Shown here piece after piece: positions 1 to 31,465 of a DNA stretch of 31,465 bases (position 1 is the first letter of the stretch; the number at the start of each line of letters is the position of its first letter). This stretch comes from a virus. The notes under the pieces were generated by a model. That model was not told where the DNA came from, did no database searches, and saw only the letters and a list, made by a program, of their open reading frames with translations. Location: the IMG/VR virus record IMGVR_UViG_3300020457_000046, positions 1 to 31,465 of that record, one strand, 5' to 3'. The position numbers were made by a program, and so were the translations under genes.

Positions 1-203
1 AAATTTTGAGTTGCACCTGGAGTTAACTCTAAAGTTCCAGTCCATTGCTGTGTGGTGCTGTTGTACACTAAAACCATACCATTCTGTGGATTACTGGCGT
101 TCACATCACTTAATTCACCAATACTTCCTGCTGCGTTACCTGCTAATGAGGATGTAACCTTAATAGCATTTTTCTGACCAACCCTTACTTTGATATCTGC
201 CAT
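1..203 (-). CDS. Tail-fibre-like virion protein, N-terminal part only (runs off the left edge)
   Basis: An open frame of 67 codons reads from an ATG at 203-201 to the window edge without a stop; the protein begins MADIKVRVGQKNAIKV. Residues from about 33 read LSDVNASNPQNGMVLVYNS and then TTQQWTG. This is the pattern 'L-x-D-V ... G-x-V-L-V-Y-N-S-x-x-x-x-W' that recurs in phage tail-fibre and virion structural proteins. The start overlaps the stop of the 112-residue gene by one base (TAATG), so the two are probably translationally coupled and transcribed together from the late promoter at 569-576. The C-terminal part, which would show receptor-binding domains, is outside the window. The assignment rests on motif resemblance and position after the baseplate genes. 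Confidence 0.65.
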   Translation of the reverse strand, partial: MADIKVRVGQKNAIKVTSSLAGNAAGSIGELSDVNASNPQNGMVLVYNSTTQQWTGTLELTPGATQN

Positions 204-541
204 TACTTCGTAACTCCTTCTCTAACTAAAACAGCACCTTCCAAAACCCTCGTTACCTCACCTGAAGTGTCAGTAATTAAGACATCATATACAAATCTAC
301 CTGGTTTTAAATTGCCAGTTTGATTTGTTGTAAGACCAACTCTTATAATACCACTAGTGGCATTAATGATTTGTGTTGAAAAATCAGTAGCACTGCTACT
401 ACCAGGATGTTTTCGCATCTGTGCAGCTGCTGTAAATCCAGTTAAATCTGTAGCAGAATTTGTTGCAGCACTTTCCAAAGTAAAAACTTGGGAAAAAGTA
501 GTTCCAGTATTAACTGTAAGATTACTAACGTAAACTGACAT
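203..541 (-). CDS. Small virion-associated protein, 112 aa (beta-rich)
   Basis: The protein starts MSVYVSNLTVNTGTTFSQVF. It shows the layout of a widespread small phage structural family: an N-terminal 'x-G-T-T-F-S-x-x-F-T-L' strand, 'D-L-T-G-F-T-A-A-A-Q-M-R-K' at about 32-44, a 'T-S-G-I-I-R-V-G-L' strand, then 'G-x-F-V-Y-D-V-L-I-T-D-T-S-G-E-V-T-R-V-L-E-G-x-V-L-V'. Such proteins usually lie beside tail-fibre or baseplate genes and are predicted beta-sandwiches. An exact T4 late box (TATAAATA) lies 27 bases upstream of the start, so this gene probably begins a new late transcript. It overlaps the downstream tail-fibre-like gene by one base. A structural role is inferred from family pattern and context; no enzymatic motif is visible. 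Confidence 0.6.
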   Translation of the reverse strand: MSVYVSNLTVNTGTTFSQVFTLESAATNSATDLTGFTAAAQMRKHPGSSSATDFSTQIINATSGIIRVGLTTNQTGNLKPGRFVYDVLITDTSGEVTRVLEGAVLVREGVTK

Positions 542-568
542 GTAAAAACAATATCACGATCTAAAGTA

Positions 569-576
569 TATTTATA
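569..576 (-). promoter_or_regulatory. T4-type late promoter box TATAAATA
   Basis: The minus strand reads TATAAATA, identical to the T4 late promoter core recognised by the phage sigma factor gp55. It sits in the only gap (542-591) between the 64-residue and 112-residue genes, 27 bases before the latter's ATG. No -35 element is expected for this promoter class. Confidence 0.7.
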
Positions 577-591
577 TTTAAAGTAACCCGT

Positions 592-786
592 CTATTTTGA
601 TGCTATTTGTTTTAGCAAATTCTTTATTTCTTCAATATCTCTTTTCATACTATCTATTTCATCTCTCTCAATCTTTTTTTGATTTCTTCGTTGTTTATAC
701 TGAGAGTATCCAAGACTATCACAATTAATGATAGCCCCAGATTTTTCATCTCTGTATAAGTTTTTGTGACCCTCTACTGGTATCAT
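592..786 (-). CDS. Small coiled-coil protein, 64 aa, of the late block
   Basis: The protein begins MIPVEGHKNLYRDEKSGAII, continues with 'NCDSLGYSQYKQRR', and ends in a charged helix from about residue 35 to 63 with heptad-like spacing (I-x-x-x-I-x-x-x-K...I-x-x-I-x-x-L-L-x-x-I). A short N-terminal motif followed by a coiled coil recurs in small proteins of cyanophage structural clusters; I know no assigned function. Its ATG overlaps the stop of the 2357-residue gene as ATGA, so it is probably translated by coupling. It may be a minor virion component or an assembly factor; this is inference from position only. Confidence 0.6.
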   Translation of the reverse strand: MIPVEGHKNLYRDEKSGAIINCDSLGYSQYKQRRNQKKIERDEIDSMKRDIEEIKNLLKQIASK

Positions 787-3700
787 GCCAATGCTAGAAC
801 TCTAAGATCTTTTAGTTTAGGAGCAAATGCTTCATTTGTTCCACTAAAGACTATTTTAATCTTAAACCCAGTGAATTCATCTAAGTTATCAGCAGTAAAC
901 TGATAATCTCTAAACACACCCTCTGCACTTGCAGGAACAAAAGCATCTGGTCTACCAGTATTTTTCGATACATCAATCACTTGATCTCCGAAACCATCAC
1001 CATCTGTATCATTCATATTATCAAAACCAGGCATTAATTCATATGCAAGTTCAACATCAGCACCATCTGATCTGAATAATTGATATAATACACGGAAGTC
1101 AGCAGATGCATCACGATAAGCACCAACAATTACCTTCAATGAAGTTGCTGGATTCTTAAGATCAACTCTTTGACTGATGTAAACTCCTGCATGAGGATCA
1201 CCAGATGTTCTTTCAGATCTACCATCTTTAGTAATATCCTGAATAGGAGAATTCAATCTAGATCTTTGATAAATTATCGTACCGTTCATTGTATCCAATA
1301 TCGGAGATAAGTTTTCATCTGATGATTGGAATAGAACACCGATTGTGAAAGATCTATTTAAAGGTAAATCTGTTAATCTAGTTGTTTCATTTATTCTTGA
1401 ACATACCAATCTAGGTGTATTAAGTCTATTTGGTTGATTCAAAGTAACATTTTCATAACCTTGATCTATGAAAGGTGCTTCACCACCTCCAGCACTTGTA
1501 CCCGATACTGTGCGGATTTGTGCTTCTAGAGTTGTGCTATCACTTGGAGTGAATACATTGAATTGAGGTAAAATTTGATTGAACTGATAGTTTTGAGATG
1601 CAAAGATATTGTTTCCTCCAACATTTTGCTCTGCTGTAAAACTAACCTGACTGTCACCACTTGCTTGTCCACCACGATTAATTTCAAGGTAATACCTATC
1701 AATATCATTAGCATTTACTAATGCTGTAGTAGTTGGCATATTATGATTAGCATTGATTTTGGTTAAATCAAATCCATTCAATTCATATTTAAATGCAACA
1801 CTATTGGTATCATGAGTTCTTACAACTGTTCCATCTACACCTCTGGTGCCGATACCTAGTTGATTAACTCCGATGCTATCATAATAAATGATTTCACTGT
1901 TAATTTTTACAAATCCTCTGCTTGTTGATATTCCATTGAAGGATGCAAATGGAGTTGTGCTTGCAACTGAAATTACTAAATCATCAACATCAATCGCATC
2001 TGTTACAACAATTGGATTTGTATCAGCTACAACATCTGAAATTGTAACCAAGTTAGTGCTTGCTGTCATACCATGATTGTAATGATCAACTTCAATTACA
2101 TTACCAGTGAACTTATCATCATATGTTGCTGATGAAGTAATAGTTGTACTAGCATAGGATGTTGCAGTTGAACCTTCATAAACTACGATTGGTTGACCTG
2201 AAGTAAATTCTTCACCCTGAACATTGTTCAAGAATAATGTGCCTGTTCCATTTGTTGCTGATACTGTTATGAGTGCATCAGATCCTTTGGTAACACCATT
2301 TGTTGTTATACCTACAACATCACCAACTGCATAACCGTTACCACCTACATTACTTGTAATTGAAACAGATGAAACTTGTCCTGAACTATTAGTTGCAACC
2401 GTTGCAGTAGCACCAGAACCATTACCTGTTATTGCAAATAGAGGAACACCATTGTATGTTTGACTTGCATCAAATCCAACACCACCTGATGTAACTGCAA
2501 GTGTTTGTATTGGACCACCAACTCTTTCAATGAATCCTTGTATCGCAGTTGCTGATGTTGAATCACTTACCTGCTTTCCTATTGCTAAATTAGCAACTGA
2601 GGATGCATGAGTTGTAGTTACGATACCAACTTTTAATTTTCTTGGTAAAGTTTTAATCGCATTAGGAGTTAATCTTTCAATAATAGCAGATCCTTTCTCC
2701 ATTTTAGGATTATAGAAGTATGCAGTTCCAGGTGTTGTTGAAAACTTTGCCTTATATAATTTAAATTTAAGATCTTCAAATTGGCTAGCAGTCCATATTG
2801 ATCCGTTCTGAGATTTGAATAAACTACCACCGATATACTGACGAGTAACAATAACAGATTCAGCATCTGGTAAACTTTGTGTGTTTACTGTTCTCTCACC
2901 CATTTGAGCAATCCATGCTTCATAATTATTAGTTGTAGGAGCAAGAAGTACTAAAGCATATTCAGTATTTGGTTCTAAGTATACAGGAGATGGGAATTTA
3001 ACGTTAGTTGCTACTTCTGCATTGCTTGATATATTAATATCATCAGGGTTGACAACAACACGAGCATAATCCTGCACTACTTGTACAGTAGGAGTTCCTA
3101 ACTCCATCTCTCTTATTTCAACTGTTATTTTTTCATTTGGATCTTTATTTGCAAAGAACAAATCAACAGAGGTAATAAATGCACCACTTTCATCTACAGT
3201 AAATGATTGTGATAGAGGATCGTCAATCTGTGGAGGTGGTGGTGGTCTTCTCACGATCACCAACGTGTTAGTATAAGAATCTACTATTCCTGTTGCACGA
3301 TATGTTGTTTGACCACTACTTATGAGTAAACTACCAGGTGCACTATCAGCATTTGTAGAACTAGATGTCAATTTAAATGTACTTGTTCCAGTTCTAAATC
3401 TTAATGGAGGTGGTGGAGAAGCAAGTGGATCACGGAAGAAGAATGAACCAGATAAATCACCGAATGTATCTGCAACTAATCTTACATCTGCAATTTCTGC
3501 TTGTGCACCACTAGATCTTCCTAAAACAGTAATACCTGATCCGAGTGGAATAAAACCAAAGAATGTGCCTTGTGCTTCATCTCCCAGTGAATTAATATCC
3601 ACATTTAATACTGAAGATGATGCAGAATAACTACTACCTAAAGAAACTGCTGTGTTATATGGGTTAGCATTGAATGTTTCAGATGGTGATAATGCACTAC

Positions 3701-6700
3701 CTTTCTTATGATCTGATTGTGCTAATCGTAAAGTACATACATTTATTCCAGTTGAATCAAATATATCAACTGTTTCTCCCTTTTCAAAGATACCGTTGAT
3801 CATGTTAATTTCAATTAACTTAGGCACAATATCAATTCCACTTGTGCTGTCGAAGAATGGGTAGAATCTAGCAACAGGTCTTAAACCAGATGTGTGGAAA
3901 ACAACGTTCCTTGATCTGATATGTGTATCTGGAACACTACTTGTCTTTATAGTGTCAATAAATGAACCATTAAATCCACCTGTAATTCTTCTTTCACCAC
4001 CATCTACTTGGACATTTCTTACCCAACTATCGGTACGAGGTGTTAAATCAATAGTACCTGTGAAGTCAACCATATTAAATGGGTTAACATTTTCAACTCT
4101 AGATGCTAAAGGTTGCTCTAAGAAATCAACTTCAGTATAATCTAAAGTTATAAGATCACCAGTTTTTCTAACATTTGGATCTAATAGTTCTAAATCTTCT
4201 GAGAAATCTGCAGTATCAACATTTGTTGATAAATTAAGTGCCACTTCTGGTTTAATTGACCAGAAATCAAGTGGAACATTTAATTCTTTATTTGCAACAT
4301 CTATTGCACATTTGTTATCGGGGTCACTTAGATCAAGTAAATTTGTATCTTTAAAATCATCAACAAAGAAACCTGTTTTAAATCTAGATAATCCATCTAC
4401 ATCTTGTACTTGTAATGTTTTTGTATCGAGTTCTAATAAACTTAATGATGTTATTTCCTCTAAAGTTTCAATTCTACCTTCAAGAAGACCGATATCCCTC
4501 ATGGTATATCTTACATTATCAACTACTTTTACTATCGCATCATCTGGATCGTACAAATAAGCAGGTAATTCAATTGTTGCAATCTCCATTGCATTTTCAA
4601 TTATTGGAGGTGCTACTGGATTTAAGTTAGATGTTCCTTTTATAACAGCTACATTTCCAAGAATATCTAATACTAACTTATCAGTTCTTGGAAGATAGAA
4701 ATTATATCCAACAATAGAACTCTCATTTGGTTTTACAATAAACTCTGGATTAACATTGCCTGTTCCTCCAAATAATCTATTTTGGAATGCAAATGGTGAC
4801 TCATTACCAGAATATGTTGTTACTCTTGGTCTAAAGTCAATAGTATCAGTAGCTCTTAAACCACCTTCTAAAGTAGGAATGTCTGAACTAAATCTCTCTT
4901 CTGGATAAGATGCAACTGTATAAAAATCACCAACATCATTTGATGGTACAGTATATGAATTATATACTACTAATAATTTTCTTGTAGCAGGTGGGAAGTT
5001 TTGTTTTCTAACCAATCTCGAATAATCATAGAATTGTTCTCTCTGACCTTTATCAAGTTCATATCTATTTGTGATATTCAAGAAACTACCAACTGTTATA
5101 TCTTGTAATGATGTTAAGATATTTGATTCTTCAAAATCAGTTGTTTCACCTATTGTAAATTTGGTAGGTGTCAAATATGCAACTTCTATTTGATTTGCTG
5201 ATATTTGGGCTGTAATTTGTGCCACAGCACCACTTGTTCTACCAGAAACCTTTTCACCAATTATAGATGTTGTATTTAAACTTAAACCATCTGGGAATGT
5301 AAGTTTATCAAGAATTGGTGAGTTTGTATCTATAGATTCAAAAACTCCAACAACATTTGCAACATCTGGAATGTTAAATGAAATCTCTTTATCTTCAACT
5401 CTTAAACCATAAGCAGTGCTTCGTTCCATTCCACTTGCAGTTGTATTAATTCCAACAGCAGTTTTTAGAATTTCTATTTTTTGACTTCTGAGATAATTCT
5501 TCTGTTTACTCTTTAGTGCTTGTTTTTTAAGAGTTGTGCTAACAACAACATTTGATTGTGATGTTCTTAATCCATTGATAGTTACAGATTGACTAGCAGT
5601 ATCAAGTACAACTTGATCATTTGTTAAACTTTCAATTGCTCCATCGGAATAATGTATTGAATATCTTTCTTCGTCAAATGCTTCATAGAATGCACTTCCA
5701 ATACCACTCGATGCTAAATCGAATGTAAGAACACCACTTCCATCTGTAGACTCACCAGTAATATCGGTTCCTACAACAAGATTAGCAGTTGATAAATTAA
5801 TATCTGATATATTATCATTACCTATACGAGCATACAATCCTTTGTTTTCATTAAGATTGATATTTGGTACTCCAAATGCAAATGTAGGTGTTACAGAGGC
5901 ACCAGAGGGCAATGCACCATTACATATACCAGTTACACTTTGCACTGCTGCTAATGTTAATGTAATTCCATCTGATGATACACTTGTTATTCTGTTAAAT
6001 CTTTCGGATGTCTCACCTGGTAATGTATACCTAACAATAGTATCTGTTTTAATACCTGCAAAACTCTTTCCAGCACATGTTGCAATACCTGCTGCATTTA
6101 TGTTTAAAGTATCTGATACATTAAATCCTGTTGGAATTTTACGATTTAAAACAGTATCAGCAACAAAATCAGCAGCATATCCACTTAAGGTAGATGCATC
6201 TTGATAAACTGATTTAATATCTTCAACACCAAATATACGAACCGTTTGTATAGAACGTGATAATTCTGGATCTTCATTGATTATAATTCCTTCACCAGCA
6301 ATAAATGAACCAGTAACTTGTGTTAATTTAACTACAGTACTAGCACCACCAGCAGATATTGCAAATCCAGTAGCACCACTACTTAAACCTCTTACATATG
6401 AGGCATCTGGTAATTCAGTGTTACTAACAGCACTATTTAATACAAGTCTTGTAAATGTTTGTATATCAAATAAATGCAATTCCCATTCACTTGAGTCATC
6501 TTTATAGGCAGCATTTCTTACATTAAATGAGTATACTCTTGCTTGTCCTATTAATTCACCAGTACCAGCACTATTTGAACCTGTTCTTTGATTATATAAT
6601 TCAACAAATTTTGAATCATCTTTAATATTAGGAGCTGGTGCACCAAATACATTATTAACTCTTAATATAGTTCCCATTTGATATGGAACTAATGATGCAT

Positions 6701-7856
6701 CAACAGTTTGCTTATCTCTTGGTTTATCAACATCAATGATGTTTGCACCAGTTAGTTCAATATCATATCCCTTTACATATGCCTTACCAGCAGATATTTT
6801 TACACACATTAAATCATCTGTTGGTGTATTCTGCTGATCTGTTATTTCATTAGACCTGAATATACCTTCATTTGATACTCCATCATTTAAAGAATTTTTA
6901 ACCTGTACATCAAATTTTTGTACAGAGTAATGTCCTGATTCATCAAATGTTCTTTCCGCAAAATAATCTCTAATAAGAGAATATTGTGACTTTGTAATTA
7001 TTTTCTTAATCTCACCATCATCAACACGCAATAATTCAATGAAATTGGTATCATTAAAATCAGTAAGACTCTTTTTAGCTAATGTTGTTGTGATTTTTAA
7101 TCTATCTGCACCTGGTGCAGCAAAATTAGAGAATCCTCTTGCATTATCATATAATGAATCTTCTTCTTTTGCAGTTACTAGTTGCTCATCAATATTAAGA
7201 CCAACTCTATATGATGGTAGATTTGAATATGGATCTAATACAATTTTATCAGTTGATACATCAACAAATGATCCTCTTATGAAATATGTACCAGATGATA
7301 TTCCAACAGCAGATCCAGTCGCAGATGCATTTGAATCCACAAGTGTTAATATAGTTTCTCCCTCATTTACTGCAGTATTGCCATAAACAAATGATGATTC
7401 GGTTATGATTTGTTCACCATCAGTCAAACTGGATATGGTATTATCAGAACCTGATTGTAGATATTTTACATATATTGTTAAATCAGTTACATCATTTTCA
7501 AGTCCAACGAATTCAAAACTATCAATGTTAAAGATTATACCTGACTGCTCTCCCCTTAATCTTAATCCTTTCAACTGCTCCAGATATAATGATACTGGAA
7601 TACCTAAATGAGTATTGTTAATTCTAACAGAGTAATATTGTTGGTCAAAAACTATATTACCAGGTATGACCATAGACCCATCTTTAAAGATGTGACTTCC
7701 AAATGATTCAATCTGATTTTGTAATGAAGATTGAAGAGTTGTTAGTTCTCTTGCTTGAACAGGGAATCCTGGTTTAAATAGGACTTTGTAAAATTTATCT
7801 TCCTTATTAAAATCATCGTAATAAGGACTTATATTTAAATTCGTTTTTTGTGGCAT
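783..7856 (-). CDS. Giant baseplate/tail protein with N-terminal DUF4815, 2357 aa
   Basis: The N-terminus reads 'N-I-S-P-Y-Y-D-D-F-N-K-E-D-K-F-Y-K-V-L-F', then 'K-P-G-F-P-V-Q-A-R-E-L-T-T-L-Q-S' and 'L-Q-N-Q-I-E-S-F-G-S-H-I-F-K-D-G-S'. This is the signature of the DUF4815 family found in tail and baseplate proteins of marine and other large phages. The long middle is repetitive beta-rich sequence. Around residues 1535-1550 a proline run (RRPPPPPQIDDPLSQSF) precedes a 'D-P-L-S-Q-S-F-x-V' module. 'GG-x-G-F/Y' repeats follow at about 1790 and 1840, then an 'S-R-G-F-V-K-I-N-S-E-I-I-Y-Y' module. It lies directly after gp8, where T4 carries genes 9 and 10, so it may supply the fibre-attachment or tail-pin function. 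That equivalence is positional and unproven. The spacing to gp8 is 3 nt and the stop overlaps the next gene by 4 nt. Confidence 0.8.
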   Translation of the reverse strand: MPQKTNLNISPYYDDFNKEDKFYKVLFKPGFPVQARELTTLQSSLQNQIESFGSHIFKDGSMVIPGNIVFDQQYYSVRINNTHLGIPVSLYLEQLKGLRLRGEQSGIIFNIDSFEFVGLENDVTDLTIYVKYLQSGSDNTISSLTDGEQIITESSFVYGNTAVNEGETILTLVDSNASATGSAVGISSGTYFIRGSFVDVSTDKIVLDPYSNLPSYRVGLNIDEQLVTAKEEDSLYDNARGFSNFAAPGADRLKITTTLAKKSLTDFNDTNFIELLRVDDGEIKKIITKSQYSLIRDYFAERTFDESGHYSVQKFDVQVKNSLNDGVSNEGIFRSNEITDQQNTPTDDLMCVKISAGKAYVKGYDIELTGANIIDVDKPRDKQTVDASLVPYQMGTILRVNNVFGAPAPNIKDDSKFVELYNQRTGSNSAGTGELIGQARVYSFNVRNAAYKDDSSEWELHLFDIQTFTRLVLNSAVSNTELPDASYVRGLSSGATGFAISAGGASTVVKLTQVTGSFIAGEGIIINEDPELSRSIQTVRIFGVEDIKSVYQDASTLSGYAADFVADTVLNRKIPTGFNVSDTLNINAAGIATCAGKSFAGIKTDTIVRYTLPGETSERFNRITSVSSDGITLTLAAVQSVTGICNGALPSGASVTPTFAFGVPNINLNENKGLYARIGNDNISDINLSTANLVVGTDITGESTDGSGVLTFDLASSGIGSAFYEAFDEERYSIHYSDGAIESLTNDQVVLDTASQSVTINGLRTSQSNVVVSTTLKKQALKSKQKNYLRSQKIEILKTAVGINTTASGMERSTAYGLRVEDKEISFNIPDVANVVGVFESIDTNSPILDKLTFPDGLSLNTTSIIGEKVSGRTSGAVAQITAQISANQIEVAYLTPTKFTIGETTDFEESNILTSLQDITVGSFLNITNRYELDKGQREQFYDYSRLVRKQNFPPATRKLLVVYNSYTVPSNDVGDFYTVASYPEERFSSDIPTLEGGLRATDTIDFRPRVTTYSGNESPFAFQNRLFGGTGNVNPEFIVKPNESSIVGYNFYLPRTDKLVLDILGNVAVIKGTSNLNPVAPPIIENAMEIATIELPAYLYDPDDAIVKVVDNVRYTMRDIGLLEGRIETLEEITSLSLLELDTKTLQVQDVDGLSRFKTGFFVDDFKDTNLLDLSDPDNKCAIDVANKELNVPLDFWSIKPEVALNLSTNVDTADFSEDLELLDPNVRKTGDLITLDYTEVDFLEQPLASRVENVNPFNMVDFTGTIDLTPRTDSWVRNVQVDGGERRITGGFNGSFIDTIKTSSVPDTHIRSRNVVFHTSGLRPVARFYPFFDSTSGIDIVPKLIEINMINGIFEKGETVDIFDSTGINVCTLRLAQSDHKKGSALSPSETFNANPYNTAVSLGSSYSASSSVLNVDINSLGDEAQGTFFGFIPLGSGITVLGRSSGAQAEIADVRLVADTFGDLSGSFFFRDPLASPPPPLRFRTGTSTFKLTSSSTNADSAPGSLLISSGQTTYRATGIVDSYTNTLVIVRRPPPPPQIDDPLSQSFTVDESGAFITSVDLFFANKDPNEKITVEIREMELGTPTVQVVQDYARVVVNPDDINISSNAEVATNVKFPSPVYLEPNTEYALVLLAPTTNNYEAWIAQMGERTVNTQSLPDAESVIVTRQYIGGSLFKSQNGSIWTASQFEDLKFKLYKAKFSTTPGTAYFYNPKMEKGSAIIERLTPNAIKTLPRKLKVGIVTTTHASSVANLAIGKQVSDSTSATAIQGFIERVGGPIQTLAVTSGGVGFDASQTYNGVPLFAITGNGSGATATVATNSSGQVSSVSITSNVGGNGYAVGDVVGITTNGVTKGSDALITVSATNGTGTLFLNNVQGEEFTSGQPIVVYEGSTATSYASTTITSSATYDDKFTGNVIEVDHYNHGMTASTNLVTISDVVADTNPIVVTDAIDVDDLVISVASTTPFASFNGISTSRGFVKINSEIIYYDSIGVNQLGIGTRGVDGTVVRTHDTNSVAFKYELNGFDLTKINANHNMPTTTALVNANDIDRYYLEINRGGQASGDSQVSFTAEQNVGGNNIFASQNYQFNQILPQFNVFTPSDSTTLEAQIRTVSGTSAGGGEAPFIDQGYENVTLNQPNRLNTPRLVCSRINETTRLTDLPLNRSFTIGVLFQSSDENLSPILDTMNGTIIYQRSRLNSPIQDITKDGRSERTSGDPHAGVYISQRVDLKNPATSLKVIVGAYRDASADFRVLYQLFRSDGADVELAYELMPGFDNMNDTDGDGFGDQVIDVSKNTGRPDAFVPASAEGVFRDYQFTADNLDEFTGFKIKIVFSGTNEAFAPKLKDLRVLALA

Positions 7857-7859
7857 TTT

Positions 7860-9428
7860 TTAAAATTCCAAGATGATTTTAATGTCTTCCTTTTGTCTAG
7901 AGTTTCTAGTGATTAATGGTCTATTATCCAAATAAATTATTTCACCCGACTTTTTATTTATCTCAGGTGAAGCAAGACCATTTGTAAAGTTTACTCCTAA
8001 CGAAATAACTTTATTACCAGTAGGATTTGTACTGATACCTGTAAAGTTTTGATCTACAGTTGCTGTAAATCCACTTGTCGGTGCGATTATACTCTCAGCT
8101 GATGATTCAAATTGTAATACTTTTGCCTCAGTTGTTACTCCTACAAAATCTGTTTGATCAGAAGTTGTTTGATTAAAGTATAAGGATCTGTCTTGATAAT
8201 ATTTAATTACATTTGTATCAGTATCATATGATACTATGTAACCCTCTGCTGTTCCACCAGTCACAGTTTGTTGTATTCTTTCACCAATTGTAGGAGTTCC
8301 TGTTGGAGAAATAACCTTAACTGCATTTACAGATGAAAAATCATTGGCAGTATATATTGTCGTTGATCCAATTGATGTTGGATTTTTAACAATACTAATT
8401 TGAGCAAATTTTGTATCAGTAGGGAAATCTTTCGTTGAATCATCAAATCTCGCATAAATTAAAAGTTTATCAGTACCTAATTCTTTATACAAATCAAATC
8501 CATGACCTTTCGATGGTGGTATGATAGGAATTAATTTTGCTTGGTTTCCTACAGAAACACCAGAATTACCTAATGGTCCTAAGTCAACCATGCCATAAGT
8601 ATAACCCTGTCCACCTGATGATACGTTTGTTTTTATTATTTTACCATTACTATCAGTGTCTACAACAACTTTTGCTCCTGAACCATCACCTATTATGTCA
8701 ACCTCTCTACCAATAATATTCTGAGAATATCCAAATCCTTGTTTATCAATATAAACTTTCTTAATTTGGTTGTTATTAATTGTTGAGTCACCATTTTCAC
8801 GGACAGATTGTATTTGTGTTTCAGATGAAGTAGGCCAATCACCTGGTACAGAAATATATTCTGTTGAGTCAAATTTAATTATATCACTTGGTGGAACTGT
8901 AAACAAATACTTCCAAATATATCCATCACCACTTTCACCTGCTCTTGATGGTTCTAAATCGGTAAATAATGGTTCATCTTGGGATGCATTACCTGTTGTG
9001 CTTATACCTGATGATCCGTTATCAATACAAACATATACATCAAAGTTTTTATTCATTACATAGTAATTGGTTGCATATAGTCTTGTTGAATTAGTTACTG
9101 GAGATGGACTTGTGACACTATAATCATGTCTATACATTTCATATCTTGTTCCCTGTGTCCAATTTCTTCTGGTTATTAACCTTCTTACATTTGCACTTGT
9201 TACTTTCTTACCAAATATTTGAGTATCTCCAGCATGATTTAGATAATTAATATTATCAACTGGATTAGGTGTATTTGTATTCCAATCAGTGGTTCTTCCA
9301 AAACCCACTGCAAGAGCTGGATTGGCAAGACCAACCACAACATAATATGAATTAGCAGAGTTATCTACAGTCTCTACAAAATTATTTGCATTTAGAATTC
9401 TAAATTGATCTGTTACAATGGCAGCCAT
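7860..9428 (-). CDS. 8: Baseplate wedge protein, gp8-like, 522 aa (enlarged)
   Basis: Residues 1-190 match the T4 gp8 layout: 'S-Y-Y-V-V-V-G' near 28, a 'D-x-x-N-Y' stretch, 'V-R-R-L-I-T-R-R-N-W-T-Q-G-T-R-Y-E-M-Y-R' near 82-100, 'Y-Y-V-M-N-K-N-F-D-V-Y-V-C-I-D-N-G' near 125-140, 'S-x-x-E-P', and 'D-G-Y-I-W-K-Y-L-F-T-V' near 165. T4 gp8 is 334 residues; this protein is about 190 longer. The extra length includes 'GFGYSQN' (about 228) and 'SSGGQGYTYG' (about 273) repeats of the kind seen in its giant neighbours. In T4, gp8 forms part of the six baseplate wedges. An exact late promoter box precedes the gene, and it lies between the 4090- and 2357-residue genes. Confidence 0.82.
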   Translation of the reverse strand: MAAIVTDQFRILNANNFVETVDNSANSYYVVVGLANPALAVGFGRTTDWNTNTPNPVDNINYLNHAGDTQIFGKKVTSANVRRLITRRNWTQGTRYEMYRHDYSVTSPSPVTNSTRLYATNYYVMNKNFDVYVCIDNGSSGISTTGNASQDEPLFTDLEPSRAGESGDGYIWKYLFTVPPSDIIKFDSTEYISVPGDWPTSSETQIQSVRENGDSTINNNQIKKVYIDKQGFGYSQNIIGREVDIIGDGSGAKVVVDTDSNGKIIKTNVSSGGQGYTYGMVDLGPLGNSGVSVGNQAKLIPIIPPSKGHGFDLYKELGTDKLLIYARFDDSTKDFPTDTKFAQISIVKNPTSIGSTTIYTANDFSSVNAVKVISPTGTPTIGERIQQTVTGGTAEGYIVSYDTDTNVIKYYQDRSLYFNQTTSDQTDFVGVTTEAKVLQFESSAESIIAPTSGFTATVDQNFTGISTNPTGNKVISLGVNFTNGLASPEINKKSGEIIYLDNRPLITRNSRQKEDIKIILEF

Positions 9429-9446
9429 ATCATTAGCTTTTTTCTA

Positions 9447-9454
9447 TATTTATA
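9447..9454 (-). promoter_or_regulatory. T4-type late promoter box TATAAATA before gp8
   Basis: The minus strand reads TATAAATA immediately after the stop of the 4090-residue gene and 18 bases before the gp8 ATG. It is an exact match to the T4 late core. It would allow gp8 and the genes beyond it to be transcribed independently of the very long upstream message. Confidence 0.72.
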
Positions 9455-12400
9455 CTACCCAAGATCCTTTCTTAATGAACCATTGTCCCTAAGACCAAAA
9501 TCTCTTCTCTGGATAGATGGGTAAGTCGTTAAACCAGAGTCTATTGTTAAACCAGTTACACCGATTGAAATTGGATTCAAACCTCTTGTAAACCCAGAAA
9601 GTCTACCCCATGAGAATCCACCAATCGCAGTTCCAACACCAACTGAAGTGTTAACACCTGTTGTATTTACACCTGTCATTATATTACATGTAATAATGCC
9701 AACTCCTGCATTATATGCGTTCACAAAGTAAATGTTGTCAACACATGTAGTTCCAGTAGATACTATTGTTGCATTATCACTTACGACTGATGTAACACCG
9801 TGTCCAACTTGAGTTTCAAATATATGAACTGGATATCCAACTTTCAAATCACTTGCTACTGAATTTGGATTATTAGTTAAATCAACATTTAATGTAAATT
9901 TAAGTGCAAGAGGATGACCAATTCCATCAGTAACAGCAATACCAATTATATCACCATCAAATCCTTCAACTGCCGTTATTGTATCTATATCTTCCTTTAT
10001 AGCATTCGGTAATGGTGCTAAAACTTGAGGCACAGCAGTAAATGTATATCCAAAACCAGGATTGGTTATTGTTGTGCTAGTAATTACTCCATTTGTGATT
10101 GTTGCTGTTGCAGAAGAAGTTGTTCCCACTCCAACTCCTATTGCATGAGGTGCAGATATAGAAATTGAGGTTGTTGATCCAACATAACCACTACCACCAT
10201 TAGTAATTGAAAGTGATGATATAGTTCCAGCAGCAGATACAACAGCAGTGAAAGCAGCAGCAACTGGATCAGTAGATCCTACAATTAATCCACCAACACT
10301 ACCAACAACTAAACTTGAGAAGTCCTCTTCATAATTAAAGAATTTTGCATTATCAACAAATATCTCATTATCAGTTGTTGTTATATCATCAATTATTTTT
10401 GCTGTTGGATAAACTTGAGCTTCTATTGAATCTCTTGATTTAAATACAATTTCACCATTTACTTTTTTATCTACCTTTTGTTTTGTCCAATTAAATGGTT
10501 TGAAGTTTCTCTCATCTACACCTAGTTCTGTGTATAGGTTAGTTTCAACTTCATCAGATGCTGATATTGTATAAATTGTTCTTTGTTTTTGTGTAGTTGT
10601 GATGCCACTATCATTATTTAATTTAAATATCTGAACAATATCCCCTGTTTGAATTGTTGGTGAAACTGATGAACCAGCAGCAACTCTTACCGAATCAACA
10701 CCCGATGTTCCTTGATAGAAGAAAATATCAATTATATCTTCTGGATCAGGTGCTTGTGAGAATTCAAATGATGTACCACCATCAAATGTATAAGCATCAC
10801 CTGGATCTTGTATGACACCGTTAATAAAGATTAATAATAGAGCATCAAGATTAATAAGTGATGAATCTGGATTATTTTCATCTACCTCGAAACTCAATAG
10901 ATTAGCATTGAATATTAGTGGGAATCTCTTTCTAACACCATCTTGTAGATCTTTAATTGAATCAATAAAGTCAAACTGTCCAAAGTTCCAAGATGAATAT
11001 TGATCTCTGAATACTTCAGTAACAGTTAATTCAAATTCAGTTACTAAACTACTTAAACCTTTTGCTGTAACTAAACCAACTGGTTTGAATACATCACCAA
11101 CTTTAAAGTTATATCCACTATTTTCTAATACAAAATTACTTACAGTAAATAATGTAGATCCAATTCCAACAGATGTATTGGCAGCTCCGATTGTAACACT
11201 AACTGATGATCCAGTTCCAGTGTCAGTTGTTGCTCCAATACCTCTTCTTGATACTCCAGTTATTGGAAGATTGCTATATGAGGGTTCTGGTATAGTAATA
11301 ACAGGATCGGTATAACCAGTTCCATTACTATCAATTGTAAATGCTAATGATCCACCTGCACCAACAACTACTGATACTGCTGCACCTGAACCACTACCAG
11401 ACCTATCAGTAACAGCAACAGAGACTGGATGACGATAACCAGATCCAAATGTATTATCTCCTTGGAATTCAAATACTGTACCTGCCCCAACATATGCATG
11501 TGAAACAGTGCTTGTACCAACATTCGTTGTAAATGTTGTTGTAGATAAAATACCAGTTACACTAAATGATCTGTTTGTTTCAATACCTAAAACTGGATTA
11601 AACACGAGTCCATCAAATCTTACAAATTCATTGATGTTTCTAAAGTTATGATTAGTTGAAGTAGTAACTTCTAACTGACCAGTTAAATTATTAAATGAAG
11701 CAGTTGATATACCAAATGTTTGACCTGTTGTTGGGACTCCAACAATACCTATTATTGAAGAACCTGCACCTGTGATCGCAGATACTTTTGCACCTAGAAG
11801 TGGAGCAACTCCTAAACCACCTGTTGATCCAAGTGATACAATTACACCACCTCTTGGTAATTGATTTTGATTTACATCAACATCACTTATAATCTTAGTA
11901 CCATTTGAAGATGTAATACCAGTGAATATTACATTACTTGCACCACCTGATTCAGCAAATTCGTAATTGTTTCCAAAGTTGTTGAATGTTGATGGTGTTT
12001 GGAATATACCATTTAGAAGAAGCATTGTGCTTCCAGTTTGTATACCTGATGTGCTTGCACCTCCAACTTTAACTGGAAGAGTTGCAGCAATACCTGTGAA
12101 ACTATCAGATATATCGTCAAATATTGTATTAGTACTATAATCTTGTCTTAAATATACTCTTCCGTTAAATGTAGATTTTAAAGGATCAAGATTTGCCTGT
12201 GTTTTCTGTGTGGTGTTAGTTCCTCTAGGAGCATCAGTAAAGTGTATTGTACTATCAACAATATTATAACCACCTGAGAATAATCTACTTGTTGCACCTG
12301 ATGAATGACTTGTTGCAGCAGATCCTATTGCACCTCTTTCTACAACAACTAAACTAACAGATCCTGTTTCTGAAATAGGACCAACTGATGTAGTACCTAG

Positions 12401-15400
12401 ACCAACTCTGCTAATCTTCATAAACTCATCATCAATTTTAATTATATCACCTGATGTAATTGATGATAATCCAGTTACACTAAATGTTGTTGCAGAATTT
12501 GTAATATTAAATTCTAAATCAGTTGTAATTGGAGTAAATGCTATTGGAGATTGAATTACACCATCAATTGATAATAATGCTTTTTCATTCTTCTTAAACA
12601 TTTCAAATTCATGAGCATTACCAGTTCCTACACCAGTGAATGTAATAGCAATACCTGCTAATGAGTCAGGATGAGATTTTGATATTTTAAATGTATCTTT
12701 GTTTACTCTAATAGCATAAACTTCAGATCCTAGAGTTCCTCCAGCAGTTGCAATTCCTGATAAAGATATACCAGTAAATGTTGAGCCAGGATTATAAACT
12801 AATCTTTCTCCAGTTTCAAAGAAGTGATCTATGATTGTAAATAAACCAGTAGCTGGATTTAAGGTTGCTGCATCTGATGGATTGAATTGTTTTTGGAATA
12901 TTGGTTTTGAATTACTCTGTAAAGCAAAACTTGTTTTATTCGATCTTGTTCCATTAATAGCATCGTATTGTGCGAATGATAATGATTCAGTAACTGTACC
13001 ATATTGTAAATCTGGTGGTATGTTAAGAAGATCAGTTTCAGAGTAAAATGCCTCTGTAAATGTTTGTACCTGAACACTATTAGTTCCACCACTAAAGAGT
13101 GGATCAGGATGGAAATTAAGATTTAAATCATTACCGACAATTGTTGATGAGAATGTACCTATACCTGATGTACTTCCAATTGATAAGAATGGATATTGTG
13201 TTATATGTGAATCAGTTGAATCATGTGCAACAAGAACTTGATGAAGTGAACTTGTAGATCCACTAGAAACTCTTACAAAACCTTTTAGTGAAGATATCTC
13301 ATTTTCTGTAAAGGATGCAATGGTTGATGATGTAGAAACATTTGAGAAATTAGATTCAAATCTACTTGTTTTTTCAGTTCCTTCTAATTGACCTGGTAAT
13401 TTAAATCTGTAAGTTCCTATTCCAGCAGCAGTTGTTCCTATTCCAATAACTCTTGATCTTACTAATACTTCATTTGCCTGATCATTTTCAAACTCTAATG
13501 ACAATACATTAGATGAAATACTTGAAATAAATGTTCCAATAAAGTTAGATGTTGGACCATCTATACTATCAGCATAGAATTCAGAGATGAATGAGTTTGT
13601 TCCATCATGTGTTAAATATAAATCTACAAAATTTGTTTCATCTGTAGTTACATTATTAACTTCAATTGACGCAAATAAAGCATCTGTATTGTTAACATCT
13701 GTTGAAATTATAAGTGATGTAGTTGCTGTTGATACAGTTGTATTAATACCAGATAGATTAATGAAACCTATTGATTGTGTTCCAATACCTGTTAGATTTG
13801 TATTGAATGAAGTTTCAAGTATTTTTAAATCGTAGTCGTTATTATCAGGATCATCTGGTGTGAAGTTTATACTAATATTACCTGAAGCATCAATGTTTCC
13901 TTTGATTTCTCCCAACTCTGATGAAGTAGTATGAATCTTAGATCTTTCAGCAGTAAATACATCAAGATCGTCTTTATATAAGATAATATCAGAAATTTGA
14001 GTATTTTTATTATTTGGATTTCTTGTTTGAATTAAGAAAGTCGCATATCTTGTATTGATTGATAAATCAAGGAATTTTGATAATGTAGTAGCTGTATTTG
14101 AAAACAGTCTACTTATATCATCTATTTCTAAAACTCTATTTGTTCTACATTCGATATATGGTGATAATTTTGTATTTTTTAGTTTAAGGAATTTAGATTT
14201 ACCTTCAACTGTATCAATATCCAAAGCAAAATCAAAATTATTAATTGTATCTACTCTTTTTTCATCAATAAAGTCTAGTGCAAGAACATCAGTGAAACTA
14301 GATGTAGTAACACCAGCATTTGTTACAGATGAAATACCAACATCAGCAAAGTTTTTAAGACCAGTAGTATGAAGTAATCTATTTACAGGATTAATTAAAT
14401 CATCATAAGATATTCTACTTTTTACACTATATGATAAGTTTTGATAGTAGTCATTATCAGGTGTAACTTGATAATCTTGATTTAATTTTCCGATGTCATC
14501 ATTCCATCCTTGATCTTGACGTAATGAATAATTTATTTCAAAAATACCACTATTTTTTGATATGGTATTAATAGTTGCGATATTACCTGAAATAAATCCT
14601 TTAATTAACTGACCAGTAACTAGGTTAAATGAACCAGGTATTTCTTCTTCTATTTTTATAAACTCATTTGTTGATTCTGATATGATAAGATCTACTGGTG
14701 TATATTCTGTTCCTACGAATGCCAATAATTTTTCACCAACACTAAACTTAGAAATTGACTGTGTTACTTTAAATACAGGATAATCATTTTTACTAATAAT
14801 AACACCGAAGGAGTTTTGAACTGTTTTTGCAATACCAGCATTTGTTGTGAATGGTGATAAATCAAATTCAATTGTAGCTGGGTTTGTATTATTAACACCA
14901 GATATTTTAAAGAATTTAAATCCATTATCAGCAGAGTTGAATCCAGATCCAGTAGTTTCAAATTTTTGAAGACCTTCAACAAATATTTCCTCATTTACAG
15001 AGAAAGGTGCGGTGGAAAATCCTAGTACTGGTGTTACAAGAGTACAAGTTGCTATTCCAGATGCAGAATTATAGTCTAACTTACTTACTGTTGAACCATT
15101 GCTATTATTGACTGCAAATATATCATGAGTAACTGATTGTAAACCTTTAGGTGCTACAACAACATCAACAGTTGTTAATGAACTACCATTCAATCTACCA
15201 GCAATAATTGCACCAGATACATCTTCTGAACCTGTTAATGGATTTACTATTTTTAAATCAGGTACTGTTGTATAATTTTTACCACCATCAACTACTTCTA
15301 TGTTGGTAATTGTATTAGAATTAATAATTGATATTACTGGAGAAACAAATGCCTCTGGTTTTAATGTTGGATCTGAAGAATATTCAAAACCAGGATTTAG

Positions 15401-18400
15401 AATCCTTACGTCATCAACTCTGTTTATTGTATTAGAGTCTGGTAATAAAGTTGCGTTTGTTCCTTGAGTTGATGCAATACTTACGAATGAAGGTAAACTA
15501 TCATATCCGACTCCACCAAAATCAATACCAACTTTATCAATTGCTCCCTTAGCTCTGGATGATTTAGTTGTATATTTTAAAACACTAGTTTCAGTAGAGG
15601 CATATGATAATTTTTCAGGCACTTCATTCAATGAAATACTAAAACTTGTATATGATATTCCAGGTGTTGGAACATCGAATATACTATACTGACCACTATA
15701 CTTACTATCAATATAATTGATTCTATTATAGTTTAGAACGTCCGTATCAGATGTGCTTATGAAACCTGATTTTTTAAGATTATAAAAGAGTATTGATGGA
15801 TTATCGTTTGAATAATTTAATGTAAGAGTTGCAGTTGAAGTAATTCCTACTGTACCCACTCCTATGACTTGTAAGTTTGTAGTATTACCAACAGAAACAA
15901 ATTGATTTTTATAATCTTGATCATAGAAAATATTTAAGTCATAACCAGCAAGTGATGAGTGACCTACACCGAAAACTAAATTGTTTTCTCTTAAAACTGA
16001 TATAGATGGATTTATTAGTGAAAATTCATGTACACCACCTGTTGAACTTAATTCAATTGCAGTAGATGGATTGCTAGTTACATCAAGAAGTGTCTCACCT
16101 AATTTAAAATTATTATCATCAACTTTAAACACAAAATAAGATTCGTTGTTTACTAAACCTTCTGATACTGATGTTGAAGAATATTTAACTTTATCACCAG
16201 TTTCTAAATTGTGTTCAACAATATTAAAGTTATTTGTTGCAGTCGTAACTCCACTTGATGGACATGAAATTGGATTTACCAATATTGATTGAGTTGTTTC
16301 ATCAAATCTTAAATCAATAGATGATGATGTTCCAATACCTACTGATGAATTAGGTGTTAAATTAAGATTAATTATATCACCATCAAGTAAGTTATGGGCA
16401 GTTGATACTGAAACTACTGCATCTATACGTTGTAAGTTTCCTGTTATTTGTGTTGGATTTGATTCAAAGAGATATTCAAAACTACTTGAACCAACTGTTG
16501 TATCACCAACAAAAGATAATCCGTCTGAACTTGTTGTTAATCCAACTTGAGTTACTATTCCAATATAATCTTTTGATTTTCTTATTACAAATACGTCTTG
16601 AGTATTTCCTGATCCTGGTATATTAAATGTTGTGACTCCATCATCTTTAGATACTGTTAATGCATAACCAACACTTGGTTTTGTTAATGTAACTCTTTGA
16701 TTTGTTTTAAACGGATGATTTGGTAATCTTATACTTCTTGTAGGTGTTGAAACCACATTTACTAAATCACCTAATGTAGAGGTTGCAGTTGATCCTAAAC
16801 CAACAACTGTACCAACACCTACTGATTCATGAGGATTGAAATATACTTGTTCCTTTATACTAGAATCAAATAAATTAGATCTTAGTGGTATATTGAAGAA
16901 ACTTGGTATTAAACTTACCTTAGAGGATACTGTATGAACACCAGATGATACACCTCTTCTTACTCTTATTATATTATTTTCGTTGAATGTATTTAAAACT
17001 AGTAATTTTTCAGTTCCAATACCAACACTACTACCTACAGAAACATGAGTTGGTATATGAGAAACATATATGTCAGTTACAATACCAGTGGTTGAAGAAT
17101 TGGGAATCTCTTGGTATACAACTGTTTGTGCAGTATCAATTCCAATTTGATGAGATCCTGCTAAACCTTTAATTAATGAAGTGCTTAATCCAGATACAAC
17201 TACATTATCACCACCATTTAAACTTGGAGCAGTAGAAATATATGCAGATACATGTTCAGAATCTCTCCAAACAAAAACAACATTTTCATATGTATCGACT
17301 GTTGTAACAACGGATTCAACAGACTTTCCTTGTAAACTCTTTACTGATACACTTAGTCCACCACCATTTGTATTAGAATTGTCAAAGATAGCAGCATCAC
17401 CTATCTCATAGTTATCACCAACATTAATAATATCAATAGAGTTAACTGAACCTGATGTTGTAGATTCAACTATTGATGATTGTGTTGTTATTTCATTTGA
17501 TTCAATAATAAAATCATTATCAGCAAATTTATCAGATACCTTATAAGGATAACTATTTCTTATTAAACTTGAATTATCAAAATCAAAAGTATTCTGATTG
17601 ATATTAAAGTTCTCTGTAGATGGGTTTGATCTATAAGATTCTCCTATGAAATATGGGAAAGATGGAAGTAATGAATTAGTACTGATACCTACGAAATATG
17701 CATATGTTCCATTTGGATATTCTGGTGTTCTACCATATCTACCGTTATGTACATCTAAATCACCTGCGTTTGTAAACTTATGATCTTCTACAAAAAATCC
17801 ATTACTAAATCCAGTTGGTCTATTAGTAATATTAGATGGATCTAATACATAACCACTATTTAAAATTCTTACTGCAGAGTTATCATCATTAGGATCACTA
17901 TAACCATATGGTCCATATATTGGATTACCATCATATGCCCATCCTATAATTGGTGAGTGTCCGTTACCAGTATCACCAAAACTATCATTTCCTATTTGAG
18001 TAGAGTATCCAACTATTGAATATTCTAGTTTATTATTAGTTTCAATAAGTGCTTCATTATTATATCTTGCAAAAGTATTAACCACAAGTCCTCTTGTACT
18101 TGCTTCTAGTTTACAACCTGTGCCTGGTGGTACAACTTTAATATCAATTTTATCTTGTTGATATTGTAGTCCACCATCTAAAATAATTACTTCAGTTATT
18201 TTTCCATCAGTAACTACAGCTCTAAGTTTTGCTCCTAATCCAGTTCCAATACCTACAACTTGAAGATCAGGTGCAGATGCATACTCACGACCTTTTGTTT
18301 GTATCTCTACATATGATATTCTTCCATCAGTAATGATTGGTTTTAGTTGTGCTTCTTTTCCTGTTTTTATAGTAACGGTTACTGACTTTTCAAGATTAAG

Positions 18401-21400
18401 AATATCAGATCCATATCCAGTTCCTTTTTCATAAAGTAAAACATCAGATATTGATCCTCTAACAACTGGTGTTGCTGTAATAATTCCTACATCTGTATTA
18501 GCAAGTTCATATTTTAAATTTAACTTGACATCAGGATATTTGAAAACTTGGAAACCTGTTCCCTGATCAGAGAATTTTAAATAATCTTTTCTGTTAAATT
18601 CTGATTTAATAGTTCCACCAAGACCAGCATTAACAATTCTAAAAGCATCACTATTAACTTTTAATACTTGATAGAAATTAGAAGTTGTAGTAATACCTGT
18701 AGATGTTGTTAGACCTGATATTGTTGTTGGTAATGTAGAACCTATTCCAACTGCTGTTGAATATACAATCTTATCACCATGATTAAATCCATGATCATCA
18801 AAATGAATTGTATTTGTTATTGTATTAATACCTGTTGGTTTAACAAAAACTTGTCTATTTTGATATCCACTTCCACCATCTATAACTCTTATATCTCTTA
18901 GAGTTTTCTGATCACTTAAAAGTCTAAATTTATGAACACCAATTTTATTAGTTGTTGTAAATCCGACAGTATTAATACCAGTATTATAATCGGTTTCAGT
19001 TTGGAATAATTTGATTGTAGTTGGATTTACTACTAATGGGAAATAAGTAGCAGCATTTACTAATGTAGTAGTTCCTAATCCTACTACTGATGTACCACTA
19101 TCATTACCTACTGTTCCAACACCTAATGGAGGATTGTTGTTTCTGTCATAAACAATAGGTTGTCCACTAACAATATTATGTTTATCAAGGAATGTAATAG
19201 TTTCATCAATATTATCAACACCACCAGACTCTGTAAGTAATCTTGCATCAAATGATATTTCTCTTCTTCTCTCTGTCAATACTGGTTCTAAAATAGCACC
19301 TGAACCATTTCCACCTTCAATAGTAACTGATACTACTTTTTGTATATCAAAATTTTGTGGATCTACCTGTACATCTTTTATATTACCTGTAATAACTGGT
19401 CTTAATAAGGCATTTGTATTACCAACACCAGAATTTGATAACTCTATGGTTGGTGGTTTTAATACATCATAATTTGATCCACCATTTAATAATTTAATTT
19501 GTTCTAAAGGTCCAAAGAATATTTTATCTTCAGATTTATAGTTTCTAACCTCAACACCATTTATTAGCATTCCAGTTGTACCAGGTGTAGTTACAACTGA
19601 TGAAGAATTTGTTAGATTTGGATTAAGAGAGAATTTCTTTAATAATTTTTGTGGAGCTATTTGTTGCTCTATAATTCCTACAAGTGAAAATGTATGAGTT
19701 CCTGAACCTGATGGCAATGCTTCAAATTCCTCATAATCACTTATGGGTATGAATGATCTTGATCTATAAAGACGTATTTGGTTTGGATTACTTAATACTT
19801 CAACAAAATATGAAGACTGTGGTAAATTAGGTAAAACAGTTCCCTGTGCAGTATAGAATATTTCATCTCCAGTTATAAATGGAACTGGACTTGGAAATGA
19901 TAGAATATTATACTTTAAAGTATTTGGATCATAACCTGATTGTGGTAATTCATTACCAGCAATTGCATTTGGTAATATTGCTTTTGGTAATGATGCAGTA
20001 ATTTTATATGATGGTAATGAATTTGAAGCAACATAAAAATTAGCATTTGATTCATTATATACATTGGTTACATCAGTTGTTAATACGTTATTACCAAATT
20101 CAATATCAGCAGTATCACTAAATGCACGATTTATAACTCTTCTTAAGTCATATTCTCTATTTGGATCTGGGAATAGAGTTATACCTGGTTGATTTGTTAA
20201 ATTATCAATAGATATTGTTCCTGTGGGTTTATCAATATTTCCTACAGTACCTGTTGCTATTTTTGTTTCTTCGTTTCTAAATAAAACCTCTACATTATCA
20301 CCAATTTTTAAACTTGACTTATCAATATCTCTTGTGAATAAAACAATATTAGCACCAGAGATACTTTCTATTTGAAATCTTGATGAAGTGTTATAAATCC
20401 ATGAATTTGCAAATATTTGCTTTCTTGTTTTATTTTCAATTGGGTTTAGTATTTTTTCTCCAACATTTCTTACACTTATCTTTTCTCCCTCTGTCAATAA
20501 TCGAATATCTGATGTAGGAACAAATTTAGACAGAACACCTGTTAATCTTATCTCAACTTTTTTACTTAAATCTCCGTTTTCATAACCAAAATAAAATTCA
20601 TCAGATCTAACATCTTCAGTAGATGATATTGTATCAACAATGTTTTCACAACCCAAGAATTGATTAACTGATTTATCTTTATAGAAGATATTTGTGCTAA
20701 TACCAGATATTAAAGTACCTGTTTGACCAAATCCAACTGTTGAATCAACTGTTATAACTGAGGAACCAGCTGAAACATTACCAATAGATTTAGTTTTGCC
20801 AGGAATGTTAAATGTTCCTTCAATAAGGTCTACTTCATTGAATCCAACGAATAATGCGATTTTATAATATACCTTTCCCTTTCTTGTAAGTGGTTCTACT
20901 TCTGATATAGATGCTCTAGTTGCAGAATCATTTGATTTAATTATTGTTTGACCAACTAAATTGATTGGATTGCCAGATATTGCTTCAGCAAGAATAATTT
21001 CTCTTCTTATGTACTCTGCAGAAGATGGTTTGATTAAAAATTGCTCTAAATCAACAATTGTTGGTGTTTCATTATATAATACATTGAATAAAATTCTAAA
21101 TGACTCTTCTGTACCTTTTGATTGGTATAAAGACTTAGAATTTTTAATAAAATTGCTTACATCTAAGTTATTGACAAAATCAACATTCTCTAAACCAGGT
21201 GTAAGTTGCTTTTTGGTCTTTTTATAAAATTCCTTTAAAAATAATGCACTTAAATTGATAACAGTTGCATCATCTTCATGATTTATTGCTGATGAGTCTG
21301 TGAATACTAATTCTGTAGGATTGTTATCAGCATGATAAGTTGTAATTCCACTAAAACCACGAATACAACCAGTAAAACTATTAGTTGTAATACCTGTATA

Positions 21401-21727
21401 TGTTATAACTTCATCATCAATCTTAAAGAGACCATATTCATTAGGAAATCCCTTTGTAGTACTGACATTTACCGTTGTTGCTGTGGTTGTAATGCCACTA
21501 GTTAACTTTGTTTCACCTACAACTACTTCAGGAGTTAAATTATCTAATTTTATGTACTGATCAAGATTATCAGTCAGGTCAATCGGACCTCCCTGATATT
21601 CCTGTGAAATATAGTATTGTTTTAAAAAATCTACTGCCTTTGGACTTTCAGATAGTAAAAACTCAGGTATTTGGTTTTCAATTATCTGTTGGACTTTGAC
21701 TCTCTTATCAATCCCAGTGGTGATCAT
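9455..21727 (-). CDS. Giant baseplate/virion structural protein with YHYH-like domain, 4090 aa
   Basis: The gene lies between gp6 and gp8, the slot of T4 gene 7 (1032 aa), but is four times longer. Residues 1-250 form an N-terminal region ('IPEFLLSESPKAVDFLKQYY', 'SKGTEESFRILFNVLY') that I associate with cyanophage baseplate structural proteins. At about 1255-1345 sits a YHYH-type domain: 'H-S-P-I-I-G-W-A-Y-D-G-N-P-I-Y-G-P-Y-G-Y', later 'L-D-V-H-N-G-R-Y-G-R-T-P-E-Y-P-N-G-T-Y-A-Y'. The rest is beta-rich and carries two recurring motifs. 'GG-x-x-Y' repeats occur near 751, 951, 1104, 1187, 2149, 3472, 3846 and 3891. 'H-x-x-x-T/S-G-x-x-V-x-Y' modules occur near 854, 981, 1841 and 2969. One base separates it from gp6. 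A wedge or gp7-like role is inferred from position; the start and reading frame are unambiguous. Confidence 0.82.
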   Translation of the reverse strand: MITTGIDKRVKVQQIIENQIPEFLLSESPKAVDFLKQYYISQEYQGGPIDLTDNLDQYIKLDNLTPEVVVGETKLTSGITTTATTVNVSTTKGFPNEYGLFKIDDEVITYTGITTNSFTGCIRGFSGITTYHADNNPTELVFTDSSAINHEDDATVINLSALFLKEFYKKTKKQLTPGLENVDFVNNLDVSNFIKNSKSLYQSKGTEESFRILFNVLYNETPTIVDLEQFLIKPSSAEYIRREIILAEAISGNPINLVGQTIIKSNDSATRASISEVEPLTRKGKVYYKIALFVGFNEVDLIEGTFNIPGKTKSIGNVSAGSSVITVDSTVGFGQTGTLISGISTNIFYKDKSVNQFLGCENIVDTISSTEDVRSDEFYFGYENGDLSKKVEIRLTGVLSKFVPTSDIRLLTEGEKISVRNVGEKILNPIENKTRKQIFANSWIYNTSSRFQIESISGANIVLFTRDIDKSSLKIGDNVEVLFRNEETKIATGTVGNIDKPTGTISIDNLTNQPGITLFPDPNREYDLRRVINRAFSDTADIEFGNNVLTTDVTNVYNESNANFYVASNSLPSYKITASLPKAILPNAIAGNELPQSGYDPNTLKYNILSFPSPVPFITGDEIFYTAQGTVLPNLPQSSYFVEVLSNPNQIRLYRSRSFIPISDYEEFEALPSGSGTHTFSLVGIIEQQIAPQKLLKKFSLNPNLTNSSSVVTTPGTTGMLINGVEVRNYKSEDKIFFGPLEQIKLLNGGSNYDVLKPPTIELSNSGVGNTNALLRPVITGNIKDVQVDPQNFDIQKVVSVTIEGGNGSGAILEPVLTERRREISFDARLLTESGGVDNIDETITFLDKHNIVSGQPIVYDRNNNPPLGVGTVGNDSGTSVVGLGTTTLVNAATYFPLVVNPTTIKLFQTETDYNTGINTVGFTTTNKIGVHKFRLLSDQKTLRDIRVIDGGSGYQNRQVFVKPTGINTITNTIHFDDHGFNHGDKIVYSTAVGIGSTLPTTISGLTTSTGITTTSNFYQVLKVNSDAFRIVNAGLGGTIKSEFNRKDYLKFSDQGTGFQVFKYPDVKLNLKYELANTDVGIITATPVVRGSISDVLLYEKGTGYGSDILNLEKSVTVTIKTGKEAQLKPIITDGRISYVEIQTKGREYASAPDLQVVGIGTGLGAKLRAVVTDGKITEVIILDGGLQYQQDKIDIKVVPPGTGCKLEASTRGLVVNTFARYNNEALIETNNKLEYSIVGYSTQIGNDSFGDTGNGHSPIIGWAYDGNPIYGPYGYSDPNDDNSAVRILNSGYVLDPSNITNRPTGFSNGFFVEDHKFTNAGDLDVHNGRYGRTPEYPNGTYAYFVGISTNSLLPSFPYFIGESYRSNPSTENFNINQNTFDFDNSSLIRNSYPYKVSDKFADNDFIIESNEITTQSSIVESTTSGSVNSIDIINVGDNYEIGDAAIFDNSNTNGGGLSVSVKSLQGKSVESVVTTVDTYENVVFVWRDSEHVSAYISTAPSLNGGDNVVVSGLSTSLIKGLAGSHQIGIDTAQTVVYQEIPNSSTTGIVTDIYVSHIPTHVSVGSSVGIGTEKLLVLNTFNENNIIRVRRGVSSGVHTVSSKVSLIPSFFNIPLRSNLFDSSIKEQVYFNPHESVGVGTVVGLGSTATSTLGDLVNVVSTPTRSIRLPNHPFKTNQRVTLTKPSVGYALTVSKDDGVTTFNIPGSGNTQDVFVIRKSKDYIGIVTQVGLTTSSDGLSFVGDTTVGSSSFEYLFESNPTQITGNLQRIDAVVSVSTAHNLLDGDIINLNLTPNSSVGIGTSSSIDLRFDETTQSILVNPISCPSSGVTTATNNFNIVEHNLETGDKVKYSSTSVSEGLVNNESYFVFKVDDNNFKLGETLLDVTSNPSTAIELSSTGGVHEFSLINPSISVLRENNLVFGVGHSSLAGYDLNIFYDQDYKNQFVSVGNTTNLQVIGVGTVGITSTATLTLNYSNDNPSILFYNLKKSGFISTSDTDVLNYNRINYIDSKYSGQYSIFDVPTPGISYTSFSISLNEVPEKLSYASTETSVLKYTTKSSRAKGAIDKVGIDFGGVGYDSLPSFVSIASTQGTNATLLPDSNTINRVDDVRILNPGFEYSSDPTLKPEAFVSPVISIINSNTITNIEVVDGGKNYTTVPDLKIVNPLTGSEDVSGAIIAGRLNGSSLTTVDVVVAPKGLQSVTHDIFAVNNSNGSTVSKLDYNSASGIATCTLVTPVLGFSTAPFSVNEEIFVEGLQKFETTGSGFNSADNGFKFFKISGVNNTNPATIEFDLSPFTTNAGIAKTVQNSFGVIISKNDYPVFKVTQSISKFSVGEKLLAFVGTEYTPVDLIISESTNEFIKIEEEIPGSFNLVTGQLIKGFISGNIATINTISKNSGIFEINYSLRQDQGWNDDIGKLNQDYQVTPDNDYYQNLSYSVKSRISYDDLINPVNRLLHTTGLKNFADVGISSVTNAGVTTSSFTDVLALDFIDEKRVDTINNFDFALDIDTVEGKSKFLKLKNTKLSPYIECRTNRVLEIDDISRLFSNTATTLSKFLDLSINTRYATFLIQTRNPNNKNTQISDIILYKDDLDVFTAERSKIHTTSSELGEIKGNIDASGNISINFTPDDPDNNDYDLKILETSFNTNLTGIGTQSIGFINLSGINTTVSTATTSLIISTDVNNTDALFASIEVNNVTTDETNFVDLYLTHDGTNSFISEFYADSIDGPTSNFIGTFISSISSNVLSLEFENDQANEVLVRSRVIGIGTTAAGIGTYRFKLPGQLEGTEKTSRFESNFSNVSTSSTIASFTENEISSLKGFVRVSSGSTSSLHQVLVAHDSTDSHITQYPFLSIGSTSGIGTFSSTIVGNDLNLNFHPDPLFSGGTNSVQVQTFTEAFYSETDLLNIPPDLQYGTVTESLSFAQYDAINGTRSNKTSFALQSNSKPIFQKQFNPSDAATLNPATGLFTIIDHFFETGERLVYNPGSTFTGISLSGIATAGGTLGSEVYAIRVNKDTFKISKSHPDSLAGIAITFTGVGTGNAHEFEMFKKNEKALLSIDGVIQSPIAFTPITTDLEFNITNSATTFSVTGLSSITSGDIIKIDDEFMKISRVGLGTTSVGPISETGSVSLVVVERGAIGSAATSHSSGATSRLFSGGYNIVDSTIHFTDAPRGTNTTQKTQANLDPLKSTFNGRVYLRQDYSTNTIFDDISDSFTGIAATLPVKVGGASTSGIQTGSTMLLLNGIFQTPSTFNNFGNNYEFAESGGASNVIFTGITSSNGTKIISDVDVNQNQLPRGGVIVSLGSTGGLGVAPLLGAKVSAITGAGSSIIGIVGVPTTGQTFGISTASFNNLTGQLEVTTSTNHNFRNINEFVRFDGLVFNPVLGIETNRSFSVTGILSTTTFTTNVGTSTVSHAYVGAGTVFEFQGDNTFGSGYRHPVSVAVTDRSGSGSGAAVSVVVGAGGSLAFTIDSNGTGYTDPVITIPEPSYSNLPITGVSRRGIGATTDTGTGSSVSVTIGAANTSVGIGSTLFTVSNFVLENSGYNFKVGDVFKPVGLVTAKGLSSLVTEFELTVTEVFRDQYSSWNFGQFDFIDSIKDLQDGVRKRFPLIFNANLLSFEVDENNPDSSLINLDALLLIFINGVIQDPGDAYTFDGGTSFEFSQAPDPEDIIDIFFYQGTSGVDSVRVAAGSSVSPTIQTGDIVQIFKLNNDSGITTTQKQRTIYTISASDEVETNLYTELGVDERNFKPFNWTKQKVDKKVNGEIVFKSRDSIEAQVYPTAKIIDDITTTDNEIFVDNAKFFNYEEDFSSLVVGSVGGLIVGSTDPVAAAFTAVVSAAGTISSLSITNGGSGYVGSTTSISISAPHAIGVGVGTTSSATATITNGVITSTTITNPGFGYTFTAVPQVLAPLPNAIKEDIDTITAVEGFDGDIIGIAVTDGIGHPLALKFTLNVDLTNNPNSVASDLKVGYPVHIFETQVGHGVTSVVSDNATIVSTGTTCVDNIYFVNAYNAGVGIITCNIMTGVNTTGVNTSVGVGTAIGGFSWGRLSGFTRGLNPISIGVTGLTIDSGLTTYPSIQRRDFGLRDNGSLRKDLG

Positions 21728-21728
21728 A

Positions 21729-23666
21729 TTATCCTCTTACCAGTGCTCCATTAGCGTAACTTGATGTAACCTTATATCCAACACCAGAAATCTGTTCACC
21801 AGATGAAATAGTGTCTTTAACCATATTTATGGCACTATCTCCGACAGCAAAACTGAGATATAAATCTTTCAATCCAATGATATCATTTGATTCTGGAAAT
21901 GCTTGAATTTCAATTATATTGTTCGACCTTTGAGTTGACGTTATATTTACCGTTGATATAATGACCTCTCCATGCACATAATCAACAATTCCAGCAGAGG
22001 TAACAACTAATTGTCCTCTAGATAACTCCGTATCACCCTTTACAATAGCTATTACACCTTTACCACTTCCATCCAATGTACCATCACTGTTACGATTTGG
22101 TATATCTGTGAAATATAACATATCAGTTTGACCCTGAATAGTAAATCCAGTGCTTTTTATATTCTTACCTTCTGGGTTGATGTAAAACCTATTACCGTAA
22201 CATAATTCATACTGAGCAAATTGATTTGTCAATGCTCTCAAGTTTCTTCTAATTCTAACTCTTGTAATATTAGAAGTTATTGCTTCATCAATATTATCAA
22301 TTACATTCAGAATTTTACTATACTTAAATCTACCACCAAACTTGTTAAGATCAGTTGATGAACCATAAGTTAATAAACCATTAATAACATTAGTCTTTAA
22401 TTCAGATACAGTTGTTACCTTTGATTGATCATAATAAACGAAAGAGTCTAATTCAACATATAATAATTTAAGATCAAGTAGTTTTTGATTAATACCTGCT
22501 AATGAATAACTCTTTAGGTTTGATAGAATTGCATTCTTATCAAAATCAGATACAAACTCACCATTCTTTGGTTTGATTGTGATGAAAACAGTTCCAAATT
22601 CAGGTGGATCTAATTCCTCACCACCCACAACTGAGACTGATTCGGTATTTGGATATATTTGTTGTATTATTGCCTCATAATCCCTTGCTGTAACCGCTCT
22701 GTATTGCGATGAATACAGTCTAGGTGCAAAATACTTAATTGAATCAATAGACTCGATACTGCCCCCATTAGCTGCCGATGAGACAGTTGTAACTATTGGT
22801 GTAGTTGATGGTAAAGCAATTTGATTTGAAGATGAGGTGACACTACCTGCATAGTTAAATGCTGAAGGACCGTTACCTTCTACACCATCTGTGACAATGT
22901 AAGATACACTGATGGTTGCTTCATTTTCTAATTTTTTACCAAAGACACCATCACCAAAAAGAAGTTCATATCTTTCGTCTGTTGTCTCTTGTATTAAATA
23001 TGTCTCTGAAATATCAGTTATGTTTAATATATTATCTACTTTACGATACTCTCTACCTAACCCAGTATCAGATGAACCTTTTACAAATACTTTAATAGTT
23101 GATGTATCAATAAATGAGTTCTCAAGTATGAATCTCTGATCAAGTGAACCATCTACAGTAAAGGTTTTTGATAAGTAGGTTCCTTGGTAAATTATTATAT
23201 CATTAAACGATCCTGTGCTGCTTACTATATTTCCGTTTGCATCTGTAGTCTGTGTTGTAGTCGTTGTAATTGTTTCTGGTATTGAGAATACAAAAGAAGT
23301 ATCATTAGATGATCCTACACATACTAAACCTGCCTGAAGAGTGAGGGTTGGAGTATTTGCACTAGTTGTTACGTCAAAAGAGATTGTTGCTTGAGATGCA
23401 GTTCTTGATCTAGGTACATATCCAATGTTTCTTGCAAGTGCAACTACATTTTCACGCACTGTCGCAGAGTCTAAGAAAGACTCATTGACAATCATGTTTG
23501 AGTTAAATGCAGTTATGTAAGTATTATATGCTAAAGTATCAATTAGAACTGAAAAATTAGATCCTTCAAAGTCAAAATCCGTAAAATCAGAGTTTGCACG
23601 GATATAATCCTTAATTGAAGTCTTAATTTGGTCAAAATCTAGATTTGTAAACTTAGTAAAAGGCAT
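21729..23666 (-). CDS. 6: Baseplate wedge subunit gp6, 645 aa
   Basis: The length fits T4 gp6 (660 aa). The N-terminus 'F-D-Q-I-K-T-S-I-K-D-Y-I-R' followed by 'F-T-D-F-D-F-E-G-S-N-F-S-V-L-I-D-T-L-A-Y-N-T' and 'N-E-S-F-L-D-S-A-T-V-R-E-N-V-V-A-L-A-R-N-I-G-Y-V-P-R-S' (about 25-105) is the hallmark of this family. A baseplate-J-like core follows, with 'Y-E-L-L-F-G-D-G-V-F-G-K' near 233-245 and 'R-A-V-T-A-R-D-Y-E-A-I-I' near 315. In T4, gp6 dimers join neighbouring wedges into the inner ring of the baseplate and move during sheath contraction. The ATG overlaps the gp25 stop by one base (TAATG), so translation is probably coupled; the next gene starts one base after its stop. Confidence 0.93.
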   Translation of the reverse strand: MPFTKFTNLDFDQIKTSIKDYIRANSDFTDFDFEGSNFSVLIDTLAYNTYITAFNSNMIVNESFLDSATVRENVVALARNIGYVPRSRTASQATISFDVTTSANTPTLTLQAGLVCVGSSNDTSFVFSIPETITTTTTQTTDANGNIVSSTGSFNDIIIYQGTYLSKTFTVDGSLDQRFILENSFIDTSTIKVFVKGSSDTGLGREYRKVDNILNITDISETYLIQETTDERYELLFGDGVFGKKLENEATISVSYIVTDGVEGNGPSAFNYAGSVTSSSNQIALPSTTPIVTTVSSAANGGSIESIDSIKYFAPRLYSSQYRAVTARDYEAIIQQIYPNTESVSVVGGEELDPPEFGTVFITIKPKNGEFVSDFDKNAILSNLKSYSLAGINQKLLDLKLLYVELDSFVYYDQSKVTTVSELKTNVINGLLTYGSSTDLNKFGGRFKYSKILNVIDNIDEAITSNITRVRIRRNLRALTNQFAQYELCYGNRFYINPEGKNIKSTGFTIQGQTDMLYFTDIPNRNSDGTLDGSGKGVIAIVKGDTELSRGQLVVTSAGIVDYVHGEVIISTVNITSTQRSNNIIEIQAFPESNDIIGLKDLYLSFAVGDSAINMVKDTISSGEQISGVGYKVTSSYANGALVRG

Positions 23667-24067
23667 TATCTTGTTGCTTCCAGTATGAATGTGAATTCTT
23701 GTGTAGGAACTTCCTGTCCAATAATATCAAAAAACACCGTGACCTCAAATTCATTTAAATCTGGTCTTGGATCTACCTCAACAGTTACATTATCAATTCG
23801 AGGTTCAAAGTTTTCAAGTGTTATTTCAATTTGGTTCTGTATTACAGACGCAGTACCAAAATCTACAAAGTCAAATAGGCTATCACGCACTTCAGAACCC
23901 AATACTGAATTAAAAAACCTTTCAGTAGGTATAGTTTGCACTAAATTACGTACAGACTTCTTAATTGCGTTCTCATTTTTGAGAATTGTAAGGTCTTTTG
24001 TGACTGGATGGGGTGTAAAAGACAAACTTATGTCCTTAAATGCCCTTGATATCCGATTTATTGCCAT
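23666..24067 (-). CDS. 25: Baseplate wedge subunit gp25, 133 aa
   Basis: The length is nearly that of T4 gp25 (132 aa). The family signature is present: 'D-I-S-L-S-F-T-P-H-P-V-T-K-D-L' near residues 11-25, 'A-I-K-K-S-V-R-N-L-V' near 34-43, 'T-E-R-F-F-N-S-V-L-G-S' near 48-60, and 'L-E-N-F-E-P-R-I' with the conserved Glu-Pro-Arg near 85-92. In T4, gp25 forms the core bundle with gp6 and gp7 and helps start sheath polymerisation. It is the first gene of the structural run here. The 54-bp gap upstream carries two T4-late-like boxes (CATAAATA, GATAAATA), and gp6 follows with a one-base overlap. Confidence 0.93.
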   Translation of the reverse strand: MAINRISRAFKDISLSFTPHPVTKDLTILKNENAIKKSVRNLVQTIPTERFFNSVLGSEVRDSLFDFVDFGTASVIQNQIEITLENFEPRIDNVTVEVDPRPDLNEFEVTVFFDIIGQEVPTQEFTFILEATR

Positions 24068-24089
24068 TTAAACAAGAGTTTTCCTGTTT

Positions 24090-24097
24090 TATTTATG
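24090..24097 (-). promoter_or_regulatory. Late-promoter-like box CATAAATA before gp25
   Basis: The minus strand reads CATAAATA, one base off the T4 late core, 22 bases before the gp25 ATG in the 54-bp gap between the accessory block and the baseplate genes. A second near match, GATAAATA, lies at 24119-24126 over the end of the upstream gene. The position suits a start for the gp25-gp6-4090 aa transcript. Confidence 0.5.
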
Positions 24098-24121
24098 TCA
24101 CTTTTTTGTAAATGCTATTAT

Positions 24122-24598
24122 TTATCCTAAATCTTGTTCAATATCGTTTTTTACTACAGAATAGTCGTCTTCTAACACCTCTTCAAGGTAAGATTCGTCC
24201 CAATAATCGTAATAATCAGTTTTTGCAAGTTTTCTCCTTGCTTCAGTAAGTTCTTTTCGAGGTTGACATAACACTAAGTTGTATAATCCGTTACTTGTTT
24301 GTATTCCTTGTATATAAGTCTTCGTTTTTCCATGATCCGCAATGAATTTATACTCTGGATAGTTGCGATTATAGTCATCTACCGCATCATATAGAAATTG
24401 TGAGCTAATATTTCCTTCTACAACATATATTACGACATCAAAATCAGGTTTTGGTACAATTTTACTTAATTTTTCATCAATTATCGAAAAATTTGCCTTT
24501 GATGCATAAGGACAAATTGCAAAGTTACCTAATTCTGGTCTAATTTTAGATAGTTGACCTATCCAATGTAAAATATACCTACTTTTCTTGTCGTTCAT
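24122..24598 (-). CDS. Unrecognised phage protein, 158 aa, acidic C-terminus
   Basis: I place the start at the ATG at 24598 (MNDKKSRYILHWIGQL...). A longer reading to a GTG at 24631 adds 11 residues and deepens the overlap with the upstream gene from 20 to 53 nt. The protein has a strand-like hydrophobic stretch 'F-D-V-V-I-Y-V-V-E-G' near residues 72-81, then 'Y-K-F-I-A-D-H-G' and a strongly acidic end (about 130-158: 'DYYDYWDESYLEEVLEDDYS'). The alternation of strands and helices suggests an alpha/beta domain. No catalytic motif was identified and I do not recognise the family. It is the last gene before the late structural block and overlaps the 218-residue gene, so the two probably share a message. 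Confidence 0.65.
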   Translation of the reverse strand: MNDKKSRYILHWIGQLSKIRPELGNFAICPYASKANFSIIDEKLSKIVPKPDFDVVIYVVEGNISSQFLYDAVDDYNRNYPEYKFIADHGKTKTYIQGIQTSNGLYNLVLCQPRKELTEARRKLAKTDYYDYWDESYLEEVLEDDYSVVKNDIEQDLG

Positions 24599-25235
24599 CG
24601 GGTGTTGTCCAGAAATAATCGTCACAATCACCTAAACGACCCCATTTAACATCGTTTTCTACCTCAAAGATGCGTGTTGATACCTTAAAGTCAGGTGTTT
24701 TGACAGGATCAGGTGTCATTGAGGTGTCATATATGCGACATCTGTTGTTTGGATAGAGTGCAAACTGTCCATTACGCAATTCAACAAGGTTAAATGACTT
24801 ATGTTCATCTGGTAATTCACTTGTAGACGCATCAATTTGATCAAAATCCCCATGATAGTTGTCTAAAGTGCAAATATACTGTCCTTTTTGGTTTCCATAG
24901 TGCCTTGTACGCAGTTCCCACTCCATTGGTGCAACAAATTGCTTGACAATTACAGTAAAATCATAGTCCATACAGTTCCAAAACTGTAAATTCACCAAAT
25001 CCATGTCTGGATCAGGTGTTTTTGGTGATGATAAGAATGCAGATATCGGTAATTTATCATACATTGCACCATATTCTGGTAAATATGTCTCAAAATAGAA
25101 TGCTCGTCCCTGTATAGACTTCGCACATACCCATATTCCCTCAATAAACTCCCCATGACCTGATTGGAAGTCAGTTAAATATTCTTTTCTTACCCATACC
25201 TTCTTGGTTGGAAGGTTTCCGATTAGTTTTGCCAT
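24579..25235 (-). CDS. Unrecognised phage protein, 218 aa
   Basis: The protein begins MAKLIGNLPTKKVWVRKEYL. It is rich in aromatic residues (several W, Y and F clusters such as 'L-Q-F-W-N-C-M-D-Y-D-F-T' near 83-95 and 'C-D-D-Y-F-W-T-T-P' near the end), with strand-like segments and few long helices. No transmembrane segment, signal peptide or catalytic signature is evident. It looks like a conserved T4-like phage hypothetical protein, but I cannot name its family or function. Its start overlaps the stop of the 146-residue gene by 13 nt and its end overlaps the next gene, making a chain of overlapping genes from 25966 down to 24122 that points to a single operon feeding towards the baseplate genes. 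Confidence 0.65.
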   Translation of the reverse strand: MAKLIGNLPTKKVWVRKEYLTDFQSGHGEFIEGIWVCAKSIQGRAFYFETYLPEYGAMYDKLPISAFLSSPKTPDPDMDLVNLQFWNCMDYDFTVIVKQFVAPMEWELRTRHYGNQKGQYICTLDNYHGDFDQIDASTSELPDEHKSFNLVELRNGQFALYPNNRCRIYDTSMTPDPVKTPDFKVSTRIFEVENDVKWGRLGDCDDYFWTTPDERQEK

Positions 25236-25663
25236 GTATCAAAAAAGTTTGAAATTTCGTATCCGTCTAATTTTGCTTTGTAATCTGATGATTCACCCAG
25301 ATAATAGTAATTATAACCTAATCTCTTATATAATGCACATTCACTTTTGTTTGCAATATGCCCTAAACTCAGTTTCTTATTCTTATAGTCCCATGCGAAT
25401 TGATCCGCCCATACACTATTTACACTTTTAAAACGATAAGCAAGAGTAAATGCGACTAACTCATTACCATCATAATAACCAATCACATCAGAATGAGGTA
25501 GTTCAAACTCTTCAATAAAGATTGGTACAATATCATCAAACTTCTTATAAGTTACGTATTGCTTATAGATGTCTAAGCACCGACCAAAAGAAGAACTATC
25601 AAGAATACGATAGTTGTGGTACTCCTGATAGTTTGTGTCTTTGAGTCGAATGCGACAGAACAT
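25223..25663 (-). CDS. GNAT-fold / arginyltransferase-C-like protein, 146 aa
   Basis: The C-terminal half reads 'S-L-G-H-I-A-N-K-S-E-C-A-L-Y-K-R-L-G-Y' and then 'Y-Y-Y-L-G-E-S-S-D-Y-K-A-K-L-D-G-Y-E' (about 98-137). The same order (SLG, a helix ending LGY, YYLG, YKA, a conserved E) is seen in the C-terminal GNAT domain of arginyl-tRNA-protein and related aminoacyl transferases. The first half has 'V-I-G-Y-Y-D-G-N-E-L-V-A-F-T-L-A-Y' (about 60-75), a typical GNAT beta-hairpin. The protein is shorter than full-length transferases, so it may be an acetyl- or aminoacyl-transferase with a phage-specific substrate; this is inference from motif order. The ATG overlaps the stop of the 46-residue gene by one base (TAATG). 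Confidence 0.55.
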   Translation of the reverse strand: MFCRIRLKDTNYQEYHNYRILDSSSFGRCLDIYKQYVTYKKFDDIVPIFIEEFELPHSDVIGYYDGNELVAFTLAYRFKSVNSVWADQFAWDYKNKKLSLGHIANKSECALYKRLGYNYYYLGESSDYKAKLDGYEISNFFDTWQN

Positions 25664-25803
25664 TATTTTTTACCTTGTCCGATTGGTCTTTTACGAGCCG
25701 AGTTACGGGATGTAGAGGCATATTTTGAATGTTTCCCAGTTCCTTGTCGAGTTTTTTTCGGGTGACTTTGAATTGAATTGCCTGTGTTAAATGTCTTTGC
25801 CAT
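25663..25803 (-). CDS. Tiny basic protein, 46 aa
   Basis: An ATG at 25803-25801 opens 46 codons ending in TAA at 25665-25663. The product begins MAKTFNTGNSIQSHPKKTRQ and ends 'RKRPIGQGKK'. About a third of its residues are Lys, Arg or His, with no acidic residue at all and many Gly, Ser and Thr, so it is probably an unfolded, nucleic-acid-binding peptide. Its start lies 17 nt inside the upstream 59-residue gene and its stop overlaps the next start as TAATG; this tight nesting argues that it is a real gene. No family name is known to me. Confidence 0.65.
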   Translation of the reverse strand: MAKTFNTGNSIQSHPKKTRQGTGKHSKYASTSRNSARKRPIGQGKK

Positions 25804-25966
25804 TAGTTTGTTTTACGTCAGTTGTTAATTCGAGTGGATGCGGTGATCCTTTTGCAAAGAACTCATCTGCTAAGTCCTGCATTTTATCCATATACTCTTC
25901 TTCGGTAAGATTCTCAAAGAGCACCTTACCTTGATGAGATATACTATATAACTCTTGTTTTTTCAT
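25787..25966 (-). CDS. Small acidic protein, 59 aa
   Basis: The frame runs from an ATG at 25966-25964 to TAA at 25789-25787. The protein begins MKKQELYSISHQGKVLFENL and continues 'TEEEYMDKMQDLADEFFAKG'. This is a short beta-hairpin-like start ('L-Y-S-I-S-H-Q-G-K-V-L-F') followed by an acidic helix, then a tail ending in 'TNGKDI'. It overlaps the glycosyltransferase gene upstream by 23 nt and the 46-residue gene downstream by 17 nt, so it is embedded in the same translationally coupled chain. The function is unknown; the pattern suggests a small adaptor or modulator, which is a guess. Confidence 0.62.
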   Translation of the reverse strand: MKKQELYSISHQGKVLFENLTEEEYMDKMQDLADEFFAKGSPHPLELTTDVKQTNGKDI

Positions 25967-26714
25967 GTCCTACACGAATACGAGGGTCACACATAATTCG
26001 GTATCCTGCCTCCTTTGCATCTAGGCAAAATGAGACATCTTCTCCGCACATATCTTGAACAGCACCTGATTCAAATATCTGCATCTTCGGTGCAAACCAA
26101 GGATACTTAATCTGTTCGTCTTCAAATACTCCATGTTTAATCAGTAACCATCCAAAACCTGCATAGTCAACTGTAAAAGGTTTTGATCTCTTTGTGATTG
26201 AGTCGATGGTTTCATGGTTCATCACTCCACCGTTACCTTTGAAGTCATCCTCATCTAACCAGTGAGCGACTGAAGTTGTTTTTCCATCTTCGGTACAATA
26301 CCAACCAGATGCAATCTTTTCGTCCATTAAAACAAGTTGATAGAACTTCTCAACATTAAAAACAATATCAGAGTCAATCCATAACTGATAATCATACTTT
26401 AACTTACCATCCCAAGGTAACTGGTCAGGACCACGAAGAACATTTGCACCAAGACACTTACATCTTGCAAAGTTCACCATTGAACTATAGTCTTGTGATA
26501 TCTGTATGCTTGCCTTGTTATGTACAAGATCAAAACATAGAGTTACAAAGTTCTTTAAAAATGTATATGATACTCCTCGACCTGGCAGACAGAATACAAT
26601 CGTCTTACCTGCAACCATCTTCTTTGCTTTATCATAATCCCACTGTGGTTCTTCTGATTTTGCTTTTCCTTTTGCTTTTGCAACTTCTGATTTAACAGTA
26701 AATCCTTTTGCCAT
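25944..26714 (-). CDS. Glycosyltransferase-like protein (GT-A fold), 256 aa
   Basis: After a Lys-rich N-terminus (residues 1-35) the domain starts 'K-T-I-V-F-C-L-P-G-R-G'. It carries a classical metal/nucleotide-sugar DxD site in 'L-W-I-D-S-D-I-V-F' (D114, D116) and ends with 'C-G-E-D-V-S-F-C-L-D-A-K-E-A-G-Y' (about 223-238) and 'V-G-H-E-K' (H250). This order (DxD, an acidic 'ED' catalytic region, a terminal His) is that of GT-A/GT2-like enzymes. In phages such enzymes may modify DNA bases, virion glycans or host surface; the sequence does not tell which. A TATATAAGTAC box precedes it, and the 59-residue gene overlaps its end by 23 nt. Confidence 0.72.
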   Translation of the reverse strand: MAKGFTVKSEVAKAKGKAKSEEPQWDYDKAKKMVAGKTIVFCLPGRGVSYTFLKNFVTLCFDLVHNKASIQISQDYSSMVNFARCKCLGANVLRGPDQLPWDGKLKYDYQLWIDSDIVFNVEKFYQLVLMDEKIASGWYCTEDGKTTSVAHWLDEDDFKGNGGVMNHETIDSITKRSKPFTVDYAGFGWLLIKHGVFEDEQIKYPWFAPKMQIFESGAVQDMCGEDVSFCLDAKEAGYRIMCDPRIRVGHEKTRVI

Positions 26715-26724
26715 AATAATTTCA

Positions 26725-26738
26725 ATTGTACTTATATA
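26725..26738 (-). promoter_or_regulatory. Candidate promoter box before the glycosyltransferase gene
   Basis: The minus strand reads TATATAAGTACAAT about 10 bases before the ATG and directly after the stop of the 54-residue gene. It resembles the TATAATAAGTACATAC box repeated further right, shortened by one base, and also the T4 late core. No -35 element or palindrome accompanies it. Confidence 0.4.
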
Positions 26739-26750
26739 ATACTCTATTAT

Positions 26751-26915
26751 CTATACGTTGTCAATAAGAGTGTTGGGTTCGGTATCCTTCAATAATGCTT
26801 TCAATACCTTATGATCTAACTCAATTCCTTTATGTTTTAAAACAATTGCTTTTGATATAGTCATCTCTGAACTATAAAAGACAATAGTTTCATTTAATCC
26901 TGAGTCTCCACTCAT
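26751..26915 (-). CDS. Small protein, 54 aa, with strong Shine-Dalgarno site
   Basis: An ATG at 26915-26913 opens 54 codons ending in TAG at 26753-26751. It is preceded by AGGAGGATTT, a near-perfect Shine-Dalgarno sequence with good spacing, the best in the window. The product begins MSGDSGLNETIVFYSSEMTI and continues 'SKAIVLKHKGIELDHKVLKA'. This suggests a short beta-alpha domain. No family is recognised. A sigma-70-like promoter stands 44 bases upstream of the start. Confidence 0.68.
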   Translation of the reverse strand: MSGDSGLNETIVFYSSEMTISKAIVLKHKGIELDHKVLKALLKDTEPNTLIDNV

Positions 26916-26958
26916 AAATCCTCCTGTATAGTACTTTGATATTAACTTCCTTTTCTCT

Positions 26959-26987
26959 AATATATCACTTATCCTAATTATTTACAA
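26959..26987 (-). promoter_or_regulatory. Sigma-70-like promoter TTGTAA-17-TATATT
   Basis: The minus strand has TTGTAA (26987-26982), a 17-base spacer and TATATT (26964-26959), followed about 44 bases on by the start of the 54-residue gene. The spacing is optimal for host RNA polymerase, so it may serve early expression of the small gene and the glycosyltransferase operon. Confidence 0.5.
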
Positions 26988-27001
26988 GTTTAAGATTTGC
27001 T

Positions 27002-27139
27002 TTATAATTTGTTTGTAACATTATCCTCTTCTTCATCATACTTCTTCAGCACAATCAATGGTGCCACCACTTGATGAAACTCTCGAAAGTATTCCATTCG
27101 ATCCTTATCATATAGTGGGGGTAGTTCTTTCTTACTCAT
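27002..27139 (-). CDS. Small charged protein, 45 aa
   Basis: The frame runs from ATG at 27139-27137 to TAA at 27004-27002; the product begins MSKKELPPLYDKDRMEYFRE and continues 'FHQVVAPLIVLKKYDEEEDN'. It is mostly helical and rich in charged residues, with one hydrophobic patch ('VVAPLIVL', residues 24-31) too short for a membrane span. The start lies 8 nt inside the end of the 64-residue gene, a coupling arrangement used throughout this genome. The function is unknown. Confidence 0.55.
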   Translation of the reverse strand: MSKKELPPLYDKDRMEYFREFHQVVAPLIVLKKYDEEEDNVTNKL

Positions 27140-27326
27140 CCGAGTTTGTAATGATTACTTCATCTCCATCAGAATTAAAACTTATCGGTGTTCCTTCGTA
27201 CCAATTCATTTCATTCATAATCCATTCTGGTATGATTGTAAAGTATTCACCAGTAACAGGATCAGTCTCTATGATGCTAGAAATTTCTGCGGGATTTTTT
27301 TTCATGTAGTGGATTTCATTTTTCAT
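27132..27326 (-). CDS. Small protein resembling an AbrB/MazE-like swapped hairpin, 64 aa
   Basis: Residues 22-60 read 'D-P-V-T-G-E-Y-F-T-I-I-P-E-W-I-M-N-E-M-N-W' and then 'Y-E-G-T-P-I-S-F-N-S-D-G-D-E-V-I-I-T'. The order strand, 'I-P', helix ending in an aromatic, 'x-E-G-T/D-x-I/V', strand, 'D-G-D-x-x-I-I' is that of AbrB/SpoVT/MazE-type DNA-binding hairpins. No toxin partner lies beside it, so a phage transcription regulator is possible but unproven. A second ATG at 27305 would shorten it by seven residues; neither start has a clear Shine-Dalgarno site. It overlaps the 45-residue gene by 8 nt. Confidence 0.55.
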   Translation of the reverse strand: MKNEIHYMKKNPAEISSIIETDPVTGEYFTIIPEWIMNEMNWYEGTPISFNSDGDEVIITNSDE

Positions 27327-27337
27327 TTCTGACTGTA

Positions 27338-27367
27338 TCTATACCTGGGAAAATTTTTATATATCAA
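27338..27367 (-). promoter_or_regulatory. Possible promoter TTGATA-18-TATAGA
   Basis: Minus-strand TTGATA (27367-27362) and TATAGA (27343-27338) are separated by 18 bases, and the latter lies 11 bases before the 64-residue gene. Both hexamers are imperfect, so this is a weak call. Confidence 0.3.
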
Positions 27368-27431
27368 ATGCAACTTATATCTCGCTTCCGTAACACTTTG
27401 TAGGTTAGGTTCCCTATGCGTTTTTATAAAC

Positions 27432-27449
27432 GGGGGCATCAACGCCCCC
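27432..27449 (-). terminator. Stem-loop after the nucleotidyltransferase gene
   Basis: GGGGGC and GCCCCC pair as a 6-bp all-GC stem with a 6-base loop, 12 bases past the stop at 27461. It is followed on the minus strand by CGTTTATAAAAACG, which lacks a clean U-run but holds a TATAAAA box. The stem-loop-then-TATAA layout resembles the cassettes further right, though the GACAGTT palindrome is missing here. Confidence 0.55.
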
Positions 27450-27460
27450 AACTGCTGTAA

Positions 27461-28333
27461 TCACGAACGAATGATATTAAAGTTGTATCTGCTGAAGGTC
27501 TCCCTGTCCACCAACTTATATGTTCCGTTGAATCCGTGCATAACATACCCCTCCCCTGAGATGTAGTCATTGCCTAAGAAGCAATCAGCATCAAAATTAT
27601 CTCTCATTCTCAGCATAAACTCCTCCTTGATTTTCTTCACAAGTAACCACAACCGCACCAACTGATAGTTTGCGAACTCCTCCGCAACTACCTCATCTCC
27701 GTCACGAATGTACGCATTAAGATCAATTTTAATTTGCTTTGCTTCTTTCTCTGTGGCAAAGTCAACTAAGGTTGCCATCTGACGGGCAAACTGTATTAAC
27801 TGTGAGATGTTATGCCCTGCACCCAACTCAGATAACCACGCATCAGGTTGAACAAAACCCTCCCCCAACTTATCCAATAGGGGTGCTGCTGTCATTGTTT
27901 TCATTGTCTCCCCTGTGTACTCTGTATGAGGTGCAACGACTACTCCCGTGTTCTGAACTTCAGTAAATGTGTAACTAATTGCATTTGGTTTGTAATCTCT
28001 GTAACCACCGAACCCAATAAAGTCCCCTTGAAATATTCTGTCTGTACGGGGTAAGCAATTAAAACACCTGTGCAAAATGCCACTTAGTTCAATGTTGTTC
28101 CCGTGATTGCGTTCGATGTCCTCATTACTGTAATTAATTTTTGGGGTTCTCTTATTAAACACGGACTTCGTGCCAACAAAAAACTTTCCATTCTCTGGGT
28201 TAGTTCCCCATACAACTGCGGGCGATCCGTCTATCTTAACTGAGTAATGATTGTTAGACTCAAACGCATTGAGAACAGATAGATCCCCTGTAAGGATCGT
28301 ATCTTCTGGGTGTTCGATGTGGAGGTTTTTCAT
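27461..28333 (-). CDS. Covalent nucleotidyltransferase, RNA/DNA-ligase-like, 290 aa
   Basis: The ligase-superfamily motifs occur in order. Motif I is 'V-K-I-D-G-S-P-A' with the candidate AMP-accepting Lys33. A motif Ia/III-like 'F-F-V-G-T-K-S' follows, then 'F-Q-G-D-F-I-G-F' near 101-108. Motif IV is 'G-E-G-Y-V-M-H-G' (E261) and motif V is 'Y-K-L-V' (K273). No C-terminal domain follows motif V, so it is a compact catalytic core. Likely roles are RNA or DNA end-joining or nick repair; the substrate cannot be read from sequence. I start it at the ATG at 28333, one base after the upstream stop. A frame reaching 28426 adds 31 residues that overlap the upstream gene by 92 nt and do not resemble the family. 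Confidence 0.68.
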   Translation of the reverse strand: MKNLHIEHPEDTILTGDLSVLNAFESNNHYSVKIDGSPAVVWGTNPENGKFFVGTKSVFNKRTPKINYSNEDIERNHGNNIELSGILHRCFNCLPRTDRIFQGDFIGFGGYRDYKPNAISYTFTEVQNTGVVVAPHTEYTGETMKTMTAAPLLDKLGEGFVQPDAWLSELGAGHNISQLIQFARQMATLVDFATEKEAKQIKIDLNAYIRDGDEVVAEEFANYQLVRLWLLVKKIKEEFMLRMRDNFDADCFLGNDYISGEGYVMHGFNGTYKLVDRETFSRYNFNIIRS

Positions 28334-28334
28334 A

Positions 28335-28586
28335 TTAGGCAAAAATAGGGTTTGCGTACTTACTGCAAGGGTGTGGATTTTCTGGGGTGCAACCGAATGA
28401 AGCAAAAAACGAATCCATCTGCTCACGGTCTACCTCTGGGTCGTCGAAGTCAACTCCCCCTGCGTGATCTACTCCCCACTCTGCAACTTCAATTTCAAAA
28501 GTTTCAAAGTCTTCGCATAGAAAAGCAACGTCATAAAAGGACTCTTTTTCTTTGATGCGGTTGATGAGTGTTTGAGTTTTGTTCAT
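28335..28586 (-). CDS. Unrecognised acidic protein, 83 aa
   Basis: The protein begins MNKTQTLINRIKEKESFYDV and is acidic in the middle ('EDFETFEIEVAEWGVDHAGG', 'VDFDDPEVDREQMDSFFASF'). It contains three Cys residues, two of them near the C-terminus ('FGCTPENPHPCSKY'), which might bind a metal or form a disulfide; only two lie close together, so a zinc finger is not supported. It is the last gene behind the cassette at 28597 and stands one base before the nucleotidyltransferase, suggesting they share a message. No family is recognised. Confidence 0.65.
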   Translation of the reverse strand: MNKTQTLINRIKEKESFYDVAFLCEDFETFEIEVAEWGVDHAGGVDFDDPEVDREQMDSFFASFGCTPENPHPCSKYANPIFA

Positions 28587-28596
28587 TCTGTTCTGT

Positions 28597-28654
28597 GGTA
28601 TGTACTTATTATAATGGTTAATGGGGTCAGTTGTGACCCCTTGTGTGACGGTTT
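28597..28654 (-). promoter_or_regulatory. Regulatory cassette 1 (half palindrome, stem-loop, TATAAT box)
   Basis: The minus strand reads a degenerate half-site (AACCGTCACAC, near 28643-28653), a 7-bp stem GGGGTCA/TGACCCC with a 4-base loop (28623-28640), then TATAATAAGTACATACC (28613-28597). It sits between the 83-residue DUF7249-like gene and the unrecognised 83-residue acidic gene. The -10-like hexamer ends 21 bases before the start codon, and no obvious Shine-Dalgarno site follows. Confidence 0.6.
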
Positions 28655-28904
28655 ATAATTCGTCCATCATCTCCTGCATTTCTTCAAAGTTTGCTTCGTC
28701 CCACTTTGCTCCGTCGGGTGTTTTGTCGTTGCCCATTTCTTTGATACAATCAACGAACTCCCCGTAATCTCTGTAATATCTTGCTAAATTATAAAAACCT
28801 TCGTCCCCTCCTATCCATAACGCACAGTTCCATGTAGTCCAGTCTGACCATCCATTATATTCTGTTCTTGGTGTGTCTGTAAGGTTGATTGCTGTTTGAA
28901 ACAT
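28653..28904 (-). CDS. Small phage protein of the DUF7249-like 'GWSxxxTWNxALWI' type, 83 aa
   Basis: Residues 15-45 read 'Y-N-G-W-S-D-W-T-T-W-N-C-A-L-W-I', 'D-E-G-F-Y-N-L-A'. I recognise this as the signature of a short protein widespread in phages ('GWSNYETWNVALWI' in many relatives). The function of the family is not established. The C-terminal part is acidic and helical. The start is set by AAAAGGAGTT eleven bases before the ATG, and cassette 2 supplies the promoter. The TAA stop lies at the edge of cassette 1. Confidence 0.72.
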   Translation of the reverse strand: MFQTAINLTDTPRTEYNGWSDWTTWNCALWIGGDEGFYNLARYYRDYGEFVDCIKEMGNDKTPDGAKWDEANFEEMQEMMDEL

Positions 28905-28920
28905 GAAGTAACTCCTTTTG

Positions 28921-28990
28921 TGTATGTACTTATTATAACGGGTAGTATGTGAGGTTACTACCCGTGATGTGCCACTTTGTGAACTGTCAC
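28921..28990 (-). promoter_or_regulatory. Regulatory cassette 2 (palindrome, stem-loop, TATAAT box, SD)
   Basis: On the minus strand the order is palindrome GTGACAGTT-CACA-AAGTGGCAC (28990-28969), a 9-bp stem CGGGTAGTA/TACTACCCG with an 8-base loop (28939-28964), then TATAATAAGTACATACA (28937-28921), followed by AAAAGGAGTT before the next ATG. The TGA stop of the upstream gene (28989-28987) lies inside the palindrome. The palindrome stands 31 bases from TATAAT. Confidence 0.68.
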
Positions 28991-29226
28991 TTAAACGCTG
29001 TCAGTGGGTGTGGTCGGTTGTTACAGTATGAAAGTTCAGTTAAATAAACCCCCATATAATTCTGCACCTTATCAAAGAGTTTAGAAACTCTCTCATCTTC
29101 GGTTTTGCCTTCTGCACTCCAGACTCCTAACCCGTTATCAGACTTCCACTCAAGGTCTTTGATCTCATCATCGTTCTTGAACTTTGTGTCAAAACCGATC
29201 TTCTCAACAATGTAAAATTTATTCAT
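28987..29226 (-). CDS. Unrecognised small protein, 79 aa
   Basis: I choose the ATG at 29226 (MNKFYIVEKIGFDTKFKNDD) because GGAGG lies ten bases before it. The in-frame ATG five codons upstream contains that Shine-Dalgarno sequence in its own codons and would overlap the previous gene more. The protein is beta-alpha in pattern, with 'G-L-G-V-W-S-A-E-G-K-T-E-D-E-R' in the middle and a helix before 'Y-L-T-E-L-S-Y'. No family is recognised. Its start follows the 43-residue gene's stop by one base; its stop is embedded in the palindrome of cassette 2. Confidence 0.65.
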   Translation of the reverse strand: MNKFYIVEKIGFDTKFKNDDEIKDLEWKSDNGLGVWSAEGKTEDERVSKLFDKVQNYMGVYLTELSYCNNRPHPLTAFK

Positions 29227-29227
29227 C

Positions 29228-29359
29228 TTACTTACCTCCATTGAATTGTTGAATTAAAGTGTCTGTATGCTTATCCTGTCTCTCTATCAATTCATCACAC
29301 ATTCTGATTAACCTTCTTAACTCCTCAACATCCTTGTCAAATTGTTTTGTGGTGTACAT
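29228..29359 (-). CDS. Small coiled-coil protein, 43 aa
   Basis: ATG at 29359-29357 opens 43 codons ending in TAA at 29230-29228. The product begins MYTTKQFDKDVEELRRLIRM and continues 'CDELIERQDKHTDTLIQQFN'. This is an almost continuous helix with hydrophobics at 3-4 spacing, likely a short coiled coil. AAAAGGAGTTCTTC precedes the start, and cassette 3 lies just upstream. The end of the gene (GGAGGTAAG) doubles as the Shine-Dalgarno site of the next gene. The function is unknown. Confidence 0.65.
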   Translation of the reverse strand: MYTTKQFDKDVEELRRLIRMCDELIERQDKHTDTLIQQFNGGK

Positions 29360-29375
29360 GAAGAACTCCTTTTGT

Positions 29376-29443
29376 GGTATACATTTATTATAATGGATAC
29401 GGGGACGAATGGAAGTCCCCGTGTGACAGTTCTTAAACTGTCA
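29376..29443 (-). promoter_or_regulatory. Regulatory cassette 3 (perfect palindrome, stem-loop, TATAAT box)
   Basis: This is the best copy. On the minus strand a perfect palindrome TGACAGTT-TAAG-AACTGTCA (29443-29424) is followed by an 8-bp stem ACGGGGAC/GTCCCCGT with an 8-base loop (29399-29422), then TATAATAAATGTATACC (29392-29376) and AAAAGGAGTTCTTC before the ATG of the 43-residue gene. The upstream nuclease-like gene stops six bases before the palindrome. Confidence 0.7.
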
Positions 29444-29448
29444 TACAC

Positions 29449-29946
29449 TTACTTGATTCTCTCTCCGTGTGTGATAATGTCTCTCATAGGTATGGAAACT
29501 CCGATGCGTGGGTCTTTTCCAAATCCTTTCTGTTTTTTTGGATACTGTTTTTTAATCTTAGGTAGTAGTAATGCTAATACGTCTTTTGCACTTAGTTTCC
29601 ATACTTCTGCAATTTTACCACCGTCATAACGTGCATAATAATGATTTTCATATTTTCCGATTTTATCCTTTAAAATATACTCCTCCTGTTCCTCCCACGT
29701 ATCCTGTACCGATATTCCGTTATAGGTTGCGTTTATATTCTTACCTATGGTTGATTTGTATTCACATTCTCCGATTTCGTCAAATGCGTCTGCACCTGAG
29801 TAGTCTTCCGCAACTTTGTGACCTAATACCCCTGCCATATGGATTTCTCTTGAACGTGCATATGAGAACGGATCTCCCCAGTTGTTCTCTTCACATAGGG
29901 TGTACATCTCTTCAAATAGTTTTTGAAACTTTTGTTCTGGTGTCAT
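29449..29946 (-). CDS. Candidate PD-(D/E)XK nuclease (restriction-endonuclease-like), 165 aa
   Basis: Residues 31-66 read 'R-S-R-E-I-H-M-A-G-V-L-G-H-K-V-A-E-D-Y', 'S-G-A-D-A-F-D-E-I-G-E-C-E-Y-K-S-T'. A helix Glu (E34), an Asp before a hydrophobic strand (D53) and E62-x-K64 at the end of the next strand fit the PD-(D/E)XK catalytic layout of type II restriction and related phage nucleases. 'G-K-N-I-N-A-T-Y-N-G-I-S' follows, then a mixed helix-strand half with a Lys-rich segment (residues 129-144) that could contact DNA. The small size suits a dimeric site-specific or recombination nuclease. No methylase or other partner lies nearby. The assignment is from motif spacing only. The gene sits between cassettes 3 and 4. 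Confidence 0.55.
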   Translation of the reverse strand: MTPEQKFQKLFEEMYTLCEENNWGDPFSYARSREIHMAGVLGHKVAEDYSGADAFDEIGECEYKSTIGKNINATYNGISVQDTWEEQEEYILKDKIGKYENHYYARYDGGKIAEVWKLSAKDVLALLLPKIKKQYPKKQKGFGKDPRIGVSIPMRDIITHGERIK

Positions 29947-29955
29947 TTGTTTGGT

Positions 29956-30004
29956 GGTGTATACGTTTATTATAAAGGATACGGGAACTGATTAAAGTCC
30001 CCGT
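29956..30004 (-). promoter_or_regulatory. Regulatory cassette 4 (stem-loop and TATAAT box, palindrome decayed)
   Basis: The minus strand has a 9-bp stem with one mismatch (ACGGGGACT against AGTTCCCGT, loop TTAATC; 29981-30004), then TATAATAAACGTATACACC (29974-29956), leading to the nuclease-like gene. Where the palindrome is expected the sequence is only AAGTTAATGTA, so the operator is lost or unrecognisable. No Shine-Dalgarno site precedes the ATG. Confidence 0.55.
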
Positions 30005-30013
30005 TACATTAAC

Positions 30014-30256
30014 TTAATATTCTGATACAATTCTCAACCAACTCCAAACCTCTGATTTGGTTAACCATCCTCTAACGTCCTGCCATTCGTGGTCGTCATA
30101 GTGTAACTGGTCTCCCTTTAAAAGTGCAATCTCATAAAGTCCCTCTTTACCTCCATAAGAATGTTCATGACAGGCAACTGAGAGACCATACCCATTCTCA
30201 CAATAGTAACGAACCACTTCGTCATTTGGTCTGATTACTCTTTTTTCAGTGTACAT
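30014..30256 (-). CDS. Small phage protein 'NGYGxSVxxHxxSYGG' type, 80 aa
   Basis: The protein begins MYTEKRVIRPNDEVVRYYCE and continues 'NGYGLSVACHEHSYGGKEGL', 'YEIALLKG'. The block 'N-G-Y-G-x-S-V...H-x-x-S-Y-G-G-x-x-G-L-Y-E-I-A' looks like a compact beta domain that recurs in small early proteins of marine T4-like phages; I know no function for it. The C-terminus 'D-V-R-G-W-L-T-K-S-E-V-W' is helical. The leader AAAGTTTAAAAACT before its ATG is nearly the same as that of the 42-residue gene at 30722, with no Shine-Dalgarno site. Confidence 0.65.
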   Translation of the reverse strand: MYTEKRVIRPNDEVVRYYCENGYGLSVACHEHSYGGKEGLYEIALLKGDQLHYDDHEWQDVRGWLTKSEVWSWLRIVSEY

Positions 30257-30275
30257 AGTTTTTAAACTTTGTTTG
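30254..30275 (-). repeat. Duplicated leader sequence, copy A (copy B at 30720-30741)
   Basis: The 22 bases around the start codon of the 80-residue gene (minus strand CAAACAAAGTTTAAAAACT then ATG) recur at 30720-30741 before the 42-residue gene with one mismatch (AAAG against AAGG). The two genes' products differ, so the shared part is the leader itself. Confidence 0.6.
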
Positions 30276-30343
30276 TTATGTACTTATTATAAACAATAGT
30301 GAGAGTAAAATAAACCCACTATGTGCCACTTTGTTAACTGTCA
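30275..30343 (-). promoter_or_regulatory. Regulatory cassette 5 (palindrome, stem-loop, TATAAT box)
   Basis: On the minus strand TGACAGTT-AACA-AAGTGGCAC (30343-30323) is followed by a weak 6-bp stem ATAGTG/CACTAT (30296-30322), then TATAATAAGTACATAAC (30291-30275). The TAA stop of the 42-residue membrane protein (30336-30334) is inside the palindrome. The palindrome lies 31 bases from TATAAT. Confidence 0.62.
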
Positions 30344-30462
30344 TACTGATTCTTATATTTGTCTACGGATCGCCTATAATCCATTTCGGTTGCAATTGCC
30401 ATTCCTACTGTATAAAGTGCATAGCACCCACCGATTAAAATAAAAAGTTCAATTCCAGTCAT
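30334..30462 (-). CDS. Single-pass membrane peptide, 42 aa
   Basis: ATG at 30462-30460 opens 42 codons ending in TAA at 30336-30334. Residues 4-24 (IELFILIGGCYALYTVGMAI and one more residue) form a clear transmembrane helix, followed by a charged tail 'TEMDYRRSVDKYKNQYDS'. The start follows the previous stop directly (TAAATG), and GAGAGGAC stands eight bases upstream as a Shine-Dalgarno site. It probably inserts into the host inner membrane with the charged end in the cytoplasm; the role is unknown. Its last codons form part of the palindrome of cassette 5. Confidence 0.65.
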   Translation of the reverse strand: MTGIELFILIGGCYALYTVGMAIATEMDYRRSVDKYKNQYDS

Positions 30463-30603
30463 TTAAAAGTCCTCTCTGAATAGTTGGTAATAAAGATCAT
30501 TCATAAGACCAACCTCAAACGATGTGCTTGCGTGTTGGTCGGTTACTCCTTCGTAACATTTTAGGATTTCGTCGTATCCGTCGAACTCATACATCACTGG
30601 CAT
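30463..30603 (-). CDS. Small protein, 46 aa
   Basis: ATG at 30603-30601 opens 46 codons ending in TAA at 30465-30463. The product begins MPVMYEFDGYDEILKCYEGV and ends 'MNDLYYQLFREDF'. CAGGA lies just before the start; an ATG three codons further in is an alternative. Its start lies 10 nt inside the 42-residue acidic gene upstream, and its end abuts the membrane peptide gene, so three tiny genes (30722 to 30334) form one coupled operon. No family is recognised. Confidence 0.58.
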   Translation of the reverse strand: MPVMYEFDGYDEILKCYEGVTDQHASTSFEVGLMNDLYYQLFREDF

Positions 30604-30722
30604 AAGTCCTGAAATCTGTTGTTTGCGATTTCGATTTGCTTCTCTTCGTCAAGGTAAGGAAAGTTCTCCTGTACTTCGTCAAAGATTTCAAGTAGCATAT
30701 CTTCGTGGTGTAGTGTTGACAT
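30594..30722 (-). CDS. Small acidic helical protein, 42 aa
   Basis: ATG at 30722-30720 opens 42 codons ending in TGA at 30596-30594. The product begins MSTLHHEDMLLEIFDEVQEN and continues 'FPYLDEEKQIEIANNRFQDL'. It is acidic and largely helical, of the kind often found among small phage early proteins. The leader ACAAGGTTTAAAAACT precedes the start; it carries AAGG but with long spacing. It is the first gene after cassette 6, whose leader is unusually long (about 110 bases). The function is unknown. Confidence 0.58.
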   Translation of the reverse strand: MSTLHHEDMLLEIFDEVQENFPYLDEEKQIEIANNRFQDLCQ

Positions 30723-30820
30723 AGTTTTTAAACCTTGTTTGATGTAATGTTTTAGAGGACTTACATTTAGAAAAAGGGATTACTTTTGCTCTGTTTCAGC
30801 ACTACCTTAATCAAGTTTGC

Positions 30821-30890
30821 CTCTATATTCTTATTATAATGGATATGGGGACTTGTGGTAGTCCCCGTGTGCCACTTTATTAACTGTCCA
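30821..30890 (-). promoter_or_regulatory. Regulatory cassette 6 (palindrome, stem-loop, TATAAT box, long leader)
   Basis: On the minus strand TGGACAGTT-AATA-AAGTGGCAC (30890-30869) is followed by a 7-bp stem GGGGACT/AGTCCCC with a 6-base loop (30847-30866), then TATAATAAGAATATAGAGG (30838-30820). The following 98 bases before the next ATG hold no convincing gene; AGAGG then TTG could start a 15-codon peptide, which I regard as too weak to call. The TAG of the 61-residue gene lies directly beside the palindrome. Confidence 0.65.
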
Positions 30891-31076
30891 CTAATTGTAG
30901 ACAATTACTTGAAAGTGTGAATTAATAAAGTCATCTTCTTTTTTTCTTTTTCTGAGTTCGTTTTCGCAGTCAAATAATCTCTGATCCTCTTCGGGTGTGT
31001 TTAATGCTCTGAGTGATGAGAGTGCTTTCACGATTGCTTTTAACTCTTCTGTGGTTCTGTGTGATTGTGGATTCAT
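30891..31076 (-). CDS. Small helical protein, 61 aa
   Basis: I start it at the ATG at 31076 (MNPQSHRTTEELKAIVKALS) rather than at a TTG three codons upstream, because that ATG overlaps the stop of the 18-residue ORF as ATGA. Residues 8-48 are a charged helix pair ('TEELKAIVKALSSLRALNTP', 'EEDQRLFDCENELRKRKKED'). No family is recognised; such small helical proteins are common among phage host-takeover genes, but nothing specific shows here. Confidence 0.6.
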   Translation of the reverse strand: MNPQSHRTTEELKAIVKALSSLRALNTPEEDQRLFDCENELRKRKKEDDFINSHFQVIVYN

Positions 31077-31129
31077 AGGAAACAAATAATAACGATGATG
31101 TAAAGAAAGATTGCTGTTGGTATATTCAT
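31073..31129 (-). CDS. Possible 18-residue hydrophobic peptide
   Basis: ATG at 31129-31127 reads MNIPTAIFLYIIVIICFL and stops at TGA (31075-31073), overlapping the next ATG as ATGA. The composition is that of a bare membrane span. A TATAAT (31130-31135) abuts the ATG, so that hexamer could not promote this ORF, and no Shine-Dalgarno site is visible. It may be real, driven from the promoter in cassette 7, or chance. Confidence 0.35.
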   Translation of the reverse strand: MNIPTAIFLYIIVIICFL

Positions 31130-31140
31130 ATTATAACTAC

Positions 31141-31362
31141 CTAAACCAACTTGTCTAGGTAGGTTTGTGCCACTTCTTTTGCTGTCCCACCGTCTATCCA
31201 TTTGTTGATGTGTCGTGATGTAGTTACTGACCACCACTTTTCTGTTTTTACAAATCCCTCTCCAAATACGTATGCCGCCACGGGTGTGCGGTAGGAAAAT
31301 AAAATTCTTGCTTCAGAAGTTTCAACCTCTGTCATGTTTGATGCGATTGGTGTTAGTTGCAT
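31141..31362 (-). CDS. Small conserved phage protein (DUF8033-like), 73 aa
   Basis: The protein begins MQLTPIASNMTEVETSEARI and has the block 'I-L-F-S-Y-R-T-P-V-A-A-Y-V', 'K-T-E-K-W-W-S-V-T-T-S-R-H-I-N-K-W-I'. I associate this 'SYxTPVAAY ... TExxxSxTTSRHINKW' pattern with a small protein family spread across many phages (I believe DUF8033); its function is unknown. The start is fixed by AAAGGAG seven bases before the ATG, behind cassette 7. Ten bases separate it from the next possible ORF. Confidence 0.7.
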   Translation of the reverse strand: MQLTPIASNMTEVETSEARILFSYRTPVAAYVFGEGFVKTEKWWSVTTSRHINKWIDGGTAKEVAQTYLDKLV

Positions 31363-31378
31363 TAATGCTCCTTTGTTT

Positions 31379-31446
31379 GGTATGTACTTAATATAACCCC
31401 CATTTTGAAGGAATGGGGAAACCTTGTGCCACTTTCTAAACTGGTC
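31379..31446 (-). promoter_or_regulatory. Regulatory cassette 7 (palindrome, stem-loop, TATATT box, SD)
   Basis: On the minus strand GACCAGTT-TAGA-AAGTGGCAC (31446-31426) is followed by a 7-bp stem CCCCATT/AATGGGG (31398-31418), then TATATTAAGTACATACC (31395-31379) and AAAGGAG before the ATG. A gene cut by the right edge probably ends at one of the two TAG codons at 31448-31446 or 31438-31436, inside the palindrome, as in cassettes 2 and 5. Too little of it is present to call. Confidence 0.6.
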
Positions 31447-31465
31447 TACAGATACCCTGCAAATT

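Follow-up and report, generated by a model that had tools for sequence, protein, structure and literature searches.

The question raised by this locus is whether the promoter-like units that alternate with its short genes act as a common control signal, and whether the genes between them are exchangeable cassettes. The window analysed here is a stretch of 31,465 nucleotides (IMG/VR record IMGVR_UViG_3300020457_000046) and is a fragment of its genome. A first-pass annotation had proposed both properties by analogy with T4-type phages, in which promoter-early stem-loop (PeSL) cassettes were reportedly described by Arbiol in 2010 and Comeau in 2014. That whole genes come and go between such switches suggests a shared control signal and a gene-swapping route in ocean viruses of photosynthetic bacteria, and the units bear on how cyanophage prereplicative genes are timed. 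Our best reading is a PeSL-like mobile cassette with a promoter that depends on a candidate, probably phage-encoded activator.

Layout of the units in the window

Minus-strand reading, together with a scan using a profile built from other contigs and not from the window, located eight units on the (-) strand between 28.6 and 31.45 kb (Table 1), each with a hairpin, a TATAAT-type box and a short leader in this order. The 5' ends of the -10 boxes lie at 31395 (TATATT), 31135, 30838, 30291, 29974, 29392, 28937 and 28613. The first-pass annotation had counted seven units of one build; the pattern is real, but there are eight. A good 24-bp palindrome is present upstream in six of them (combined operator and box scores of 43.8-55.8 bits). 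The unit at 28613 has a degenerate palindrome (29.0 bits with its box), and the unit at 29974 retains hairpin and box but has no operator, neither in the window nor at the orthologous junctions read. Seven units score 29-56 bits, against a top score of 5.7 bits in 100 dinucleotide-shuffled windows. In the rest of the window the profile scan, to which operator-less units are invisible, yielded nothing else above 8 bits with both operator and box, apart from the known units in shifted register and two sites on the plus strand built on the palindromes of these units.

The units do lie between small genes, but not every one is strictly intergenic, since the unit at 31135 sits within the open frame before it, at its 3' end. 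The last element, previously taken for an extended -10 box, is better described as a -10 with discriminator and initiator, and transcription is predicted to start (+1) at the A of Y-ATA. A strong -10 is found in all eight units; a simple consensus rule recognises a -35 in only two of them.

Table 1. Units and neighbouring genes of the window, in minus-strand order
Feature	Position	Strand	Evidence or remark
Unit 1 palindromic operator	31425..31448	(-)	profile scan
Unit 1 hairpin	31397..31419	(-)	fold of 31397-31430, z = -0.9, weakest of eight
Unit 1 -10/initiator (TATATTAAGTACATAC)	31380..31395	(-)	minus-strand reading, profile scan
Gene A73 (phrog_5643)	31141..31362	(-)	
Unit 2 operator, within end of gene A73	31165..31188	(-)	profile scan
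Unit 2 hairpin, includes A73 stop codon	31137..31162	(-)	fold z = -3.2
Unit 2 -10/initiator; -35-like TAGACA at 16 bp	31120..31135	(-)	profile scan, -35 rule
Small open frame B64	30891..31085	(-)	
Unit 3 operator	30868..30891	(-)	profile scan
Unit 3 hairpin	30847..30866	(-)	fold z = -3.9
Unit 3 -10/initiator	30823..30838	(-)	profile scan
Small open frames C42, C46, C42b	30334..30722	(-)	
Unit 4 operator	30322..30345	(-)	profile scan
TATAAT mirroring unit 4 operator, antisense	30375-30380	(+)	
Unit 4 hairpin	30296..30322	(-)	fold z = -3.8
Unit 4 -10/initiator	30276..30291	(-)	profile scan
Gene D80 (phrog_4074)	30014..30256	(-)	
Unit 5 hairpin	29981..30004	(-)	fold test
Unit 5 -10/initiator	29959..29974	(-)	minus-strand reading
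Gene E165 (phrog_35715), cassette present or absent among relatives	29449..29946	(-)	
Unit 6 operator, holds perfect palindrome GACAGTTTAAGAACTGTC except at centre	29422..29445	(-)	profile scan
Unit 6 hairpin	29399..29422	(-)	fold z = -3.9
Unit 6 -10/initiator	29377..29392	(-)	profile scan
Small open frames F43 and G84	28987..29359	(-)	
Unit 7 operator	28968..28991	(-)	profile scan
Unit 7 hairpin	28938..28965	(-)	fold z = -5.3
Unit 7 -10/initiator	28922..28937	(-)	profile scan
Gene H83 (phrog_871)	28653..28904	(-)	
Unit 8 operator, degenerate, right half AACCGTCACA	28644..28667	(-)	profile scan, 29.0 bits with box
Unit 8 hairpin	28623..28640	(-)	fold z = -3.9
Unit 8 -10/initiator	28598..28613	(-)	profile scan
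Gene I83 (phrog_9580)	28335..28586	(-)	

Palindrome, hairpin and promoter

Collapsing 396 unit matches to 299 distinct units gave the palindrome consensus TGTGMCASTT-N4-AASTGKCACA. Its distance to the box is rigid: at 106 loci, pairs of AGTGGCACA and TATAATAAGTACATA within 0-100 nt occur at 29 nt (80 pairs) or 30 nt (37 pairs) and nowhere else, and with a shorter box (GTGGCACA and TATAATAA) 160 of 162 pairs fall at 29-32 nt. Spacers with a strong hairpin (65/65 pairs at 29-31 nt) and weakly folding ones (46/48 at 29-32 nt) behave alike. A collection-wide control with the shorter pattern returned at least 120 stretches for the true and also for out-of-phase spacing, which does not tell the two apart; the spacing claim rests on the preceding counts. 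Because the palindrome keeps its distance of 29-30 bp to TATAAT whether a hairpin is present or not, we regard it as part of the promoter, which agrees with the added shared operator suspected at first pass. Three features are new relative to that description: the spacing is rigid, the hairpin is optional, and mirror boxes occur (see below).

The palindrome might instead be an RNA hairpin in a double terminator, and in its perfect form it would fold. However, the commonest combinations mismatch, with 114 units showing A/G at one symmetric pair and 133 showing G/G at a second, and the present set holds no compensatory changes across the dyad. Shared information across the dyad is 0.02 bits, compared with 0.195 bits within the right half and 0.024 within the left. 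Co-variation within the right half, with none between the two halves, fits protein-DNA recognition better than RNA pairing, and an RNA hairpin at this position seems highly improbable.

The hairpins fold in all eight window units, seven of them with z < -3 against shuffles. The likeness to a promoter-terminator pair drawn at first pass is right in that a stem-loop lies beside a promoter, but TTTT follows the stem in only 16 of 136 strong hairpins, and a weak T-tail rule is passed by two of the eight window hairpins and failed by six. Hairpins with T-runs do occur in some units, e.g. in P-SSM2, P-SSM4 and P-SSM7. At orthologous junctions the hairpin stems sit in different registers.

The T4-type precedent, named 'PeT' at first pass, is termed PeSL in the literature, going by excerpts of one paper, and shares with the window units a promoter and stem-loop between small genes of variable regions, with genes swapped between units (PMC4503421). 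A stem-loop beside a promoter, repeated between small genes, is found in all eight window units. Compared with PeSLs, these units add the 24-bp palindrome at a fixed upstream distance; their hairpin is optional, occupies the -35 region and in many cases has no T-run, and mirror -10 boxes occur. A plain PeSL would be a host sigma70 early promoter with a stem-loop terminator, the palindrome being secondary (an UP-like element, a terminator extension or a recombination hot spot). Order and gene context, whole-gene indels at units and the T-run hairpins are all as in a PeSL, but the palindrome keeps its spacing at weakly folding spacers and shows no RNA-type co-variation, and we find this alternative rather doubtful.

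On the opposite side, 61 of 270 palindromes have another -10-like box 29-31 bp away, in mirror position; at 46 other offsets the count averages 9.3 and never exceeds 17 (13 of the 299 units have no upstream sequence, and the other 286 collapse to these 270 operators). Gene starts are found on both sides of one of the 61 bidirectional operators; genes in this count, as in the neighbour and leader-distance counts, are plain ATG open frames of at least 40 aa, called with no gene finder. From -10 to start codon the median is 33 nt, with a gene in reach for 322 of 450 units. A palindrome between mirror boxes could silence two promoters together, and palindromic repressor operators are common; the genes would then be on by default from the -10 and later shut off by a phage or host repressor. 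This is unlikely, as positive control more typically goes with a weak -35 and a rigidly spaced site that lies ahead of the -35/-10 region, and for these same features we consider the regulator most likely an activator.

Gene exchange at the units

If the units delimit exchangeable cassettes, gene content should differ at them between close relatives, as the first-pass annotation expected. This is seen for the 165-aa gene E165. In 12 contigs D80 and F43 have the same order as in the window; of these, L030 carries E165 and 11 do not, and the D80-F43 junction holds one unit in each of the 10 read out of these 11. The difference comprises E165 plus one unit, and its end points fall within units. 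A full unit lies directly upstream of the E165 homologue at only 4 of 10 loci. Both E165 counts add L180-L291 to the sample of the neighbour, alignment-end and leader-distance analyses (L009-L114, four named-phage stretches and the window). Similar units also stand before unrelated genes: downstream DNA is unrelated for 138 of 341 unit pairs that are 85-95% alike over 70 nt, against 1 of 207 pairs at least 95% alike. Since the other 206 have related downstream DNA, recent unit movement is rare in the sample. A looser count that compared the gene families behind similar units (6/207; 150/341) was dropped because of gene-calling artefacts.

Break points of alignments are enriched in unit zones (16.3% of alignment ends against 6.4% at shifted positions), although they may partly reflect fast-changing hairpins and not rearrangements. 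For this and the neighbour test, alignments above 97% identity or below 200 bp were excluded. Exchangeability is thus backed by indels, by similar units before unrelated genes and by break points, but the neighbour-conservation test gave no excess turnover at units, with 0.43 across the unit and about the same, 0.46, on the gene's other side. One class even runs the opposite way, as downstream neighbours are more often retained where a unit lies in between (0.72 vs 0.50). Intergenic starts without a unit gather alignment ends as well (0.95 vs 1.34 per zone). These values and the related DNA behind near-identical units would fit units kept by descent in gene-dense regions, with ordinary turnover and no special exchange role for unit borders. 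That explanation seems rather unlikely in view of the E165 end points within unit sequence, the unrelated DNA behind many pairs of 85-95% identity, and the separate variation of hairpin, operator and leader at orthologous junctions.

Spread and candidate regulator

The further copies anticipated in related viruses were found in 106 IMG/VR stretches and in eight of ten named phages, all eight cyanomyoviruses; of the ten, T4 and P-SSP7 have no such units. In 151 genomes of the Cyanobium family, which presumably includes Prochlorococcus and marine Synechococcus, the unit is not enriched (6 matches against 4 for the reversed pattern). This sets it apart from a host regulon promoter, and because of it we regard the regulator as probably phage-encoded. 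Host sigma70 promoters with activator sites of the NtcA and CRP types have a palindromic site upstream of the -10, but the window site is not GTA-N8-TAC and has 14 bp rather than 6 between its TGTGA/TCACA halves. S-PM2 has seven unit-like sites; PeSLs in this phage were judged too sparse to account for gene gain, according to excerpts of one study (PMC4503421).

Early, middle and late expression is documented for marine T4-like cyanophages (excerpts of PMC5082946 and PMC5780444), which are described as having no T4-like middle promoters and no motA and/or asiA (PMC5780444). As far as the excerpted account of T4 middle promoters goes (PMC2988021), the units resemble these in a good sigma70 -10, no real -35, a phage-specific upstream element and fixed spacing, whereas the MotA box is centred at -30 and the 24-bp palindrome of the cyanophages near -54. 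In T4 middle promoters the MotA box stands some 12 bp ahead of the -10; the conserved element of the units stops 29-30 bp short of the -10 and differs from that box in sequence. T4 encodes MotA and AsiA, both recovered as positive control, and neither was found in seven cyanophages, the window's own fragmentary genome lying outside that set. Searches for HTH_3 and Crp-type HTH domains in eight phages gave nothing above the curated cut-off, with one sub-threshold match in P-SSM2 and one in T4. The proposed common control therefore has the fixed palindrome-box spacing and the occurrence across cyanomyophages in its favour, but no candidate regulator from these searches.

The whole is best explained, with a probability of about 0.6, by a regulatory junction with an activator-dependent promoter that doubles as recombination homology. 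The lack of an operator in unit 5, and gene starts on both sides of just one of the bidirectional operators, weigh against it. In such a compact junction the palindrome, at about -42 to -65, would be the putative site of a dimeric regulator, held 29-30 bp from a strong sigma70-type -10 with initiator. The predicted transcript start, the A of Y-ATA, would lie some 7 nt past TATAAT and about 20 nt ahead of the start codon, and the -35 would be weak or taken up by the hairpin, which may end or stabilise the upstream transcript. The regulator would switch on many small prereplicative genes together, and similar units could serve as short homologies at which recombination adds, removes or swaps whole genes, leaving regulation undisturbed. 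A bolder proposal, which we make tentatively and rate at somewhat below even odds, is that the units supply the prereplicative promoter class that is missing in marine cyanomyophages. Here a phage-encoded dimeric activator, with an operator centred near -54 at a -35-less and sometimes bidirectional promoter, would replace MotA/AsiA, and the same element would be the cassette exchange point. The conserved, rigidly spaced operator-promoter offers an immediate handle on protein, site and regulon.

The palindrome alone was found in 44 stretches among one genome per species of 84,980 species, against about 4 expected by chance on a uniform-base estimate. Going by their titles, 31 of these stretches belong to cyanobacteria or Acidobacteria, one (L164) to Cyanobium, and none to Prochlorococcus or Synechococcus; for L129, L137 and L158 no family is given. 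A literal half-site search of papers returned none titled on cyanophages among the matches listed. Gene contexts of the palindrome-only stretches are unlike one another, as compared mechanically for all 44 and by neighbouring proteins for 22.

Architecture of the units

The minus strand of the window carries eight units, located in the series of small genes at one end (Table). The first-pass annotation had described seven copies on one minus-strand plan; the shared architecture stands, the count is eight and unit 5 has kept its hairpin and box without a palindrome, which is likewise absent from the orthologous junctions read in relatives. A profile from units of other contigs, including one close relative (L030), scored seven of the eight at 29.0-55.8 bits (maximum in 100 shuffled windows, 5.7) and placed no operator-bearing unit within the two very long open frames. 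Hairpin folding reached z < -3 for 7/8.

Coordinates of the features discussed (positions in the window unless another record is named)
Feature	Location	Strand	Remark
End of the window that includes the small genes and units	27400-31465
Unit 5, box	29974	minus	between D80 and E165
Unit 6, box	29392	minus	between E165 and F43
Mirror box	30375-30380	plus	within open frame C42b
Protein matching ferredoxin-annotated phage family phrog_3704	24579-25235	minus
Open frame, 4090 aa	9455-21727	minus
Open frame, 2357 aa	783-7856	minus
Hairpin and T-run (putative terminator) between operator and -10	G005:C1:175904-175947		larger IMG/VR record
Same arrangement	P-SSM7 1545
Same arrangement	P-SSM2 53931

Across 299 distinct units, an operator of consensus TGTGMCASTT-N4-AASTGKCACA is followed by a spacer (29 nt in 212, 30 nt in 70) and then TATAATAAGTACATAC. 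The IMG/VR search pattern permitted 20-50 nt between AGTGGCACA and TATAATAAGTACATA; exact pairs of these at most 100 nt apart (106 loci) were spaced by 29 (80) or 30 nt (37) in 117/117 cases, and the shorter motifs GTGGCACA and TATAATAA by 29-32 nt in 160/162. With TATAAT set as -12 to -7, the operator lies at about -65 to -42 and the predicted +1 is the A of Y-ATA (A in 85% at +1, pyrimidine in 93% at -1). The leader is about 20 nt long and the start codon lies a median of 33 nt from the box. Matches to the -35 element are poor: of the 224 units that fold strongly or weakly, 141 agree with TTGACA at 3 or 4 of its 6 positions at best. Spacers folded more strongly than -6 kcal/mol in 136 of the 299 units and more weakly than -3 kcal/mol in 88, and for 109 at most one of 60 shuffles folded equally well. 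Box type and operator-box spacing are identical in both folding groups, and the hairpin is an optional part of the unit. Only 16/136 strong hairpins have TTTT 3' of the stem. The palindrome itself is not an RNA stem, since its halves vary independently across the dyad. The unit is a real and widespread promoter of compact build; its operator position is rigid, its hairpin is optional, and it also acts as a cassette border.

A TATAAT-like box (at least 5/6) also lies 29-31 bp away on the opposite side of the palindrome in 61 of 270 operators, which include groups of related sites and so represent fewer independent cases; 46 other offsets gave a mean of 9.3 and a maximum of 17. We infer that the symmetric geometry is the trace expected of a dimeric regulator able to place polymerase on either side. 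Gene starts within 120 nt on both sides occur at 1/61. Coding constraint on C42b could be an alternative reason for keeping the window's mirror box. Opposite-strand boxes at the mirror distance were also seen in L009, L011, L037, L041, L069, L080 and others, mostly with no gene start behind.

Gene exchange at the units

Gene order in the window is A73 U B64 U C42 C46 C42b U D80 U E165 U F43 G84 U H83 U I83 J321 (U, unit). D80 and F43 occur in this order in 12 contigs; E165 is present in L030 and absent from 11 (L042, L043, L045, L059, L060, L071, L074, L086, L099, L110 and L288; L042 and L110 are apparently one sequence). The junction read in 10 of these 11 holds a single unit, whose upstream part matches unit 5 and whose leader runs into F43 (closest match, L071). 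The indel therefore comprises E165 plus unit 6 and ends inside unit sequence. A full unit lies directly upstream of the E165 homologue at 4/10 loci (P-SSM2, L080, L247, L258), and orthologous junctions differ separately in operators, hairpins and leaders.

The proposal that the intervals are exchangeable cassettes, with gene content varying at their borders in relatives, is partly supported, by this indel and by GGGTTTATTTT-type units (18 in the sample), which precede five mutually unrelated downstream sequences; neighbour turnover showed no excess (conservation in 33 families, 0.43 upstream across a unit versus 0.46 downstream). Genes with a unit downstream even kept that neighbour more often (0.72 versus 0.50, 39 families). 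Alignment ends fell in unit zones in 16.3% of cases versus 6.4% for 200 shifts (maximum 7.8%), and numbered 1.34 per zone versus 0.95 for unit-less intergenic starts, themselves enriched over the background of 0.44. Unit pairs at least 95% identical had related downstream DNA in 206/207 cases. Units are thus sites of past exchange, though not demonstrably preferred to the other junctions nearby. Near-identical pairs before unrelated genes numbered six in a first count and one by strict recount, which lowered our confidence from 0.62 to 0.60 in the overall reading, namely a promoter whose palindrome binds a dimeric regulator, most likely an activator and probably phage-encoded, with the units also serving as places of gene exchange. 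In this reading the activator is a bold proposal, though one that can be tested.

The nearest known kind is the promoter-early stem-loop (PeSL) cassette of T4-type phages, a comparison drawn from PMC4503421, a cyanophage paper that cites the defining work, and from general background. That paper judges PeSLs in S-PM2 too sparse to explain gene gain; we count seven unit-like sites there. No description of the palindrome-plus-spacing element was found in the part of the literature that was searched.

Distribution and putative regulator

The window, a 31,465-base virus record and genome fragment, is taken as a T4-like cyanomyophage. One of 10 proteins scanned is a baseplate wedge protein and the others fall in phage families mostly of unknown function; at the nucleotide level the unit-bearing end is distantly matched by 85 phage records, every one of them carrying the name Synechococcus, Prochlorococcus, cyanophage or marine virus. 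Pattern searches beyond the window, which the first-pass annotation had suggested for related cyanophages, found similar units in 106 IMG/VR stretches (one of them, L011, is P-SSM7) and unit-like sites in 8/10 named phages. Eleven large records, being sources of the 106 stretches and so a non-independent sample, hold 2 to 13 units apiece with one strand predominating. The looser pattern used for named phages found unit-like sites in P-SSM2 (11), P-SSM7 (8), P-HM2 (7), S-PM2 (7), S-CRM01 (4), P-SSM4 (2), Syn9 (2) and P-TIM68 (1), and none in T4 or P-SSP7; the reversed pattern gave none in 10/10.

In annotated stretches, units lie within runs of small genes of unknown function. They also precede a helicase gene in P-SSM2; CobS and, separately, the two small genes ahead of DNA polymerase gp43 in S-PM2; and the T4-GC 330 gene, which directly follows gp32 in P-SSM4 and is the second gene behind it in P-SSM7. 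No annotated virion gene was first behind a unit in the annotated stretches inspected, which hold part of all units; a gene annotated gp7 is second in P-SSM4.

In 151 genomes of one family, reached from L164, a Cyanobium, and presumably including Prochlorococcus and marine Synechococcus, the unit pattern gave 6 hits versus 4 for the reversed control; the putative regulator is therefore probably phage-borne. HTH_3 and Crp-type HTH searches of eight phages returned no candidate. MotA and AsiA families were found in T4 and in none of 7 cyanophages, in agreement with PMC5780444, in which middle promoters of the T4 type, and motA and/or asiA, are described as missing from marine T4-like cyanophages.

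Searched for by itself, the 24-bp palindrome turned up, in unlike gene contexts, in other cyanobacteria (L125, L128, L151 and more) and in Acidobacteria, with six stretches (L127, L134, L138, L144, L156, L159) from a single Pyrinomonadaceae MAG (SSF56).

Follow-up and report, generated by a model that had tools for sequence, protein, structure and literature searches.

A 24-bp dyad at a fixed distance from the -10 element in promoters of T4-like cyanophages

A palindrome of 20 bp, TGACAGTTCTTAAACTGTCA, is present at positions 29424-29443 of a 31,465-base IMG/VR record (hereafter the window, i.e. the whole stretch of DNA analysed), and the question is whether it represents a promoter control site and, if so, what kind of protein would use it. 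Its structural genes and nearest DNA matches, which are to T4-like cyanophages of Synechococcus and Prochlorococcus, identify the window as a cyanomyovirus contig, and on its minus strand, from approximately 28,300 to the contig end, there is a series of small open reading frames (ORFs), mostly of unknown function. A first-pass annotation had proposed that the palindrome recurs in imperfect form between these ORFs, at a constant distance from TATAAT and with no recognisable -35, as would a site for a dimeric activator or repressor of phage or host origin. The reading that we favour, and regard as rather probable, is that the dyad acts as upstream control element in a class of cyanophage promoters, which would be served by a dimeric, likely phage-encoded activator together with the host sigma-70 polymerase.

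The dyad and its relatives in the window

The copy at 29424-29443 is a perfect dyad as proposed, and the five near-copies of the 20-mer in the window (at most three mismatches) exceed the number in every one of 100 shuffles (mean 0.36, maximum 3). The extent and the general symmetry had to be revised: the site extends over 24 bp, as the dyad TGTGMCASTT-N4-AASTGKCACA, and the consensus is imperfect (TGACAGTT / AAGTGGCA), the perfect copy in cassette 3 being the exception. When the junctions were read from every TATAWT on the minus strand between 28300 and 31465, seven small-gene junctions were seen to carry the 24-bp dyad or only its right half (Table 1). These comprise the imperfect relatives in other cassettes and the half-site in cassette 1 that had been noted, and also one more copy close to the end of the contig, before the MQL gene, that was absent from the earlier list.

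At all seven junctions, 31 or 32 nt separate the edge of the 20-mer from the -10 element; the near-constant distance to TATAAT was thus correct, while the value of 29-31 was not. An eighth junction (-10 at 29969-29974) has the stem-loop and TATAAT without a dyad. Of the seven sites, six have an unaltered promoter-proximal half (AASTGKCACA) and one has a single mismatch in it, and the promoter-distal half is degraded at several. The sequence between the palindrome and the -10 does change in its letters, as had been noted, but it is not unrelated sequence: 8/8 junctions, each between small genes, combine a sigma-70-type promoter with a GC stem-loop of 6-10 bp, of differing sequence. Since the -35 is poor, plain sigma-70 scans of the window recovered few of these promoters.

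In cassette 2 the upstream gene (ORF 28987-29241) uses the TGA of the dyad (28987-28989) as its stop codon. In other genomes, too, the site typically overlaps a stop, the nearest one upstream being situated approximately 3 nt inside it (median). An apparent plus-strand promoter at 30324 lies within a small ORF and was attributed to the symmetry of the dyad.

Table 1. Features of the window. d, distance (nt) from the 20-mer edge to the -10 element; L and R refer to the left and right half of the dyad.
Feature	Position	Strand	Remarks
Cassette 1 half-site, right half AACCGTCACA only	28644..28667	-	L6/R1; d = 32
Stem-loop and TATAAT (28608-28613) upstream of ORF 28335-28586	28608..28643	-	
DUF7249-family gene	28653-28904	-	Downstream of cassette 2 stem-loop and TATAAT
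Cassette 2 dyad AGTGACAGTT-CACA-AAGTGGCACA	28968..28991	-	L1/R0
Cassette 2 stem-loop (GGGTAGTA...TACTACCC) and TATAAT (28932-28937)	28932..28967	-	d = 32
Cassette 3 dyad TATGACAGTT-TAAG-AACTGTCACA	29422..29445	-	L1/R0; inner 20 bp (29424-29443) perfect
Cassette 3 GC stem-loop CGGGGAC...GTCCCCG, fills the spacer from dyad to -10	29393..29421	-	-13.4 kcal/mol, spacer alone
Cassette 3 -10 TATAAT	29387..29392	-	31 nt from 20-mer edge
Junction before ORF 29449-29946: stem-loop and TATAAT (29969-29974), no dyad	29969..30004	-	
Dyad TATGACAGTT-AACA-AAGTGGCACA upstream of ORF 30014-30256	30322..30345	-	L1/R0; d = 32
Stem-loop and TATAAT (30286-30291)	30286..30321	-	
Dyad GTGGACAGTT-AATA-AAGTGGCACA	30868..30891	-	L3/R0; d = 31
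Stem-loop and TATAAT (30833-30838)	30833..30867	-	
Degenerate dyad TGGGACAGCA-AAAG-AAGTGGCACA, right half intact	31166..31189	-	L3/R0; d = 32
Stem-loop and TATAAT (31130-31135)	31130..31165	-	
Degenerate dyad TAGACCAGTT-TAGA-AAGTGGCACA upstream of MQL... gene 31141-31362 (phrog_5643)	31425..31448	-	L3/R0
Stem-loop and TATATT (31390-31395)	31390..31424	-	
AbrB/MazE-like protein, 64 aa (phrog_661), weak candidate DNA-binding partner	27132..27326	-	

Occurrence in phage genomes and relation to genes

A symmetric weight matrix derived from ACG-2014f and the window was applied to T4 and to eight cyanophage genomes. At a score of ≥16 the number of sites varied widely among the phages, from many in ACG-2014f (31) over S-CRM01 (22), P-SSM2 (12), S-PM2 and S-SKS1 (9 each) and P-HM2 and P-SSM4 (5 each) to few in Syn9 (2), while a second-order Markov background predicts 0-0.4 sites per genome, a backward-pattern control gave 0-1 matches per genome and the T4 genome had none. 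Around 99 sites, scored on both sides without choosing an orientation, -10-like hexamers were found at 31 nt in 42 cases and at 32 nt in 32 (74 in total), against a background of 1.6 per position. Leaving out one genome at a time and using orientation-aware matrices, the 31/32-nt peak stayed in 8/8 phages and T4 gave zero; the search of full phage genomes that had been suggested as a check hence supports the spacing. For Syn9, relaxed thresholds gave five to six sites with d = 31/32, at promoter distance upstream of genes.

Using a 31-base query we matched 186 phage records, nearly all of them from cyanophages. A match in Anabaena phage A-4L lies within a coding gene and was taken as chance. 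In total, 375 distinct composite promoters were pooled from named genomes (77) and IMG/VR (298). Together they show the 24-bp dyad, a strong -10, a -35 of only approximately 1-2 bits, which supports the claim that a recognisable -35 is missing, and, where the start is expected, a conserved purine followed by T. Taking this purine as +1 would put the centre of the dyad at approximately -53.5 or -54.5.

A random distribution of the motif relative to genes had been named as an outcome that would speak against an operator. We found instead that the sites avoid ORFs (30/77 lie within one, vs 95% of random positions) and precede ORF starts, which occur 10-150 nt beyond the -10 for 58% of the sites vs 12% of random positions. 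Moreover, the same element is present before orthologous genes in different genera: for the MQL small protein (phrog_5643) in four genomes (the window, P-HM2, P-SSM2 and P-SSM4), for a peptidase also in four, for cobS and DUF6267 in three each, and for others in two. ACG-2014f has copies also before psbA and cobS, and among the genes preceded by a site are cobS, psbA and gp32, which may not be early. We conclude that the element is real, promoter-linked and widespread in T4-like cyanophages.

With respect to individual genes, the window encodes a DUF6267/phrog_455 protein (27461-28330, minus strand) that begins MKN.HIEHPED; in P-SSM2, ACG-2014f and Syn9 the element is found before its relatives. 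A 146-aa protein (25223-25663, minus strand) matches the arginine-tRNA-protein transferase C-terminal domain only just above the Pfam cut-off (25.2 vs 25.0 bits).

Mode of action and the binding protein

In the mechanism that we propose, a dimeric and most likely phage-encoded DNA-binding protein would occupy the 24-bp dyad, with its centre approximately 53-54 bp upstream of the start, and contact the host sigma-70 RNA polymerase at a promoter with a good -10 and a poor -35. This contact would activate transcription of small takeover genes and a few conserved genes, and the GC stem-loop that often lies between the dyad and the -10 would end or insulate the transcript of the upstream gene. The features of the sigma-70 class in which an activator replaces the -35, i.e., a strong -10, a weak -35 and an upstream site at fixed distance, are all present. 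The binding protein, its dimer state, activation over repression and the early timing are what we infer. Activation is favoured because of the weak -35 and the rigid spacing; the earlier proposal of an activator or repressor site holds with respect to a DNA site at a fixed -10 distance, while position and rigidity favour the activator over the repressor. Speaking against the proposed mechanism are the frequent degeneracy of the promoter-distal half-site, unexpected for a strictly symmetric dimer, the wide differences in site number between phages, and a subset of sites with a 26-nt spacing and a consensus -35.

The main rival is a repressor operator, where the promoters would fire at once with the host polymerase and an early phage protein would later shut them off via the dyad. 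A palindromic and phage-restricted site is in keeping with this, as are the several sites before putative early genes, and the good -10 together with the -35-like TTGGCA/TAGGCA at approximately 17 nt in ACG-2014f makes basal activity plausible. However, the dyad would cover approximately -65 to -42, upstream of the contacts that polymerase makes with the core promoter, such that steric repression appears less natural; repressor sites can as a rule be shifted, yet the spacing here varies by only 1 nt, and the -35 is weak in most phages. We therefore consider a repressor unlikely, if still worth weighing.

The origin of the protein was addressed by a motif search of host genomes, as the first-pass annotation had advised. 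The exact motif gave two matches in 201 genomes of the host family, which is of the order of chance, and in Synechococcus WH7803 a single match with three mismatches, equal to its control. These counts, no higher than chance, make it unlikely that a host regulator of this specificity is involved. That the phages borrow the site of a host cyanobacterial transcription factor at early times would agree with the need of early genes for a factor present at entry and with a site common to many phages of different hosts; given the host counts, and zero exact matches in the Prochlorococcus podovirus P-SSP7 (one small genome), we judge it very improbable.

On the phage side, relatives of MotA and Mor were rejected as binders: no MotA scored over the cut-off in any cyanophage searched (the T4 control was positive), nor was a Mor domain or Mor-family protein found in these phages. 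Proteins common to seven or more cyanophages but missing from T4 showed no clear DNA-binding domain, and the domain scan of these core proteins brought up only Sm-like, DUF1825, DUF3110 and DUF6561. A weak candidate is the 64-aa phrog_661 protein of the window, a family with no assigned function. Its structure model (moderate confidence, pLDDT 65) has a predicted beta-beta-alpha-beta-beta topology with MazE, SpoVT and AbrB as the best structural matches, and a profile search also points, weakly, to MazE. The family is present in 9/11 of the cyanomyoviruses searched; it may bind the dyad but is a weak lead because it went undetected, even with a relaxed profile search, in P-HM2 and S-CRM01, which both have sites. 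It is conceivable, albeit speculative, that a virion-borne or immediate-early cyanophage regulator of an undescribed type, perhaps the AbrB/MazE-fold phrog_661, binds the dyad and redirects unmodified host polymerase. If true, this would place dozens of phage promoters in one regulon under a phage regulator and constitute a takeover route unlike that of T4 Alt/MotA/AsiA.

The stem-loop and known phage systems

Could the dyad act as RNA? The dyad and the stem-loop might form a double hairpin at the 3' end of the upstream transcript, for termination or protection, the link to the -10 being incidental. The perfect cassette 3 copy, folded as RNA with its spacer, does fold well (z = -4.7), and stable spacer stem-loops are enriched across genomes (approximately 30% fold better than 95% of their own shuffles), some with U-tracts. 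However, half-site pair counts gave no compensatory changes between the arms. At half-site position 3, A-T pairs were observed 12 times (12.4 expected) and C-G pairs 15 times (15.4 expected), the commonest combination being the A.G mismatch (35), and at position 6 Watson-Crick pairs were fewer than expected (expectations worked by hand from the observed letter counts). Since the half-sites vary independently, we read the dyad as double-stranded DNA and not as an RNA hairpin. Moreover, the distance from the dyad to the -10 stays the same across unstructured spacers (those weaker than -2 kcal/mol, 26% of the sites), and Rfam gave no match to the element. For the dyad the RNA-hairpin reading was set aside on the absent covariation and the lack of an Rfam match, and is largely refuted; as an account of the whole element we give it little credence, while for the stem-loop part it stays likely.

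The stem-loop is a separate and optional part, and the spacing of the dyad is not optional. At the junction of the DUF7249 gene, close relatives of the window keep the dyad, the spacing and the -10, while the stem-loop sequence differs. A scan for T-run terminators passed 2/8 window junctions, no more than in shuffles; G/C stems with T-runs are common in relatives. Most likely the stem-loop terminates or insulates the upstream transcript, and each cassette would then be a terminator-plus-promoter unit, the terminator part being the putative one. Such a composite helps to explain how small takeover genes may be added or exchanged as self-contained units.

With respect to known systems, Doron and co-workers reportedly described in 2016 a novel early-gene regulatory element in Syn9 and P-TIM40 that is conserved among T4-like cyanophages and unlike that of T4. 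We take this, with fair assurance, to be the same element, the correspondence being in the phages (Syn9 has sites) and in a position upstream of putative early genes. The palindrome has probably, in other words, already been described for early genes of these phages; documented independently or added here are the dyad symmetry, the independence of the half-sites, the exact spacing over 375 promoters, the stem-loop composite and the absence from hosts.

The middle promoter Pm of phage Mu depends on Mor, a dimeric phage activator that binds an imperfect dyad near -51, with a good -10 and no real -35. The architecture is alike, but the site sequence differs and the cyanophages searched have no Mor-family protein. 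The T4 MotA/AsiA middle promoters likewise combine a phage activator (a putative one here) with host sigma-70 and a -10 with a weak -35, but the MotA box is short, non-palindromic and near -30, and MotA was not found in the cyanophages searched. Cyanomyoviruses are without the alt, modA, modB, motA and asi genes, so that the T4 proteins redirecting host polymerase are missing, and their early and middle control is described as unclear (PMC2984593). The 24-bp site, the 31/32-nt rule, the 375 promoters and the evidence against a host binder of this specificity make the question of early-gene control directly testable.

Promoter-early stem-loop (PeSL) cassettes (Arbiol 2010 and Comeau 2014, as cited in PMC4503421) are cited as mediators of gene shuffling in T4-like phages, with few in S-PM2 (PMC4503421). 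The cassettes studied here resemble them in that a stem-loop, a putative terminator, and an early-type promoter form a composite between small variable genes, and in that the stem-loop sequence may be exchanged; they differ in that the constant feature is the 24-bp dyad with its fixed distance, the stem-loop being optional, and T4 lacks such a dyad. That the shared sequence serves mainly as recombination handles for swapping small genes, with promoter function secondary, would fit the cassette arrays, the reuse of stem-loops among junctions and their replacement at orthologous ones, and the role described for PeSLs in other T4-like phages (PMC4503421), but it accounts neither for the retention of 24 bp whose halves vary independently and whose spacing stays exact although the intervening sequence diverges, nor for the sites before core genes (cobS, peptidase), and we find it the least credible main function, although such a role is compatible with the activator-promoter reading.

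Finally, variants of the element were observed. In a subclass (P-SSM4 173199, L027, L050, L088 and L109) the dyad lies closer to the -10, at 26 nt instead of 31, and a near-consensus TTGACA -35 is present; P-SSM4 and L050 in addition have a common conserved leader (ACGAAGGACTCGAAAGATCGTAACCCTGCG). In L034, L043, L045, L106 and L122 the 20-mer occurs in a different repeated context (TGACAGTTTATCAAGTGTCACT...) that lacks a -10 at the usual spacing. The contig L110 has several perfect or near-perfect palindromes adjoining DNA methyltransferase and anti-repressor genes, alongside further scanned proteins whose family is unknown, and at least one of its palindrome copies has a -10-like box 33 nt away.
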